Of a stretch of 63,264 bases of DNA, positions 1 to 63,264 are shown one piece after another. The notes under the pieces were generated by a model. It was given only the letters and a program-made list of their open reading frames with translations. It searched no databases and had not been told where the DNA came from. Made by a program: the position numbers and the translations under genes. Source of the stretch: Geobacteraceae bacterium (GTDB lineage: Bacteria > Desulfobacterota > Desulfuromonadia > Geobacterales > Geobacteraceae); contig JAMXLF010000020.1 of the NCBI GenBank assembly GCA_024281055.1, forward strand, positions 1 to 63,264. The letters run 5' to 3'. Positions within the stretch are counted from its first letter, which is position 1, and each line of letters opens with the position of its first letter.

Positions 1-1
1 A

Positions 2-79
<78 letters not shown>

Positions 80-87
80 AAAATGAG

Positions 88-120
88 AAGCCCTTTCGCA
101 CACGCGGAAGGGCTTTTTTT
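88..120 (+). terminator. Rho-independent terminator after tRNA-Glu A
   Basis: The stem AAGCCCTTTCGC / GCGGAAGGGCTT, with one internal mismatch and an ACAC loop, is followed by a run of seven T. The same hairpin, slightly altered, follows tRNA-Glu copy B (2454-2487) and the decayed copy C (6066-6099). Confidence 0.85.
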
Positions 121-442
121 ATTTCCCAACGGTCCATAGGCGGACCGAGTCCGGGCAGCCGAGGATGATTCCCATCATAGAGCCAGCCCCGGCTATCCCT
201 TCCTGCAAAATGCCACGGTCTCCCTATCAAATAAGGTTCCCTTTTTCCCGCAAGAGGTCAGAGCTACAGAGGAAATAATGGGCAGTAGAGTCCAGGATGC
301 TCCGTTGCGTCGGGCCACGCTGTGGGCACATAAAATTGGACTTTATTAATGTTCTGGGGTGTGATATAGGAGGGATGTATTTTGAAGCCCCCGTGTTACT
401 GAAACGATGGAAATTATTTAATTTTAAAAAGGAGGGATTAGA
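121..442. other. Non-coding stretch between tRNA-Glu A and collagen-like gene
   Basis: No convincing gene. The first 160 bases (to about 281) are a diverged duplicate of the DNA behind tRNA-Glu B: both share CGGTCCAT, CCTATCAAATAAG and a GAGGAATAAATGG-like end. The rest should hold the promoter and leader of the gene at 443. I could not pick a clear -35/-10 pair. The ribosome site AAGGAGGGATT sits just before position 443. Confidence 0.5.
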
Positions 443-1306
443 ATGCTTAGCAGAATTATTGTTACGATGGTTTTGATTTCAATGGTATTTTCTGTATCGG
501 CTTATGTAAGTCCAGATGGAACGATCGTTGAGGGTGATCTTAGGATAACCGGAAACCCTGGAGTGAGCGGACTAGTATTCCCTGATAACAGTGTGCAGTA
601 CAGTGCGACACTCCAAGGACCACAGGGACCTCCAGGACCACAGGGACCACCGGGACCACAAGGGCTGCAAGGTCTGCAAGGCTTGCAGGGACCGGCAGGA
701 GCGACTATTCCCCACATCCAAGCATTCTTAGAAAACGGAACATTTGTTGTCCCAGCAAACGTGACAAGAATCATGGTAGAGATATGGGGTGGCGGTGGTG
801 GAGGTGGTGGAGGTAACGTTAGTGGCGGTGGTGGTGGCGGTTCCGGTGGATATGCATGGAATGTTTTCAATGTGACTCCCGGTACTAGCTACTCAGTCAC
901 GCTCGGAAGCGGTGGTGACCCTGGTTACATAGGCTACGGTTCAGTCGGTGTTGCCGGTAGTAATGGTGGAAGTACCAGCTTTGGTGCTTTAATGAGCGCT
1001 GGAGGTGGCTTTGGAGGAGCCGGAGGGAGTGTGCAAACTGGCGGTAACGGAGGAGCGGGCGGATCAACAAGTGGCGGCATACTTCTCTCAAACGGCGCCG
1101 ATGGCGATGCAGGTGCTGGATCATATGGCGGTAACGGCGCAGCGTCTCTCCGTTTGGGGCCGGGCGGATGGGGAAGTAAGGGTGGGTCTGTCGGGGGTGT
1201 TGGCAACATTCCCGGAAGCGGTGGCGGTGGCGGTGGTGGGTTAGTCACAGCAGCTCAAGGTCAAGGCGGCGGTGGTTGTCAAGGGATGGCATTAGTTTAT
1301 TATTGA
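443..1306 (+). CDS. Exported collagen-like, glycine-rich protein
   Basis: A 287-residue protein. Residues 1-20 form a signal peptide ending in VSA. Residues about 31-55 (GDLRITGN...[10 protein letters not shown]) resemble the short beta-prism repeat seen before collagen-like stalks in phage-tail and bacterial surface proteins. Residues about 58-85 are Gly-X-Y triplets rich in GPQGPP and GLQ. From about 105 to the end is a glycine-rich domain opening with a [14 protein letters not shown] motif, the entry strand of many glycine-rich adhesin or tail-like domains. The start is fixed by AAGGAGGG a few bases upstream. It stands alone between tRNA-Glu A and a riboswitch. Likely a secreted or surface filament/adhesin; the binding partner is unknown. 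The run of collagen triplets and poly-Gly suggests variable repeat length between strains. Confidence 0.8.
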
Positions 1307-1460
1307 TCAAAAGAGGATAGAAGGTACACACTTCATAAAAGAGGTTCCAACTCGCGGCTTGACCGGCCCAATTGGCTGCAGTCGTGGCTCCGAGGAGGGG
1401 GCGAACTTGACTTTTGTAGGCATTTTGGAGTATGCTGCCTGAAAGTTAAAAATTAAAGCA

Positions 1461-1542
1461 GATAGACGATACTACTAAACCATCCGTGAGGGTGGGACGG
1501 AAAGCCTAAAGGGTCTCAACGAGACAGCCGGGATGCCGAAAT
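1461..1542 (+). promoter_or_regulatory. GEMM-I riboswitch, likely the cGAMP-type (GEMM-Ib) subclass
   Basis: Conserved GEMM-I blocks appear in order: ACTAAACC (1474-1481), a P2 hairpin CCATCC-GTGA-GGGTGG with a GNRA tetraloop (about 1480-1496), GGGACGGAAAGCC (1494-1506), a GTCTC-AAC-GAGAC hairpin (1512-1524) and the receptor-side GCCGGGATGCCG (1527-1538). The ACTAAACC form places A rather than G at the position that distinguishes 3',3'-cGAMP from c-di-GMP riboswitches, as I recall from Geobacter GEMM-Ib RNAs. An intrinsic terminator overlaps its 3' end, so control is probably by transcription termination. The downstream target is the gene at 1656. Confidence 0.85.
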
Positions 1543-1571
1543 ATCTCAAGATATTAGGCCCCGGCTTTTTT
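1525..1571 (+). terminator. Riboswitch expression platform terminator
   Basis: AGCCGGG (1525-1531), which is also the 3' helix of the aptamer, can pair with CCCGGCT (1559-1565), followed by six T. Aptamer and terminator are mutually exclusive, so ligand binding would be expected to stop terminator formation and switch the gene on. The direction of control is inferred. Confidence 0.75.
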
Positions 1572-1655
1572 ATGTCGATTTGGAGATGTAGTCAGAAACT
1601 TAATTTGGGAACCCTTAACTATCAGGCATGCAGCCAACGGCTGCAAAGGAGGCAA

Positions 1656-2234
1656 ATGATGAGCAATCGTATTTACAAGGTCAGCGGATCGGCTCTCCTG
1701 CTCGGGGCGCTACTTGCCTGCGGCGCTCCTAAAGAGGTGGCGGCAGGGGGTGTCGATGTCGGGGTTAACGTCAACCTCGGACCACCCCCAATCGTGGTTG
1801 CCGAGCCGCCCGCTATGGTCATGGTGCCTAATACCTCGGTCTACTTTGCTCCAGAGGCCAATTTCGACGTCTTCTTCTGCAATGGCTACTGGTGGAGTCC
1901 GCGTGGCGGCAGATGGTACCGGTCCCGAGCCTATAACGGACCGTGGCGACACATGGACCGCCGCTTCGTTCCCCGGCCGGTGTTCGGCGTGCCACATGAC
2001 TACCGGCATGTCTATGCGCGGGAACGGCACATTCCGTACCGTGAGTGGCGGGAGCACCACGGCGGAGGCCATGGCGGGGGTGAGTACCACGGCGGGGGTC
2101 ACGGCGGTGGTCATGGCGGGGGTGAGCACCACGGCGGGGGCCACGGCGGAGGCCATGGCGGAGGTGAGCGCCAAGCCGGGGGCTATGGCGGAGGCAACGG
2201 CGGAGGTGGTCACCACGGCAGGGGTGAGCACTAA
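1656..2234 (+). CDS. Riboswitch-controlled exported His/Gly-rich protein, unknown function
   Basis: A 192-residue protein with an N-terminal signal; ALLLGALLACG fits a lipoprotein signal with Cys about residue 22. The middle part carries the pattern VYFAPEANFDVFFCNGYWW...WYRSRAYNGPW, shared with the protein on the opposite strand at 5304-5957. The last 55 residues are HGGGHGGG-type repeats, a likely metal-binding or low-complexity tail. AAGGAGG at 1646-1652 supports ATG 1656 or 1659. A longer reading frame starting at 1533 would run through the riboswitch terminator and is rejected. It is the only gene after the GEMM element, so cyclic dinucleotide control of an envelope component is the direct reading. 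The molecular role is unknown. Confidence 0.8.
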   Translation: MMSNRIYKVSGSALLLGALLACGAPKEVAAGGVDVGVNVNLGPPPIVVAEPPAMVMVPNTSVYFAPEANFDVFFCNGYWWSPRGGRWYRSRAYNGPWRHMDRRFVPRPVFGVPHDYRHVYARERHIPYREWREHHGGGHGGGEYHGGGHGGGHGGGEHHGGGHGGGHGGGERQAGGYGGGNGGGGHHGRGEH

Positions 2235-2318
2235 ATGGACGGAAGGGCGTCTGATCCTGGTCGCCGATACACCATCTTCGCCCGCCCAGGGTGGGGCGTA
2301 TAACATCCCTTCAAGGGG

Positions 2319-2363
2319 CTTTTAATCAGGTGGTCGTTGGTTCGATCCCAACGCGGCTCACCA
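2319..2363 (+). pseudogene. tRNA-Lys 3' remnant (anticodon loop to CCA)
   Basis: The stretch CTTTTAATCAGG...GGTCGTTGGTTCGATCCCAACGCGGCTCACCA keeps the anticodon loop with TTT, variable loop, T-arm and acceptor 3' strand of a tRNA-Lys. The expected 5' half (acceptor strand, D-arm, 5' anticodon stem) is absent; upstream DNA does not pair. It lies five bases before tRNA-Glu B. A tRNA 3' end retained without its 5' half is the usual scar of site-specific integration or of duplication with a breakpoint in the anticodon arm. Confidence 0.75.
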
Positions 2364-2368
2364 TCCAA

Positions 2369-2446
2369 GTCCCCTTCGTCTAGCCCGGCCCAAGACACCG
2401 CCCTTTCACGGCGGCGACACCGGTTCAAATCCGGTAGGGGACGCCA
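2369..2446 (+). tRNA. tRNA-Glu (anticodon TTC), copy B
   Basis: Same 78-base gene with encoded CCA as at 2-79, apart from an AAGACA instead of AGGACA in the D-loop region. It follows the tRNA-Lys remnant and is followed by the same terminator type. Confidence 0.95.
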
Positions 2447-2453
2447 AAAACAC

Positions 2454-2487
2454 GAAGCCCTTTCGCAGCAGCGGAAGGGCTTTTTTC
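2454..2487 (+). terminator. Rho-independent terminator after tRNA-Glu B
   Basis: GAAGCCCTTTCGC-AGCA-GCGGAAGGGCTT followed by TTTTC. Homologous to the hairpin at 88-120. The next 110 bases, to about 2595, match the DNA behind tRNA-Glu A and contain no gene. Confidence 0.85.
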
Positions 2488-2668
2488 TTGCCCCACGGTC
2501 CATGACCTGCAAGGCCTTCCCGACTTTTCCACGGTCTACCTATCAAATAAGATTGCATTTTTCTCGCAAGGGCCCAAGGCGACGAGGAATAAATGGACCG
2601 TAGCGTTCAACTGTTAGATGAGATATAATTAGCCGCTCGTCATGTGCTGAGGCCGAGGGAGTTCATTC

Positions 2669-5023
2669 ATGAGGTATCATGCTATACTTTTTTTGTTACT
2701 TGCCGTGGCCATTGCCGGGTGTGCCGGTAAAGCCCTGCCGCCGGTTTTTGTGAAGATCCCGACTAGGACGATCGACTACCAGAAGGAAGTAAAGCCTCTT
2801 CTCGACAAGCGGTGTACTGTCTGCCACTCCTGCTACAATTCCCCCTGCCAGCTCAAACTCGACTCGTTCGAAGGGACTGACCGAGGGGCCACAAAAAAGG
2901 CCATCTATAACGCCTCGCGGCTGGCCTCTATGGATCCGACTCGCCTCTTCATCGATGCGCAAACGACGGGTGAGTGGCGAAAAAAAGATTTTTTCAGTGT
3001 CACTGAAAGTACTGCTGCGAACGGTTTCAATGACTCGATACTGATTCAGTTGCTTTCCCACAAGATGAAGAACCCGAAGAGCAGCGGCGAGTACCGGCCC
3101 GAAACGGATGAGCTGACCTGCTCGGAGGACCGGAAGGAGCTGGGGGGATACCTGGAAAAGCATCCGAACCGCGGCATGCCGTATGGCTTTCCACCGCTCA
3201 AGCAGGAGGAGTTCGAGACCATCGCCGGTTGGCTGGTTCAGGGCGCCAAGGGGCCCGATGCGGCCCAGCAAAAGGAACTGACCACGCCGAAGCCGAGTGA
3301 CGCCCGCGCCATCCAGCAGTGGGAATCGTTTCTGAACGGGGACGATGCCAAGCATGCCATGACGGCGCGTTACCTCTACGAGCACCTGTTCCTGGCCCAC
3401 CTGAAGTTCGGCACGCCGACCAATGAGTTCTTTGAACTGGTCCGATCCAGAACCCCTCCGGGCCAACCACTCGAGCTGGTATCCACCGTGCGCCCCTATG
3501 ACGACCCCGGCGTCGGGCACGTCTACTATCGATTCCGCAAGATCCACTCAACCATCGTCAACAAGACCCACATGGTCTTTGATCTCGATGACGCGCAGCT
3601 GCAGCGCCTCAACGAGCTTTTCATCCAGCCCGAGTGGCTGCAGCCCCCGCACCTGATGGGCTATGACCCGAAGACGAGCGCCAACCCGTTTGCGACCTTC
3701 GAGCAGATCCCTCCGCGTTCGCGCTATCAGTTCCTGCTGGACAACGCGCATTACATCATCATGACCTTCATTCACGGGCCGGTCTGCAAGGGGCAGATCG
3801 CTCTTAACGTGATCGATGACCATTTCTGGGTCATGTTCTTGGACCCAGACCATGACCTGAGCATAGAGTATCCGGGCTTTTTGAAGCTCTATAGCGACAA
3901 GCTGCGGATGCCCATCGAGAAGGGGAGCGACCTGCGCATCTTTTCGGCGTTGACCGATGAGCACCGGAAGGCAGCGGTCGAGTTCTACAGGGCCCGGCAG
4001 GATTTCTACTCGACGCTGAACTACGCCGGCCTCGGCTACGAGTCCATCTGGAAGGGCAGCCGCGCCGCCGATGCACCCGTGTTGACCATCTACCGCCATT
4101 TCGACAGCGCCTCGGTGCACAAGGGGGTGCTGGGCAATCTGCCGAAGACCATGTGGGTCATTGACTACCCGCTTCTCGAACGGATCTACTATGCACTCGT
4201 TGCCGGCTTCGACGTATACGGCACGGCCGGCCACCAGCTGGCGGTGCGGCTCTATATGGATGCGCTGCGCGTCGAGGGAGAGAGCTACTTCCTGGATTTC
4301 CTTCCCCCGGGAAAGCGGCGGGAGGTCATGCAGTCGTGGTACCTGGATGTCGACCTCGAGAAGATGAACTTCTATTCCTCGAATCTGCCGGCGAAAATAT
4401 CCTTTACAACTGACGACCCGAAGCGCGAATTCATGGAGCATATCGTGAAGAAGCACCTGCTGCCGGCTGCGGGCATCACGTTCGATCCGGTGAACTATCT
4501 GCCGGCAGGAGCTGCCTATCCGCAATTACCCGCGAAATACGAAACCAGGGACGACTATCTGCGGGCGTTTATCTTTCTTTCACAGCCCGGCACTCCCTTC
4601 TTTTCCCTTGTCAACGATTACAACGCCAACCTTGCCTACCTGAGAATCCGCCTGAAGAGCGGCAGGGACATCGCCGGCACCATCGTCGTCAACCGCTGGC
4701 ACGACAATGTCGCCTTCATGTTCGGCGAGGATGGTCGGCTCGATCCCGCAAAGGACAGCGCCGATTTTATCCATGGTCTCATCGGGTCGTACCCGAACTA
4801 CTTTTTTGACGTCCGGGAGGAAGATCTTCCCGACTTCATCGATCTCCTCGCCCATTTCGAGAAGAGCCCGAAGGACCTGGCACGGCTCGGGAAGTATGGC
4901 ATAAATCGGGCCGACGAACGGTTGTGGGAAACCTACGACTGGTTCCAGCAACGCTTCAACGAAGATGAGCCGGTGCGGGGCGGGCTCTTCGACCTGAACC
5001 GCTACTACTATAATGCCCGTTAG
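2669..5023 (+). CDS. cti: Fatty acid cis/trans isomerase (Cti), haem c type
   Basis: A 784-residue protein matching the Cti family in length and layout. Cti converts cis unsaturated acyl chains of membrane phospholipids to trans in the periplasm, without ATP, and so stiffens the membrane under solvent or heat stress. The N-terminus (AIAGCAG) looks like a lipoprotein signal. Near residues 49-60, CTVCHSCYNSPCQ holds the CXXCH haem c site and the extra cysteines typical of Cti. It is flanked by tRNA-Glu B and a kinase remnant and appears monocistronic. A TATAAT box at 2624-2629 may be its -10. The start ATG 2669 fits the signal peptide, although the ribosome site (GAGGGAG, 15 bases upstream) is distant. 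Confidence 0.92.
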   Translation: MRYHAILFLLLAVAIAGCAGKALPPVFVKIPTRTIDYQKEVKPLLDKRCTVCHSCYNSPCQLKLDSFEGTDRGATKKAIYNASRLASMDPTRLFIDAQTTGEWRKKDFFSVTESTAANGFNDSILIQLLSHKMKNPKSSGEYRPETDELTCSEDRKELGGYLEKHPNRGMPYGFPPLKQEEFETIAGWLVQGAKGPDAAQQKELTTPKPSDARAIQQWESFLNGDDAKHAMTARYLYEHLFLAHLKFGTPTNEFFELVRSRTPPGQPLELVSTVRPYDDPGVGHVYYRFRKIHSTIVNKTHMVFDLDDAQLQRLNELFIQPEWLQPPHLMGYDPKTSANPFATFEQIPPRSRYQFLLDNAHYIIMTFIHGPVCKGQIALNVIDDHFWVMFLDPDHDLSIEYPGFLKLYSDKLRMPIEKGSDLRIFSALTDEHRKAAVEFYRARQDFYSTLNYAGLGYESIWKGSRAADAPVLTIYRHFDSASVHKGVLGNLPKTMWVIDYPLLERIYYALVAGFDVYGTAGHQLAVRLYMDALRVEGESYFLDFLPPGKRREVMQSWYLDVDLEKMNFYSSNLPAKISFTTDDPKREFMEHIVKKHLLPAAGITFDPVNYLPAGAAYPQLPAKYETRDDYLRAFIFLSQPGTPFFSLVNDYNANLAYLRIRLKSGRDIAGTIVVNRWHDNVAFMFGEDGRLDPAKDSADFIHGLIGSYPNYFFDVREEDLPDFIDLLAHFEKSPKDLARLGKYGINRADERLWETYDWFQQRFNEDEPVRGGLFDLNRYYYNAR

Positions 5024-5032
5024 TAATCCATA

Positions 5033-5158
5033 GATCGCGGGCCGGATGACCGCGGAATCGGACTGACCACGGTAAAGCGAATCATCTGGCACTACGGTGG
5101 CTCTTCTAAGTGTCCAGATTTGTCCAGTGGGGAGCTAATTTTGTCCAGAACTTTGTAG
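5033..5158 (+). pseudogene. Histidine kinase C-terminal remnant
   Basis: The frame containing 5054 reads DDRGIGLTTVKRIIWHYGG, the G2-box end of a HATPase_c domain in a sensor kinase. It then loses homology and stops at 5156-5158. Nothing upstream supplies the rest of the kinase: cti ends at 5023. Three TGTCCAG copies within 5111-5148 resemble insertion-sequence end repeats and may mark what broke the gene. The remainder of 5159-5303 shows no gene. Confidence 0.6.
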
Positions 5159-5303
5159 TCCCGCCTGGACGTAACCCCTTGAAACAAGAAGGTTGGCACA
5201 TCGTCACTTCACCACAGCAATAAAGATTCCCCCTGCCGTCAGGAGCAGAGGGAATCGTGAACCATCGATTCAGGTTTGACGCAAAAATCGTCAGAGGCAC
5301 AAC

Positions 5304-5957
5304 CTATCTTTCATGATGACCGTGCTCGGGACCTCCATGTGGCCCCTGCTGTTGATACTGCTGCTGATAGTGCTGCCGAACAACCGGTTCATGTGGTTGG
5401 TAACGATATTGCTGGCCGTGAAACTGACGTTGTTGATCAAACGTAGGATAACGATTTTGTGGATATTGCCTCTGATAGGTAGGCAACGGGGCGGTCGCAG
5501 GAGCAGCGCTTCGATTCCACTTGTTCCATCCCCTTCGATTCTGCTCCCACCCCCGGCCCCAGTGCTCACCCCAGTGGGGAGCCGCGTTCGGCTTCCATCC
5601 GCGGAAGTATGCGGGAGGATGTCGGTAGTACCTCACGGGTATGCGCAGGATGAAATCCGGGACAATTTGTGGATTGCACAGCGCCCAGGGGCCATTGTAC
5701 CAAGAACTCGCGTACCAGTTATCGTCCAGAAACACCCAGTACATGCCATCGTAAAAGAAATAGTTGGCATTGACCTGTGGCGCGTAATAGACTGGATAGC
5801 CGGGCACCGGGACGAGCTCCGGATACGCCGGCACGTTGATGCCGATGCTCAGGTTCGGCACTCCAATGTTGATACTTACCCCACCCCCCGCTGAGGAAGA
5901 TCCCACCGAACACAAGAGCATAACCAAAACAATGATCCCATAACGTATTCTCTTCAT
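5304..5957 (-). CDS. Exported protein related to the riboswitch-controlled protein, unknown function
   Basis: A 217-residue protein. Residues 1-23 are a classic signal peptide (KRIRYGIIVLVMLLC...SSSA). The next part, VPGYPVYYAPQVNANYFFYDGMYWVF...WYASSWYNGPW, lines up with the protein encoded at 1656-2234, so the two share an envelope domain. The tail differs: after about residue 130 it is Trp/Arg-rich (HWGEHWGRGWEQNRRGWNKW), then Gln/His-rich to a GPEHGHHER end. A ribosome site GGAGGACAATC precedes the ATG at 5957. No riboswitch is visible upstream, unlike its relative. Function unknown; an outer-membrane or periplasmic structural role is only a guess. Confidence 0.75.
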   Translation of the reverse strand: MKRIRYGIIVLVMLLCSVGSSSAGGGVSINIGVPNLSIGINVPAYPELVPVPGYPVYYAPQVNANYFFYDGMYWVFLDDNWYASSWYNGPWALCNPQIVPDFILRIPVRYYRHPPAYFRGWKPNAAPHWGEHWGRGWEQNRRGWNKWNRSAAPATAPLPTYQRQYPQNRYPTFDQQRQFHGQQYRYQPHEPVVRQHYQQQYQQQGPHGGPEHGHHER

Positions 5958-6031
5958 GATTGTCCTCCGTAGCCAAGGCGAAGATTAGGAACACTGACTC
6001 CACGTCTATTATTCAATTATATACTGCTCCC

Positions 6032-6122
6032 GCTATTTGCAAGCCAGCGAGGGGACGCTAAAAATAAAGCCCTTTCGCAGCAGCGGAAGGGCTTATTTCG
6101 TTTCCCACGGTCCATAGGCGGA
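6032..6122 (+). repeat. Third, decayed tRNA-Glu/terminator module (copy C)
   Basis: AGGGGACGCTA at 6050-6060 equals the tRNA-Glu 3' acceptor strand with a damaged CCA. CTATTTGCAAGCCAGC before it looks like a degenerate T-arm. The shared terminator hairpin (6066-6099) and the CGGTCCATAGGCGGA block follow, as behind copies A (2-281) and B (2369-2595). The 5' part of the tRNA is gone, so it cannot make a tRNA. The DNA from 6123 to 6330 has no recognisable gene. Confidence 0.7.
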
Positions 6123-6330
6123 TTTCGGAGAGGCGATAAACACGCCTCAGTCTTCCTCAGCCGGTCAGGAGGAGCTTCAGGGCCACCACCGCCGTCGTAT
6201 ACCACCCTCGGCGCCGAGGGCGCTGGACATACAAGCGTTAATACTCTGTATTTTGCTCACTTCTGCCGCCTTCTCCTCTGCACTTTGCATACCCCCGCTC
6301 TTAGTCCAATCTTAGTAATTGTCAATAAAT

Positions 6331-6480
6331 TCAGCAGGTTGTATTTGTGGCATTGCTGTTGCTATTTTTGCCCGATGGGCGGAGGACTTTGAACGCAAGG
6401 CAAACCACGATGACAAAGACAATGTGTGCAGATGGCATAACATCAGACGGGACGAAGGCGATGCATAGTTGCGTGTTCAT
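6331..6480 (-). CDS. Possible small membrane protein (49 aa)
   Basis: An ATG at 6480 (minus strand) opens a 49-codon frame ending in TGA at 6331-6333. The product has one hydrophobic segment, HIVFVIVVCLAFKVL at about residues 19-33, followed by a basic and Asn/Ser-rich tail ending in Cys. A weak GGAAGCGG site precedes it. It is divergent from the membrane protein at 6526. I do not recognise it, and the frame could be chance in non-coding DNA. Confidence 0.3.
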   Translation of the reverse strand: MNTQLCIAFVPSDVMPSAHIVFVIVVCLAFKVLRPSGKNSNSNATNTTC

Positions 6481-6525
6481 GAATAATCCGCTTCCATAGT
6501 AATTTACTATTAAAAGGTTATTTGA

Positions 6526-8001
6526 ATGAGAATGTTACACAAAAATTATCATTATCTAGTTCTTTTGTTGTTATTAGGAGTTTTTTTCATACTTTCGACA
6601 CACGCCATCTCCGAAGGTGATACTTTTTGGCACCTAAAAAACGGTCAATACATTTGGCAACACAAGAGTCTTCCTGATGCAGATCCTTTTGGTTTAACAG
6701 GAGAAATAGATCCTTGGAAACAGATCACCCTGAGAGGTTTCTGGTTAAGCCAGTTAATCTACTATTTTGTTTTTTCCATAGGCAATACTGCAGGCATAAT
6801 TCTTTTACGGGCATCGATCATTACCGGTATTCTTATATTTCTTTATTGGTGGATGAGAAAAAGTGGCGTGAGATTTCACTTGACGATCCCCTTTTTATTC
6901 CTAGTGGGTTTTAATCTCAAGGGAATAGGTGATAGGCCACAAATTTTTTCTTTTCTCCTTTTTGTTCTTACCGCATTTTGCCTTGAACAACTCCGGACTG
7001 ATGAATCCCGCCAATTTCGCAAGCAATTCCTCGCTCTACCAGCTCTAATGTTACTCTGGCCAAACTTACACGGTGCTTTCGTGATGGGTTTAGCTCTTAT
7101 TGCCTGCTATTCTATTGGGGAGATGCTTCGATATTGGAAAGACTCAAAACAGAGTTACTTTGTGTGGCGGAATGCTATTATCTATGCTGCTTCAGTTGGT
7201 ATGACCTTTTGCAATCCGAATTTACATTACTGGCATATTTATGCCTGGAACTTGAGAAATGACTATCATACCGCATTTGTCATGGAATATAATTCTCCTG
7301 CAAAGGCTTTTCTACTTGGTGACCTTAATCTCTCATTCTGGGCTTTGCTAATTACCGCAGCAATTTTAATTGCATTCAGGCTGAAACATATTCCGATTGC
7401 AAAGACTATTTCGCTGATCTTTGTCGGTTTATTTTCTTTGAAAATGCAAAGGGTTACAACTTTTTTTATTATGCTTACACCGTTAACTGTGTCAGAGCTC
7501 AGCTTGTGGATTGACAATAAAATGCACATGTTTTATAAATATGTATCATTTGTATTTATAATACTATCATTGTATATGATAAGAATTGATAAAGACAAAT
7601 TTTTTGATTTCTACAATTTAAATGAATTTCCAGTAAATGCGGTTAAATTTATTAATGCAGAAAAGCCATCTGGCAGGTTGTTCAGCTATTCAGACTGGGG
7701 AGGGTATTTGATGATATTTGCCCCTGATTATAAAATATTTCAAGATAACCGTTTTCTCTGCAATGATTTGTTCTTTATTCACAATAAAATTCTAACTGGT
7801 GAAAATTGGGAAAAGTTTCTTATGGCTGGTAAATTTGATATAATTTTAATACCAACTAAAATGCCAGAAAGTACTAATCCATTCCCGTTGGAGTCAGAAC
7901 TCAACAATAGCAATCAATGGAGGCTTGTATACAGAGACTATTTAGCTCTCATATATCTAAGAAAAGGAAGTGCTAATGACCGAATATTGCCAAATTATTG
8001 A
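6526..8001 (+). CDS. Multispanning membrane protein, GT-C glycosyltransferase-like
   Basis: A 491-residue protein with about ten hydrophobic helices and a C-terminal soluble part. The first extracytoplasmic loop after helix 1 carries ISEGDTFWHLKNGQYIW. An acidic pair at this place is typical of GT-C enzymes, which use lipid-phosphate sugars. The C-terminal region (LFSYSDWGGYLMIFAPDYKIFQDNR) is the pattern of a large group of uncharacterised bacterial membrane proteins with this fold. Base composition is visibly more AT-rich than its neighbours, with many AAA/TTT/ATA codons, which suggests acquisition from elsewhere. It converges with the gene at 8009-9748. Substrate unknown. Confidence 0.7.
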   Translation: MRMLHKNYHYLVLLLLLGVFFILSTHAISEGDTFWHLKNGQYIWQHKSLPDADPFGLTGEIDPWKQITLRGFWLSQLIYYFVFSIGNTAGIILLRASIITGILIFLYWWMRKSGVRFHLTIPFLFLVGFNLKGIGDRPQIFSFLLFVLTAFCLEQLRTDESRQFRKQFLALPALMLLWPNLHGAFVMGLALIACYSIGEMLRYWKDSKQSYFVWRNAIIYAASVGMTFCNPNLHYWHIYAWNLRNDYHTAFVMEYNSPAKAFLLGDLNLSFWALLITAAILIAFRLKHIPIAKTISLIFVGLFSLKMQRVTTFFIMLTPLTVSELSLWIDNKMHMFYKYVSFVFIILSLYMIRIDKDKFFDFYNLNEFPVNAVKFINAEKPSGRLFSYSDWGGYLMIFAPDYKIFQDNRFLCNDLFFIHNKILTGENWEKFLMAGKFDIILIPTKMPESTNPFPLESELNNSNQWRLVYRDYLALIYLRKGSANDRILPNY

Positions 8002-8008
8002 TGTTCAT

Positions 8009-9748
8009 TTATTCCACCTGTGATCCCTCCTTAAAGCGATGCATTTCATGATATCTTCTCACCGCCATAACTCCCATGATCGACGAAGTAATCGCTGCAA
8101 TTATCCATCCCATAATTCTGGGCCAGGTGGTGCCAAACCATAATCTCACTATATGATCACCAGGCGGCACTTTTATTGAAATAAAGCCGTTCGGGTCAGC
8201 TCCGATAGAAGTAGTTTTATCATCAATCTTTGCCTGCCAGCCAGGAAAGTAGAAACAGGGAATTATAATTTGAGAGTTGGATCCAGTGCCGTCAACAAAA
8301 AACTGCATCGATGAGCCTTTAATATCATAGGTAATATTTTTGGACGAAAATGATCTGAGTACTGTATTAGCATCAAATACAATCGGAATCGAAGAGTCGG
8401 AGGTTGCCCATTTTGGTACGTATTCTTCACTAGATGCCATTAACTCCAGGCTGTTATTTGCCATACTGATTGTTTCTATATGGTCAAGGTCATCTATAAA
8501 TTCCGACGTGACAGTGCGATGATCCTGTGAAAAATAAATGCAAAGAATGAAAGCACTGGTGATAAGAAGCAGTGAAACATAATGGTAGCATTTACTCAAG
8601 TTGAACCAGGAGGATAATCCGGTAAAGGCAGCAAAGAATAATGTTGAAATACCGATAAAACGCCAAGGAAATTGTACATACTGCATGCTGCCAATCAATC
8701 TGTAAATGAAAGACGAAAGGTCTATTGTCATAAACAAACCAATCGCTCCGAGTAAGAAGGTAATGGCGCCAAAACGCCACCTTTCAGCAGGCGAAATAAG
8801 TAGCGACAGAAGCGCCAGCACGACATAAATTAGAAGAACATAGCCCACTTGAAAACTCATTCCATCCGGTACGCCAGGACGTGAATGTCCGAATCCCCAG
8901 AACGATAAAAACCATTGGAAGGGATATACAAAGTGGTCCGAATAGTTAAATGCTTCTACTGTTGCCTTTTTGAAGTTTCTCAAATATTTTAACTCCATTA
9001 TCATTGGCAACCAGTAAAAAGCCGATAACCCAGCTCCAAACAGAGGCCCGGAGATTGCTGCTAGTATTTTTCTTGGAAATTTTTTCTGTGGATAGGCGCA
9101 CCAACTAAAATATACAATACCAAAAGGTATGATCATGAATGCAGATAGATTGTGTGTTAGTACCAGTGCGGCTGATACTGAGGCGGTAAGCACAATCCCC
9201 TGAAAATATCTGTCATATGAAAAAGAGAGATCTATAGCATGAAACAGCCACGGCAGCAGGGCTAGAGCGGCAAATTCCGGCAACGCTCCCCGGACATAAA
9301 TGTCGACGAAATGATAAGGAAGGAAAGTATATATTATGCTCGCTATGAGTGCACCATATTCGCCAGTGTGTCCTCTGGTCCACTGAAACATTCCCCATGC
9401 GCCAAGGAAGAACACTAGGAAACAGAAGATCTTGAGAGCGATAACAAGAGGGGCGCCAAATAGATGTAACGCGCCAATGACAAGATAAAATCCCGGTGAA
9501 TAAAAATTTAAAACCGGCAACCCCTTCCCAAAACATGCACTTGAAAGCCAGCGGGGATAATAATTGCCTAGCTTCATCTCGTGGGATACTGCTATAAGCC
9601 TTTCAATGTGGGCTTGAACATCGTGTGAAACAAACCAGCCTTGGCTCAAAAGAGGAGAACATGCAATGAATGATACGACAACAAAAAGGAGATAAATAAC
9701 TATCTTTTTTTTGTTAATCGAAAAAGTAGCATTTTTGTTATGTCTCAT
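8009..9748 (-). CDS. Membrane protein of the 6-pyruvoyl-tetrahydropterin-synthase-related type (GT-C-like)
   Basis: A 579-residue protein with about twelve predicted helices. The first loop reads GWFVSHDVQAHIERLIAVSH, then NYYPRWLSSACFGKGLPVLNFYSPG, the hallmark of membrane proteins labelled 6-PTPS-related. These are GT-C-like proteins with no proven pterin role. The C-terminal 150 residues form a beta-rich extracytoplasmic domain (FYFPGWQAKIDD...IKVPPGDHIVRLWF) common in lipid-linked sugar transferases, before one last helix. AT-rich like the convergent gene next to it. No ribosome site is obvious before ATG 9748. Probably acts in surface glycan or glycoprotein assembly. Confidence 0.7.
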   Translation of the reverse strand: MRHNKNATFSINKKKIVIYLLFVVVSFIACSPLLSQGWFVSHDVQAHIERLIAVSHEMKLGNYYPRWLSSACFGKGLPVLNFYSPGFYLVIGALHLFGAPLVIALKIFCFLVFFLGAWGMFQWTRGHTGEYGALIASIIYTFLPYHFVDIYVRGALPEFAALALLPWLFHAIDLSFSYDRYFQGIVLTASVSAALVLTHNLSAFMIIPFGIVYFSWCAYPQKKFPRKILAAISGPLFGAGLSAFYWLPMIMELKYLRNFKKATVEAFNYSDHFVYPFQWFLSFWGFGHSRPGVPDGMSFQVGYVLLIYVVLALLSLLISPAERWRFGAITFLLGAIGLFMTIDLSSFIYRLIGSMQYVQFPWRFIGISTLFFAAFTGLSSWFNLSKCYHYVSLLLITSAFILCIYFSQDHRTVTSEFIDDLDHIETISMANNSLELMASSEEYVPKWATSDSSIPIVFDANTVLRSFSSKNITYDIKGSSMQFFVDGTGSNSQIIIPCFYFPGWQAKIDDKTTSIGADPNGFISIKVPPGDHIVRLWFGTTWPRIMGWIIAAITSSIMGVMAVRRYHEMHRFKEGSQVE

Positions 9749-9928
9749 CAGTATTAATCCTAATATTTTGAGGCGTTATGTTGAAGAAAATTGTTATAGT
9801 AATTTATACTAGCAAAGCTTTTCAAAATAAACAATAATCGAAGCAATCTTGGAGACCGTCTTCATGAAAGAAATTCGGCACCGGTCACGGTTATTGGGGT
9901 TTGCCTGACGGACACGTCGCTCTGGTAC

Positions 9929-11590
9929 TTGCGCGGGCCACATACGGCACATTGGAATTTCGATTATGTGCTTAGCTTGTTTAGCAGATGCAGGGAAATG
10001 AAGAATTCTGGTTTCAATGACAATCGCGGGGTTGATGAAGACGTAAAGGGTTACGGAATGGGGAGGTGGAAGTTGATGGGGAAAGGAATGGATGGAAGCG
10101 AACCCCTTCGTGTGTCAAAGAGAAAGTGGTGGTTATTCGTTGGTGTTTTTTTTCTGGTTAACCTCTTCCTGTCAGCTTATTTTATCGATATCTGGAGCAC
10201 TGCAAACCCTGTGTCGCGGGCATTGCCGGTCCTGACATTTGCCGAGAACGGCACCTTGCGCATTGATGACTACGCTGGAATGACTGAGGACATGATCAAG
10301 GTGGGAGACCACTACTACTCGGACAAGGCGCCGTTACCCACCCTGATACTCATCCCTTTTTACGGAGCCCTCCGTGCGGCAGGGCTCGGCAGCTTTGGTG
10401 AACATGCATTGGAGCGATTTCCCATTCATTACTTGCACTCGTACGGGGATGAGGACATTCGCCAGTTTGCGTTTGCTAGGATCGTACCGATCCTCTGGCT
10501 CGGGAGCCTGCTGTGTGGTGCGCTGCCGTTTGCATTGATAGTCGTAATTACGTTCTTGGGTATCAGTAAGAGCAGTCCCCCGCTCTCCCCAATCGTCATG
10601 GCAATGATGGCGTTGTATGGCTCCTTCCTGTTCGTGTTCTCAGGCACTTATTTCAACCATCTCTTTGCTGCCTTTCTCTTGCTCCTTGGCTACATCTTCC
10701 TGCGTGAGAAAGGTTATTTCATGGCTGGGTTGTACGTTGGGTTAAGCTTTCTTTCCGAATTCACACTCGGTCTGATTATCCCGCTCTGGGCTTTGCTCAT
10801 CTGGTTTAGGGAAAAGAGTCCCAGGGCAGCTTGTCGCTATCTCGCAGGGACTGCACCCGCCCTCATTTTCATCCTCGGCTACAATTACTTTATCACCGGT
10901 TCCCCATTCACCATGGTGAACGCCTACCATGTTACCTATACTGACTTGAGCCAAAATTACGGCTTTCATCTTCCGTCGCTGATGGCTCTTTACGGCCTCA
11001 GTCTGAGCAGCGCGATGGGGATATTCCCCAACCTTCCCGTCCTTTTTCTTGCCGTCTGGTATCTGCTTAAGTCGTGCCGCGACAAGGGATATATGGCGCA
11101 GATCGCCACCGACTATCTGACAGTCTTTACCCTCGTCTTCTATCTCACCATTGCTTCGTTCTTCACTTGGTGGGGAGGTTGGTCTTATGGACCACGCTAC
11201 CTCATCGTCCTCGGGGTTCTCCTTGCCTATGAAGGGGTGCGTATGATTGCACGATTCCAGTTCAGCAAGACTGTCTTCATTGTAGCGACCGCCTACGGTC
11301 TGGCGGGCGCTTGGCTGGCAAAGGCTACTGTTGTCTTCAATGTACCCGATAGAGTCCTGCGGGCCGGCAAGTTCGAGACACCTCTAACCACGCTCCTCCT
11401 CCCGGATTTTGCGGCCGGACGCTGTAACGCCAATAACCTGCCGTCGCTTATATTCGGCGTCTACCCCCGCGTGGGCGTGTCTCTCTGGCTTTTCTTCTTC
11501 GTAACTGCAGTCGTTTCTCTGTCGTTTTGGTACCGACGCCTTCTACAAAATCCCAACTCTCAAACCCATTCCGCCTCTACAGCCGATTGA
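9929..11590 (+). CDS. GT-C-type membrane glycosyltransferase (mannosyltransferase-like)
   Basis: Up to 553 residues. The first 60 are hydrophilic and poorly conserved-looking, so the true start may be the ATG near 10075 (MGKGMDGSEPLRVSKRKWW), just before the first helix. About ten helices follow. The first loop contains GDHYYSDKAPLPTLILIPFYG, a pattern of PMT/GT39-like proteins that take sugars from polyprenyl phosphate. Another segment reads FTWWGGWSYGPRYLIV, also usual in that group. The protein at 28764-30296 has the same plan. It precedes tRNA-Asn and runs alone. The acceptor is unknown. Confidence 0.7.
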   Translation: MRGPHTAHWNFDYVLSLFSRCREMKNSGFNDNRGVDEDVKGYGMGRWKLMGKGMDGSEPLRVSKRKWWLFVGVFFLVNLFLSAYFIDIWSTANPVSRALPVLTFAENGTLRIDDYAGMTEDMIKVGDHYYSDKAPLPTLILIPFYGALRAAGLGSFGEHALERFPIHYLHSYGDEDIRQFAFARIVPILWLGSLLCGALPFALIVVITFLGISKSSPPLSPIVMAMMALYGSFLFVFSGTYFNHLFAAFLLLLGYIFLREKGYFMAGLYVGLSFLSEFTLGLIIPLWALLIWFREKSPRAACRYLAGTAPALIFILGYNYFITGSPFTMVNAYHVTYTDLSQNYGFHLPSLMALYGLSLSSAMGIFPNLPVLFLAVWYLLKSCRDKGYMAQIATDYLTVFTLVFYLTIASFFTWWGGWSYGPRYLIVLGVLLAYEGVRMIARFQFSKTVFIVATAYGLAGAWLAKATVVFNVPDRVLRAGKFETPLTTLLLPDFAAGRCNANNLPSLIFGVYPRVGVSLWLFFFVTAVVSLSFWYRRLLQNPNSQTHSASTAD

Positions 11591-11676
11591 TCCTAAAGCA
11601 TGTAATCGCTCGTTATTTTTCCGGTTATTTTTTCCGGTTGACAGAAAACGCCAACCATGTTAAATAAATCATCTCT

Positions 11677-11752
11677 TCCCCAGTAGCTCAGTCGGTAGAG
11701 CAGGCGGCTGTTAACCGCCTTGTCCGTGGTTCGAGTCCGCGCTGGGGAGCCA
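11677..11752 (+). tRNA. tRNA-Asn (anticodon GTT)
   Basis: A 76-base gene with encoded CCA. The acceptor TCCCCAG (11677-11683) pairs with CTGGGGA (11742-11748). The anticodon arm GGCGG-CTGTTAA-CCGCC gives GTT. The T-arm is GTGGTTCGAGTCCGC. Confidence 0.95.
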
Positions 11753-11761
11753 AATTTTACT

Positions 11762-11802
11762 GAATCCACTAACTCCGTTTGGGGTTAGTGGATTCGTTTT
11801 TT
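11762..11802 (+). terminator. Rho-independent terminator after tRNA-Asn
   Basis: GAATCCACTAACTCC (11762-11776) pairs with GGGGTTAGTGGATTC (11781-11795) with one wobble, followed by GTTTTTT. Confidence 0.9.
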
Positions 11803-11810
11803 CAGCCGCA

Positions 11811-11905
11811 AATTTTACGCCCTCCAAAAAGCGGTAATTCCCATGGATTACCACCTCGTCGCCCTTCAAGACGCTCTTATCTACCACTAGCTCGTGTTTT
11901 AGCTC
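11811..11905 (-). pseudogene. Possible fragment of an RND-type periplasmic adaptor (MFP) C-terminus
   Basis: Read on the minus strand, this stretch gives about 32 codons (ELVVDKSVLKGDEVVIHGNY then RFLEGVKF), close to the GLKxGDxVVxxGxxRLxxGxKV ending of HlyD/RND efflux adaptor proteins. It has no start and no upstream continuation. It sits just behind tRNA-Asn, a common integration site, so it may be the leftover of an excised or decayed insertion. The remaining DNA to 12068 shows nothing else convincing. Confidence 0.4.
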
Positions 11906-12068
11906 ACGTGCGCTTTAGGCCCTGTAGGTCAGAAATAATTGCATTGACGACTGCTCATTTTGGGTGGTAACGTTCCTGTCTGAAAAGCAAATTCCTTTCT
12001 CCTATCATCACCTGTTAAGTTGCCAGCGCCAAGCCGCGTTTCACAATCTAGCTAAAGGCTTGTTTGCC

Positions 12069-13034
12069 ATGCCATTGCGCCATAGAGTTATCTTTTCGGT
12101 CACTATTGGCATCCTTGCCGGTCTCGCGACCTATTGGTTGCCCGTGTCGACAATTTATCAGGGGGCACATATCGGCGACTTGTGTCCACCACTCTATAGT
12201 GTCATGCAGTTCAGCAACGGTGCTCCAGTCTATGGTGGCCAATATTTCAATGACGTTCCCGTTACTGCCTATCCATTCACGATGATGCTCGCTATTTATC
12301 CCTTTTCCTTCCTCCCCCTCGTTCTCGTTGGCCCGTTGTTTTCGGCGCTGACGTCGTCACTGTTTGCCTATGCACTCTTGCGGGAGGGAAAACTCTGGCG
12401 GATGTTCGTTCTCATCTCACCATCTTACATATTCGCACTCTACTCACTGCAGGTCGCGCCGCTTTTGGCTGCAGCCTTGCTTCTGCCGTGCCTGTTGCCG
12501 CTGGCATGTATCAAGCCGCAGCTCGGCGTGGTACTTTGTGCTGCTGGAAACTGGACGTACAAGACCGTAACAGCAATGGCGGGCTTCCTTCTATTCAGCT
12601 TGGCTCTCTACCCCAGATGGCCTGTCGACTGGCTGGAAGCTATGAACATCCATCTGTTTGCCGGTACCATTCCGGTATTCTGCGGGGCGGGCTTCCTCCT
12701 GCTTCTCTCCCTCTGCCGCTGGCGGGACCGGAGGTTCAGGATGTTGGCGGCGATGTCGATAACCCCCCAGCGGTTGTGGTATGACCAGTTATTCTTGTAC
12801 CTCATTCCAGAAACCCGGGCACAACTGCTGGCAGTGCTTGTGTGTTCTTGGTGCAGCCTGCTCCTGACCATTGCCGGGGGGTGGTTTTTACTGGACGGTT
12901 TGCAGCACCGCACAGCATGGCGGATCGTTGTTCATGGCATATATCTGCCGGTACTGATCTTGCTTTTTTGGAAGGATATTCTGTTGTTGCTGTCCAATTT
13001 GAAGGAGAGGATCTCCCCGAAAATACCGGAGTAG
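12069..13034 (+). CDS. Membrane protein, GT87-like, first of a tandem pair
   Basis: A 321-residue protein from ATG 12069; a GTG at 11964 would add 35 residues without membrane character. About nine helices. The first loop contains GAPVYGGQYFNDVPVTAYPFTMMLAIYP (shown here in part: VPVTAYPFTMMLAIYP), similar to the short YPFT/YPP motif of DUF2029/GT87 polyprenyl-phosphate mannosyltransferases. The protein is shorter than typical GT87 (about 400). It aligns along its whole length with the next gene: IKPQLGVVL versus VKPQLGLVL, and PQRLWYDQLFLYLIP versus PQRLWYDQLLLFLIP. Likely a duplication. Substrate unknown. Confidence 0.65.
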   Translation: MPLRHRVIFSVTIGILAGLATYWLPVSTIYQGAHIGDLCPPLYSVMQFSNGAPVYGGQYFNDVPVTAYPFTMMLAIYPFSFLPLVLVGPLFSALTSSLFAYALLREGKLWRMFVLISPSYIFALYSLQVAPLLAAALLLPCLLPLACIKPQLGVVLCAAGNWTYKTVTAMAGFLLFSLALYPRWPVDWLEAMNIHLFAGTIPVFCGAGFLLLLSLCRWRDRRFRMLAAMSITPQRLWYDQLFLYLIPETRAQLLAVLVCSWCSLLLTIAGGWFLLDGLQHRTAWRIVVHGIYLPVLILLFWKDILLLLSNLKERISPKIPE

Positions 13035-13159
13035 ACATTCTGAGTTCCCATGGGGATGCACGTTACAACGTCTCCGTACGAGAATGAGGGGGAAATGCAT
13101 CAGGGCAGTATATTGCTTCATCATGACCCGAAATTCTTCATTCAAAGTCAGGGTTAACA

Positions 13160-14089
13160 ATGCCAGCTCAACGGATATCCTGCTTGGCCGCATCCATAGC
13201 TCTCGGTCTTCTTGTCGGAATCGTCACGGCCATTACCCCTCATCCAATCACCTTGAATGGGGTCGGAGTCGGTGACGTCGGTATCTCCTTAAACGGCATG
13301 GAACACTTCCTTGCAGGCGATTCACCCTATGGGACAAGATTTTCAACGTACCCCTTTACCGCCATGCTGTTCATGTATCCGTTTACGTTCCTGCCGTTAT
13401 CGTTGGTTGCACCATTATTCCTCGCACTTTCGACCAGTATTCTTTCATATGCGATGCTGCGCAATAAAGAGAACTGGCGATTGCTCGCTTTTGTCTCGCT
13501 CCCTTTCCTGTCGGCGCTTCACTCAGTTCAGTGGGCGCCGCTTTTCACAGCTGCACTCTTGCTGCCAGGGTTTTTGCCGATTGTACTGGTGAAGCCCCAA
13601 CTCGGGCTGGTGTTGTTAGCTGTCGGTAAATGGAATGGACGCATTCTGGCTGCGACATGCATCTTTGCGCTGCTCTCGCTCCTGATGTATCCCGGTTGGC
13701 CGCTTGACTGGCTGCGGCATGGTGACCTGAGTTCGTATGACGGCAGAATTCCCCTGCTGACGGGTCCCGGCGTCCTGCTCCTCCTGGCAGGACTGCGCTG
13801 GCGTGATAAACGCGCGCGGCTTCTGCTGGCGATGGCATTGGTCCCCCAACGGCTATGGTATGATCAGCTTCTGTTGTTTCTTATCCCGCGGTCATTCGGT
13901 GAACAGGGCCTTTTGGTAGCTTTTTCCTGGCTCTGTGCGCTGCTGGATTTTCAAGGGGTATGGCAGACCTGTAACGGGCACGTGCAACCCAGTGTCTGGC
14001 CCATGACTATCAACTTTCTGTATTTTCCCGCATTGGCTATGGTTCTCTGGAAGGGAAGCGTGGCGGGCCGAACCTCCCCTGGACAGTGA
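13160..14089 (+). CDS. Membrane protein, GT87-like, second of a tandem pair
   Basis: A 309-residue protein with about nine helices and full-length similarity to the preceding gene. The first loop is GVGVGDVGISLNGMEHFLAG then STYPFTAMLFMYPFTFLPL. Acidic residues in the GDVG motif could be the catalytic base of a GT-C fold. A 125-base gap separates the pair. No strong ribosome site before ATG 13160 (CAGGGTTAACA). The two copies have diverged enough to suggest different acceptors or donors. Confidence 0.65.
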   Translation: MPAQRISCLAASIALGLLVGIVTAITPHPITLNGVGVGDVGISLNGMEHFLAGDSPYGTRFSTYPFTAMLFMYPFTFLPLSLVAPLFLALSTSILSYAMLRNKENWRLLAFVSLPFLSALHSVQWAPLFTAALLLPGFLPIVLVKPQLGLVLLAVGKWNGRILAATCIFALLSLLMYPGWPLDWLRHGDLSSYDGRIPLLTGPGVLLLLAGLRWRDKRARLLLAMALVPQRLWYDQLLLFLIPRSFGEQGLLVAFSWLCALLDFQGVWQTCNGHVQPSVWPMTINFLYFPALAMVLWKGSVAGRTSPGQ

Positions 14090-14569
14090 AGAGCCGTTCA
14101 AGATACGGTTGGCCGCGTATCTCGACCAAGACCTCGCCAAACCGGTAAGCAGACACCACAAAATAGCGGGCCGCTTAGGGGCTGCCCTCCGCTCTCTTTG
14201 GCCTGGAGAAGGGGATTATTTTCGCCGGACCAGCGTTGGGGGAATGTGCTTTGTCGGTCCCCGGCCAATATCGGGGGCGCGGCACGGGATCGTCCTTTCC
14301 TTTCATAACCTAACCCTCCTTTTTGAGTTCTCTCCATGTCAACAGCCTGTCAGGCACCTGCTGGAAGAAATGTTATCTCATTTGTCAAAAAAGAAAACTG
14401 ACAAACTCGTAAAAAACTCAAAAACACTCCATTCGCTAAAGTGCAAGGGACCAAAGTGAAAGTCGAGATTTTACTTTTACGCGCTGCTTTGAAGGGAATT
14501 TGCTTAAAACCTGATACGATTTAGAGAGCAAAAATATTAATATTTAATAAATTTAATGAATTAGACGTG
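14090..14569. other. Non-coding stretch, no supported gene
   Basis: About 480 bases between the tandem membrane proteins and a promoter. Open frames on both strands look unlike proteins and have no ribosome sites. From about 14380 the DNA becomes strongly AT-rich (AATATTAATATTTAATAAATTTAATG at 14530-14556, partly quoted), which fits an upstream promoter or nucleoid-protein binding region for the cassette that follows. Confidence 0.4.
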
Positions 14570-14597
14570 TTGCGCCGTAGAATTGCCTTGGTATAAT
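14570..14597 (+). promoter_or_regulatory. Sigma-70-type promoter for the cyclase-repeat/DUF362 cassette
   Basis: TTGCGC (14570-14575), a 16-base spacer and TATAAT (14592-14597), preceded by an AT-rich tract. The leader runs about 75 bases to the small ORF at 14677. Confidence 0.55.
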
Positions 14598-14676
14598 TTC
14601 TATCACTGCCGTTTTTGGCGTATAACCATTTGATTTTTATGCAAAATGCTTGTTGCCTGCAGGCATGGAGGAGCAA

Positions 14677-14790
14677 ATGAGAAAACAAGCCAAACATTTA
14701 ATGATAGAAGCCAGGACAATGAAGGCCGACAGGGGGGACCAAAGGTCGCGGGCATACCTCTTTCCCCTTACTGCCTTGATTTCTTCATGA
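14677..14790 (+). CDS. Small ORF, 37 aa, leading the cassette
   Basis: ATG 14677 follows GGAGGAGCAA with ideal spacing and gives a 37-residue product starting MRKQAKHLMIEARTMKAD, basic at the N-terminus, ending FPLTALISS before TGA 14788-14790. It has no clear membrane helix, cysteine or known motif. It lies between a good promoter and the cyclase-repeat gene 42 bases on, so it may be a leader peptide, a peptide substrate or simply a small protein of the operon. I do not recognise it. Confidence 0.45.
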   Translation: MRKQAKHLMIEARTMKADRGDQRSRAYLFPLTALISS

Positions 14791-14832
14791 GGTAACCGAA
14801 CGTAAGCATATGTGTTTTTTAGAGAAACTCCA

Positions 14833-15720
14833 GTGACAGATCGCAGCATAGAACAATCCATCTCCATTCTTTGTCGAAGAGCATGTGACGGTGGCGGTTT
14901 CGCCAACCAGCGGGAAGCCCCTTGCCGCCCGGACGCCACTGCATGGGCTATCATGGCGCTTGACGCCACGGAAACCCATGGTGAACTCATTGATGCCGCC
15001 CGAATGCGGTTAGTGGCCGACCAGCAAGGAGATGGCCGGATTGGAATCTCTCCGGAACATCCAGAAGCATACTGGCCAACACCGCTAGCTGTCCTTGCCT
15101 GGCACGGGTCATCGAAGCACCAGAGCCAGCTGGACTTGGCTGCCCGGTTTCTTCTCGGAGCTCACGGCACTCCTCCACTTGGTGGAAATGTTGTTCCTCC
15201 CCCGCCTCCTCCCAGCGGATGGCCTTGGCTTGCCGGAACCTATACCTGGGTGGAGCCGACTGCCTTGTCTTTGCTGGCGCTGCAGAGCACCGGGTATGGT
15301 GGACACCGGCGCTGCCGGGAAGCTGAACGCATGCTCATGGAGCGGCAATTGCCTCACGGTGGCTGGAATTACGGAAATACAATCGTGTTCGGGCAGGAAC
15401 TCCGTCCGCAGCCTCACACATCAGGGCTTGCCCTTGCCGCCCTGGCTGGTCGCCTGCCGCCAGAGAAGGTAAGCAGAAGCATTGACTATCTGAATGAGAG
15501 AATAGCGGGCGTGCGCTCCCCCCTTTCCCTTGCCTGGGGCCTTTTGGGGCTCGGAGCCTGGGGAGTGCGGCCGGAAGGCGCCCCGCGTTGGATTGGTGAG
15601 AGTTTCGCGCTCCAGGAAAAGTATGGCAGCTACGATACAACGCTTTTGTCCCTGTTACTGCTGGCCCATGTGGATAATTGCCGGCCCAGGGGAATAAATG
15701 GTGCAGGAGGCTCCGGTTGA
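14833..15720 (+). CDS. Prenyltransferase/squalene-oxidase-repeat protein
   Basis: About 295 residues from GTG 14833 (an ATG at 14812 adds seven). The sequence is built from alpha-alpha barrel repeats as in terpene cyclases and protein prenyltransferases: DATAWAIMALDA, WPTPLAVLAWHG, WVEPTALSLLALQSTGY, PHTSGLALAALAG and LSLAWGLLGLGAWG recur at about 50-residue steps, with QLPHGGWNYG as a QW-like motif. The DXDD motif of true squalene-hopene cyclases is not seen, and at under 300 residues it is half the size of a cyclase. The stop codon overlaps the TTG start of the DUF362 gene, so the two are translated together. Role unknown. Confidence 0.75.
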   Translation: MTDRSIEQSISILCRRACDGGGFANQREAPCRPDATAWAIMALDATETHGELIDAARMRLVADQQGDGRIGISPEHPEAYWPTPLAVLAWHGSSKHQSQLDLAARFLLGAHGTPPLGGNVVPPPPPPSGWPWLAGTYTWVEPTALSLLALQSTGYGGHRRCREAERMLMERQLPHGGWNYGNTIVFGQELRPQPHTSGLALAALAGRLPPEKVSRSIDYLNERIAGVRSPLSLAWGLLGLGAWGVRPEGAPRWIGESFALQEKYGSYDTTLLSLLLLAHVDNCRPRGINGAGGSG

Positions 15721-16748
15721 AAGGGGTGACGAGGGAAGAATTTCAGATAGGTAAAGGAGTGTCGCGGCGCGATTTTATTCGGGGTGCCCTGACCGGCGGT
15801 GCTCTTGTGATGTCCGGAGGGCTTCTGCTTGGCGGTTGCGAACGGCGGAAACCCCTGGCCGCAACATTTATCGGCCGAGTCGAGCGCTACGACGCAGACA
15901 TCGCCTCAGTTATCATCGCCGGCCTGCGGGAACTGGGGGTGGCGACCCATGAGATCATGGGCAAACGTATTCTCCTCAAGCCGAACCTGGTTGAACCGCA
16001 TGCCGGGGCTGGTCACATCAACACTCATCCTCTGGTCATCCGGGGTGCGGCGGAAGCCTTCCTCCGTCTGGGTGCCGACAAGGTGCTCGTTGCGGAAGGG
16101 CCGGGGCATTGCCGGGACTCGTTACTCGTACTTGAGGAATCCGGTGTGGGGGAAGTGCTCCACGAGGACAAAATACCTTTCATCGATCTGAACTACGTTT
16201 CCGGATACACCCTTGCCAATGCTGGAAAATTCACTGACCTGGCGACACTGACGTTTCCCGAGACGCTCAGGCAGGTGGACTGGATCGTATCGATGCCCAA
16301 GATGAAAACCCACCACTGGGCAGGGGTGACGCTTTCCATGAAGAACCTGTTCGGAGTCATGCCGGGGAGTTTCTACGGCTGGCCCAAGAACTTGCTCCAT
16401 TTCAAGGGGATTGATAAATCGATTCTCGACATCGCTGCGACGCTGCGGCCGCACTTTGCCATTGTCGACGGCATTGTGGGGATGGAGGGGGACGGGCCGA
16501 TCATGGGAACGCCCCGGCATGCGGGGGTCCTGGTGATGGGGCGTAATCTTCCGGCGGTGGATGCCACCTGTGCCCGGGTCATGGGGATTGACCCGAAGAA
16601 AGTCGGCTATCTGGAGGCAGCTTCGCAACGGCTCGGTCCAATAAGCGAGTCAGCCATCATCCAGCGAGGCGAGAATGTCCGCTCGGTCCGCACGGATTTC
16701 ACGCTTCTCGATTATATCCCCGCACACAAGGGGTTGAGGATTTCATGA
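15717..16748 (+). CDS. DUF362 protein, Tat-exported lipoprotein
   Basis: A 343-residue protein from TTG 15717, chosen because AGGAGG (15705-15710) sits six bases before it and the TTG overlaps the previous stop as TTGA. Residues 16-20 SRRDF form a twin-arginine motif, then a hydrophobic stretch and LGGC with Cys about 41, so it is probably a Tat-exported lipoprotein. The body matches DUF362: KRILLKPNLV, HPLVIRGAAEAFLRLGADKV, VSMPKMKTHHWAGVTLSMKN and AVDATCARVMGIDP. DUF362 proteins often occur with iron-sulfur or redox enzymes, but none is known in this context. It works with the cyclase-repeat protein, judging by coupling. Substrate unknown. Confidence 0.8.
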   Translation: MKGVTREEFQIGKGVSRRDFIRGALTGGALVMSGGLLLGGCERRKPLAATFIGRVERYDADIASVIIAGLRELGVATHEIMGKRILLKPNLVEPHAGAGHINTHPLVIRGAAEAFLRLGADKVLVAEGPGHCRDSLLVLEESGVGEVLHEDKIPFIDLNYVSGYTLANAGKFTDLATLTFPETLRQVDWIVSMPKMKTHHWAGVTLSMKNLFGVMPGSFYGWPKNLLHFKGIDKSILDIAATLRPHFAIVDGIVGMEGDGPIMGTPRHAGVLVMGRNLPAVDATCARVMGIDPKKVGYLEAASQRLGPISESAIIQRGENVRSVRTDFTLLDYIPAHKGLRIS

Positions 16749-16778
16749 GATTAAACTAAAAAATATTGACTTGCCAAT

Positions 16779-16806
16779 TTGACAAGCGAGTAACACGTGG
16801 TAAATA
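16779..16806 (+). promoter_or_regulatory. Candidate promoter of the Tad pilus operon
   Basis: TTGACA (16779-16784), a 16-base spacer and TAAATA (16801-16806). A further 230-base leader precedes the first pilin; it contains several GGAGG-like sites but no recognised riboswitch. Confidence 0.4.
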
Positions 16807-17036
16807 GTTTATACACGGGCATGAACAGATTCATGAAATAAATCCATAACCTAATTAAATTGTCGGGTTTTGTTGTGGGTTGGATAGGTAAGTGGCCACC
16901 CGATACAATGGCGAAGGAGTGAGGAGGAAATTAAAGATCGAGTTGAAGGAGGTGATGCTGTCCACGTAATGACTTGATGCAGGAGCTGAGCAAGAGATTC
17001 AGATGATGTGCAATTTCCACCAAAGGAGGTAACACC

Positions 17037-17240
17037 ATGAAATTTCTCAAAGAACAGTATGTGAAATTCGTGACCACGGTCAAAAGTGAAAAGGGGCAGA
17101 CCATGGTCGAGTATGCCTTGCTCCTGGTGCTCATCGCGATCGTCGTCATTGCCATGGTAACTGGCGTCGGCAGAAGCTCCAATAACGCCTTCAGTGCGGT
17201 CTGCTCGGCGTTGCAGCCACCGACAGGCGGCGGCAGCTAG
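17037..17240 (+). CDS. flp: Flp-type (type IVb) pilin 1
   Basis: A 67-residue Flp pilin, the subunit of the Tad pilus. A basic leader ends at Gly20; the cleavage site G/QTMVEY with Glu and Tyr at mature positions 5 and 6 is the Flp signature. A 20-residue hydrophobic helix follows (ALLLVLIAIVVIAMVTGVG). The C-terminus has one Cys and PPTGGGS. AAAGGAGGTAACACC gives a strong ribosome site. The second pilin 240 bases on is nearly the same. Pilins are usually made far in excess of the machinery, which fits its place at the head of the operon. Confidence 0.92.
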   Translation: MKFLKEQYVKFVTTVKSEKGQTMVEYALLLVLIAIVVIAMVTGVGRSSNNAFSAVCSALQPPTGGGS

Positions 17241-17481
17241 CAGGAACGTCGGACACGTACAGATTGATGGAACGTTAGTCGATTTATCATGAGGGGTATC
17301 AGGATTATACTGGTTAATCCTATGTTGATTCCAAACTGGGAAATTGCATGTAATTCACATTCCCTGGTACCCCCCCTCCTTTATTCACTTGGGCCAGGCC
17401 CTACTGAAATGGCAGCGCCACAGGCGTTAAGCAAGAGACGATCAAGGATGTGCCATTTCAAAGCAAAAAGGAGTTATTTTC

Positions 17482-17682
17482 ATGAATTTTCTCAATGAAC
17501 AGTACGTGAAATTCCTGACAACCATCAAGAGTGAAAAGGGGCAGACCATGGTCGAGTACGCCCTCCTCCTGCTCCTCATCGCGATCGTCGTCATCGTGAT
17601 GGTGACAGGCGTCGGACAGAGTTCCAACAACGCCTTCAGTGCGGCCTGCTCGGCGCTGCAGCCACCGACAAGCGGTAGTTAG
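17482..17682 (+). CDS. flp: Flp-type (type IVb) pilin 2
   Basis: A 66-residue near-duplicate of the first pilin with the same G20/QTMVEY site and hydrophobic helix. It differs by N for K at two leader positions and by a PPTSGS end. It has its own ribosome site (AAAAAGGAG) and a 240-base leader unlike that of copy 1. Either a major/minor pair or dosage duplication. Confidence 0.92.
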   Translation: MNFLNEQYVKFLTTIKSEKGQTMVEYALLLLLIAIVVIVMVTGVGQSSNNAFSAACSALQPPTSGS

Positions 17683-17814
17683 AAAAGACGTCGACATTGC
17701 GATGTCTCTGATTTTGGTTATGCCGCGTGACATGGACAGATTGCAGGTCGTGTCATGCATTCCCGTAACGATAACCGCTCCTGTAAGCCGACTTACGGAA
17801 CCGGAGGCCTGCAA

Positions 17815-18291
17815 GTGCTTATGTTCACACCAACCATGAATTCACTGCGTTCGCTTAACATAAAAGGAGACCAGAACGGTCAGGCGCTCGTCGAGATGGC
17901 GTTTGCAATGTTTCTGCTCGTCCTCCTCGTTTTTGGCATCATCGAGTTCGGTCGGGCCTTGTACACCAAGAACACGCTGACCAATCTGGCGCGTGCCGGC
18001 GTACGGGCAGCAGTTGTCACACCTGCGATGGTCCCAGCCGATTCCAGTTGCACGTCGTTGACCTGTCCGAATACCAATCCAGTCCTGAATGTTGTCTGCG
18101 CCAGTATGGTCAATGGTGTTAACCCAACCCAAGTTGCCGTAACCGTAACCGACGCGAATGGGAACTCGCCGGCGCAAAAGAACGATACCATAGACGTCTC
18201 CGTGCAATTGACGGGTTACCAGTCGTTGCTGCCGAGGCTGATTTCAATGCCGACCACACTGACCGGCCAGGCATCGATGCGTTATGAATAA
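17815..18291 (+). CDS. tadE: TadE-like minor pseudopilin
   Basis: About 158 residues. GDQNGQALVEMAFAMFLLVLLVFGIIEFGRALY is the TadE signature (positions about 22-54, quoted in part: NGQALVEMAFAMF), with the pseudopilin cleavage site G/QALVEM and the conserved IIEFGRA after the helix. Extracytoplasmic remainder with a Cys pair. The start is uncertain: GTG 17815 has GGAGG seven bases upstream, ATG 17821 or 17836 are alternatives. TadE is processed by the Tad prepilin peptidase and is needed for Flp assembly. It sits between the pilins and cpaB. Confidence 0.85.
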   Translation: MLMFTPTMNSLRSLNIKGDQNGQALVEMAFAMFLLVLLVFGIIEFGRALYTKNTLTNLARAGVRAAVVTPAMVPADSSCTSLTCPNTNPVLNVVCASMVNGVNPTQVAVTVTDANGNSPAQKNDTIDVSVQLTGYQSLLPRLISMPTTLTGQASMRYE

Positions 18292-18324
18292 ACGTTACCA
18301 CAACCTAGGTCTAAGGAGGGGAGT

Positions 18325-19209
18325 ATGACAAGGCCCGGCGCGGTAGTAATAGTGTCGGTAGTTGCACTTATCTTTGCGGGGCTCGCGTCCTGGGGGGTAT
18401 ACAGCTACCTGCAGAAAACAACCCAACAAGCCAAGGCCGCCCAGGGAGAAAGCATCGTGGTTGCGGCTGCCGACCTTCCCGTCGGCACCAGGCTCAATGC
18501 GACCCAGGTAAAACTGGTCAAGCTGCCGAAGGAAAGCATGCCTGCGGGATACATTGCCGACCAGAACGCGATTGTGGGGCGGGTGGTCGTTCGTCCGCTT
18601 GCGACCGGTGATGCGATTACCGAGCAGAAACTGTTCCCCAAAGAGGGGCAGATGCCTGCCGGGGTGATGACCTACCGCGTGCCCGAGGGACATCGTGCCG
18701 TTACCGTCGCAGTCAACGAAGTTGCCGGGGTGGCCGGGTTCCTTACCCCCCAGGACAGGGTCGACGTCGTGCTGACGACACAAATACCCGGGTCCTCTGG
18801 GGACGATAAGATAAGCAAGATTGTCCTGCAAAATGTCCCCGTCCTGGCTACCGGCCAGATAGCGAGCGAACCGAAGGATAAGGAAGGAAAGCCGGTCATC
18901 GTTCCCACCGTAACCCTCGACCTCACCCCCGATGATGCGGAAAAGCTCGTCCTTGCTTCCAGCAAAGGATCGCTCCAGCTGCTCCTCAGGAATGTTATCG
19001 ACACGGCCCCTGCGCAAGCCAAGGGGGCAACGATCTACAAGGTGCTGGGCGGCGTGGAGCGGCCGGTCGTCAGGGTGGCGAAGGTGACGAGAAAAGCGCC
19101 TGCGGTCAAGGTCAAGGCGGCTGCTCAGCCTCCCCGGCCGGCACCGTATTCGGTGGAGATAATCAAGGGAACGAACAGGTCGTCCAAAGATTTTGCGCCT
19201 GAAAAATAA
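18325..19209 (+). CDS. cpaB: Flp pilus assembly protein CpaB/RcpC
   Basis: A 294-residue protein. One N-terminal helix (VVIVSVVALIFAGLASWGVY) anchors it in the inner membrane. Residues about 42-105 form a SAF/antifreeze-like domain (IVVAAADLPVGTRLNATQVK...GRVVVRPLATGDAITEQKL), as in CpaB/RcpC and flagellar FlgA. The RcpC core follows (RAVTVAVNEVAGVAGFLTPQDRVDV). It is thought to help secretin function in the periplasm. Ribosome site AAGGAGGGG. Nineteen bases before cpaC. Confidence 0.92.
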   Translation: MTRPGAVVIVSVVALIFAGLASWGVYSYLQKTTQQAKAAQGESIVVAAADLPVGTRLNATQVKLVKLPKESMPAGYIADQNAIVGRVVVRPLATGDAITEQKLFPKEGQMPAGVMTYRVPEGHRAVTVAVNEVAGVAGFLTPQDRVDVVLTTQIPGSSGDDKISKIVLQNVPVLATGQIASEPKDKEGKPVIVPTVTLDLTPDDAEKLVLASSKGSLQLLLRNVIDTAPAQAKGATIYKVLGGVERPVVRVAKVTRKAPAVKVKAAAQPPRPAPYSVEIIKGTNRSSKDFAPEK

Positions 19210-19228
19210 TGAAACGAGGTGACAGACG

Positions 19229-20593
19229 ATGAAAGTGCCGGCACTGAAAAAAGGGATCATCTCGGTCAGCATGCTTGTTATGTCCCTTGTTTTATCTGGG
19301 GGGGTATGCCTTGCAGGGATTCCGACGGAAGTTGTCGTCAATAAGAGCATTCTGCTCAATCTGAAAAAACCTGCCGAACGGGTCTCGGTTCCCAAAGACG
19401 ATATTGCCGACATTATCCTCATTACCCCGACGCAATTGCAGATAAACGGCAAGACAACCGGTTCCACCAACCTGATCGTCTGGGAAAAGGGGGGACAGGC
19501 GGCGTTCTTCGATCTCAATGTCGTGGGTGATGTCAACCAGGTTGCCAGCCAGATCAAGGATGCGACACCGAACGACAACATAAGCGTCGAGTACGCCAAG
19601 GACACGGTTATCCTGTCGGGGAAGGCGGCCAACGAGAAGACCATCGAAAAGGCCATCCAGATTGCCAAGGTATATTCCCCCAACGTAGTCAACCATGTGA
19701 AGATCGACGATCCCCCGCAGGTGGTGCTTGATGTAAAGGTTGCCCAGGTGGACAAGACGTCTCTGAAAAAACTGGGCATCAGCTACATGATCAAGGGACG
19801 AACGGCTGAGGGCTTTGTCAACCTGATCACCGCACCGAATGGCAGTGCCTCTGGCAATACGCAGGTTATCGGCGCGGGAGGCCAGACACTCTCCTCGGTG
19901 GGAGGGAGCGGCACCGGGATCTCCGCCAACGTACCCGGGCTTGGGAGCTTCAATCCCCTCGACGCCTTCCAGGGGGGGATTTCCTATTTCCCGGCCGGTG
20001 TCGGCGTGGTGATTCAGGCCCTTGCCCAAAAAGGCCTTGCCAAGGTTCTCGCGGAACCGAACCTCCTCGTAAAAAGCGGACAGGAAGGCGATTTCCTGGC
20101 CGGCAGCAGGTATCCTATCACGATTCTCCAGACCTCGGGCGGCGCCTCTACGGCAACGATCCAGTATGTCGATGTGGGTGTGAAGCTCAAGTTCAAGCCC
20201 GAAGTCATGGAAAACGGGATAATTTCCCTGAAAATCGAACCGGCCGAGGTGAGCACCATTCAAGGGTTCCTGCCGGTCAACGGCTACCCGATCATCGACA
20301 CCAGGAACGTCAAGACGAGCGCGGACCTGAAGGAAGGCGAAAGCCTTCTCATTGCGGGAATCCTCACGCAATCGGAAATAAAGAACATGTCGAAGATTCC
20401 CCTTCTTGGCGACGTCCCGATTCTCGGGGCGCTGTTCCGCTCGACGTCGACCGACATCGAGGAAAAAGAGCTCGTGTTCTTCATCACGCCGAAGCTCGCC
20501 AAGACTGTGGCGCCGGGGACAAAACTCGAGCTGCCGATGGACAAGGTGAAACCTGAACAGGAGAAAGACCTTCAATGGGTCCCCGTCCCGTGA
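19229..20593 (+). CDS. cpaC: Tad outer-membrane secretin CpaC/RcpA
   Basis: A 454-residue protein. Signal peptide 1-30. Then the pilus-assembly N-terminal domain (VNKSILLNLKKPAERVSVPK...GSTNLIVWEKGG), a BON-like region (VILSGKAANEKTIEKAIQIA) and the secretin domain (about 270-425) with QALAQKGLAKVLAEPNLLVKSG, FLAGSRYPI and the closing KIPLLGDVPILGALFRST. It forms the outer-membrane channel for the Flp pilus. Typical length for the family. Follows cpaB directly. Confidence 0.93.
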   Translation: MKVPALKKGIISVSMLVMSLVLSGGVCLAGIPTEVVVNKSILLNLKKPAERVSVPKDDIADIILITPTQLQINGKTTGSTNLIVWEKGGQAAFFDLNVVGDVNQVASQIKDATPNDNISVEYAKDTVILSGKAANEKTIEKAIQIAKVYSPNVVNHVKIDDPPQVVLDVKVAQVDKTSLKKLGISYMIKGRTAEGFVNLITAPNGSASGNTQVIGAGGQTLSSVGGSGTGISANVPGLGSFNPLDAFQGGISYFPAGVGVVIQALAQKGLAKVLAEPNLLVKSGQEGDFLAGSRYPITILQTSGGASTATIQYVDVGVKLKFKPEVMENGIISLKIEPAEVSTIQGFLPVNGYPIIDTRNVKTSADLKEGESLLIAGILTQSEIKNMSKIPLLGDVPILGALFRSTSTDIEEKELVFFITPKLAKTVAPGTKLELPMDKVKPEQEKDLQWVPVP

Positions 20594-20675
20594 GATGCGA
20601 CGGGCAGCTGGTAGGCATGACCCGGAGCGGAACTACCGGCGTGGCTGATCATTCGGTACCACGAGGAATAAGGCG

Positions 20676-22124
20676 ATGAGACCCCGGAACGTATCGGCAA
20701 TCATAAAAAAAGAGACAGGCTTTGCGGTTATTTACCTGGCAATTATCATTTTTGTGCTGGTCGCCATGGTCGGGCTCGCCGTTGACGTAGGCTACATGTA
20801 CGTTGTCAAGGCGGAGACGCAGAATGCCGCCGATGCCGGGGCGCTTGCCGGCGTGGCGTACCTGAGACCCACGTTTTCCTCGATATCTTCAGCCAAGAAT
20901 GCGGCAAAGAAATTCGCCGAAACGAATTCTGCTGCCGGTCAATCCCTGCTGACGGGCGTCTCTCTCGACAAAAGCGTGAACGACATTACCGACACGAACG
21001 ATATAACGGTCGGATATTGGGACGGCACTGCCTACCACGACGGTCCGAGCTACATCACGGGTTCGCCTCCGAACCGCCTGAATGCCGTAAAGGTCCGGGT
21101 CAGGCGCAGTTCCGGATCCACGCTGGGGCCAGTGAACCTGTTCTTCACCAGGCTTTTCGGCTGGAACACCATGGGTACCGGCGCGGATGCGATTGCCGAT
21201 CTGGTGCCAGCAAAGCTCCTCCCGATCATGGTAAACGAATACTGGCTGGCTAATGTCCCTCCGGGACAAAAGCCCTACGGAAGCGATCAGAGTTATCCCA
21301 ACAGCTTTGTGCGGGCGACAAACGTCGACGGCACTCCAAGCAAGGTCTTCGGGAAAATATTCGGCCTCATGGGGGCGAATGCCAGCGATAACGTGCCAGG
21401 CGGGAGCGGTGGTGGAGGAAGTCAAAACGTGAACGGCTACGTCTACCTCGATGTAAGAAACTCGAACCACCAGCCTTCCTCGGGGATATGGTACACTCTC
21501 AATGCAGGTGCCAGCACGACGCCGGATTGCGCGAGCTGTTCGAGCAATTTTTCCCCCTCTAATCCCACTCAAGGTGACATCGACTCGGCAAAATATGGCC
21601 CATCGATCGGGTACCTGCTCAATGGCTATCAGTTTATCCCTCCGGCAACCGTGACCGAACCAGCAAGGATACCGTATGCCAACTACCCTAACCTAAACGT
21701 CTATCCATCGCCCACGTCTTCGTGTCCGTACGCAACCATTGCCTTCTTTTCGGCCAGCGGCAGATCAGCCCTCAACCAGGCAGGTTCAACGGGCCAGTAC
21801 TTCAATAGTGTTTACCCACCTGGCACGAAGATTATCACGCTGGTTTATGACGGAACGTTTGTTCCCGATTCTCCCAAAGCTCTTACCGCCGTCGGCTATA
21901 CCTTGCTGCAGATTGACGGGTATGCCTCGACCAATCCGAAGAATTTGGATTTGGGCACCTCGACCCCGCAGCTTAATGGAACGGAGGATCATTCTAACGA
22001 CCAGAATACCGTGTACGGTCATGCCATTGCCGACATTGTCACGCCCGGCGATTGTGCCTCAGACATAATCAACGCCATAATAAACCTCGAATACCTGGGG
22101 GGGACACCGAAATTAGTAAAGTAG
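20676..22124 (+). CDS. tadG: TadG-like Tad-associated protein
   Basis: A 482-residue protein. Residues about 10-75 are the Tad N-terminal domain: ETGFAVIYLAIIIFVLVAMVGLAVDVGYMY, then AETQNAADAGALAGVAYL (quoted in part). The long remaining part is extracytoplasmic, rich in Ser/Gly/Asn/Pro, with PDCASCSSN and a Gly-rich GGSGGGGS stretch; no clear von Willebrand metal site is seen. TadG-type proteins are minor pseudopilin-like parts of the apparatus. The TG/FAVIY junction lacks the glutamate of true Flp sites, as is usual in TadG. Confidence 0.85.
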   Translation: MRPRNVSAIIKKETGFAVIYLAIIIFVLVAMVGLAVDVGYMYVVKAETQNAADAGALAGVAYLRPTFSSISSAKNAAKKFAETNSAAGQSLLTGVSLDKSVNDITDTNDITVGYWDGTAYHDGPSYITGSPPNRLNAVKVRVRRSSGSTLGPVNLFFTRLFGWNTMGTGADAIADLVPAKLLPIMVNEYWLANVPPGQKPYGSDQSYPNSFVRATNVDGTPSKVFGKIFGLMGANASDNVPGGSGGGGSQNVNGYVYLDVRNSNHQPSSGIWYTLNAGASTTPDCASCSSNFSPSNPTQGDIDSAKYGPSIGYLLNGYQFIPPATVTEPARIPYANYPNLNVYPSPTSSCPYATIAFFSASGRSALNQAGSTGQYFNSVYPPGTKIITLVYDGTFVPDSPKALTAVGYTLLQIDGYASTNPKNLDLGTSTPQLNGTEDHSNDQNTVYGHAIADIVTPGDCASDIINAIINLEYLGGTPKLVK

Positions 22125-22179
22125 CACTGGCCTGAGACAGACAGAACCCCCAGCAATAAGGCGACAGGAAGGTTTTTCA

Positions 22180-23304
22180 ATGCCCCCATACATCTCACTC
22201 GTCATCATCGACCGCGACGCGGCGGCCCGGAAGAGCATCGAGGCATTCTGCCAGAATCTCGGCGACACCATCAAGGTGATCTGCAGCGAGGACAATTTCC
22301 TGGAGGGTCTGAAGTGTATTCAGGCCTCCAACCCCACCGTTGTCATTCTGGGAGTGGATGACCTGGAGAAGGGGATTGAGGACATCCGGACCATTCTGAC
22401 CCGGTTCCCGCGCATTTCCGTCTTCGTCGCATCTTCGGAGAAGAATTCCGACTGGATCCTCCGCCTGATGCGGGCCGGAGCGGTGGAGTACCTCCTCAAG
22501 CCGATCGAGTCGATGGAACTCACCGAAGCCCTGCAGAAGGTGGGGAGGCTCTGGATTCCCAAGCAGACGGAACCGGTCAGGGAAGGGAAGGTCATCTCGG
22601 TTTACAACCCCACCGGCGGGATGGGGACGACGACCATCGCGGTGAACCTGGCCGCCTCCCTGGCCAACGGCAAGGAGAAGGTCGCCCTGGTGGACCTCAA
22701 CTTTTTCGGCGGGGATGTGGCAACGTTCCTCGATGTCAACCCCAAGTACACCCTGAGCAGTGTCACGACGAACATAACCCGGCTGGACGCCAATTTCCTG
22801 ATGAGCGTCATGACGAAGCATGCGTCGGGGGTCTACGTGCTCACCGAACCGCTGGAAGTCGACGAGACCGCCAATATCACTCCGGAGCAGATCCAGCGGC
22901 TCCTGGCGTTTCTGAAGGGGGTCTTTACATACATCGTGATCGATACCGGCGGGCCGCTCTACGGCTGCAACATGGTGGGGTTCAGGGCCTCCGACTACAT
23001 CCTGTTCAACACGGTTCTCAACCTGCCCGCCCTGAAAAACGCAAAACGGTACCTGCATGCCATGGACAGGCAGGGACTCCACAAGGACAAGGTCAAACTG
23101 GTGATCAGCAGGTATCTGCCGCGGGCCGACATCAAGATCGACGATGCCGAGAAGGTCCTCGACTACAAGGTATTCGTGTCGATTCCCAATGAGTACGCCG
23201 ACGTCATCGCCTCGATCAACAAGGGGGTGCCGGTGGTCAACCTCCAGGGCCGCTCGCCGGTAAGCAAGGCGATCTCGACCCTTGCCGAGATGGTACGAAA
23301 ATAA
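22180..23304 (+). CDS. cpaE: CpaE/TadZ pilus localisation ATPase-like protein
   Basis: A 374-residue protein. Residues 1-125 form a receiver-like domain (ISLVIIDRDAAARKSIEAFC...RAGAVEYLLKPIESMEL). From 138 on it is a MinD/ParA-like fold: ISVYNPTGGMGTTTIAVNLA, VALVDLNFFGGDVATFLD and IVIDTGGPL. Both lysines of the deviant Walker A motif KGGxGKT are replaced by Thr, so nucleotide hydrolysis is doubtful. Atypical Walker A is known in TadZ proteins. It is expected to place the Tad machine at a pole. Followed by cpaF. Confidence 0.92.
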   Translation: MPPYISLVIIDRDAAARKSIEAFCQNLGDTIKVICSEDNFLEGLKCIQASNPTVVILGVDDLEKGIEDIRTILTRFPRISVFVASSEKNSDWILRLMRAGAVEYLLKPIESMELTEALQKVGRLWIPKQTEPVREGKVISVYNPTGGMGTTTIAVNLAASLANGKEKVALVDLNFFGGDVATFLDVNPKYTLSSVTTNITRLDANFLMSVMTKHASGVYVLTEPLEVDETANITPEQIQRLLAFLKGVFTYIVIDTGGPLYGCNMVGFRASDYILFNTVLNLPALKNAKRYLHAMDRQGLHKDKVKLVISRYLPRADIKIDDAEKVLDYKVFVSIPNEYADVIASINKGVPVVNLQGRSPVSKAISTLAEMVRK

Positions 23305-23345
23305 CATACACCCGTTTGCCGCACTAACCGGGCCGGAGAGTAACG

Positions 23346-24659
23346 ATGGTATTCAATGACATGTTTTACAGGAAGGCGAAAGCCCCGGTGGGAAAAAGCC
23401 TGTCTTACTTTCAGGAACTGAAGAGCCGGATCCATCGGCGGCTCATCAACGAGCTCGATCTCGGCAAGCTCGATTTGCTGGAGAGCGGCGAGCTGGCCCG
23501 GCAGATCAACTATATCCTGGAAAACCTGATTGCCGAGGAAGGGGTCCCGCTCAATCAGCAGGAAAAAGAGCGGCTGATCGTCGAGGTGCAGCACGAGACT
23601 TTCGGTCTCGGCCCCCTGGAGCCGCTGCTCAGCGACCCCGACATCTCCGACATCCTGGTCAACAACAGCTCGAATGTGTACATCGAGCGCTACGGCAAGC
23701 TGGAAAGGACCGATGTCGTCTTCCGCGACAACAACCACCTGCTGCAGATCATCGAGAGGATCGTCTCCAAGGTGGGGAGGAGAATCGACGAATCCTCGCC
23801 ATATGTGGATGCACGGCTCCCCGACGGCTCGCGGGTCAACGCCATTATCCCTCCCCTGGCCATCGATGGTCCGGTGCTCTCCATCCGCCGGTTCGGTCTT
23901 GAACCCCTGAAGATGAACGATCTGCTGTTGTTCGGCTCGATCGACGAGAGGATGCGCCTGATCCTCGAGGGGGCCGTCAAAACCCGGCTCAACATCCTCA
24001 TCTCCGGTGGTACCGGCACAGGGAAAACAACCCTGCTGAATGTCATGTCCGAGTATATTCCCCACACGGAGCGGATCGTCACCATCGAGGACTCCGCCGA
24101 GCTGCATCTCAAGCAGGACCACGTGGTCCGGCTTGAAACCCGACCCGCCAATATCGAGGGGAAGGGGGAGGTCACGCAGCGCGACCTGGTGCGTAACGCC
24201 CTGCGCATGCGACCGGACAGGATCATACTCGGCGAGGTGCGCGGCGGCGAGGCCCTGGATATGCTGCAGGCGATGAATACCGGCCATGACGGCTCGCTGT
24301 CCACCATCCATTCGAACTCGACCCGGGATGCGATGGCCAGGCTGGAGACCATGGTACTCATGGCGGGGATGGACCTTCCGGATCGGGCCATCAAGGAGCA
24401 GGTCGCCTCGGCCATCGACCTCGTCATCCAGCTCATCCGCTACCCGGACGGGACGAGAAGGGTTTCCCGGATATCCGAGATAACCGGTATGGAGGGAAGC
24501 ACCATCGTCATGCAGGACGTCTTTGTCTTTGATCAGCGCGGCATCGACAAGGATGGCAAGATTGTCGGAGAGTTTACGGCCACAGGTGTCAGGCCGCGCT
24601 TTGCCGAACGGTTCAAGATTTCCGGGATCAGCTTACCCCAGGGAATCTTCGACAAGTAG
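23346..24659 (+). CDS. cpaF: CpaF/TadA secretion ATPase
   Basis: A 437-residue hexameric ATPase of the VirB11/PilT superfamily that powers Flp pilus extension and retraction. Walker [19 protein letters not shown] (about 220), Asp box TIEDSAEL, Walker [21 protein letters not shown] and the His-containing [14 protein letters not shown] are all intact. The N-terminal domain ([18 protein letters not shown]) is the usual CpaF three-helix module. Full length. Precedes the membrane platform genes tadB and tadC. Confidence 0.96.
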
Positions 24660-24698
24660 TTTTTCTTCCCGGATCAGAAACCAATAGGAGATCGGAAC

Positions 24699-25667
24699 GT
24701 GCTCCCTATCGTCATACTGACATTCATAACGATCTTCCTGGTGTGTCTGGCTCTTTTCCTCGGCTTCACCGCGGTCAAGGACTCACCCGCCACCGAGCTG
24801 AAGCGACGGCTGCGGCGGATGGCCTTGGCAAAAGACACGAGGACAGCCCTGTCAGACGAGCTGCGGGCGGAGATCGTCAGGGAAATTCCGCCTGTCGAGC
24901 GCCTCCTCGCCAGGATTCCGTTAATCCGCAATCTGGACAAGCTGCTCGATCAGGCGGGCCGAAAAATAGCGCCGGCCAAATTCCTGGTATATGTGCTGGT
25001 CCTCGGTCTGTTCGGGTTCACCCTTGCGTTCGTGCTGCGGAAAAGCTATCCAATGGCACTGCTTGCGGGGGTTGTGCTGGGCATCGCCCCTTTCATCTAT
25101 CTCCAGATCCAGAAACGGCAGCGGGCCGAAAAATTTACCGAGCAGCTCCCCGATGCGCTTACCATGCTCGGACGGTCGCTCCGGGCCGGCCATTCCCTCA
25201 ACAGTGCCGTCGAGCTCGTGGGGACGGAAATGTCGGAACCGCTCGCCGGGCTGTTCAAGGTCGCCTTCGAGCAGCAAAAGCTCGGCCTGCGCATTACGGA
25301 AACCCTGGCAAACATGACGTCCCGGATCGAGAGTATCGACCTCCGTTTTTTCGTCATTGTGGTCAGCATTCACACCGAGGTCGGCGGCAATCTTTCCGAA
25401 ATACTCGACAAGCTTGCCGAAACCATCAGGGAGAGGATCAAGCTCCGCCGCCAGGTCAAGGTTTACACCGCCCAGGGGCGGATGTCCGGATATCTCCTGG
25501 CCATACTGCCGATAGTCGTGTTTTTCCTCTTTCATTTCGTCCTGATGCCGGGCTACGAAGATGTGCTCGTCAAGGAGACGAGGGGGCACTACATACTGGC
25601 GGCAGCTGCCGTCTCCCAGATCATAGGGTTCTTCGTCATCAAGAAGATCATCAACATACGGATATAG
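24699..25667 (+). CDS. tadB: Tad inner-membrane platform protein TadB
   Basis: A 322-residue T2SSF-family protein: one N-terminal helix, a cytoplasmic region, paired helices (KFLVYVLVLGLFGFTLAFVL and MALLAGVVLGIAPFIYLQIQ), then the F domain with EQLPDALTMLGRSLRAGHSL and EVGGNLSEILDKLAETIRER. It forms the platform on which CpaF acts, with TadC. Start codon is GTG at 24699 (GGAGATCGGAAC upstream). Ten bases before tadC. Confidence 0.93.
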   Translation: MLPIVILTFITIFLVCLALFLGFTAVKDSPATELKRRLRRMALAKDTRTALSDELRAEIVREIPPVERLLARIPLIRNLDKLLDQAGRKIAPAKFLVYVLVLGLFGFTLAFVLRKSYPMALLAGVVLGIAPFIYLQIQKRQRAEKFTEQLPDALTMLGRSLRAGHSLNSAVELVGTEMSEPLAGLFKVAFEQQKLGLRITETLANMTSRIESIDLRFFVIVVSIHTEVGGNLSEILDKLAETIRERIKLRRQVKVYTAQGRMSGYLLAILPIVVFFLFHFVLMPGYEDVLVKETRGHYILAAAAVSQIIGFFVIKKIINIRI

Positions 25668-25676
25668 GGTACTGTT

Positions 25677-26588
25677 ATGCTGCCACTAATCACCGTTTCA
25701 GTTTTCGTTGCCGTATCCCTTCTGATCTCGGTCGTGCTGTATCCGGTCCTGATGAGGAAGGGCGTCATCCAGGAGCGGTTGGCGAAGCTCGTCACCGAAA
25801 AAACGGAACAACCATTTCTCGTCTCGACCCGAAGGAGCAGGCTCCAGGAGTTTCTGGCTCGCGTCGGCGAAAAAATGCCGATTGCCCCGAAGGAGCAGTC
25901 AAAATATGCGAAAATGTTGGTCGCGGCAGGTTTCAGGAAAGAGAGTCTCCCGATCTTCCTGGGGAGCAAAATCATCCTGGCCTGCTCCCTGGCCGCAGTC
26001 TTCGTTTTCTTTTACGCACTCCCCAAAGGGGCTTTGCTCGCTCCCAATAACCTGTTGTATATCGTTGCCCTCGCCATCGTCGGATTCCTGCTGCCGAGTT
26101 TCTGGCTCTCCCGCATGGTGGAAAAGCGCAAAACGGAAATATTTCATACCCTTCCGGACATCCTCGATCTGCTGACGGTGTGCGTCGAGGCCGGTCTTGG
26201 CCTGGATGCGGCCCTGGTCAGGACATGCGAGAGCCCGCAGTTCAGGGGAAACCCGCTGACCGAGGAACTGAGAACGGCCTCCATGGAGACGCGGGCCGGC
26301 AAGCCAAGAAGTGAGGCGCTGAAAGATATGGCCGAAAGGACCATGGTCGAGGATATCAAGGCGTTCGTAGCCATGCTGGCGCAGACAGAGCGGTTCGGCA
26401 CCAGCCTGAGTCTTGCATTGCGAGTCCACTCCGATTCGCTCCGCACGAAAAGACGTCAGATAGCCGAGGAAGCCGCGGCGAAGACCGCCATCAAGATACT
26501 TTTCCCCCTTGCATTCTTCATCTTCCCAGCCCTCATGGTGGTCATGGTCGGGCCGGCGTTCATCAAAATCGCGGCAATTTTCAAGTAG
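25677..26588 (+). CDS. tadC: Tad inner-membrane platform protein TadC
   Basis: A 303-residue T2SSF-family partner of TadB. The F domain has TLPDILDLLTVCVEAGLGLD, AGKPRSEALKDMAERTMVED and a C-terminal helix pair (IKILFPLAFFIFPALMVVMV). It completes the inner-membrane platform. The gap after TadB is only nine bases. The operon continues with two small genes. Confidence 0.93.
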   Translation: MLPLITVSVFVAVSLLISVVLYPVLMRKGVIQERLAKLVTEKTEQPFLVSTRRSRLQEFLARVGEKMPIAPKEQSKYAKMLVAAGFRKESLPIFLGSKIILACSLAAVFVFFYALPKGALLAPNNLLYIVALAIVGFLLPSFWLSRMVEKRKTEIFHTLPDILDLLTVCVEAGLGLDAALVRTCESPQFRGNPLTEELRTASMETRAGKPRSEALKDMAERTMVEDIKAFVAMLAQTERFGTSLSLALRVHSDSLRTKRRQIAEEAAAKTAIKILFPLAFFIFPALMVVMVGPAFIKIAAIFK

Positions 26589-26645
26589 GCAAACGTTCGA
26601 GTGCCATGATTGGACTCGACGAATCGACAACAGGAGGTGGCGGTT

Positions 26646-26729
26646 ATGCGGTTTGATCTGAATACTTTGATTCTGTTAGTCATTGCTGTCGAATTGGCGC
26701 TTATCCATGTGAGACTCGGCAAAGCCTGA
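26646..26729 (+). CDS. 27-aa single-pass membrane microprotein in the Tad operon
   Basis: ATG 26646 is preceded by AGGAGG (26632-26637) at eight bases and ends at TGA 26727-26729. The product MRFDLNTLILLVIAVELALI then HVRLGKA is one hydrophobic helix with charged ends. It lies 57 bases after tadC on the same strand. The good ribosome site and clean helix make a real microprotein likely. It is not one of the usual tad genes; it may be a small accessory subunit of the platform or of the pilus. Function unknown. Confidence 0.6.
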   Translation: MRFDLNTLILLVIAVELALIHVRLGKA

Positions 26730-26811
26730 CGGTGCGGGTTCCGTAGCCGGTGACCTCAGGGAAAGCCGGTTGCGGAACCCCTCATTGAAAGCAAGAGCGG
26801 GTATTTTGGTC

Positions 26812-27153
26812 ATGAAAGTATGCCATGCAGCCACGCGCGAAGAAATCGCCGGTGCCATTGACGTCGCAGAAAGCTTTCGCGCCAGATCGAAGGGACTGCT
26901 GGGAAGGAGTTCGCTGGCCGAGGGTGAGGGCCTGCTGATCAGGCCGTGCAAGGGAGTTCACACCGTCGGCATGAAGTTCCCGATTGATGTGGTTTTTCTA
27001 GATAACGGCAACAGCGTCATTGGCATATGCAAAGCGCTTCGACCAAACCGCCTGACACCCATTCGCCTGCGTGCGACATCTGTTCTCGAACTTCCGGCCG
27101 GAACGGTGGCGGCAACGGCTTTGAAGGTGGGTGATGTGGTCGACTTTGTCTGA
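26812..27153 (+). CDS. DUF192 family protein
   Basis: About 113 residues from ATG 26812; a TTG at 26770 would add 14. DUF192 motifs: ARSKGLLGRSSLAEGEGLLI, VHTVGMKFPIDVVFLD and the closing VLELPAGTVAATALKVGD. This family is often found beside tad pilus genes, but its biochemical role is unknown. No signal peptide is visible with the chosen start. Overlaps or abuts the membrane protein that follows. Confidence 0.85.
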   Translation: MKVCHAATREEIAGAIDVAESFRARSKGLLGRSSLAEGEGLLIRPCKGVHTVGMKFPIDVVFLDNGNSVIGICKALRPNRLTPIRLRATSVLELPAGTVAATALKVGDVVDFV

Positions 27154-28699
27154 ACGGCAGAATGATCCGATGTCTGCCTCGCCAAGAACCAGCTTCTTGG
27201 CCTATGCGGCTCTCCTTGCCGCTCACATCGCCCTGGTCTGGCTGCTGCCCTATTTCCCCAGCCAGGATGGCCCCAGCCACATCTACAACCTGGTCATCCT
27301 CCGCGACCTGCTCAATGGCGGGAAGGAATGGGGGGGCTATTTCAGTGCCAGTCTTCATGCCGTACCCAATCTCGGGTTCAATCTCGTTGCCTATCCCTTG
27401 CTGAAGTTTCTTCCTCCACTGGCAGTAGAAAAGGCTTTTATCACCATCTACCTTATGCTGATGGCAATCGGTGTTCCTGTCCTTTTGCGCGCCTTTGACC
27501 GACCCGCTCTGCCCCTTTCCTTTCTGGTCTTTCCGGTCATGTTCAACTTCACCCTGATGATGGGGTTTTACAGTTACGCACTGGCGGTGCCTCTGTTTCT
27601 GATTGCCTTCGCCCTCGCCTGGAAGGTTCGAGCTCGCTCGAATCTTTGCAAATTTGTCTGTTTCAACCTGGTGGGGCTCGTCATCTATTACATCCATCTG
27701 ATCCCGTTCATGTTGTACCTCCTGTCGTTGGGAGCCATAACAATTGCCGAAGCGAACGGCATCAACAAAACGGGCAAGAAGCTGCTGCAGCTTGTTTTGC
27801 TCGTGTCCCCGCTGCTTCTCAACCTGGTACTGTATCTTCGCACCGGAGCAACGAAGACGGGATGGGACATGGCGTATCTTTTCGACGCCCGCCGAGGGGC
27901 CGAACTACTGGTGGATCTGCTCACATTCTCAACGACCAGCTTTATCCGATGGCAGATGATCCCTGGCAGAATTTTGATGGTGTTTGTGGTGTTATTAACC
28001 TATCTGTCCGCCAGAAATATTCTGCGGAAAAAGTTTCAGAAACACGAGATCACAGAGGATGAAAAGACCCTTATACTTTTGATTTTGGGGATGATGCTGA
28101 TCTATTTCTATGGACCTTTCAGGCTTGGAGAGGGAAGCTATTTTAACCAACGCCTGCCATGGGTTGTTCTCCTTGCCGCATTGCCTCTCCTGCATCTCCC
28201 CGGCACAGGCCCCATGCAACGTGTTACAGTCCTGGGCGCGCTCGGCATTGCAAGTATATTCCTGGCTCTCAACACGACCGCTTTCCTGCTGGAGTCCGCC
28301 AAAGTGAAGAATTTCCTGAGTGGTCTTTCCGCAGATATGTCTAAAGGGTCACTGGTGATGACGTATAACCGAAAAGGCCCGACGCTGTCCCGGATTGATG
28401 TCCTGCGGCACTCCGCTTCGTATTACGGCATTATCAAAGGAAGCGTGGATGTAGGGAACTATGAGACAGGAGTTAATTTTTTCCCGATAAAATTCAGCGA
28501 TACTCACCCGGCAATGCCGTCGCTGGCCCAAGCGGAATATTATCCCGAAAGCATTAATTGGACGGATTTTCCGGCAGTCCATTTTCTTCTGGGCTGGGGA
28601 CTGAGCGACAGTGAAAAGGAAAGGATCGGCAGGTACTTTCACGTTATCAAGAACGATGAACAGTTTACTCTCTGGAAAAGAAATTGCGCAGGTGCATAG
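27131..28699 (+). CDS. Multispanning membrane protein, GT-C-like, behind the Tad operon
   Basis: Up to 522 residues. GTG 27131 overlaps the DUF192 gene by 23 bases; ATG 27170 just before SASPRTSFLAYAALL is an alternative. About twelve helices. The first loop has YFPSQDGPSHIYNLVILRDL, with an Asp in the place where GT-C enzymes keep their catalytic acid. The C-terminal 130 residues are soluble (IDVLRHSASYYGIIKGSVDV, then VNFFPIKFSDTHPAM). No known family name comes to mind with confidence. Its overlap with the Tad operon suggests co-expression with the pilus. Confidence 0.65.
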   Translation: MMWSTLSERQNDPMSASPRTSFLAYAALLAAHIALVWLLPYFPSQDGPSHIYNLVILRDLLNGGKEWGGYFSASLHAVPNLGFNLVAYPLLKFLPPLAVEKAFITIYLMLMAIGVPVLLRAFDRPALPLSFLVFPVMFNFTLMMGFYSYALAVPLFLIAFALAWKVRARSNLCKFVCFNLVGLVIYYIHLIPFMLYLLSLGAITIAEANGINKTGKKLLQLVLLVSPLLLNLVLYLRTGATKTGWDMAYLFDARRGAELLVDLLTFSTTSFIRWQMIPGRILMVFVVLLTYLSARNILRKKFQKHEITEDEKTLILLILGMMLIYFYGPFRLGEGSYFNQRLPWVVLLAALPLLHLPGTGPMQRVTVLGALGIASIFLALNTTAFLLESAKVKNFLSGLSADMSKGSLVMTYNRKGPTLSRIDVLRHSASYYGIIKGSVDVGNYETGVNFFPIKFSDTHPAMPSLAQAEYYPESINWTDFPAVHFLLGWGLSDSEKERIGRYFHVIKNDEQFTLWKRNCAGA

Positions 28700-28763
28700 C
28701 CATTTCTTGAGAGTGTAACGGCAGTGCCCCTATTATTTCATTCTCTCGCGATAACTAAAATCA

Positions 28764-30296
28764 ATGAAAACATCGGCCTTTTATTTATTTGCTTTTGTCT
28801 TTGCAATGTATCTCCTGACCGCATCGGGTTTGGAGCAGAGTGATGTCGGACTGCTGCGTATCGAAGTAGTCAAATCTATTGTGGAAAGACTTGATCTGGC
28901 CGTTACACCAGGTACTGGCATTATCGGCAAAGACGGAAGGGATTATGCCTGGTTTGGTCCGGGGTCTGTGATCCTCGCCATACCGTTATATAGCTTTGGC
29001 AAACTTACAGGAATAGCTCCTGCCTCTATGATAACTGTGCTGTATCCTCTTCTGGGGTCGGGCGCTGTTGTGCTGCTTTATCTGTTTGCTGTTTCGTTGG
29101 GGTATTCCCGCCATACTTCTCTTGTTGTAGCGTCACTTTATGGCTTTGGAACCATGGCATGGTATTACGCCAAAAACACGGGTGATCATGGGGCTGAAAC
29201 TTTTTTTATTTTACTTGCTGTTTACAGTGCATATCGTTATGTAATCAAGAGAAAATTGTTTTATCTTTATATCACTGGATGTGCTTTAGGATTTGCCTTA
29301 ATAATTCGACCCACTTCTATTCTGGTATTACCGCCATTGTTTTTATTGCTGTATTTTTATAATCCAAAAAAAGAAGATCTAAAACCTAATGTTAGAGCAG
29401 ATCTCAAATATTTTGCCATAATAGTGGCAATAGTTCTCCCTTTCGTCTGTATTTACTGCTGTTATAACTATCTGCGCTTCGGGTCGATTTTCGAAACAGG
29501 ATACGGCTTGATAGCATCACGTTTAGGCGTCGATAATTTTGATACACCAATACAGACCGGTCTTCTGGGGCTTCTTGCAAGTCCCGGAAAAGGCTTTTTC
29601 ATTTATTCGCCCGTGACAGTTCTCTTTTTCTTCTCCGTGAAGCCTTTTTTCAAGAAACACAACATGTTAGCCATCAGTTTTGTGCTGCTAATCGTCCTGT
29701 ATATCCTGTTCTATGCCAAATACCGGTATTGGCATGGTTGTAACGGGTGGGGGCCGCGGTTTATTTTTGTGATTACGCCTTTTGTTATGATTCCAATAGC
29801 TGAACTTATAGAATCAGCGTCATTGCAGAAACAAAAGCTGGTTAAATTCATATTCTACACAGTATGCGTCATTAGCTTCATGATTCAATTTATTTCTGTA
29901 TCAGTAAATGGCAACCAATGGTTCGTGCGTTCACAGCTGCAGCAAGGAGTAAAGTATAAGGTAGAATCTGCTGTTGGTGTTCAGCCGATCGTATTTCCTC
30001 CAACAGAAATTTTTTTTGATTGGGGAGAATCCCCTGTAATTCAACAAATAATATCATTTGCAGAAACCTTGAAAAATATGAAGTCATACATTTATGTTAT
30101 CCCCACAGAAGGAACACCAGTGTCAGATTTTGTGCTGAAGGAACCATGGATGAATACCTATGATTTTTGGTGGTTGTATCTATATGTTAAGTCAGGCAGT
30201 TGTAACGGGTTTTTAATTGCCGGCCTACTTGTTATTTACTCCATCTATTGTGCAACAAAACTTCTGTGTTTGCATAAGGCAGGACTAGAGCAATAG
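28764..30296 (+). CDS. GT-C-type membrane glycosyltransferase (mannosyltransferase-like)
   Basis: A 510-residue protein with about eleven helices. The first loop GIIGKDGRDYAWFGPGSVIL is followed by IPLYSFGKLTG. Later segments include YYAKNTGDHGAETFFILLAV and YWHGCNGWGPRFIFVITPFV, which match FTWWGGWSYGPRYLIV of the protein at 9929-11590, so the two are relatives. Base composition is AT-rich compared with both sides. Likely takes a lipid-phosphate sugar made by a GT2 such as the one encoded next. Acceptor unknown. Confidence 0.7.
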   Translation: MKTSAFYLFAFVFAMYLLTASGLEQSDVGLLRIEVVKSIVERLDLAVTPGTGIIGKDGRDYAWFGPGSVILAIPLYSFGKLTGIAPASMITVLYPLLGSGAVVLLYLFAVSLGYSRHTSLVVASLYGFGTMAWYYAKNTGDHGAETFFILLAVYSAYRYVIKRKLFYLYITGCALGFALIIRPTSILVLPPLFLLLYFYNPKKEDLKPNVRADLKYFAIIVAIVLPFVCIYCCYNYLRFGSIFETGYGLIASRLGVDNFDTPIQTGLLGLLASPGKGFFIYSPVTVLFFFSVKPFFKKHNMLAISFVLLIVLYILFYAKYRYWHGCNGWGPRFIFVITPFVMIPIAELIESASLQKQKLVKFIFYTVCVISFMIQFISVSVNGNQWFVRSQLQQGVKYKVESAVGVQPIVFPPTEIFFDWGESPVIQQIISFAETLKNMKSYIYVIPTEGTPVSDFVLKEPWMNTYDFWWLYLYVKSGSCNGFLIAGLLVIYSIYCATKLLCLHKAGLEQ

Positions 30297-30371
30297 CATG
30301 ACGACATTGTGATAATCGCCAAAAGGTTTGTTCAACACTATATTGAACACTTAAGCTCTCAGAGGTACACC

Positions 30372-31154
30372 ATGAAACTATCAGTAGTTATTCCATGTTT
30401 CAACGAAATCGCTACGATAAACGCCGTTGTCGAGGCTGTTAACGCCTCTCCCTGCGTCCACAAGGAAATCATCGTCGTCGATGATTGTTCTACCGACGGC
30501 ACAAGGGAAAAGCTCAAAAACGAGGTCGAGGGAAGGGTCGCCAGGGTGATCTACCATGATGTCAACCAGGGTAAGGGGGCGGCGCTCCGGACCGGAATCG
30601 CGGCGGCATCTGGAGATATTGTCATCATCCAGGATGCCGACCTGGAATACGACCCGCAGGAATATCCGAAAATTATCGAACCTATTCTGCAGGGGAAAGC
30701 GGACGTCGTGTATGGATCGCGCTTCATCGGGGAAGGGGCGCATCGTGTCGTCTATTTCTGGCACAGGATTGGTAATGGATTGCTGACCCTGCTGTCGAAC
30801 GTATTTACCAATCTGAATCTGACTGACATGGAGACCTGCTATAAGGCTTTCAGGCGGGAAATCATCCAGGCCATTGATATCCAGGAAAACCGGTTTGGGT
30901 TCGAGCCTGAAATCACTGCAAAAATCGCGATGATGGGCTGCAGGATCTACGAAGTTGGCATATCCTACTACGGCAGGACGTATGAAGAGGGGAAGAAAAT
31001 AGGGTGGAAAGACGGATTTTCGGCATTGAGGTGTATCCTGAAATACAACCTGTTCCACAACAGCTTGACATCATCTGCGAGAGACACGATCCCGGAAATC
31101 GACGGGTACAAGTTTGAAGAACCCATGGCAAACGCCGCTTTGAAAGGAAAATGA
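30372..31154 (+). CDS. GT2 glycosyltransferase, dolichyl-phosphate-mannose-synthase-like
   Basis: A 260-residue protein from ATG 30372. The GT-A fold starts [28 protein letters not shown] is the nucleotide-binding part, [13 protein letters not shown] has the DXD metal motif, VVYGSRFIG and [12 protein letters not shown] are the acceptor-site motifs of the DPM1/GtrB group. No C-terminal membrane helices, so it resembles soluble DPM1. Expected reaction: NDP-hexose plus polyprenyl phosphate gives polyprenyl-phosphate hexose, the donor for GT-C enzymes. It follows the GT-C gene at 28764 by 75 bases. Confidence 0.85.
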
Positions 31155-31454
31155 GATGATGTTCCCTGAAAAGGGGAAATCTCTATTTCTTGAGAGGTGC
31201 TGCGCGCCGCTGGTTGACGAAGGCAGGGAAAGTTCGCAGGGCTTCTGAACAGAAGGCAGAGGGGATCACCTCTGTCGATGGCGCGGCTGCCGGCTATTTG
31301 TGGCTGACTATCGGCGTAGCGGCAGTTGTAATCTGCGCTGCAGCCGGTACAATTAACTTACATCAGCGGAGTATCAGCATCTCATCGCCACGTGCCCGAA
31401 TGTAAAACCGCAGCCCGTTACTGAAGATATCGCCCCCATGGCGGAAGGGTCCTG
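31155..31454. other. Gap with two weak small ORFs
   Basis: One 30-codon frame begins at ATG 31156 after AAAGGAAAATGAG and ends at about 31248. A second frame from TTG 31190 to 31405 encodes one hydrophobic helix (LWLTIGVAAVVICAAAGTI). They overlap and neither resembles a known protein. The helix-coding frame may be a small membrane protein, but support is poor. Confidence 0.25.
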
Positions 31455-32975
31455 ATGGAAGAGTTTATCTGGCTTTTGCACAGGAAAAAGGAGAACGGCC
31501 TTGTATGGGCGGTGACGGGCTCTTTTCTGGTCCATGGCTTGATGTTTGCGCTTATGGTCACGACCCAGATATTCTTTCCGCCCACAGGGGAAAGCCCCCG
31601 ACTTGATGTCGTCTGGCTGTATTCCGCCCTGCTCCGTGACCAACCTCAGGAGGCTCCCCCGCAGGAAGTTTCCTTGCCCGAGGCAAAGGAGACGGCCTCC
31701 CTTCAGCGTGACGACCAAGCGGAACCCCTTCCTGCGGAAGCAGATGACGAAGAGCCGGTCGTCGTTGCACCGGTTGCACATGCGAAGCTGGTAGCGCCAG
31801 CGGTGTCAGTCCCGCCACCGGCTGCCCGTCGCGAACCACCGGCGAAAGTCGAGGCAGTCCGGAACGACGTGCCGGTCAGGGAGGAACTAAGGTTTATGGA
31901 GGAGGGGAAAGGGGCCGTGCGCCCCCCCCCGCCGGCGGCCAAACCGCCGGAAAAGGCCCCTGCCGTTCCCAAAGCCTCTGCAGCCACGGCATCGGTCCTC
32001 AAGAATATCACCACATCCACCGTAGCCCAGAGCAAGGTAGTGCGGAGAGAGCCCCGCAAGGCCGAGCAAGTTCGGGCAGCGGAACGGCCGGCACCGAAGG
32101 TTGAACCTGTTCAGGCGAAAAAGGACGTGCCGATTCCCCGGCAAGAGAAGCGGCAGGCGGTTGCCATCGCACCTCGGGAGAAGGCTATGCCGGTTGTCCC
32201 GCCCAGAGTAACGCCTTCTCCCCGGAAGGAGAACCCGCCGGCGGTCGTCGCTAATCCGAAGGATGTGCGGACGGCTATCACCCCATCGCAACCGGCGTCG
32301 TCCCCCGCGCGGCCGGCTGCTCCTGCACTCCCGAAACCGGCCGTGCCCGCTGGGGCGACAACAGTGGCCAAGGCTGAAGCGCCATCAATTGCCCAGCCTG
32401 TGGTGCCAGCTGCTCCGAAGCCCTCCGCGGCGGCAACCGGGCAAAAAGCAGCCGCGCCCGTCCCAGCCCCGGCAAAAGGTATTGTTGAAGCGCCGGTAAC
32501 GGGTGACCTGAAACTGGAACTGACCGGCAAGAACCGCTCCCTCAAGGGCGCGAAGATTACGGTGCTGTTTCGCGACTATCCCCGCTCCCGCCGCGGCAAA
32601 ACGATGGTAAAGGCAGAGGCGCTGCGACGACGGCAGATCCACCCGAGGCTGGCCCGCCCCGCGGAGAACACCCTCCAGGCAGTCGTGGCGGTCGCCGCGG
32701 AGGGAGTCTATGAGTTCTGGGTGGAGTCGGAATCGGGCGGCGCGGTTGAGGCCGAATGTGTGGCACGGTTCTACGAGAAGACCGGCAGGGCGAAGAATAA
32801 ATCCCTCGGTACCCGGACGGTTGGCAACAAAGAGCGGATCACCAGGGTCTTGATGCCCGAAGGGATCATCTGGGAGGATGACTCGGCATTCAGCGGCAGC
32901 ATGGAAGATTCCGACAGCGTTACAAAATTTAATTCCGAAACCGGACTAGTGTGGAAGGAATACCGGGAGGAGTGA
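31455..32975 (+). CDS. TonB-like Pro/Ala-rich envelope protein
   Basis: A 506-residue protein. A short cytoplasmic start is followed by one helix (VWAVTGSFLVHGLMFALMV), then about 300 residues of Pro/Ala/Lys-rich, extended sequence, as in TonB or TolA stalks. The last 150 residues form a compact domain beginning GDLKLELTGKNRSLKGAKIT, with VYEFWVESESGGAVEAECVA and a C-terminal FNSETGLVWKEYREE. That domain is not the TonB C-terminal fold I know. A signal-anchored protein reaching across the periplasm is the best reading. Neighbours are two GT2 glycosyltransferases. Partner unknown. Confidence 0.65.
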   Translation: MEEFIWLLHRKKENGLVWAVTGSFLVHGLMFALMVTTQIFFPPTGESPRLDVVWLYSALLRDQPQEAPPQEVSLPEAKETASLQRDDQAEPLPAEADDEEPVVVAPVAHAKLVAPAVSVPPPAARREPPAKVEAVRNDVPVREELRFMEEGKGAVRPPPPAAKPPEKAPAVPKASAATASVLKNITTSTVAQSKVVRREPRKAEQVRAAERPAPKVEPVQAKKDVPIPRQEKRQAVAIAPREKAMPVVPPRVTPSPRKENPPAVVANPKDVRTAITPSQPASSPARPAAPALPKPAVPAGATTVAKAEAPSIAQPVVPAAPKPSAAATGQKAAAPVPAPAKGIVEAPVTGDLKLELTGKNRSLKGAKITVLFRDYPRSRRGKTMVKAEALRRRQIHPRLARPAENTLQAVVAVAAEGVYEFWVESESGGAVEAECVARFYEKTGRAKNKSLGTRTVGNKERITRVLMPEGIIWEDDSAFSGSMEDSDSVTKFNSETGLVWKEYREE

Positions 32976-32988
32976 AAGGGAGGGATCG

Positions 32989-33762
32989 GTGACCGCTCAT
33001 TCTTGTCTGATTTCCGTCGTCATCGCGGCGTACAATGAAGAGAAGCGGCTCCCGGAGTCGCTCCGCCGGATCGGCGCCTACCTGGCCGATAAAAAGCTCG
33101 ATCACGAGATTATCGTTGTCGATGACGGCAGTACCGACGGAACAGCAGTGATGGTTGAGACAATGGCTGCCCGTATCCCGTCGCTCCGCTGTATCCGTTA
33201 TCAATGCAATCGGGGCAAGGGGCGTGCCCTGCGCACGGGGGTCCTTGCCTCAAGGGGTGACGTGGTCCTGGTGAGCGATGCCGATCTCTCAACGCCCATC
33301 GAAGAACTGGAGGTCCTCTGGCCGATTGTTGCCGCAGGGCGATGCGAGGTGGCAATCGGGTCGCGGGCCCTTGCGTTGAGCAAGATCATCAAGAAACAGC
33401 CCTGGTGGCGGCGGGGGATGGGGAAGGTGTTCAACCGGGCAGTGGGGCTCCTGGTAATGGACGATTTCAGCGATACCCAGTGCGGATTCAAGCTTTTCGC
33501 CGGCCCCGCTGCCCGGAAACTGTTTGCCGAAGCGCGCATCGACCGCTTTGCCTACGATGTGGAGATCCTGGCGCTGGCCAAAAAGAACGGATTCCGGATC
33601 GCGGAGATCCCGATCAAATGGGTCAACGCGCCGGGGTCCAAGGTCCATCCGGTTATCGATTCGCTGCAGATGCTCAAAGATCTCGTAAGGGTTCGCCTGC
33701 ACGTGGGGAGCCTGAAAGACTGTCCACAACCCGGCTGCGAAGAAGTCGGTGCCGAGCCCTGA
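32989..33762 (+). CDS. GT2 glycosyltransferase, dolichyl-phosphate-glucose-synthase-like
   Basis: A 257-residue protein from GTG 32989 with a GGGAGGG ribosome site. Motifs: ISVVIAAYNEEKRLPESLRR, IIVVDDGSTDGTAVMV, VVLVSDADLSTPIEEL (DXD) and DTQCGFKLFAGPAARKLFAE, close to ALG5-type dolichyl-phosphate glucosyltransferases. The region FAYDVEILALAKKNGFRIAE with EIPIKWVNAPGSKVH is also diagnostic. No membrane helices. Thirteen bases after the TonB-like gene, so probably one transcript. It would make a second lipid-linked sugar, besides the enzyme at 30372. Confidence 0.85.
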   Translation: MTAHSCLISVVIAAYNEEKRLPESLRRIGAYLADKKLDHEIIVVDDGSTDGTAVMVETMAARIPSLRCIRYQCNRGKGRALRTGVLASRGDVVLVSDADLSTPIEELEVLWPIVAAGRCEVAIGSRALALSKIIKKQPWWRRGMGKVFNRAVGLLVMDDFSDTQCGFKLFAGPAARKLFAEARIDRFAYDVEILALAKKNGFRIAEIPIKWVNAPGSKVHPVIDSLQMLKDLVRVRLHVGSLKDCPQPGCEEVGAEP

Positions 33763-33903
33763 CGCTTGCCTCGTTACTCATGCTGCCGTGCGACCCGATC
33801 CTGTCTCCCGCGATGGTTTCACTTGCGGACTCTTTGTGCTATCATAAATAAACAGGCGGCCCTGTTGCTTCGCCATGTCTATCAACCACACAAGGAGTCC
33901 CGT

Positions 33904-34244
33904 ATGCACAAGAGTCTCGTCCTGACAGTGCTGATCATATTCCTCACCAGCGGCTGTGCCATGTTCCAGGCCTGGAAGAGCATTCCTCCTCCGGGGGGAT
34001 GCGACCAGTGCCATACCATGCCCATCAGCAGCAACTGGCAGGTTGCATACACCCCTGCCGTGATCTCAAGTGAACGAAACCCGAATCAGCCGTATTTCCA
34101 GACCGAGCAGTACACGATGCCGCAGACCAGCAAACCGGCGTCCTCGTTGGAGACGCGGAAGGTGGAGGAACTGAAATGCTTCGAATGCCACAAGTCACCT
34201 TCGCCGGCGCACAAGGAACGAGCGGGACGTTTTCACCACGGCTT

Positions 34245-34248
<4 letters not shown>
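33904..34248 (+). CDS. Small dihaem c-type cytochrome lipoprotein
   Basis: A 114-residue protein from ATG 33904 (CAAGGAGTCCCGT upstream). The signal ends in LTSGC, a lipobox. Two CXXCH sites are seen: CDQCH about residue 37 and CFECH about residue 98, with further His residues. The layout resembles small outer-membrane or periplasmic electron carriers in Geobacter. Its stop overlaps the ATG of the pyruvate kinase gene (ATGA), an unexpected pairing. Electron partner unknown. Confidence 0.8.
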
Positions 34249-35690
<1,442 letters not shown>

Positions 35691-35762
35691 ACGGAAAACG
35701 CGGCATATCAGGCCCGAACCGTCGCCCAAAGACGTGGCAGCGCTCTGAAAGGAGACGACATC

Positions 35763-36887
35763 GTGCGCAAGCTGTTCGATGAGACAAAGATCAATGGCAT
35801 GCTCCTCGCCAATCGGCTGGTCAGGTCTGCTACCTGGGAAGGGATGTGCGAGGCGACCGGGCGGCCAACAGCCAAACTCTCCAGCTGTTATGCCCGGCTG
35901 GCAAAGGGTGGGGTCGGCCTGATCATCACCGGCTACGCCTTTGTCCGCCCGGACGGCAGGCAGCTGCCGGGGCAGATGGGAGTCCATACCGACGACTTCG
36001 CCGCGGAGATGCGGGCTCTGACGGCCGCCGTCCATCACCAGGGGAGCAAGATCTGCATGCAGTTGGTCCATGTGGGAGGGCAGACGACGGCAAAAACCAT
36101 CGGTTGCCAACCGGTGGCGCCTTCCGCAGTCCAGGTGGCGCAGTTTCCGGAACTCCCGGCGGAGCTCGCCATCGGGGGAATCGAGGAACTCGTCGCCTGT
36201 TTCGCCGCGGGAGCCGCCAGGGCCAGGGACTATGGCTTCGATGCGGTGCAACTCCACGCTTCCCATGGCTACCTGATCAACCAGTTCCTCTCCCCGCTCA
36301 CCAACCGGCGCAGCGACCGGTACGGCGGAAGCATGGAAAACCGCACCCGCTTCCTTCTGGAGGTCTACCGTGCGGTTCGAGCCGCGGTGGGGAAGGAGTT
36401 CCCGGTCATGGTGAAGCTGAACGGCGCCGACAACCTGGAAGGGGGGCTGGAGCTGGAGGATGCCCTCTACGCCGCCAGGGCACTCGACGAGGAGGGGGCC
36501 GACGCCATCGAGGTAAGCGGTGGTACCCCGGCTTCCGGGGAACGCACGCCGGTCAGGCAGGGGATCGAGACCCGGGAACAGGAAGCCTACAACCTCCCCC
36601 TTGCCTATCGGATCAAGGGAGGGGTTTCATGCCCGGTCATGGTGGTCGGGGGGCTCAGGACCTTCGAGCTGGCAGAGGGGATCATCCGCCGGGAGGAGGC
36701 CGATTATATCGCCATGGCTCGGCCGTTCATCCGCGAACCCGAGTTGGCCAGACGGTGGCAGGAGGGGGACGAATCGCGTGCCCGGTGTATCTCCTGCAAC
36801 GGCTGTTTCAAGCCGGGGCTGAAGGAGGGGGGCATTTACTGCGTGATCGACAGGATTGAGCGGGAGAACCGGCATCAATCCCTTTAG
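35763..36887 (+). CDS. NADH:flavin oxidoreductase, Old Yellow Enzyme family, with probable 4Fe-4S site
   Basis: A 374-residue TIM-barrel flavoprotein. MLLANRLVRSATWEGM and the FMN-binding VGLIITGYAFV open it. HASHGYLINQFLSPLTNRRSDRYGG (quoted in part: HGYLINQFLSPLTN) is the family signature. Near the end C342-X2-C345-X2-C348 and C360 resemble the 4Fe-4S ligands of 2,4-dienoyl-CoA-reductase-like OYE proteins, yet the C-terminal FAD/NADH domain of those enzymes is missing. It probably reduces an electron-poor C=C bond. The substrate cannot be told from sequence. GTG 35763 is the start, after AAAGGAGACGACATC. Confidence 0.85.
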   Translation: MRKLFDETKINGMLLANRLVRSATWEGMCEATGRPTAKLSSCYARLAKGGVGLIITGYAFVRPDGRQLPGQMGVHTDDFAAEMRALTAAVHHQGSKICMQLVHVGGQTTAKTIGCQPVAPSAVQVAQFPELPAELAIGGIEELVACFAAGAARARDYGFDAVQLHASHGYLINQFLSPLTNRRSDRYGGSMENRTRFLLEVYRAVRAAVGKEFPVMVKLNGADNLEGGLELEDALYAARALDEEGADAIEVSGGTPASGERTPVRQGIETREQEAYNLPLAYRIKGGVSCPVMVVGGLRTFELAEGIIRREEADYIAMARPFIREPELARRWQEGDESRARCISCNGCFKPGLKEGGIYCVIDRIERENRHQSL

Positions 36888-37030
36888 CAGGCTGTTGAAA
36901 AACTACTGCGGGGCCGGTCTGCTGTGTTGCCGCTCTCTCAAAAGCTCAACGTACCAAAGGGTACGCCTCCCTTTTTCGCTCGCTTGCGCCTAGCATTCCG
37001 GCCTCCTCATTACGTTTTTCAACAGCCTGC
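36887..37030. repeat. 144-bp interspersed inverted-repeat element
   Basis: Perfect 17-bp terminal inverted repeats: GCAGGCTGTTGAAAAAC at 36887-36903 and its complement at 37014-37030. The interior has a palindromic core CGTACC-AAAG-GGTACG. No reading frame. It begins at the last base of the ene-reductase stop codon. The layout fits a non-autonomous mobile element or a REP-like repeat. A relative lies at 38354-38450. Confidence 0.75.
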
Positions 37031-37109
37031 TGCACCTTGCCTGATGAATTCGGGAATTATGGTATAATGTGGCTAGGGATTGGGTGAATGCGCCTGAAGG
37101 AGGTACGCC

Positions 37110-37262
37110 ATGGTCAAATGCGAGGTGTGCGGAAACGAGATGGTTGAGCAGAGAATGGAAGGGATCTACTGCAACTCCTGTCGGAACCTCACAAAAACCC
37201 CGGAGCGGGCCGTGCGTCACGAAGGGTTTCCCTACGTGGTGCGGGCCGAAGAGGAGCCGTAG
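37110..37262 (+). CDS. Zinc-ribbon microprotein, 50 aa
   Basis: ATG 37110 follows AAGGAGGTACGCC. The product begins MVKCEVCGNEMVEQRMEGIY and has two CXXC knuckles, C4/C7 and C21/C24, the four ligands of a small zinc ribbon. The tail is PYVVRAEEEP. Small zinc ribbons of this kind are frequent in Geobacter and may bind nucleic acid or protein. A terminator follows. Confidence 0.75.
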   Translation: MVKCEVCGNEMVEQRMEGIYCNSCRNLTKTPERAVRHEGFPYVVRAEEEP

Positions 37263-37318
37263 CTGCCAATCGGCGCGTTACCCGATGGGCAGGGCCGGTT
37301 CCCGGCCGGCAGCAAGAA

Positions 37319-37345
37319 AAAGGTGGGCTTGTCCCGCCTTTTTTG
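37319..37345 (+). terminator. Rho-independent terminator after zinc-ribbon gene
   Basis: AAGGTGGG-CTTGT-CCCGCCTT with one G-T pair, followed by TTTTG. Lies 40 bases before the AEC transporter gene. Confidence 0.75.
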
Positions 37346-37385
37346 TTATACCTTCTCCAGCCCGACCACCAAGCCGGAGGAGTGA

Positions 37386-38291
37386 ATGACCAACATCATC
37401 CTGCTGATCGTCTGTTTTTCCCTCGGGATATTTCTCCATCGGACCGGCCGCTTTCCCGCCGCGACCCCGGCGGCCCTCAACGGCTTTGTCATCCACGTCT
37501 CCCTTCCGGCCCTGGCCCTGCTCCACATTCATCGGATGCGCCTCGATCCGACCCTTCTCTATGCTGCGGCCATGGCGTGGTGCCTGTTCGGTGCCGGCTG
37601 CCTCTTTTTCCGGCTGATCGGCAGGGCGGCCGGCCTTTCGCCGGCCACGACCGGTGCCCTCATGCTTGTCGGGGGGCTCGGCAATACCTCGTTCGTGGGA
37701 CTTCCGATGATCGAGGCTTACTACGGCAAGGAGTTCCTCGGCGTGGGGCTCATCGCCGACCAACTCGGCTCGTTTCTCGTCCTCTCCACCCTCGGCATCC
37801 TCGTGGCCACGGTCTATTCTTCCGGGGGCATTTCCCCCCGCCAGATGGCCCGCAAGGTGCTTCTCTTCCCGCCATTCCAGGCCCTGGTCGTGGCCTTTCT
37901 CCTCATTCCCGTGCCGTTTCCCGACTGGCTCGTCACCGTTCTCCAGAAGCTCGGCGACACCCTGACGCCCCTCGCCCTCGCCTCGGTTGGCTTCCAACTC
38001 CGGCTGAGCCACCTCAAGGGGGAGCTGAAACCGCTCGCCCTCGGCCTTCTCTACAAGCTCATTCTCGGGCCCGCCCTCCTCGCGCTCCTCTTCGTGCTTG
38101 TCATGGGAGGGAGCGGCAAGACCATGCAGGTGACTCTCTTCGAGGCGGCCATGGCCCCCATGATAACCGCCGGGATCATCGCCGTCGACCACGACCTCAA
38201 CCCGCCGCTGGTCACCCTCATGCTCGGGATCGGCATCCCGCTTTCGTTCCTCACCCTCCCGGCCTGGTGGTGGCTGTTGCGGGGAATCTAG
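37386..38291 (+). CDS. AEC-family transporter (auxin efflux carrier fold)
   Basis: A 301-residue inner-membrane protein with about ten helices in two repeats. Seen: LSLGIFLHRTGRFP near the start (as CFSLGIFLHRTGRFP), FVIHVSLPALALLHIHRM, MLVGGLGNTSFVGLPMIEAY and EAAMAPMITAGIIAVDHDLN, all typical of AEC permeases. Members export or import carboxylates or amino acid-like compounds; the substrate here is open. GGAGGAGTGA forms the ribosome site. Monocistronic, with terminators on both sides. Confidence 0.88.
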   Translation: MTNIILLIVCFSLGIFLHRTGRFPAATPAALNGFVIHVSLPALALLHIHRMRLDPTLLYAAAMAWCLFGAGCLFFRLIGRAAGLSPATTGALMLVGGLGNTSFVGLPMIEAYYGKEFLGVGLIADQLGSFLVLSTLGILVATVYSSGGISPRQMARKVLLFPPFQALVVAFLLIPVPFPDWLVTVLQKLGDTLTPLALASVGFQLRLSHLKGELKPLALGLLYKLILGPALLALLFVLVMGGSGKTMQVTLFEAAMAPMITAGIIAVDHDLNPPLVTLMLGIGIPLSFLTLPAWWWLLRGI

Positions 38292-38299
38292 GGCACGAA

Positions 38300-38329
38300 A
38301 AAGCCCTCCGGAGAGGAGGGCTTTCATTT
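38300..38329 (+). terminator. Rho-independent terminator after AEC transporter
   Basis: AAAGCCCTCC (38300-38309), loop GGAGA, GGAGGGCTTT (38315-38324), then CATTT. Confidence 0.8.
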
Positions 38330-38353
38330 ACGACGGCACAGGAAAAAGCTCCA

Positions 38354-38450
38354 GGTGCAAGGCGCGCAAGGAACAGGGCGCGAGGCGTACCGGAGGTACG
38401 TTGAGTGCCATGGGCCGGCAGCGCAACTCCGCAGATTGGCTTTTTAGTGA
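38354..38450. repeat. Interspersed repeat related to the element at 36887
   Basis: The core GAGGCGTACC-GGA-GGTACGTTGAG (38382-38405) equals, on the other strand, the core of the 36887-37030 element, and GGCAGCGCAAC-TCCGCAGATTGGCTTTTTAG downstream parallels that element's GGCAACACAGCAG...CCGCAGTAGTTTTTCAAC. No reading frame. It lies between the convergent AEC and prfC genes. Confidence 0.55.
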
Positions 38451-38487
38451 CACGTCACCGATAAATCCTTCGGATTATCCTAGCCGG

Positions 38488-40071
38488 CTAGTTGTGTTCG
38501 CGGGTGGCGTGGAACTCCAGCTCCTTCCAGTTCTCCATGGTGTTGTCGAGGCGCCACTGGCTCCCCGCCAGGTATGCCAGGTTCCCCTCGCCGTCACGGT
38601 AGAGGTGCATCGCCTCCCTCTTCTCGAATTCCTCCAGCTTCCTCTTTTCCCCCGTAACCCAGCGTGCCGTAACGTAGCCGACCGTCTCGTAGGTGGCCTT
38701 GACGTTGTACTCGTACTGAAGGCGGTGCATGACCACGTCGAACTGGAGAAGCCCCACCGCGCCGACGATCCAGTCGCTTCCCATGAGGGGGCGGAAGACC
38801 TGGGTGGTCCCCTCCTCCGCCAGTTGGACGAGCCCCTTTTCGAGTGCCTTGGACTTCATCGGGTCGAGGAGCCGGACTTTGCGGAAGTGTTCCGGGGCGA
38901 AGTTGGGGATGCCGGTGAATTTCAGCTCCTCCCCCTGGGTGAAGGTGTCGCCGATCTTGATGGTGCCGTGGTTGTGGATACCGATGATGTCGCCGGGGTA
39001 GGCCTCGTCCACGTTGGTGCGGTCCTGGGCCATGAAGATGGTGGCGTTGCCGATCTGCACGTCGCGGCCAAGGCGCAGGTGCCGCACCTTCATCCCCCGG
39101 GTGAACTTGCCCGAACAGATGCGGAAGAAGGCGATCCGGTCCCGGTGGGCCGGGTCCATGTTCGCCTGGATCTTGAAGACGAACCCGCTGAATGGCTCCT
39201 CGTAGGGAGAAACGGTGCGGGTGAGCGCCTCCCGCGGGAGCGGCGGCGGCGCGTGCGCGACGAAGGTGTCAAGGAGTTGCTGGACGCCGAAGGTGTTGAT
39301 AGCGCTTCCGAAGAAGACCGGGGTCTGCAGTCCGGCGAGGTAGGCCTCCTCCTCGAAGGGGTGGGCCGCTCCCTCCAGCAGTTCCACCTCGCTTCTGAGC
39401 TCGTGCACCTGAGATCCCAAGAGTTCGTCGAGGCGCGGATCGTCCAGCCCCTGCACGGTGACGACCTGGCCGGTTCCCCGTTCGGCCGTCGGGTCGAAGA
39501 AGGTGAGCTCCTTGGTGTAGAGATGGTAGGTGCCGCGGAAGCGCTTCCCCATCCCGACCGGCCAGGTCATGGGGGCGCACTGGATCTTGAGGACGCTCTC
39601 GATCTCGTCGATGAGTTCCAGGGGCTCGCGCCCCTCCCGGTCGAGCTTGTTGATGAAGGTCATGATCGGCGTGTGGCGCAGCCGGCAGACGTCGAGAAGC
39701 TTCTGAGTCTGGCTCTCCACTCCCTTGACCGAGTCGATCACCATGAGCGCCGAGTCTACGGCGGTCAGCACCCGGTAGGTGTCCTCGGAAAAGTCGTTGT
39801 GGCCCGGCGTGTCGAGGAGGTTGATCTCGTACTCGCCGTAGGTGAACTTCATCACCGACGATGTGACCGAGATGCCACGCTGTTTTTCCATCTCCATCCA
39901 GTCCGAGGTGGCGTGGCGGGCAGCCTTGCGGGCCCTGACCTCGCCGGCCTGCTGGATCGCCCCGCCGAACAGGAGGAGCTTTTCGGTGATGGTGGTCTTG
40001 CCGGCGTCCGGGTGGCTGATGATGGCGAAGGTGCGGCGGGAATCGATTTCTTTCTGATTGTGCATATTCAC
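38488..40071 (-). CDS. prfC: Peptide chain release factor 3 (RF3)
   Basis: A 527-residue translational GTPase that removes RF1/RF2 from the ribosome after peptide release. G1 [13 protein letters not shown], switch [16 protein letters not shown] and G4 FINKLDREG are intact, followed by RF3-specific [18 protein letters not shown] and [24 protein letters not shown] 40071 has GGAG seven bases before it; ATG 40065 is the alternative. Full length. Divergent from tatD. An 11-bp hairpin without a T run (40110-40135) lies in the shared upstream region. Confidence 0.96.
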
Positions 40072-40287
40072 GTTACTGCTCCATCAGGTTCTCTTTTCAA
40101 GACACAAGAAAGGCGAAGATGGGTATCTTCGCCTTCCGAAGTACGTAACTATTCTTACATTTTTGCCGCCAAAAGGGCAACAAAAAATGTGCTGATGGCA
40201 GTGACGTCATAAACCTTCCCATTTTTCCCGATGAAATGGTACAGTTAATCGACGGCTGTGTATATCTTCCTGTCAAGATGTGGTTGC

Positions 40288-41055
40288 ATGTTCATCGATA
40301 CCCATTGTCACTTAGATGACCCGAGCCTCTTGGACCGGCTGCCCGAGGTTCTTACCGCTGCCGCTAGCGCAGGGGTGGGAAAATTCATCGTCCCCGGCGT
40401 CGGGCCTGACGGGTGGGAGACGATTGCCACCTTGGCCCGTGAAAGGCAGGGGAAGGGGGTTTATCCGGCCTTCGGCCTGCATCCCATGCTAGCCCACCTC
40501 TGTACCCCTAACCTGCTGGAGCGATTGAGCCGGCTTGCCCGCGAGGCCGTGGCAATCGGCGAGATCGGGCTCGACTACGCCTTGACCGGCATCTCCCGTG
40601 AAACCCAGATAGAGGCATTTCGAAGCCAGCTCAGGGTTGCGGTCGAAGCTGGTTTGCCGGTGCTCATCCATTGTCGCCGCGCCTTTCAGGACCTGCTGGA
40701 GATACTCCGGGAGGAAAACGTCGCGCGCGTCGGCGGCGTGATGCATGCCTTTTCTGGCAGTCCGGAGGTGAGCCTGGAATGCATCGACATGGGGTTTTCC
40801 ATTTCGGTGGCCGGTCCCGTCACGTACAGAAACGCTGTAAAGCCGCTGCAGGTCGTCCGGGCCGTCCCCCTCGACCGACTCGTCCTGGAGACCGACGCCC
40901 CCGACATGACTCCCGAGCCGCACCGCGGGCAGGGGAACGAGCCGGCATTTCTCGTCGAGATTGCCAGGAAGGTGGCGGAGATCAAGGGGGTGAGCGTTGC
41001 CGAGGTGGAAAGGATCACAACTGAAAACGCCGTGAGGTTGTTTCGTCTTTCGTAG
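40288..41055 (+). CDS. TatD-family metal-dependent hydrolase
   Basis: A 255-residue protein from ATG 40288. Metal ligands of the family are in place: FIDTHCHLDD at the start, GEIGLDY, PVLIHCRRA, GVMHAFSGS and VLETDAPDMTPEP. TatD proteins are DNases/deoxyribonucleases or broad hydrolases with two divalent ions, in the cytoplasm. GLHPMLAH replaces the usual GxHPH segment. Paired with the tcdA gene 80 bases downstream by strand, but two hairpins separate them. Confidence 0.9.
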   Translation: MFIDTHCHLDDPSLLDRLPEVLTAAASAGVGKFIVPGVGPDGWETIATLARERQGKGVYPAFGLHPMLAHLCTPNLLERLSRLAREAVAIGEIGLDYALTGISRETQIEAFRSQLRVAVEAGLPVLIHCRRAFQDLLEILREENVARVGGVMHAFSGSPEVSLECIDMGFSISVAGPVTYRNAVKPLQVVRAVPLDRLVLETDAPDMTPEPHRGQGNEPAFLVEIARKVAEIKGVSVAEVERITTENAVRLFRLS

Positions 41056-41103
41056 GGGCAAACCTTGTGTTTGCCCGCTTAAGGGCGATCACAAGGATCG
41101 CCC
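41056..41103. repeat. Two perfect intergenic hairpins
   Basis: GGGCAAACCTTGTGTTTGCCC (41056-41076, shown here as one arm GGGCAAAC and loop) and GGGCGATC-ACAAG-GATCGCCC (41083-41103) are near-identical stem-loops right after the tatD stop. This GGGCGAxCACAAGGxTCGCCCCTAC type of repeat occurs between genes in many environmental bacteria. It may act as a terminator or messenger stabiliser; no T run follows. Confidence 0.6.
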
Positions 41104-41137
41104 CTACAATTTCAGTACAATTCGTGCAGAGGTTTGT

Positions 41138-41914
41138 ATGTCCCATCTTCACCGCTTCTCCCGCACCGAACTCCTGATCGGACCGGAGGGGCTCGAAAAA
41201 CTGCGCACATCGTCCGTGGCGGTCTTCGGCCTCGGCGGGGTCGGCGGCTATGCCGCCGAAGCCCTCTGTCGGGCGGGGATCGGCCGGCTCGTCATCGTCG
41301 ATTTCGACGACATCTGTCTCACCAACGTGAACCGCCAGATCCACGCCATGGACGGGACTGTCGGCAAGACCAAGGCCCATGTCATGGAAGAGCGGTTGCG
41401 CCTCATCAACCCGGCGGCGGAGATTGTCTCCTGCAAGGATTTCTACTCCGCCGAGAACAGCGATTTTCTCCTCTCCCAGGGGTTCGACTACGTGGTTGAC
41501 GCCATCGACCACTTCACGAGCAAGCTCCACCTGATCAAGAGCTGCCGGGAGCGGGGGATTCCCATTGTTTCCAGCATGGGGGCGGCGGCGAAGCTCGACC
41601 CTTCCAAGATCGAGGTCGCGGACATTTCCGAGACTCACAAATGCCGCATGGCCCGCTCGGTACGCAAACTCCTGAAGAAGCAGGGTATTTCCCGCGGCGT
41701 CAAGGTGGTGTTCTCCACCGAGGAGTACCGTAAACAGGAGGTGAAGGAGGGGGGGTGCAAGGGGAACTGCATCTGCCCGAACAAAGACGATCAGCGCTTT
41801 TCCTGCGAGCATCGGCGGGTCATTCTCGGCAGCATCTCGTACATTCCCGGCATTTTCGGACTCACCCTGGCGGGAGTAGTGGTGAACGACCTGCTGGCGG
41901 CTAAAAAAAGTTGA
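41138..41914 (+). CDS. tcdA: tRNA threonylcarbamoyladenosine dehydratase TcdA
   Basis: A 258-residue ThiF/E1-like enzyme that uses ATP to cyclise t6A37 of tRNAs to ct6A. Seen: HRFSRTELLIGPEGLEKL, the adenylation site VFGLGGVGGYAAEALCRAGI, DFDDICLTNVNRQ, DAIDHFTSKLHLI and the C-terminal SYIPGIFGLTLAGVVVNDLL. The catalytic-region Cys cluster GGCKGNCICPN is characteristic of this group. Standard length. The ribosome site is poor (GAGGTTTGT). Confidence 0.92.
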   Translation: MSHLHRFSRTELLIGPEGLEKLRTSSVAVFGLGGVGGYAAEALCRAGIGRLVIVDFDDICLTNVNRQIHAMDGTVGKTKAHVMEERLRLINPAAEIVSCKDFYSAENSDFLLSQGFDYVVDAIDHFTSKLHLIKSCRERGIPIVSSMGAAAKLDPSKIEVADISETHKCRMARSVRKLLKKQGISRGVKVVFSTEEYRKQEVKEGGCKGNCICPNKDDQRFSCEHRRVILGSISYIPGIFGLTLAGVVVNDLLAAKKS

Positions 41915-41994
41915 CGGCCGGTTGAACTAATTAACAGTGTCGATATACTTGCAGTAAACAATCCGATTCAGTGACTGAAGAAGGAGGTGCGTTT

Positions 41995-42492
41995 ATGGGC
42001 AAGGAATATACGATTCAGGAAGCGCTGAAACTGGCCATCCAGGCAGAAAAGGACAGCATGGACTTCTACCGGAAGGCGGCGTCGGTCACCAGGAACGAGC
42101 GGGCGAGGAAGGTCTTCGAGCTGCTGGCCAACGAGGAGGTGGGCCACCTGAAATCATTTTTCGACCATTACAAAGGGAAGGAGTTTGGCGATCTGGCGGC
42201 CTTCATGGAATCTCCACCGAACAAGAAAAACGCGACCTATCAGGCGCTGGAAAAGGCCATCGATGAGGAGACCCACGAGCAGAAAGCCCTGGAGATTGCC
42301 CTCAAGGAGGAGAAGGCCTGCATCGAGCAGTACACCCTCATGGTCAAGGACATCATCGACCCGCTCGTCAGGGGAATTTTCGAGAAAGTGGTCAAGGAGA
42401 CCCAGGGGCATTACGACATGATCGAAGATGAGTACATGCACGTGATGACCATGGTGAACAAGTCCGACCAGGATATCTATGTGAGGGAATGA
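41995..42492 (+). CDS. Ferritin-like (rubrerythrin-type) di-iron protein
   Basis: A 165-residue four-helix protein. Ligands: AIQAEKDSMDFYRKAA (Glu), NEEVGHLKSFF (EXXH), ALKEEKACIEQYT (Glu), KVVKETQGHYDMIEDEY (E and H), the ferritin-like di-iron pattern. No C-terminal rubredoxin domain, so it is not a full rubrerythrin. Such proteins often defend anaerobes against peroxide. AAGGAGGTGCGTTT gives a strong ribosome site. Its stop overlaps the ATG of a haem c gene, which may be its electron donor. Confidence 0.85.
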   Translation: MGKEYTIQEALKLAIQAEKDSMDFYRKAASVTRNERARKVFELLANEEVGHLKSFFDHYKGKEFGDLAAFMESPPNKKNATYQALEKAIDEETHEQKALEIALKEEKACIEQYTLMVKDIIDPLVRGIFEKVVKETQGHYDMIEDEYMHVMTMVNKSDQDIYVRE

Positions 42493-42839
42493 TGAAGCGG
42501 CGTATTGTTCCGGCTAGTGCAATCATCGGTTTCATGGCGGGGGCGGCCCTACCGGCCGCGGCCCAGCAGGATGTGAGAGCTATCCATCTTCGCCAGGAGG
42601 GGCTCAAGGTGATCGATGAGAAGTGTCTTGTCTGTCACAACCGGCAGCGCATCGAGGACGCCGTGCGGCAGAGAAAAGAAATGGAACGGATCACGCGCCT
42701 CATGGAAAAAAAGGGGGCTGTCCTGACCGAAAACGAGCGCCAGGTCATGAACCACTTCTGGCGGAAGAAGATGTTCAAAACGAGTGAGGAGAAGGCGCCA
42801 GCGGGGCAGCAGGGCGAAACGGCACCTTCCCTGCGCTAA
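42489..42839 (+). CDS. Small monohaem c-type cytochrome
   Basis: A 116-residue exported protein: signal peptide ending PAAAQQ, then VIDEKCLVCHNRQRIEDAV with one CXXCH at about residue 47. The rest is charged and helical (KEMERITRLMEKKGAVLTEN). ATG 42489 overlaps the upstream TGA, so it is coupled to the di-iron protein. It ends with a Pro/Gln-rich tail and a terminator follows. A distal axial ligand is likely a downstream Met. Confidence 0.75.
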   Translation: MMKRRIVPASAIIGFMAGAALPAAAQQDVRAIHLRQEGLKVIDEKCLVCHNRQRIEDAVRQRKEMERITRLMEKKGAVLTENERQVMNHFWRKKMFKTSEEKAPAGQQGETAPSLR

Positions 42840-42860
42840 CCAGGTACCCATCGGGATCCG

Positions 42861-42895
42861 GAGCGGGCTGATTTATTTCGGCCCGCTCTTTTTTT
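42861..42895 (+). terminator. Rho-independent terminator after di-iron/cytochrome pair
   Basis: GAGCGGGC (42861-42868), 12-base loop, GCCCGCTC (42881-42888), then seven T. Confidence 0.88.
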
Positions 42896-42919
42896 GTCGT
42901 ATCAAGGCCGGGAGGTCCG

Positions 42920-44320
42920 TCAGGAGTTTGGTGTGGAAGCGCCTGGGTAGGTGAGTTTTCTCTTTTTCAGCTTTTCGATCAGGGTGGTCCGCTTGATGTT
43001 CAGGATCTTTGCCGCTGCCTTCTTGTTGCCGCCTGTTTTTTCCAGGGCCTGGAGAATGAGGCGGTTCTCGAATTCCTCAACGGCGTTGGTGAGGCAGAAA
43101 TCCTTTCCGGTGAGGGTGACGTTTTCCGCCTGCCCCGGCGATGTGATTCCACGGTATTTGTCGGGCAGGTCCTGAAGGGTTATGGTGCCGCTTTCCTTGA
43201 TGATGACAAGGCGTTCGAGGAGGTTTTTCAGCTCCCGCACGTTTCCTGGCCAGTCGTAGCGGCACAGGGCCTCCATACAATCCGCGTCCATTTCCCTCAC
43301 TTTGTGCAGCTTGTTTCGGTTGAATTTTTCCAGGAAGCTGGAAATGAGGAGGGGGATGTCGTCCCGGCGATCACGCAGCGGTGGTAAAATGATCGGAATG
43401 ACCGACAGTCGATAGTAAAGGTCTTCCCTGAACTCACGGAGCGCAACCAACTGGTCGAGGTTTTGATTGGTGGCGGCGATGATCCGCACATCCACCTTTT
43501 TCGAGTGACTGGCCCCGACCGGCTCCAGTTCTTTGTTCTGGAGGACCCGTAGAAGCTTGACCTGAAGGTTTGCCTTCATGTCGCCGATCTCATCGAGAAA
43601 CAAGGTTCCCTTGTCTGCCATTTCAAAGCTTCCGATACGAGTGGCGATGGCACCCGTGAAGGAACCTTTCACGTGGCCGAACAACTCGCTTTCCAGGAGC
43701 TCGTCAGGGATTGCGGCACAATTGACGGGAATGAAATTCTTTGTTCTGCGTGGGCTGAGATCGTGGATTGCTTTTGCGACCAATTCCTTTCCTGTCCCGG
43801 ATTCCCCCTGGATAAGGACGGTAGCGTCAGAGCCGGCCACCTTTTCGATCAATTGGAACAGAGAGATCATCGACTCGCTTTCACCTATGATCTCCTGCAT
43901 CATCGCTCGGTACTTGGGCTTCAGCTTCGGTTTGAAGCTGTTCCTCTGCAGGGCTTGATGCTCCATCCCCCGCCTGATGTGGGAATTGAGCTCCTCCAAT
44001 TGGAAAGGTTTCTCCAGATAAAAGAATGCGCCAGCCTTGAGGAGGTTTGCCGTCATTTCACTGTTGGCAAAGGCGCTGTAAGCTATGGTGACAAGCTCGG
44101 GCCGGACGGTCTTTAACCGTTTGATGAATTCCAGGCCGTTGACCCGGGGCATCATCACATCGGTCAGGACCACTTGGGCGTCACTTGACTCGATCTTTGC
44201 CAATGCGTCCTGGCCGTCTACTGCTTGCAGAACCTGGTATCCTTTATGGCTCAGAAATGCAGCGACGAAATCCCTGGTTTTCCGATCATCGTCTGCTATC
44301 AGAATGGTTGCATGTTCCAT
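42920..44320 (-). CDS. Sigma-54-dependent response regulator (NtrC family)
   Basis: A 466-residue protein. Receiver domain 1-120 with Asp54 in VVLTDVMMP and the KPF motif. The AAA+ domain has Walker A GESGTGKELVAKAI (about 172), the sigma-54 contact loop as GSFTGA instead of the usual GAFTGA, and Walker B GTLFLDEIGD. The C-terminal Fis-type HTH is LEKTGGNKKAAAKILNIKRTTLIEKLKKR. It activates sigma-54 promoters after phosphorylation. No partner kinase is adjacent; the kinase at 53446 is 9 kb away. The start ATG 44320 is supported by the receiver-domain border. Confidence 0.93.
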   Translation of the reverse strand: MEHATILIADDDRKTRDFVAAFLSHKGYQVLQAVDGQDALAKIESSDAQVVLTDVMMPRVNGLEFIKRLKTVRPELVTIAYSAFANSEMTANLLKAGAFFYLEKPFQLEELNSHIRRGMEHQALQRNSFKPKLKPKYRAMMQEIIGESESMISLFQLIEKVAGSDATVLIQGESGTGKELVAKAIHDLSPRRTKNFIPVNCAAIPDELLESELFGHVKGSFTGAIATRIGSFEMADKGTLFLDEIGDMKANLQVKLLRVLQNKELEPVGASHSKKVDVRIIAATNQNLDQLVALREFREDLYYRLSVIPIILPPLRDRRDDIPLLISSFLEKFNRNKLHKVREMDADCMEALCRYDWPGNVRELKNLLERLVIIKESGTITLQDLPDKYRGITSPGQAENVTLTGKDFCLTNAVEEFENRLILQALEKTGGNKKAAAKILNIKRTTLIEKLKKRKLTYPGASTPNS

Positions 44321-44576
44321 AGATCCTCAAAAGCCCGCCATATGCTGTCGGCCCGGCCGCCACCGGGGATGTCACGGCAAATCCGATGCGTTTTGCCGTT
44401 ATTCAGCGGAGGAGTACGCGCTTTTTGTTCGGGGCTATCTAGTAACCCACTGTTTTATCGACTGTTACAATGACAAGGTTGTGGAAGATGTGGGGTGTCA
44501 AAAATTTGAAACAAGAAACGTGCCATCTGCGGTTATAGCTACCCTGTTCTCTGGATGTCGGCTGGTTGGCCAACCC

Positions 44577-44897
44577 CTACCTCCTGGCGCTGAGGACAAT
44601 GCCACCATATTCGATGACAGCTCGACAGCGGGAAAAGCCGGCTCGCTTGAGGCGCATGAGGAGAAATGGTGCGGCAAGGGAAATGCAATCAGGAAAGAAA
44701 AGGGTCAACTCGCCGTTTCCATTCACAGCGCAGTCTGGGTTGGCCATGAAGAATGGAATGTCGTCCGGGGTGACCGGCCGGCAGTCAGGCGCACCATGGC
44801 AGAGTTCATGTTTCGCCAGACGTGCCTTGTTCCGGGAGGGGAAAAGTGCATGTACTATAATGGTAACCGTTGTCCGGAGTCGTTTGGCCATGTCCAT
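44577..44897 (-). CDS. Hypothetical protein, 106 aa
   Basis: The frame has a GC-rich third codon position like coding DNA of the window. It reads MDMAKRLRTTVTIIVHALFP, then CRPVTPDDIPFFMANPDC and a C-terminal LKRAGFSRCRAVIEYGG. Five Cys are present. No ribosome site is clear before ATG 44897 and no family is recognised. On the opposite strand a frame of similar length overlaps it but looks non-protein. The rest of 44321-45041 shows nothing. Confidence 0.4.
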   Translation of the reverse strand: MDMAKRLRTTVTIIVHALFPSRNKARLAKHELCHGAPDCRPVTPDDIPFFMANPDCAVNGNGELTLFFPDCISLAAPFLLMRLKRAGFSRCRAVIEYGGIVLSARR

Positions 44898-45041
44898 CAG
44901 CGAAATGTATCATGCCTTGTGTTGCCGGGCAACTGTTAAGCGTCCTTACCCTTGACAGGCGCCGTTGAACTGCTGTACGGTTGTTGAGGCGGCACGTTCG
45001 GGTGCCGGCAGGCAGAGAGTATACCGGGATGTTGATCTTCT

Positions 45042-46109
45042 ATGGAAAACTTGCCGCTTGACTATGCGCCTTGTACTGACTCCGCCGAGGTGGAGAAGCG
45101 GCTTGCTCGCCTTCTGATGGGAGGTGAGATTTCTGATCCGGACATGCTCCGTCGGGTGGAGAGGCTTGATGAACGCTTCCGGACCTATGCCACTACCTGC
45201 CCCTACGGCTTGTGGGCGCCTGGGCTGGTGTCATCCCCCGAGATGGGAAGGGTAACCGACCTTTATCTACCGATGGCCGAGATTACGCGAGCGTTCAATC
45301 GCTTTTTTGCCCTTGCATTCCGTATCCAGCAGGTTTTGCCGGCGCATCCCCTTCATGCTTCGGCAAACTGGCTCGATTGCCAGGCATTGCTCGGCCCGGG
45401 ATTTAGCCACGCCAATCCTGGAGCACTTTTGCGATCCCTCGCGGCAGACGAAGCCTTCCGTCGCCGCTTTATCTTTGCGGCCTTTCTTCCTGGCCGCCAT
45501 GGCGGAGGGTTTAACCGCTATCCTGAACAGGCGGCTTTTATTCGTGCATGGCTGAGAAAGAACCGGCCGCGACCCGGCAACACCGTGCGTTGCCTTGATG
45601 TTGCCTGCGGTACGGGAGAAGGGACTTTTGACCTGGCACTCCTTCTTGGTGAGGAGGGGGTTGCGCCGGCATGCATGGAGGTGCACGGTTCCACCCTGGA
45701 GACCGTGGAGCTTTTCGCTGCCGCACACGCGTACTTTCCCCACGATGTGGGACGGCAAGAGGCTTACCGTCAGCACATTCGTCCGCTCTTTGCCACCGGT
45801 GCAGCGGGGCGGCTCTGCTTCCGTCAGGAAGACCTCGGCAGGGGTGAGTCCGGAGCGGTCGGCGGATATGATCTCATCCTCTGCAATGGCCTGCTGGGTG
45901 GACCCGCGCTTCATGAAAAGGAGAAAACAGCACGTGTGGTGAGAATTCTGACAGGAAGGTTGCGGCCAGCCGGGATCCTGCTGGCGGCCGACCGGTTTCA
46001 CGACGGCTGGAAAAAGTCTGTGCCGAGAAAACTGCTGGGTGACATCTTTGCTGCAAGCGGCCTTGAACAACTCCCGGTTGGAGAAGGGATGGCGGGGATA
46101 AAACGATGA
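45042..46109 (+). CDS. SAM-dependent methyltransferase, CheR-like
   Basis: A 355-residue protein. The C-terminal 180 residues carry the class I methyltransferase motif I CLDVACGTGEGTFDLALLLG (about 185-204), the family post-motif AVGGYDLILCNGLLGGPALH and RVVRILTGRLRPAGILLAAD, close to CheR-type enzymes. The N-terminal 180 residues (with RVERLDERFRTYATTCPYGL and LHASANWLDCQALLGPGFSH) are not a CheR helical domain I know and may recognise the substrate. Start ATG 45042 lacks a clear ribosome site (GTTGATCTTCT). Possibly methylates a chemoreceptor or small molecule; not certain. Confidence 0.65.
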   Translation: MENLPLDYAPCTDSAEVEKRLARLLMGGEISDPDMLRRVERLDERFRTYATTCPYGLWAPGLVSSPEMGRVTDLYLPMAEITRAFNRFFALAFRIQQVLPAHPLHASANWLDCQALLGPGFSHANPGALLRSLAADEAFRRRFIFAAFLPGRHGGGFNRYPEQAAFIRAWLRKNRPRPGNTVRCLDVACGTGEGTFDLALLLGEEGVAPACMEVHGSTLETVELFAAAHAYFPHDVGRQEAYRQHIRPLFATGAAGRLCFRQEDLGRGESGAVGGYDLILCNGLLGGPALHEKEKTARVVRILTGRLRPAGILLAADRFHDGWKKSVPRKLLGDIFAASGLEQLPVGEGMAGIKR

Positions 46110-46128
46110 GGAAAGGGTTTCCTCTTAT

Positions 46129-47115
46129 CTAACACTGGATAAGGAGCCCACCCCATGACAATCCGCCGCCAAAACCCATCATCAGAATCCGATCTCCCGC
46201 TTTGATCACGCCATTGCGGAGATTCTCGTCCAGGGCCAGTCCCACAGAAGCAGCCGCAGTGTTTCCGTAGCGATCGAGGTTAAGGAGAAACTTTTCCTTG
46301 GGGATGCCGAGCTTCTTCGAGATGAAGTCGATGATTCGAACATTGGCCTGATGGGGGATGATGTGGTCAAGCTGGTCCGGCGTCATGCCGGCTTTGGCAG
46401 TAACTTCCTCGATGATCTGCGGGATCACGTCCGTCGCGAAGACGAAGACCTTTTTCCCTTCCATCTTGAAGGTGTTTTCCCGCAGAGTGATGGTGTCGGC
46501 CGTGATCGGCTTTCGGGAGCCCGACGAGGGGACCTGGATAAGCTCCCACCCCTTGCCGTCGCTCTTGATCAGGCTTTGGAGAATCCCTTTTCGTTCTTCC
46601 GTTGCCCCGAGGATCATTGCCCCGGCTCCATCGCCAAAAAGCGGGCAGGTTGTCTTGTCCTGGAAGTCGAGAATCTTCGAATAGGTATCGGCGCCGATGA
46701 CCAGAATTTTCTTGTATTTCCCCGAGCGGATGAAATTGTCGGCCGTTTCCACGGCGTAGACGAAGCTGCTGCAGACGGCATTCATATCAAAGGCGAAGGC
46801 GTTTGCAGCGCCGATGTTTTTCTGTACCATGCACGCCGTGGAAGGGAGAATCATGTCGGCAGTGGAGGTGCCGACGATGATGCAGTCGAGTTGGGCAGGG
46901 TCGATATTGCCCCTTTCCAGCGCGCTCTTGGCTGCCTTGGTTGCCAGATCCGACGTGGATTCGTCGTGGGCTGCGAAACGCCTCTCACGGATGCCGGTGC
47001 GGGAAAATATCCAGTTGTCGGCGTCTTCCACCAGGTAATTGAAATAATCGTTTGTTACTACCCTGTCCGGGATCCCCCCGCCGGTGGCGAGAACTTGTGA
47101 ATAATAGATTGCCAT
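46129..47115 (-). CDS. fabH: 3-oxoacyl-ACP synthase III (FabH)
   Basis: A 328-residue thiolase-fold enzyme that condenses acetyl-CoA with malonyl-ACP to start fatty acid synthesis. Catalytic Cys115 in DMNAVCSSFVYA, His in IIPHQANVRII, Asn in DRYGNTAAASVGLAL, and DGAGAMILGA. The substrate-side FSRTGIRERR is present. A single gene away from other fab genes, so it could be an extra copy with different acyl-CoA choice. Its terminal residues MGFGGGLSWGGLLIQC are standard. Confidence 0.93.
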   Translation of the reverse strand: MAIYYSQVLATGGGIPDRVVTNDYFNYLVEDADNWIFSRTGIRERRFAAHDESTSDLATKAAKSALERGNIDPAQLDCIIVGTSTADMILPSTACMVQKNIGAANAFAFDMNAVCSSFVYAVETADNFIRSGKYKKILVIGADTYSKILDFQDKTTCPLFGDGAGAMILGATEERKGILQSLIKSDGKGWELIQVPSSGSRKPITADTITLRENTFKMEGKKVFVFATDVIPQIIEEVTAKAGMTPDQLDHIIPHQANVRIIDFISKKLGIPKEKFLLNLDRYGNTAAASVGLALDENLRNGVIKAGDRILMMGFGGGLSWGGLLIQC

Positions 47116-47414
47116 TCCTTACCCCTATCAAATCTCCTCAACGACGCGGCTGTGGGCGTTTTTAGTGTGATTAAAAAATAGATGCGCAGAGATTTCTGCG
47201 CTACAGGTAACCGGCTGGATTGATGTGAGGTTTGCCGGCGCTTTCTTCTGAAGTAATCCCCGACCGACTCGGAACAATTTAGTAAAAGTATACGAATGCC
47301 GTTTTATCGCATACATCCCCTCTATTTGTCAAACAATATTCTAATTGAGCTGGGTGTACCACCTCAGGCTGTCGGCCTCCCATGACAAAGTTTCCGCATG
47401 ATGGAGATATATGG
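47116..47414. other. Intergenic region upstream of fabH, no gene seen
   Basis: About 300 bases that would hold the fabH promoter (minus strand). It contains a small hairpin GCGCAGAGATTTCTGCGC (47184-47201) and otherwise no supported coding frame. The end of the stretch overlaps the tail of the small membrane protein gene. Confidence 0.35.
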
Positions 47415-47750
47415 CTATTCCTTTTGCTTCGCACCAGTCGAGGCGTGGTTGCCTATGAGCGCGTCTACGGTTCCGTACGCCCATACGATGAAAAATGCAG
47501 CGAGGAGCCATCTGACTTCGGGGGTCTCCTGCTGAAGGTCGGTCAGAGCGCGGGCGATATCCAGCTTTCCGGTGGTGCCGGTGGCGACGATTCTGCCGAC
47601 CCCCTTCATGACGTAAGCTAACGCAGTCAAGAGAAAGACGTTTACCAGGGTGATGAGAATAACCCCCTTTAGTTTGCACCCCTTATAGAGCTGCCCCAGG
47701 CCAGGCAACACCAGGGCGGATAAAAGCGCGGCCTTGATATTTTTCTTCAT
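47415..47750 (-). CDS. Small membrane protein with TM2-like start
   Basis: A 111-residue protein from ATG 47750, after AGAGGAATCGTC. The start MKKNIKAALLSALVLPGLGQ then LYKGCKLKG is the LPGLGQLYKG pattern of TM2/DUF5683-like small membrane proteins. A helix (VILITLVNVFLLTALAYVM) follows, a hydrophilic linker, then a second helix (WLLAAFFIVWAYGTVDALIG). Function unknown; genes with this pattern are widespread. Sits alone between fabH and the HEAT-repeat gene. Confidence 0.7.
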   Translation of the reverse strand: MKKNIKAALLSALVLPGLGQLYKGCKLKGVILITLVNVFLLTALAYVMKGVGRIVATGTTGKLDIARALTDLQQETPEVRWLLAAFFIVWAYGTVDALIGNHASTGAKQKE

Positions 47751-47900
47751 GACGATTCCTCTGAAAGAAATTATTGCCAAGGGCATCCTTCTTTATTGGC
47801 GTCCTGGCTCGATCCACGTGACATGAGAATATGAGAATGTAACCCCTATGATATAATAATTTGTTGTCGCATGCTTGAATTTTTGCTAATAATCAGTTTC

Positions 47901-48485
47901 ATGGAAAAGTTTGAGTCCTTGCGCGCACGACAGAAAGCCCTGATTCCGCTGTTGAAGGATACCAACTCGGAGGTCAGGGCGGCTGCCGCTGAATCCCTTG
48001 AACATTTGGAAGGGATGGGAAATCTTGCTGAAATCCTGGAGCTCTTGAAGAGAGGGCCTCTTCCTGACAAGATACGGGCAATCTACGCCTTGGGAAGGAT
48101 CGGTGGTGAGGCTGTTATGGCGCCACTCATGTACTGTGCCTCCAGGCCAGAAGAAGACATCAAGTCCGCAGCCATTGAAACTCTCGGTCGTCTCGCCCAT
48201 CCGAAGGCATTGCCAACGCTGATCGAAAAATTGCAGGAACCGAATACGGCAATTCGCGCGAAGGCGATTGAGGCTTTGGGAAATTTTCGTGATCCATCCG
48301 TAGTACCCCTCCTTATCCCCTTTCTAGACGAAAACGACGGTCTCTTGGATGCAGAGGCGGCCCTCGCTCTGGGAAAGGTCGGCGATAGTTCCCTGGAAGG
48401 CAAACTGATAGGCTTGCTGGCGTCCTCTTCCCCTCGCACTCGTGAAGCCGCAGCCAGGAGCCTCGGTAATCTCACGCTTAGCTGA
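47901..48485 (+). CDS. HEAT-repeat protein
   Basis: About 194 residues from ATG 47901 (an ATG at 47871 would add ten hydrophobic residues). Repeats of about 31 residues: LIPLLKDTNSEVRAAAAESLEHL, KIRAIYALGRIGGEAVMAPL, IKSAAIETLGRLAHPKALPT, IRAKAIEALGNFRDPSVVPL and AEAALALGKVGDSSLEGKLI. Such alpha-solenoids bind proteins. It is convergent with the HD-GYP gene and the two tails overlap by eight bases. A longer HEAT protein is encoded next door at 49832, so the pair may be related in role. Confidence 0.8.
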   Translation: MEKFESLRARQKALIPLLKDTNSEVRAAAAESLEHLEGMGNLAEILELLKRGPLPDKIRAIYALGRIGGEAVMAPLMYCASRPEEDIKSAAIETLGRLAHPKALPTLIEKLQEPNTAIRAKAIEALGNFRDPSVVPLLIPFLDENDGLLDAEAALALGKVGDSSLEGKLIGLLASSSPRTREAAARSLGNLTLS

Positions 48486-49839
48486 GATACCGGGGAATAT
48501 CGATGTTTTTCAACATCGGATCAACGACCGCGACTATCGAGGTGCAACGCTTGCCGTCTTCCCCGGCCAGACGTTTTACTGTCGGCTCGGCGAGCCGGTT
48601 GCCGTTCCCGTCGATGATCACCTTTACTGTCGGAGCTTCCCAGTCTCCGGGGTTCGGTCGAAAGACAACCGCCAGCTCATTTGTATCCAGCCTGACCAGC
48701 GTGCCCATCGGATAGCTTCCCATCATTTCAACGAATTTTTCCACCAGCACCGGGTCGTACTTGATGCCGGCAAGTTGCCGTAACTTGTCGATTGCAGCCT
48801 TGGGGGTATGGGGCTGCTGGTAGACCCGCAGCGTTGTAAGGGCATCGTAGGTATCCGCGACGGCCAGGATGTCAGGCATCGCATCGAACGCTTCGCCGCG
48901 GGCCCATTCAGGGTATCCCTGGCGGTTGTGCTGAATGTGATGGCCGAGGACAGCCTTGCCGGTCTGAGGATTGATACCCTCCATCTTGCTGATGATCTCC
49001 AGGCCGTTTTGCGAGTGTCTTTTCATTTCTGCGAATTCGTCGTCGGAAAGCTTCCCGGGCTTGTTCAGAACTTCCTTGCGCACCAGGGTCTTGCCGATGT
49101 CATGGAGAAGTCCCGCCATCCCCAAGTCCTTGAGTTCTTCTTTGCTCATGCCGATGAACGCGCCCAGTGCCATGGCGAGGATTCCCACGTTGACCGAGTG
49201 GTTGAACGTGTAGTTGTCGTAATCCTTGATCATGGACAGCCCCAGTAAGGTCGGAGAGTCCTGGGTAGCGAGGGTGACAAGGTTGGTCACAACCTTGATC
49301 ACCTTATCGCTGTTGGGAATCCTTCCCTTTTCTATGTCCTGAAACACCCCACGGATCGCATCGAGTGTCTTGTTGTAGGTTTCACGCGCTTCAAAGTCAA
49401 CCTGTTCGTCATCGTCTTCTTCAGAAGACGCAAGCTGCAACCGGATCCCCGCAATTCCTTCTTCAACCATCCGGGTCTTCAGGTCGCTTCCGCTAAGTCC
49501 TTTCTGAGCCAAGAGCCCAACGAAGAGGGCTACAGCTTCGGGGTGCACCTCCCGGGATACGGTGAGGCTGCAGATCCCCTTTTCCGAAAGCCGGATCGTC
49601 AGTTCTGACAGGGCGGGGGTGGGGGTGACGAAGAGGTGCTCGCCGAAGAAGAGGATGTCGTCAGTGACCCCCAAACTAACCTCCTGCTGGGACCGGAAAA
49701 TGTTGCAGAAAAGCTCGAAGATTTCCTGTAACGGCTGTCGTACAGCCGGATGTCCCGGGGGGTAGAATGACATTCCCTTCAGGGAACCGGTGAGGAGTGT
49801 GGCGAGTCGCTGTGCAGTCTGCAGGCTCAAATCAGCCAT
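48478..49839 (-). CDS. HD-GYP domain protein, possible cyclic dinucleotide phosphodiesterase
   Basis: A 453-residue protein from ATG 49839. The N-terminal 190 residues share SFYPPGHPAVRQPLQEIF and FFGEHLFV with the HEAT protein upstream. The HD-GYP domain (about 215-395) has FNHSVNVGILAMALG, LLHDIGKTLV, MKRHSQNGLEII and GHHIQHNRQGYPEWARG. The last is a variant of HHERxDGxGYP that keeps both His and GYP but lacks the Glu and Asp, so activity on c-di-GMP or cGAMP needs testing. A C-terminal beta domain follows. It overlaps the upstream HEAT gene by eight bases and should be translated with it. Confidence 0.85.
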   Translation of the reverse strand: MADLSLQTAQRLATLLTGSLKGMSFYPPGHPAVRQPLQEIFELFCNIFRSQQEVSLGVTDDILFFGEHLFVTPTPALSELTIRLSEKGICSLTVSREVHPEAVALFVGLLAQKGLSGSDLKTRMVEEGIAGIRLQLASSEEDDDEQVDFEARETYNKTLDAIRGVFQDIEKGRIPNSDKVIKVVTNLVTLATQDSPTLLGLSMIKDYDNYTFNHSVNVGILAMALGAFIGMSKEELKDLGMAGLLHDIGKTLVRKEVLNKPGKLSDDEFAEMKRHSQNGLEIISKMEGINPQTGKAVLGHHIQHNRQGYPEWARGEAFDAMPDILAVADTYDALTTLRVYQQPHTPKAAIDKLRQLAGIKYDPVLVEKFVEMMGSYPMGTLVRLDTNELAVVFRPNPGDWEAPTVKVIIDGNGNRLAEPTVKRLAGEDGKRCTSIVAVVDPMLKNIDIPRYLS

Positions 49840-51424
49840 AGATTTCTCCTGCCAGGCGCTCGATGTTGTCGATAGCTTCAGAGCACGCCGCACCAAGGCT
49901 ACCGCCCCGTTCCGCCCTTGACTTCAGAGCGGGCAGGGCAGTTTCGTCTCCGAGTTGTCCGAGAGCGGCAACGGCGGCTATTTTCAATTGCTCTCCTTTT
50001 TCCCAGACAAACCAATAATTTTTGCCCAGTAAATCAAGAATATGACTCGTAGTTCGCCTACTGCCGATGCGTCCGAGGGCTTGCAGGGCTTCTATCTTCA
50101 GAGTAACGGATTTCAGGAAGATATCTCGTTCTTCTACAATCTCCAGCAGCGGCTGAATGCCCCGCTGGCTTTTCATGATTCCCAACGAGACAATTGCCTG
50201 CCTGACAATGCCGGTATCTCTGTCCGCCAGGAGGCGGGTAATGACCGCTTCAGCCTCTTCTCCCCCGATGTGCATCAGGGCGCGGATGGTTTCTTTCCTG
50301 ACTCGCTGATCGTTGTGGTAGGCGGAGCTCTTGAGGTCACCCACGCACTCCGGGCAGCCCAGTTTGCCCAGAATGGCAACCATGTTGCGCACCACGTACC
50401 ATCGTTCATCCCGCAGCATGGCAAGGAGTGCAGGGAGCGCGGGGGAACCGATCCTAACCAGGGCGGTTGCGAGTGCCTTCCTGACGAGAAGCCCGTTGGC
50501 AATACAGAGCCGCTGGATAAGAATGTATGCTATCTTTCCCCCCAGCTGCCTGAAAAGCCGGTAAATGGATTCCTTATCGACATTTCCCCGCTCTTCCAGC
50601 TGCAGGATGAGGAAATCGGTCATTTTGCCGCCGGCAATCTGCTCCAGGGTGAACAACGCGTATTCACGCTGGATGGCGGTCCTTCCCGTATCGGCGATCT
50701 GATCGAGGAGAAAGTCAACGACCGGCAGGAGCAAGACGCATGTTCCCGCGGCCTTGCAGGATTCCGCCTTGTCGGCCAGTGCTCTCGCCAGCTGCAGGTA
50801 ACGGTTTTCATCACGCTCTCTGTCCAGCATGAAAAGGAGTGCGTCCAGGGACCGTTCAGGTTCATCCGGCAACGGCGCCGCTTCAGCCAGGACGTCTTCC
50901 AGGCTGGCGCTGGTATCCTCCAGACCCTCCAGAGCGTGAAGTTTTTCCCATATTCCTGGCAAGTCGATTTCGTTTGCCCAGATGGTCTTGATGCTTTGCT
51001 TAGCCATCAACGACTCAATCCCTCCGGATGTCACTATCTTTTGCGGTTCGATGGCCAGCAACAAGAGGAACGCCTGGAGGTCGCTGGAGGAAAGGTCGGC
51101 AAGAAGCATGAGCCGCTGGACCCTGCGGATGAACAGCTCCCGGGCCAAAGCTAGGGCCATGGGGTTGTTGTCAACCATAACTCCGCCATCGGCAGAGGAA
51201 AACCCGGAGCGGTTGATGACCAGGAGCAGCTCCTTGCCGTTCAACAGGGGCACGAGGGACTGGTGGGCATGTTGCAGGTTTTCTGCCCGCAGGGGGTGTC
51301 CCTCGGGGTAGAAGCTTGTTGACTTGAGCGCCTTGAAGACGTCGGCGAGGGCGGCGCCGCAGCGGCGGGAGAAGTCGTCCGGTGCCGTTACGAGCCGGAG
51401 AATTGGGTCTTGTCTGCCAGCCAT
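49832..51424 (-). CDS. HEAT-repeat protein coupled to HD-GYP gene
   Basis: A 530-residue protein. The first 200 residues (FKALKSTSFYPEGHPLRAEN...GGVMVDNNPMALALARELF) resemble the N-terminal part of the HD-GYP protein encoded next, so both may share a scaffold domain. From about 300 on it is a HEAT solenoid: VRKALATALVRIGSPALPAL, WYVVRNMVAILGKLGCPECV, RVRKETIRALMHIGGEEAEA, IVRQAIVSLGIMKSQRGIQP, LKIAAVAALGQLGDETALPA. No membrane segment. Upstream, it is divergent from radA. Likely a protein-binding partner of the HD-GYP protein. Role unknown. Confidence 0.8.
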   Translation of the reverse strand: MAGRQDPILRLVTAPDDFSRRCGAALADVFKALKSTSFYPEGHPLRAENLQHAHQSLVPLLNGKELLLVINRSGFSSADGGVMVDNNPMALALARELFIRRVQRLMLLADLSSSDLQAFLLLLAIEPQKIVTSGGIESLMAKQSIKTIWANEIDLPGIWEKLHALEGLEDTSASLEDVLAEAAPLPDEPERSLDALLFMLDRERDENRYLQLARALADKAESCKAAGTCVLLLPVVDFLLDQIADTGRTAIQREYALFTLEQIAGGKMTDFLILQLEERGNVDKESIYRLFRQLGGKIAYILIQRLCIANGLLVRKALATALVRIGSPALPALLAMLRDERWYVVRNMVAILGKLGCPECVGDLKSSAYHNDQRVRKETIRALMHIGGEEAEAVITRLLADRDTGIVRQAIVSLGIMKSQRGIQPLLEIVEERDIFLKSVTLKIEALQALGRIGSRRTTSHILDLLGKNYWFVWEKGEQLKIAAVAALGQLGDETALPALKSRAERGGSLGAACSEAIDNIERLAGEIYG

Positions 51425-51525
51425 AGATAGATTCCCGAACCATGATGAGATTGATAGCGGATTCTAACGTATGAGCAAAATCTTTGTCAAATCTTTCGTC
51501 GTGGGGCGGGGATTTCCAGCCTCTG

Positions 51526-51554
51526 TTGACACTGTTTCTGAAAGTGGGTACTAT
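51526..51554 (+). promoter_or_regulatory. Sigma-70-type promoter of radA
   Basis: TTGACA (51526-51531), a 17-base spacer and TACTAT (51549-51554), 25 bases before the radA ATG at 51580. Confidence 0.7.
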
Positions 51555-51579
51555 CCAGCAAACCCAATCACAGGGGGAT

Positions 51580-52932
51580 ATGGTGAAAGCAAAGATTCTG
51601 TATACCTGCCAGAAATGCGGATACCAGTCGGCAAAATGGCTGGGGAGGTGTCCTGACTGTAACTCCTGGAACAGCATGACCGAGGAGGTGCAACTGAAAG
51701 GGGGCTCCCTGGTGGGCGAGCAGGCGAAGGCGGCAATTCCCCTGCCCATCGGACAGGTTGCGGCTGCTGCCGAACCCCGTATCGTCTGCGGTATCTCCGA
51801 ATTTGACCGGGTGCTGGGAGGGGGGCTTGTCCCCGGCTCGCTGGTCCTGATCGGTGGCGATCCCGGCATCGGCAAATCGACTCTCATGCTGCAGGCGACG
51901 GACCTGCTGGCAAAGGGGGGCGGTAACGTCCTGTATGTATCGGGGGAGGAATCGGCACAGCAGATCAGATTGCGCGGCGCGAGAATGGGTGTGAATGCGG
52001 ACAATCTCCTCATCCTTGCCGAGACCGCCCTGGAAAATATCATGACCCATGTTCACCGCGTCAAGCCGTTGGTCGTGGTGGTCGATTCCATTCAGACTGT
52101 CTTCACGTCCGCACTCGAATCGGCACCGGGGAGTGTCAGCCAAGTCCGGGAAGTGGCCGGAAGACTCATGATGCTTGCCAAGGGAAGTGGCATCCCGATC
52201 TTCATCGTCGGCCATGTTACCAAGGATGGCTCCATTGCCGGTCCCCGGGTACTTGAACACATGGTGGATACGGTCCTCTATTTCGAGGGGGACGCCGGAC
52301 ACCCCTTCAGGATCCTCAGGGCGGTCAAGAACCGCTTCGGGTCCACCAACGAAATCGGAGTCTTCGAGATGAAGGAGGAGGGGCTACGCGAAGTGAAAAA
52401 CCCCTCGGAACTTTTTCTTTCGGAGCGACCGCTGGGAGTTGCCGGGTCAGTGGTGGTTGCGGCTCTTGAAGGGAGCAGACCGTTGCTCGTGGAAATCCAG
52501 GCCCTTGTTACTGCCTCAACTCTGGGGGTTCCCCGGCGGACAACCATCGGAGTTGATCACAACCGCCTGGCACTCCTGATTGCCGTCCTGGAGAAGAAAG
52601 TCGGGCTCAGCTTGGCGGGCCAGGACATATTCGTCAACGTGGCGGGTGGAGTGAGGCTGAACGAGCCGGCAGTTGACCTCGGGATGGTTGCGGCGGTAGC
52701 CTCCAGCCATCTGGATAAGACCCTCGACGCCCGAAGCCTCCTTCTGGGAGAGGTTGGGCTGGCCGGGGAAGTCCGGGGGATAACCCAGCCTGAGATCAGG
52801 GTCAAGGAGGCCGCGAAGCTCGGTTTCAGCCGCTGCATACTCCCTGCCGGCAATCTGAAACAGGTAAAAGTCAAAGGAGTGGAGCTCGTTGGCGTCAGGT
52901 CCGCGGAAGAGGCTCTTGAGCGGCTCTTTTGA
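51580..52932 (+). CDS. radA: DNA repair protein RadA
   Basis: A 450-residue RecA-like ATPase that helps process recombination intermediates. N-terminal C4 zinc site CQKCGYQSAKWLGRCPDC (about 10-27). Walker A LIGGDPGIGKSTLMLQ, the RadA motif VKNRFGSTNEIGVFEM, and a C-terminal Lon-protease-like domain (FVNVAGGVRLNEPAVDLGMV) without the Lon catalytic Ser. Start ATG 51580 follows AGGGGGAT. Full length and well conserved. Reads into dksA after an 80-base gap with its own promoter. Confidence 0.96.
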   Translation: MVKAKILYTCQKCGYQSAKWLGRCPDCNSWNSMTEEVQLKGGSLVGEQAKAAIPLPIGQVAAAAEPRIVCGISEFDRVLGGGLVPGSLVLIGGDPGIGKSTLMLQATDLLAKGGGNVLYVSGEESAQQIRLRGARMGVNADNLLILAETALENIMTHVHRVKPLVVVVDSIQTVFTSALESAPGSVSQVREVAGRLMMLAKGSGIPIFIVGHVTKDGSIAGPRVLEHMVDTVLYFEGDAGHPFRILRAVKNRFGSTNEIGVFEMKEEGLREVKNPSELFLSERPLGVAGSVVVAALEGSRPLLVEIQALVTASTLGVPRRTTIGVDHNRLALLIAVLEKKVGLSLAGQDIFVNVAGGVRLNEPAVDLGMVAAVASSHLDKTLDARSLLLGEVGLAGEVRGITQPEIRVKEAAKLGFSRCILPAGNLKQVKVKGVELVGVRSAEEALERLF

Positions 52933-52968
52933 GCTGACGAGTCCCTGCCGCCGATAATTTTCCTTTAC

Positions 52969-52997
52969 TTGAGGGCCGAATATTCGTAGAATTATAA
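52969..52997 (+). promoter_or_regulatory. Candidate sigma-70-type promoter of dksA
   Basis: TTGAGG (52969-52974), a 17-base spacer and TTATAA (52992-52997), just before the dksA start. Confidence 0.5.
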
Positions 52998-53011
52998 GGC
53001 TTATTCACGTA

Positions 53012-53383
53012 ATGGAGAAAATGAGTATGGACGAAACAAAGCTTGAGTATTTCAGGGGTGTTCTCCAGGAAGAGATGAGGTCACTCCTTGAAGAGGCGGG
53101 GAAAACCGTTTCGGAAATGACAGCTGACACAACCAATTTCCCCGATCCCAATGATCGGGCTACCCAGGAATCTGACCGAAATTTCGAACTGCGCATCCGC
53201 GATCGGGAGCGAAAGCTCATTAATAAAATCAAAGAAGCGCTGGCCAGAATCGATGATGGTACTTTCGGAATCTGTGAGGTCTGCGGCGAGGATATAAGCG
53301 ACGGCAGGTTGCGGGCACGGCCGGTGACAACACTCTGTATCGACTGCAAAATAGAGGAAGAAAAAAAGGAAAAACACCGTTGA
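53012..53383 (+). CDS. dksA: DksA/TraR zinc-finger transcription factor
   Basis: A 123-residue protein; ATG 53012 or 53024 are both possible (MEKMSMDETKLEYFRG). Coiled coil 10-80 with the DPNDRATQESDRNFELRIRD loop that in DksA holds Asp residues reaching into RNA polymerase, then the C4 zinc finger CEVCGEDISDGRLRARPVTT and CIDC. DksA works with ppGpp to adjust rRNA and amino-acid promoters. It is shorter than E. coli DksA (151), mainly at the N-terminus. Forms a probable pair with the histidine kinase downstream. Confidence 0.93.
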   Translation: MEKMSMDETKLEYFRGVLQEEMRSLLEEAGKTVSEMTADTTNFPDPNDRATQESDRNFELRIRDRERKLINKIKEALARIDDGTFGICEVCGEDISDGRLRARPVTTLCIDCKIEEEKKEKHR

Positions 53384-53445
53384 TACCCCTTTGCTAGACA
53401 TTCCCCTCCTGGTCCTGTCCAGGAACCATCCCCACTGGAGTTGAC

Positions 53446-55275
53446 ATGACTGTTCGGGACAGATACCACCTGTTGAGCAGTGTCGTTCGCATAGCCAACT
53501 CCACCCAACTATCCCATCCCGCACGACTGAAATCCCTTGCCAGGTTCATGGCGGCGACTTTCAAGTGTTCTGTCACTTTTTATCTGCAGGACGAGGCCCA
53601 ACGCTATCTTACGTCATGCGTTTCGAGCACCGGACCAGCCACGATTGTGAACTGTCAGATACCGGTCGGAGAAGGGATTGCAGGGCTTTGTGCCTTGGAA
53701 AAGGCGGTGGTTCGCCGGGCGACCGCCTCCTCTCACCCCGATGAAATCAACGGCGGGAACGCCGATGAGACCGTAGCCATTCCCATCATGGCCGGCAGCG
53801 AACTTTACGGCGTTGTGTCGTTTGGCCTGAGAGCGGGGAAGGTGCTGTCAGTCGACGACCAGGCGATCCGGGCGGAGATGCTGACCGTTGCCGCAGGGAT
53901 CATCGAGATGGTGAGACTTGGCGAAGAAAACGACAAGAAACTCAAAGAGCTTGCCTCATTGTACCGGGTCAGCAATACTATGCTTTCCACCATCAGGCTC
54001 AACAAGCTGATCCACCTCATCCTCACTGTTCTCACATCAGGACCGGCCCCGTTCTTCGATCGCGCCATGCTGTTTCTCATCAACGAACGTGCCGGCATCA
54101 TGCAAGGAATGCTCGGGGTGGACAGTGAAACCACCGTGGACTTGTTCAAGCCTGCCGCTGAAGAGGGAGACCTGCTTTCCAGTCGGTGGGACATCGCCGA
54201 CGAGGATATGTCTCGGCAGAGGGATTCGGCCTTCAGCCGCCAGGTCCGCGAGAGCCGCCTCCCTCTCGACAAATCCCTGAACATGGCTTCCCGGGCGGTC
54301 CTGGAAAAGAGGCTGATCTACGTTCCCGGTGCGGCCAGCGACAAACGGGTGGACCGGGAGTTCGTGCGCCGCTTTGGTATCACCTCTTTTGCAACGGCCC
54401 CCTTGTTGGCAAAGGAGCGGATTGTCGGCGTGGTTATCGTGGACAACCCGGTTCATGGCAAACCTTTGCATCAGGATGATCTGCGGTTTCTGCAGCTCTT
54501 TATGAATCAGGCCGGCATGGCGATCGAGAATTCCATGCTCTATGACCGAATCGAAGACACCAACCGAAGTCTTCGCGAAACACAGGAGCAGCTTATTCAA
54601 GGTGAAAGGCTGGCTACCATCGGGGAGATGGCGGCCAGAATCGCCCATGAACTGAAGGGTCCCCTCGTTTCCATTGGTGGTTTTGCCCGACGCTTGGAAA
54701 AGAAACTCCCAACGGATTCTGCCGAATGGCAATATGCCGAAACCATAGTCGTAGAGGTGATAAGACTGGAAAAAATGCTGACAGACATTCTTTCGTTTTC
54801 CAGGAAAGCCATTATCTGTTATACATCTTGCAACATCACGGACATCGTCGAGAGTGCCCTGGCCATTGCCGGCCCCGCCATGGAGCAAGGTAACATCCGG
54901 GTCTGCAAGCACTTTCCTTCCAAGACCATCTCCTTTCTGGGTGATTGCCAGCAACTGAAGCAGGTGTTCATCAACCTGTTTCTCAATGCTCAGGAGGCTA
55001 TGAAGGGTGGAGGACAGTTGGATATAACCATTGCCCCGACCAGCCTGAACGGCGGTGATGCAGTTTCAGTGAAGGTCGCCGATACCGGCGGCGGCATACC
55101 GCTGGAGGCGCTCAATAATATTTTCAATCCGTTCTTCACGACCAAGGAAACTGGCACCGGCCTTGGCCTTCCCATCGCCAATCGTATCATCACCAATCAT
55201 GGGGGGAAGCTTCTTGTAATCAACCAGCCAGGGACAGGGGTCGAATTCACGGCGCTGTTGCCCCTGAAGCTCTGA
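53446..55275 (+). CDS. GAF-domain sensor histidine kinase
   Basis: A 609-residue protein without membrane segments. Two GAF domains: about 15-165 ([20 protein letters not shown]...[16 protein letters not shown]) and about 185-365 ([20 protein letters not shown]...[20 protein letters not shown]). A short coiled coil leads to HisKA with the phospho-accepting His in [20 protein letters not shown] (about 398). The HATPase domain has N-box [12 protein letters not shown]1 [10 protein letters not shown] and G2 [12 protein letters not shown]. Signal is likely a small cytoplasmic ligand. No adjacent response regulator; partner unknown. Confidence 0.92.
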
Positions 55276-55355
55276 AATTTTTTCTTTTCAAGTCGACTGG
55301 TTTGCGCTATATATAGGTTTCGGTTTTGTCTGCTCAGCATATTGAATTAACGTAT

Positions 55356-55431
55356 GGGGATGTAGCTCAGCTGGGAGAGCGATGCGTTCGCAACGCATAG
55401 GTCGACGGTTCGATCCCGTTCATCTCCACCA
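55356..55431 (+). tRNA. tRNA-Ala (anticodon CGC)
   Basis: A 76-base gene with encoded CCA. The acceptor GGGGATG (55356-55362) pairs with CATCTCC (55421-55427) with one G-T. The anticodon arm ATGCG-TTCGCAA-CGCAT gives CGC (55389-55391), which reads GCG. The T-arm ACGGTTCGATCCCGT is intact. Confidence 0.94.
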
Positions 55432-55436
55432 ATAAT

Positions 55437-55472
55437 AAAAGGGGCTTGCCATTTGGCGAGCCCCTTTTGTTT
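55437..55472 (+). terminator. Rho-independent terminator after tRNA-Ala
   Basis: AAAAGGGGCTTGCC and GGCGAGCCCCTTTT pair around an ATTT loop with one mismatch, followed by GTTTT. Confidence 0.85.
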
Positions 55473-55489
55473 TGAACATGTCGTTTGCT

Positions 55490-55527
55490 GTAAAAAAGGG
55501 GGTTGCCTTGGCAACCCCCTTTTTTAC
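55490..55527 (-). terminator. Bidirectional terminator behind cbcL
   Basis: A perfect 18-bp stem GTAAAAAAGGGGGTTGCC / GGCAACCCCCTTTTTTAC around a two-base loop. It carries T runs on both strands and lies nine bases beyond the cbcL stop, so it should end cbcL transcripts and block read-through from tRNA-Ala. Confidence 0.85.
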
Positions 55528-55535
55528 AGCCACTG

Positions 55536-57392
55536 TTAGTGTGATCCCCCTGCGATGAACGCGAAGAGCATCAGGAAGAGGAGGGTTATCCCGGTGAACA
55601 GGGCGAGGAAACCGAAGCCCTTGAAGAAGAAGTCATAGATGACCCCGCTTGATTTCGGTGCCTTGAACTTCTCGATTATCCCCATCTCTTCATAGCGCTT
55701 CCATTGATCACCGCGCTCTTCCATGAACTCATGCTTGGACATCTGGCCGTTGAAGATGACGAAGTCCATGGGGAATTTCTCCGGGCGGCCATGGGTGTTG
55801 AAGAAATGGACCGTGAAGATGAATCCCGTGGCGAGAAGCGCCTCGTCGGAATGGACGATGGTTGCCACGTTGAACATCCAGCCCGGGAGGAAATAGCCGA
55901 AGAATTCGGGGAACCAGAGCATCAGACCGGAACCACCGATGGCGAACATACCCCAGAAGACGGCGATGAAGTCGAATTTCTCCCAGTAGGTCCAGCGCTC
56001 GAAGGTGGGTTTCGGCCCTTTGAAGAAGAACCAGCGCACCATGCCGGAGACATCCTTGATGTCGCGCAGGTTGGGGCAGAGAGACTCGGGGCCGAACAAC
56101 CGCACGAGGAAATTACCCTTGATGTCATTGCGGACGAAGAGGAAGTGGATGCTCATGACGATGGCCGAGGCGAAATAGACGAAGGTGATGCCGGCACAGA
56201 AGCGGTGAATGAGTCCCGCATTTGCCGAGCCGCCATAGAAGGACATGAGGACTTTGGCCCATTCCTGGTCGCTGAACTTGAGGGGGAGGCCGGTGAGGGA
56301 CAGTCCCAGGAAGCTGGTAATGACGAGGAGGTGGAGGAAGATGTGTCTCCGGGTGAAACGCCGGTACTGCTTGTGGGGGTCGTCGATATGGTGGCCGGCG
56401 TGGCCTTGCTCAAGGGCTGCGGCAATTTCCCGATTTTCCACGAAACCGCGGAACATCCAGAGGAGGGTGTGGACCCAGAAGACTGCGAATGTGCCGACAA
56501 GAAGACCGGTCATGGCCATAAAGGTGTAGAAAAGAATCGGGTACTTCTCCCGGTCGTTATGCTCGCCGTGGGCGTAGAACTTGGCGAAGAGCGGCGTTGC
56601 CTTCGAGTGGCACTGGGCACAGGTCTTGACGAGGTTATTGGAGTTGACGGATGATTTGGGGTCTTGTGGCGGCAGGACTTCATGGGCGGTGTGGCAGTCG
56701 GCACAGCCTGCCACCTTTTCCGGGAAGCCGAGGCGGTAGTTTTTGCCATGATAGCTTTCAAGATAGGACTTGACCGCAACGGTGACGACGTTGTTGCGCT
56801 TCATCAGCTTTTCGTCGGCATGACACTTCATGCAGACCTTGGTGTGGAATTCCCGGTTTGTCTTCGATCTCGGGTCACCCAGCGGCTTGATGGCGTGTAG
56901 GTTGTGGCAATCGTTGCATGCCGCCGAATCCTGATTGCCGGCTGCCACTCCCTTGCCGTGAATGGAGTTGCGATAGACCGATTCCTTGTCGTGGCACTGG
57001 ACGCACTTGGCGATGACGATCCGTTTATCACCCTTCCAGTACCGGTGCGAATGGATATCGGTATGACAGTTGGCACACATGACATCGGCCTGGGCGTGGA
57101 CGCTGTCGTAGTGTTCGGAGGTTTCCTTCTTGTGGCAGCGCTCACAATGGACCTTCCCGACCTTGACTTCGCCTTTCATATGCTTGGCGAGGTCGGTTAT
57201 CTCCACATGGCAACTGGTGCAGGCGTTTTTGCCGTGCACCGATGCGGCAAACGCTGCGGCGGAAATCTTGTTGCTGTGACAGCCGAGGCAGGTGGCCGGA
57301 TCGATGGCCATTCCCTGTTCAGCTGCCACCGGTTGGGCGAGGGAGAAGATCGCCACCAGGATGGGAATCATTCGGATAAGAATCTGCAGCAT
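55536..57392 (-). CDS. cbcL: CbcL-type inner-membrane cytochrome (nine c haems plus cytochrome b domain)
   Basis: A 618-residue protein. The signal ends at VAAEQG. The periplasmic half has nine CXXCH sites (CLGCH, CTSCH, CERCH, CANCH, CVQCH, CNDCH, CMKCH, CADCH, CAQCH). From about 285 on is a HydC/FdnI-like membrane domain with His residues in YRRFTRRHIFLHLLVITSFL, GLIHRFCAGITFVYFA and VATIVHSDEALLATGFIFTV (the b-haem ligands). The count and layout equal CbcL of Geobacter sulfurreducens, which passes electrons from menaquinol to periplasmic cytochromes when acceptors are of low potential, as Fe(III) oxides. The neighbours match that locus as I recall it. A strong ribosome site (CAGGAGGAGTTGC) precedes ATG 57392. 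Confidence 0.88.
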   Translation of the reverse strand: MLQILIRMIPILVAIFSLAQPVAAEQGMAIDPATCLGCHSNKISAAAFAASVHGKNACTSCHVEITDLAKHMKGEVKVGKVHCERCHKKETSEHYDSVHAQADVMCANCHTDIHSHRYWKGDKRIVIAKCVQCHDKESVYRNSIHGKGVAAGNQDSAACNDCHNLHAIKPLGDPRSKTNREFHTKVCMKCHADEKLMKRNNVVTVAVKSYLESYHGKNYRLGFPEKVAGCADCHTAHEVLPPQDPKSSVNSNNLVKTCAQCHSKATPLFAKFYAHGEHNDREKYPILFYTFMAMTGLLVGTFAVFWVHTLLWMFRGFVENREIAAALEQGHAGHHIDDPHKQYRRFTRRHIFLHLLVITSFLGLSLTGLPLKFSDQEWAKVLMSFYGGSANAGLIHRFCAGITFVYFASAIVMSIHFLFVRNDIKGNFLVRLFGPESLCPNLRDIKDVSGMVRWFFFKGPKPTFERWTYWEKFDFIAVFWGMFAIGGSGLMLWFPEFFGYFLPGWMFNVATIVHSDEALLATGFIFTVHFFNTHGRPEKFPMDFVIFNGQMSKHEFMEERGDQWKRYEEMGIIEKFKAPKSSGVIYDFFFKGFGFLALFTGITLLFLMLFAFIAGGSH

Positions 57393-57695
57393 GCAACTCC
57401 TCCTGACAAAGATGGTCTGAGCACAAGGGCGTACAAATAGGACGTCAAAAATATTAAAATATTATAATTAGTTACATCGCCATTGAGCTGTGGTCATGAA
57501 TGTAAATCAATGCGGGATATTAATACGGGGGGTAAGAAAAAGCAACAGTAAAAACCGATACTGTATACATTTTTATACACCCTTTCGTATTAGGTCTGTC
57601 AAGGGATTGCAAAACTTGTGTCATTAATAATGTATAATTAATGTATACACTCTTCGGCGCACGAGGTAGTGTAAAAATATGGATGAAATATGGTG
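57393..57695. other. AT-rich regulatory region upstream of cbcL
   Basis: No gene. On the minus strand AATTATAATATTTTAATATT near 57450-57470 may hold the cbcL -10. Further out are three TGTATAC-like elements (CTGTATACAT at 57561, TTATACAC at 57573, ATGTATACAC at 57641) and ATGTATAATTAATGTATAC, which look like palindromic binding sites. The regulator is unknown. Confidence 0.4.
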
Positions 57696-59570
57696 TCAAG
57701 AGGCGGTGTGACGGATGATCCCTTCGGCGGCAGCGAATTCCAGGAATGACCAGGCCTCGTCGGGGGAGATGTCGAGTGCGGAAGCGAGTGGTCCGGCTGT
57801 GCTCTGACCGTCCAATCGTTCGAGTAATCTGAAGAATGGCTCGATGAGGGACTCGGTGAACACCTCGTCTCCCCGCGCATAGATAACGGCCCAGGAACCG
57901 GTGGGAGTGAAACAGGCGACAAACTCCCGCAGGTCGATATCGCCGGCTTCCAGGATATCGAAGATCTCGTAACTGAACCTGGCCAGTCGTGCTCCAGGGG
58001 AGACAGCAAAGCGTTCAGCAAGGAGGTCCATGCGTGCCAGTTCGCGGTCGGTGGGGAGTTCCGGTGGCGGTGTCAGGAGGGCGGCGGCATAATGGTAGTG
58101 ATAGTCGATGAGGTCGATGGCAGCGGGAAGAAGCCGGCGTAGCTTGTGTCTGCTGTAAGTGTGAGTCACAAAGGCACGTTGCGCCTGCCAGATATCTTCG
58201 TCGGAGAGGTCTGTCTCGTTTATGGTGGAACCATGCTGGCGCTTCAGCCAACGCCAGAAATCACGAAAAAAGGCCGAGGGGAGAAGATCGAGCGGGGCAA
58301 TGACGGCGCCGAACCAGGCGACTGACTTCCCCCTGCTGTAGAAGATGTCGCAGGCGTTGGCAAGGGTGGCGGCCCTTTCCATATCCCGGGCAGAGAAGCT
58401 TGGGGTGCTGTAGACCGTGTACGGTGGTGCTTCCCGGTGGCGCAGATGCGCGGCGCTGGCTCTGGCGGCCAGCGGTGTGCCCGGGAGCACGGCCAGCGGG
58501 AAAATGTCCAGGTGGTTCGGTGCGAGGCTGATCGCAAAGTCGAGGCTTGCGGCGAAGCCGCGGAGCGTATCGCCGGGGAGGCCGTACATGAGGTCGAAGC
58601 CGAAGATGGCGCCGGCCTCGTTAAGCAACGTGATCTTCCGGACGAATGCGGCGCGGTCGAAATGCCTGCCGACCCCGCGGTTGACCTCCGGGTCGGCACT
58701 CTGTAAACCGATCTGAAGTGAGCAGGTGATGTGGGCAAAGAGCCTGGCCATTTCGTCATCGATAAACTCACTCCGGGTCTCGAAGTGAAAATGGATATGA
58801 GGCGCGGTCTTGGCAATGAGGCGGAGTACCGCCTTGGCCCGTTGCATGTCCCGGTTGAAGGTGGAATCGAGGACGAATATCTGCGCAACCCGGCTCTTGG
58901 CGAACAGGCCGAGTTCCGCCCGTATCCGCTCCAGGGAAAAGCGGCGGACCGGACCTCTGCCCCGTTGATCGAAGCAGAAGTCGCAGCCGAAGTCGCAGCC
59001 TCGCGACAGTTGCCAGAGGACGCCACCAAGTGCGGCGGGATCGAGGGTTTCTGTCAGGTAGGGCGAGGGAATGGTGTCGAGGAGGGTGACGGGTCTTCCT
59101 TGTGAAGTGCTGTATTCGCCGGCCTGCGGAAGGGCGATGCCGAGAATGCCGGCTACCTTATTCCCTTCGCTGAGCCGTCCCATCGCCTCGACGAAGGGAA
59201 TCTCTCCCTCTCCGAGAATGAGAAAATCAAAGGGGGCATCACGCAGCACCCCTTCCGGGTCGCCGGTCGGTTCCGGGCCGCCGGCGAAGAGCGTTATGTG
59301 CGGCTTCTGGCGGCGCAGGGCGATGGCGATGTTCTCGCACATCTCCCGGTTCCAGAGGTACATGGAAAAACCGACGGCATCCGGATTGTTCGCCAGGATA
59401 GTTGCAACGCAGGTGGCGGTATCCTCATCGGTGAGGAAATCGCACAGGGTGACGGAAACCCTGCCTGCCAGCCCTTCGTCGGTGGCAAGGTATGTCTTGA
59501 GAAAAGCATTGGCGAGGGGAACCGCTTGCGGAGACTGGTAAGCATGAATGGCGGCGAGGACTACTTCCAT
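57696..59570 (-). CDS. B12-binding-domain radical SAM protein
   Basis: A 624-residue protein. The N-terminal 150 residues form a cobalamin-binding-like domain (PDAVGFSMYLWNREMCENIA...LFAGGPEPTGDPEGVL) but without the DXHXXG cobalt-ligand motif. The radical SAM core starts with LSRGCDFGCDFCFDQRGRGP, a CX3CX2C 4Fe-4S site, followed by FVLDSTFNRD and GFDLMYGLPGDT. A helical C-terminal domain of about 200 residues ends it. Proteins of this class methylate or rearrange unactivated carbons; the substrate is unknown. It stands between cbcL and the unknown gene at 59641, all on the minus strand. Confidence 0.85.
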   Translation of the reverse strand: MEVVLAAIHAYQSPQAVPLANAFLKTYLATDEGLAGRVSVTLCDFLTDEDTATCVATILANNPDAVGFSMYLWNREMCENIAIALRRQKPHITLFAGGPEPTGDPEGVLRDAPFDFLILGEGEIPFVEAMGRLSEGNKVAGILGIALPQAGEYSTSQGRPVTLLDTIPSPYLTETLDPAALGGVLWQLSRGCDFGCDFCFDQRGRGPVRRFSLERIRAELGLFAKSRVAQIFVLDSTFNRDMQRAKAVLRLIAKTAPHIHFHFETRSEFIDDEMARLFAHITCSLQIGLQSADPEVNRGVGRHFDRAAFVRKITLLNEAGAIFGFDLMYGLPGDTLRGFAASLDFAISLAPNHLDIFPLAVLPGTPLAARASAAHLRHREAPPYTVYSTPSFSARDMERAATLANACDIFYSRGKSVAWFGAVIAPLDLLPSAFFRDFWRWLKRQHGSTINETDLSDEDIWQAQRAFVTHTYSRHKLRRLLPAAIDLIDYHYHYAAALLTPPPELPTDRELARMDLLAERFAVSPGARLARFSYEIFDILEAGDIDLREFVACFTPTGSWAVIYARGDEVFTESLIEPFFRLLERLDGQSTAGPLASALDISPDEAWSFLEFAAAEGIIRHTAS

Positions 59571-59640
59571 GGCGGCTCCAGGGCTCAGGCGTCAGGTCCG
59601 AGGGATGCAGGCGCATCGAACACAGGATACCAAAGGTATT

Positions 59641-60186
59641 TCAAGGTTTGGGCCGGGCTTTGATCTTCGGCGTTCCACCTTCGATTACTACTCTGAACTC
59701 AACGTTGTCGCAGCCGTACTTACTGACGATTGCGGGCTTCTGTTTTTCCAGGGCGGTGGCGATCATTGTGGGTGTGATGTTGTCCACCGGAAGGGAGCAA
59801 GCCTTGCGGGCCTCGATGTACTGCCGGTAGAGCGAAGATTCTTCCGTATCCGGCTTGGGTGCCGGAGCAGACGGTGTCGCCTGTGGTTTCCCCTGGTGCA
59901 TTGCCAGCTTGAAGCGGTCACGGGAGTATTTCCCTTCCTCGATCAACCGGTTGATCCGGTTCCAGTATTGCTTATAGGAACAGAACCGCGCCACGAGCGT
60001 GTTGTACTTGAATTTGTACATGGTGTTGACGATGCTGACGTTCGCATACTGGCGGACACAATGCTCCACCACGGCCAGCAGTTTCAAGGGCTCGCGTTTT
60101 TCCAGGCCGAGAAAGTACTGTTCGTACTTGATGACCAGTTCGTTGAGGCTCTGTTCGAACAGGGCGATGTCTTCAGGGATTCCCAT
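59641..60186 (-). CDS. Conserved protein of unknown function, glmU-adjacent
   Basis: A 181-residue protein from ATG 60186 (a GTG at 60204 adds six). The sequence MGIPEDIALFEQSLNELVIK opens a helical domain with YEQYFLGLEKREPL and RFCSYKQYWNRINRLIEEGK. A Pro/Ala-rich linker (TPSAPAPKPD) follows, then a C-terminal domain with LYRQYIEARKACSLPVDNIT and VEFRVVIEGGTPKIKARPKP. It recalls the C-terminal domain called MXAN_5187 in delta-proteobacteria, but this is from memory. Cytoplasmic; no catalytic motif seen. Divergent from glmU. Confidence 0.65.
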   Translation of the reverse strand: MGIPEDIALFEQSLNELVIKYEQYFLGLEKREPLKLLAVVEHCVRQYANVSIVNTMYKFKYNTLVARFCSYKQYWNRINRLIEEGKYSRDRFKLAMHQGKPQATPSAPAPKPDTEESSLYRQYIEARKACSLPVDNITPTMIATALEKQKPAIVSKYGCDNVEFRVVIEGGTPKIKARPKP

Positions 60187-60310
60187 ACAGCAATATGTCT
60201 CCACCTTGAACTATAACAAAATACCGGGGGTGGGTAAAGGGTAAAGCGTGACAGTGAGGGATGCTGCGCTCAGCCTGAGTCCGCCTTTGAGAGTGCCACC
60301 CGTTAAATTC

Positions 60311-60339
60311 TTGACGCACCCGCAAGTTATCGTTTAAAG
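60311..60339 (+). promoter_or_regulatory. Candidate promoter of glmU
   Basis: TTGACG (60311-60316), a 17-base spacer and TTAAAG (60334-60339), about 50 bases before the glmU start. Confidence 0.45.
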
Positions 60340-60387
60340 TTGCATGAATCGAGATAAAGGGCGATCACCCTGGAAGAAGAGGTAGTT

Positions 60388-61761
60388 ATGGGCGATATAG
60401 CTGCGATTATCCTGGCAGCGGGCAAGGGGACGAGGATGAAGTCGGACCTCGTCAAGGTCATGCATGTGTTGGGGGGCCGGCCCATGGTGGACTGGCCGGT
60501 GGAGGCGGCCCGCGACGCCGGGGCTGCCAGAATTGTCCTGGTGACCGGCCACCAGGCGGACACGGTCCGGGAACACTTTGCCGAGGCCGGCGATATCACC
60601 TTTGCACTCCAGGAGGAGCAGCTCGGTACCGGCCACGCCGTGGCCTGTGCCAGGGAGGCGCTCCATGGTTTCAGCGGCAGAATTCTCATCCTCTGCGGCG
60701 ATGTGCCGCTGATCCGGCCCGAGACACTCCAGAAGATGATGGAATGCCACGCAAGCCGCCAGGCAGTGGTCACGGTACTGACCGCTCACCGGGACAATCC
60801 CTACGGTTACGGCAGGGTCGTCAAGGGGTACGGGGGGAGGATCCTCGGCATCGTCGAGGAAAAGGACGCCACCGAGGTGGAGCGGGAGATCACGGAGATC
60901 AACTCCGGCATCTACTGCGTGGAAGCCTCCTTTCTCTTCGATGCCGTCGCTTCCCTGAGGAGCGACAACGCCCAGGGGGAATACTACCTGACCGACATCA
61001 TCAGGATAGCGACCGATAGAGGTCTGCCGTGCTTCTCGTTCCCGGTGGACGAGCCGGAAGAGGTGATGGGGGTGAACGACCGGGTGCAGCTGGCTGCAGC
61101 GGCGACAATCATCAGGAAAAAGGTCAACGAGGAGCTGATGCTGGCCGGGGTCACCATCATCGATCCGGCAACTGCCTATATCGAAAAGGGCGTTGCGGTG
61201 GGGAGAGACACCGTCATCTATCCCAACGTCCACGTATCGGGGGCGACGGTGATCGGCTCCGGCTGTCTGCTGGAGCCCTCGGTTGTGATCAGGGGGTGTA
61301 GGATCGGCAACGGGGTTACCATCAAAGCCGGGTCGATCATGACCGATGCCCGCATCGACGAGGAGGTGACCATCGGGCCCATGGCCCACCTGCGTCCGGA
61401 AACCGAACTCAGGGCTCACGTGAAGATCGGTAACTTCGTGGAGACCAAGAAGATCGTGATGGGGGAGGGGTCGAAGGCGTCTCACCTCACCTATCTGGGG
61501 GATGCGACGATCGGCAGGGATGTGAACATCGGCTGCGGGACCATCACCTGCAACTACGACGGGGTAAGGAAGCACCGGACGGTCATCGAGGACAACGTGT
61601 TCGTCGGGAGCGACGTGCAGCTTGTCGCCCCGGTCACCGTCGGCCGCAACTCCCTTGTCGCCGCGGGCACCACGGTAACCACGGATGTCCCTCACGATTC
61701 CCTGGCCATCGCCCGGGTGCCCCAGGTGAATAAGGAAGGGTGGCGGTTGAAGAAGAAATGA
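60388..61761 (+). CDS. glmU: Bifunctional GlmU: UDP-GlcNAc pyrophosphorylase / glucosamine-1-phosphate acetyltransferase
   Basis: A 457-residue enzyme making UDP-GlcNAc for peptidoglycan and lipid A. The N-terminal uridylyltransferase has AAIILAAGKGTRMKSDLVKV, with V instead of the usual P before the Lys, then QLGTGHAVACARE and GDVPLIRP. From about 250 the left-handed beta helix runs through hexapeptide repeats, with AHLRPETELRAHVKIGNFVE and HLTYLGDATIGRDVNIGCGT, including the acetyltransferase His. Full length. It leads into glmS. Confidence 0.96.
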   Translation: MGDIAAIILAAGKGTRMKSDLVKVMHVLGGRPMVDWPVEAARDAGAARIVLVTGHQADTVREHFAEAGDITFALQEEQLGTGHAVACAREALHGFSGRILILCGDVPLIRPETLQKMMECHASRQAVVTVLTAHRDNPYGYGRVVKGYGGRILGIVEEKDATEVEREITEINSGIYCVEASFLFDAVASLRSDNAQGEYYLTDIIRIATDRGLPCFSFPVDEPEEVMGVNDRVQLAAAATIIRKKVNEELMLAGVTIIDPATAYIEKGVAVGRDTVIYPNVHVSGATVIGSGCLLEPSVVIRGCRIGNGVTIKAGSIMTDARIDEEVTIGPMAHLRPETELRAHVKIGNFVETKKIVMGEGSKASHLTYLGDATIGRDVNIGCGTITCNYDGVRKHRTVIEDNVFVGSDVQLVAPVTVGRNSLVAAGTTVTTDVPHDSLAIARVPQVNKEGWRLKKK

Positions 61762-61769
61762 CAACAACT

Positions 61770-61834
61770 GTTCAACGTTCAAGGTTCAAGGTTCAAAGTT
61801 TACAACCTTGAACCTCGAACTTTGAACCTTGAAC
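61770..61834. repeat. GTTCAAGGTT inverted repeat between glmU and glmS
   Basis: GTTCAAGGTTCAAAGTT (61784-61800) and its exact complement (61818-61834) can form a 17-bp hairpin. Further copies of GTTCAA lie at 61770 and 61777, and CCTTGAAC and TCGAAC lie in the loop. No T run follows, so it is unlikely to stop transcription before glmS. It resembles the short tandem GTTCAAxG motifs scattered between genes in many genomes. Confidence 0.7.
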
Positions 61835-61851
61835 TGCGAACGGAGTTCGAC

Positions 61852-63264
<1,413 letters not shown>

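Follow-up and report, generated by a model that had tools for sequence, protein, structure and literature searches.

The window analysed here is the whole of contig C20 (63,264 nucleotides) of the 4.44-Mb genome of a Geobacteraceae bacterium, and the structured leader near its beginning raises three related questions: which second messenger is read by this RNA, how is the reading converted into gene expression, and what kind of protein is placed under its control. The initial annotation had proposed a GEMM-Ib-like riboswitch, possibly tied to cGAMP, in front of a small envelope protein rich in histidine and glycine. In the accessible parts of the published work, to which all citations below refer, cGAMP serves Geobacter growth on Fe(III) particles and deletion of gacA lowers the expression of genes behind GEMM-Ib riboswitches in Geobacter (PMC6456294); the pilM riboswitch is an experimentally studied cGAMP ON switch, in which the terminator excludes the aptamer (PMC9262584).

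The class of the element is clear. A covariance-model search, which the initial annotation had suggested as a check, matched positions 1464-1540 (+) to RF01051 (GEMM-I, c-di-GMP-I) with 43.3 bits and an E-value of 3.7e-05, which is above the gathering score of 35 bits and spans the full model (1-87), as membership of GEMM-I demands. The sequence blocks that had been named, ACTAAACC and GGACGGAAAGCC, are both present, as is the GNRA tetraloop (GUGA; GTGA in the DNA), and the earlier claim that all GEMM-I blocks occur here therefore holds. The aptamer scores 98.2 bits with R1, a model made from 24 aptamers of the same genome (the window aptamer among them). An IUPAC core pattern has one mismatch-free match in the window, and with two mismatches allowed it is found 0.15 times on average in shuffled sequence (at least once in 14 of 100 shuffles); a chance origin of the riboswitch match is ruled out by these shuffles together with the Rfam E-value. 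Of the pairs in the Rfam structure, two are non-standard in the window, A47-G67 and G41-A70 in aptamer-column numbering. Regarding the subclass, alignment A1 places an A at 1474, the position equivalent to G20 in Vc2, and an A where Vc2 has G20 is what distinguishes GEMM-Ib, in agreement with the cGAMP-type form proposed at the outset. Relative to c-di-GMP-I elements of the Vc2 type, the Rfam family and the fold are shared, but the window has an A instead of the G that reads one guanine, and its inner helix is CU/GG rather than GC/GC. Judged by its sequence, then, 1464-1540 is a GEMM-I riboswitch with the cGAMP-subclass signature. The features of the locus are collected in Table 1.

Table 1. 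Features at and around the leader, in window coordinates (4YAZ and pilM equivalences follow the accessible parts of PMC7288161 and PMC9262584).
Feature	Position	Strand	Evidence
Probable sigma-70 promoter (TTGACT, 18 nt, TATGCT)	1407-1436	+	9 of 12 consensus matches
Outer P1 helix, 5' strand AGAUA (partner 1542-1546)	1460-1464	+	MFE fold, leader ended at 1547
GEMM-I aptamer with A20 (cGAMP, GEMM-Ib) signature	1464-1540	+	RF01051, 43.3 bits; R1, 98.2 bits
C in place of 4YAZ contact A12, the only deviation among 11	1472	+	hand-placed on alignment A1
A of the A20 signature (A14 of 4YAZ)	1474	+	hand-placed on alignment A1
ACTAAACC block	1474-1481	+	sequence
GNRA tetraloop (GUGA)	1486-1489	+	sequence
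Predicted intrinsic terminator (hairpin 1526-1566; U-tract 1566-1571, six U)	1526-1571	+	fold energy
C equivalent to pilM C75 (Vc2 C92), Watson-Crick partner of the ligand	1536	+	hand-placed
Shine-Dalgarno AAAGGAGG	1645-1652	+	sequence
Target gene, predicted secreted protein with YNGPW-motif core and Gly/His-rich tail	1656-2234	+	ORF; alignments A2 and A4; core model
Four-copy tandem repeat with a 42-bp unit, coding for most of the Gly/His tail	2057-2224	+	Tandem Repeats Finder
tRNA-Glu	2369-2446		ARAGORN
Terminator-like site	2454-2483		consensus scan
CTI, fatty acid cis/trans isomerase, next recognised protein gene on the strand	2669-5023	+	PF06934, E 1.8e-261
Paralog of the target family, no riboswitch at its locus	5304-5957	-	34% identity, E 2.5e-14

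The window riboswitch is one more well-formed case of a known regulatory system. The genome holds 41 GEMM-I matches (40 above the cut-off), and R1 matches at E <= 1e-8 are found in at least 221 of the 277 genomes of the class, with 17 candidates scored per genome, which together rule out a unique or novel riboswitch. A GEMM-Ib-like block is common to 26 of the 41 elements, the remaining 15 being of other types (R1 itself has 31 matches in this genome); 24 of the 26 have an A at the Vc2-G20 position, one (L026) has a G, and one (L040, below the Rfam cut-off) has a disrupted 5' part. Alignment A1 comprises 24 of the 26, with L040 and one duplicate left out, and its structure, written with one lower-helix pair shifted by a column, is 97.6% paired, with four pairs changed on both sides against zero or one when the structure is slid. 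One of five measures, the number of further pair types, gave 7 against 7.0 in shuffles, a value reached by 409 of 500 shuffles. Five GEMM-I elements (L004, L006, L008, L009 and L017) depart from the 26 in combining an apparent A20 with an inner helix of the ordinary GC/GC type (AGAGCAAA form).

Several of these elements occur in groups. At C26:76341-76910, three GEMM-I matches (L011, L020 and L001) lie in a row before a gene that appears fibronectin-like by eye: two are GEMM-Ib-like with A20, and the third is of the G20 (c-di-GMP) type, with 80.4 bits, and this leader may read two second messengers. Tandem pairs of GEMM-Ib-like elements are found at C8:95665+95937, C29:17479+17617, C35:73375+73592 and C26:38714+39002 (the element at C26:38714 is below the Rfam cut-off), with haem-motif or L,D-transpeptidase-like proteins encoded downstream, as judged by eye.

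The way in which the window leader would switch can be read from its predicted folds and from the signals around it. Two sigma-70-like sites were found between 1300 and 2700 on both strands, against 0.9 expected. Of the 26 GEMM-Ib-like elements of the genome, 16 have TTGAC in the 80 nt that precede them (mononucleotide-shuffle mean 1.9), and L204, a riboswitch locus of family f3, aligns with window positions 1404-1575 at 78%; given this recurrence and an alignment that starts at 1404, the promoter at 1407-1436 is probably real. The hairpin at 1526-1566 has a folding energy of -21.6 kcal/mol, while shuffled sequences average -9.88 (z -4.67) and none of 200 is as good. A simpler consensus scan, limited to plain stems and loops of 3-8, did not list it. 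As the 5' arm of the hairpin, AGCCGGG, is the aptamer's own 3' strand, the terminator had been rightly described as overlapping. Folded at increasing lengths, the leader is aptamer-like, with the outer helix formed, when ended at 1547 and 1551, adopts other structures at 1555 and 1560, and forms the terminator at 1568. When the P2 and P3 pairs of the aptamer are enforced on the full leader, the energy is -28.1 instead of -36.1, that is, 8 kcal/mol less stable, which fits the requirement of an OFF default. Exclusion of the aptamer by the terminator, as an ON platform implies, is thus a property of the computed fold. An aptamer-overlapping terminator is also predicted in 26 of the 26 GEMM-Ib-like elements of the genome, or in 21 when the search is stopped at early T runs.

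The gene behind this leader was given a new start, at ATG 1656 or 1659 instead of 1533, with the stop at 2234; the Shine-Dalgarno sequence at 1645-1652 makes 1659 more likely than 1656. The protein has 191 or 192 residues, a signal-like N-terminus and a tail of 58 residues with 35 Gly and 12 His, just as the initial annotation had described it in its His/Gly-rich part. The same annotation had called the protein lipoprotein-like, and this is the weaker part: one LLAC motif is present, but by eye a Cys is found there in only 3 of the 15 members of alignment A2, among which AxA-like sites are common. The product is most likely an exported, small envelope or surface protein, with a modelled beta-rich core and a disordered Gly/His tail. 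AlphaFold2 modelled the core from the wider alignment with a pLDDT of 85.1 and a pTM of 0.76, and the full-length protein poorly (pLDDT 47.4). With the core model, Foldseek listed 37 matches at E <= 10 but none that reached E <= 0.001, the best Z in VIA-align 2 was 4.3, and we make no claim of a known fold. Sequence searches likewise gave no relatives in the PDB at E <= 1, no Pfam match for the protein at E <= 1 or for its core at E <= 0.1, and no NCBIfam match for the protein.

Relatives of this protein are found in 47 of the 48 genomes of the window's taxonomic family. In four of these genomes the matches coincide in their coordinates with named Geomonas loci (L147, L139, L149 and L136), Geomonas being a genus of Geobacteraceae. 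Thirty named loci cover Geomonas, Geobacter and Citrifermentans, as well as metagenome-assembled genomes titled Nitrospirae, Margulisiibacteriota, WOR-1 and others, and the best E-value among the thirty belongs to a Nitrospirae one. We aligned the window's own subfamily (A2, 15 rows: 13 of the 18 loci L048-L065, a paralog on contig C6 and the window), a sister subfamily (A3, 19 rows) and both in a joint alignment of 41 members (A4); A2 and A3 match each other with 99.6% probability and an E-value of 1.6e-23. Ten of the 41 members of this wider family match the WXXGXW family (PF12779) at E <= 0.1 (best 2.9e-06), unlike the window protein and its core. The C6 paralog is 73% identical to the window gene, with an alignment that begins only at 1635, and neither R1 nor Rfam finds a riboswitch at its locus. 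The more divergent paralog in Table 1 (locus L043) likewise has no R1 or RF01051 match.

As to what such a protein does, any specific role is doubtful at best. One proposal, compatible with an ON switch, is that the protein binds metal or minerals, its Gly/His tail chelating metal ions at the surface. The 12 His of the tail, the common occurrence of Gly-rich tails with His or charged residues among the relatives examined, and the service of the known cGAMP programme to growth on Fe(III) particles (PMC6456294, in its accessible part) speak for it; the tail, however, is built largely from a 42-bp tandem repeat, for which slippage is a possible means of expansion, and its sequence is not conserved, being Arg-, Lys- or Met-rich in relatives in A2, and we regard this role as unlikely.

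The gene appears to be the only one under the control of the leader, as had been claimed, since a tRNA-Glu gene and a terminator-like site precede the next protein gene on the same strand (2669). That gene, CTI, carries an N-terminal CxxCH haem-binding motif. Upstream of the riboswitch, the ORF at 443-1306 is Gly-rich, with collagen-like repeats and a signal-like start. The tRNA-Glu(UUC) gene at 2369-2446 is nearly identical to another at the contig end (2-79), 2.3 kb apart, and just before it lies a 3' tRNA-like fragment (about 2322-2362), Lys-like by eye and without an ARAGORN call; the duplicated tRNA-Glu and this fragment could be an old integration site.

We return to the ligand. The accessible part of PMC7288161 lists the contacts in the cGAMP riboswitch structure 4YAZ as G8, A11, A12, U13, A14, C15, A41, A42, G74, C75 and C76; with numbering placed by hand on alignment A1, 10 of these 11 bases are identical in the window. 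In pilM, C75 is the Watson-Crick partner of the ligand (PMC9262584), and G20 and C92 are reported to be less conserved than A47 (PMC9049102). The genome also seems equipped to make the ligand. Of 26 GGDEF matches, 22 have a readable motif, and the position at which Ser marks cGAMP synthases (as given in PMC6456294) is Asp in 17, Ser in four and Asn in one. Two of the Ser-type domains have GGDEF or GGDEY and two have GGDDF, as in GSU1937, which is reported active (PMC8835794); by this motif, the four are likely Hypr GGDEF enzymes, that is, cGAMP synthases. By eye, the genes downstream of the GEMM-Ib-like elements encode haem-motif proteins, L,D-transpeptidase-like lipoproteins and a regulator-pilM pair, the latter preceded by an element (L031) with all 11 contact bases of 4YAZ, and these other targets resemble the published G. 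sulfurreducens regulon in the accessible part of PMC6456294. Compared by features rather than by full sequences, the window riboswitch shares with pilM (G. metallireducens), Gs1761 (pgcA) and Gm0970 the A20, a terminator that uses the aptamer 3' strand, the ON logic and a multi-copy regulon beside Hypr GGDEF enzymes; it differs from them in having C for A at one contact and in its target gene.

Considering the A20 signature and the 10 of 11 contacts, the pilM-like logic, the exclusive folds, the Ser-type GGDEF domains and the family link described below, we find it very probable that this leader belongs to GEMM-Ib, the cGAMP-sensing subclass of GEMM-I, and works as a transcriptional ON switch, in which cGAMP turns the gene on by antitermination. 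A Hypr-type GGDEF enzyme would produce 3',3'-cGAMP, which the nascent leader would bind with C1536 and A1474 as base-reading positions; the bound ligand would hold the aptamer and block the terminator, allowing RNA polymerase to proceed into the gene. Without ligand the terminator, which in the computed folds uses the aptamer 3' strand (1526-1532) and UAUCU (1542-1546), would win. The product would then be exported and made within the cGAMP programme of Geobacter growth on mineral particles, this being the least certain step.

With the same class and the same ON mechanism, the natural ligand might instead be c-di-GMP, or both messengers about equally, with C1472 altering the pocket. A12 is a listed contact (PMC7288161) that is C in the window, the accessible part of PMC6456294 mentions a riboswitch of Geobacter that responds to both ligands (A20 alone is therefore no proof of selectivity), and the 17 Asp-type GGDEF domains have the residue of ordinary diguanylate cyclases. 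On the other hand, A20 and the other nine listed contacts are cGAMP-like, and whether genes of the sister subfamily have the C or the A form of the riboswitch varies between genomes; we consider this reading improbable. Within the genome, three of the 26 GEMM-Ib-like elements have the C form, that of the window included. In the 48 genomes of the window's family, the C-variant pattern occurs at 31 places in 20 genomes, and a reversed control pattern at none; 30 of the 31 places were examined, one of them (L185) is no riboswitch, the remainder of the motif being absent, and nine of the 30 examined lie before genes of the window's protein family. The same genomes have 639 R1 matches at E <= 1e-6, a count from which filters lose weak matches and which includes some other GEMM-I types, so the C form accounts for roughly 5% of them.

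The favoured reading, a cGAMP ON switch, draws part of its support from the association between riboswitch and protein family. When one sister-subfamily locus was taken from each of 30 genomes, that of the window among them, an R1 match lay 57-143 nt upstream of the gene in 20 (L121 being judged from L181). Among the ten others, L123 has one about 0.7 kb upstream, L132 has one downstream, and eight have none within the stretch examined, although four of these (L122, L128, L129 and L130) have an R1 match about 2 kb upstream; L126 begins at a contig end, so that its upstream region cannot be judged. A comparison made by hand in ten genomes (nine single-piece ones and that of the window, with 173 R1 matches) found that 10 of 38 family matches have, among the R1 matches listed, one within 250 nt upstream on the same strand, against about 0.14 expected from 173 matches and one gene per kb, an expectation that treats orthologs as independent. 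Two of the 38 may be one gene, and three of the ten come from the source genome of R1; among the R1 matches listed, one further family match has one at 0.7 kb and two have one at about 2 kb. For the sister subfamily more widely, thirty further loci contained R1 in 13 cases: 8 of 10 in the window's own taxonomic family (in genomes counted before, one of them with a different gene), 5 of 7 in f3, none of 12 in f4 and none of one in f2. The 17 further loci without R1 also gave no GEMM-I match with Rfam, and the same holds for L122, L126 and L128. As far as these sequence matches go, the riboswitch-protein link extends to a second family, f3, but not to f4.

The window's own subfamily behaves differently elsewhere. 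Neither R1 nor Rfam matches were found in any of its 18 loci L048-L065, and riboswitches were found in none of the 11 more distant loci L066-L076 and none of the 30 named loci (which overlap in species with the L048-L065 set). Conserved riboswitch control of this subfamily is unsupported by the 18 and 30 loci and by the C6 paralog, and cGAMP control is thus not needed for the subfamily in general. Since these relatives are without the element, either the riboswitch would have joined the window gene separately or it would have been lost from its relatives. The weakest reading, in which the riboswitch has decayed or was captured recently and has lost its switching, leaving a constitutive terminator or a read-through leader, has in its favour the one altered contact base and the related genes of the same subfamily without riboswitch, but is highly improbable: aptamer, terminator, promoter-like site and Shine-Dalgarno look intact, and the recurrence of the C variant in 20 of the 48 family genomes makes decay signalled by C1472 unlikely.

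In the accessible parts of the literature searched, a scope outside which the 2015 target papers (Kellenberger, Nelson) fall, the protein family is not named as a cGAMP target. PMC13194489 places a GEMM riboswitch before the hypothetical protein KN400_1038, which, from what the accessible part gives, may or may not belong to the same protein family. A second kind of protein downstream of such riboswitches, small, of secreted type and His- or charge-rich, has the motif VNINGYLPAP; it is the likely first gene in L168 and L169 and the second ORF in L028.

Tentatively, we put forward the possibility that the secreted YNGPW proteins, partly related to WXXGXW, are a core, unrecognised cGAMP output in Geobacteraceae and a sister family, in which the riboswitch would have been kept with one subfamily across genera and captured separately by the subfamily of the window, and in which the C-for-A variant before nine genes would be a tuned sub-type. 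The interest of the locus lies in this recurrent target family and in the recurring C variant, rather than in the single case. A protein family without assigned function emerges as a repeated target of a cGAMP-type riboswitch, giving a short list of knockouts for the role of cGAMP at the cell surface, and the genome itself contains a natural control, in the form of a pair of 73%-identical paralogs of which only one carries the riboswitch.
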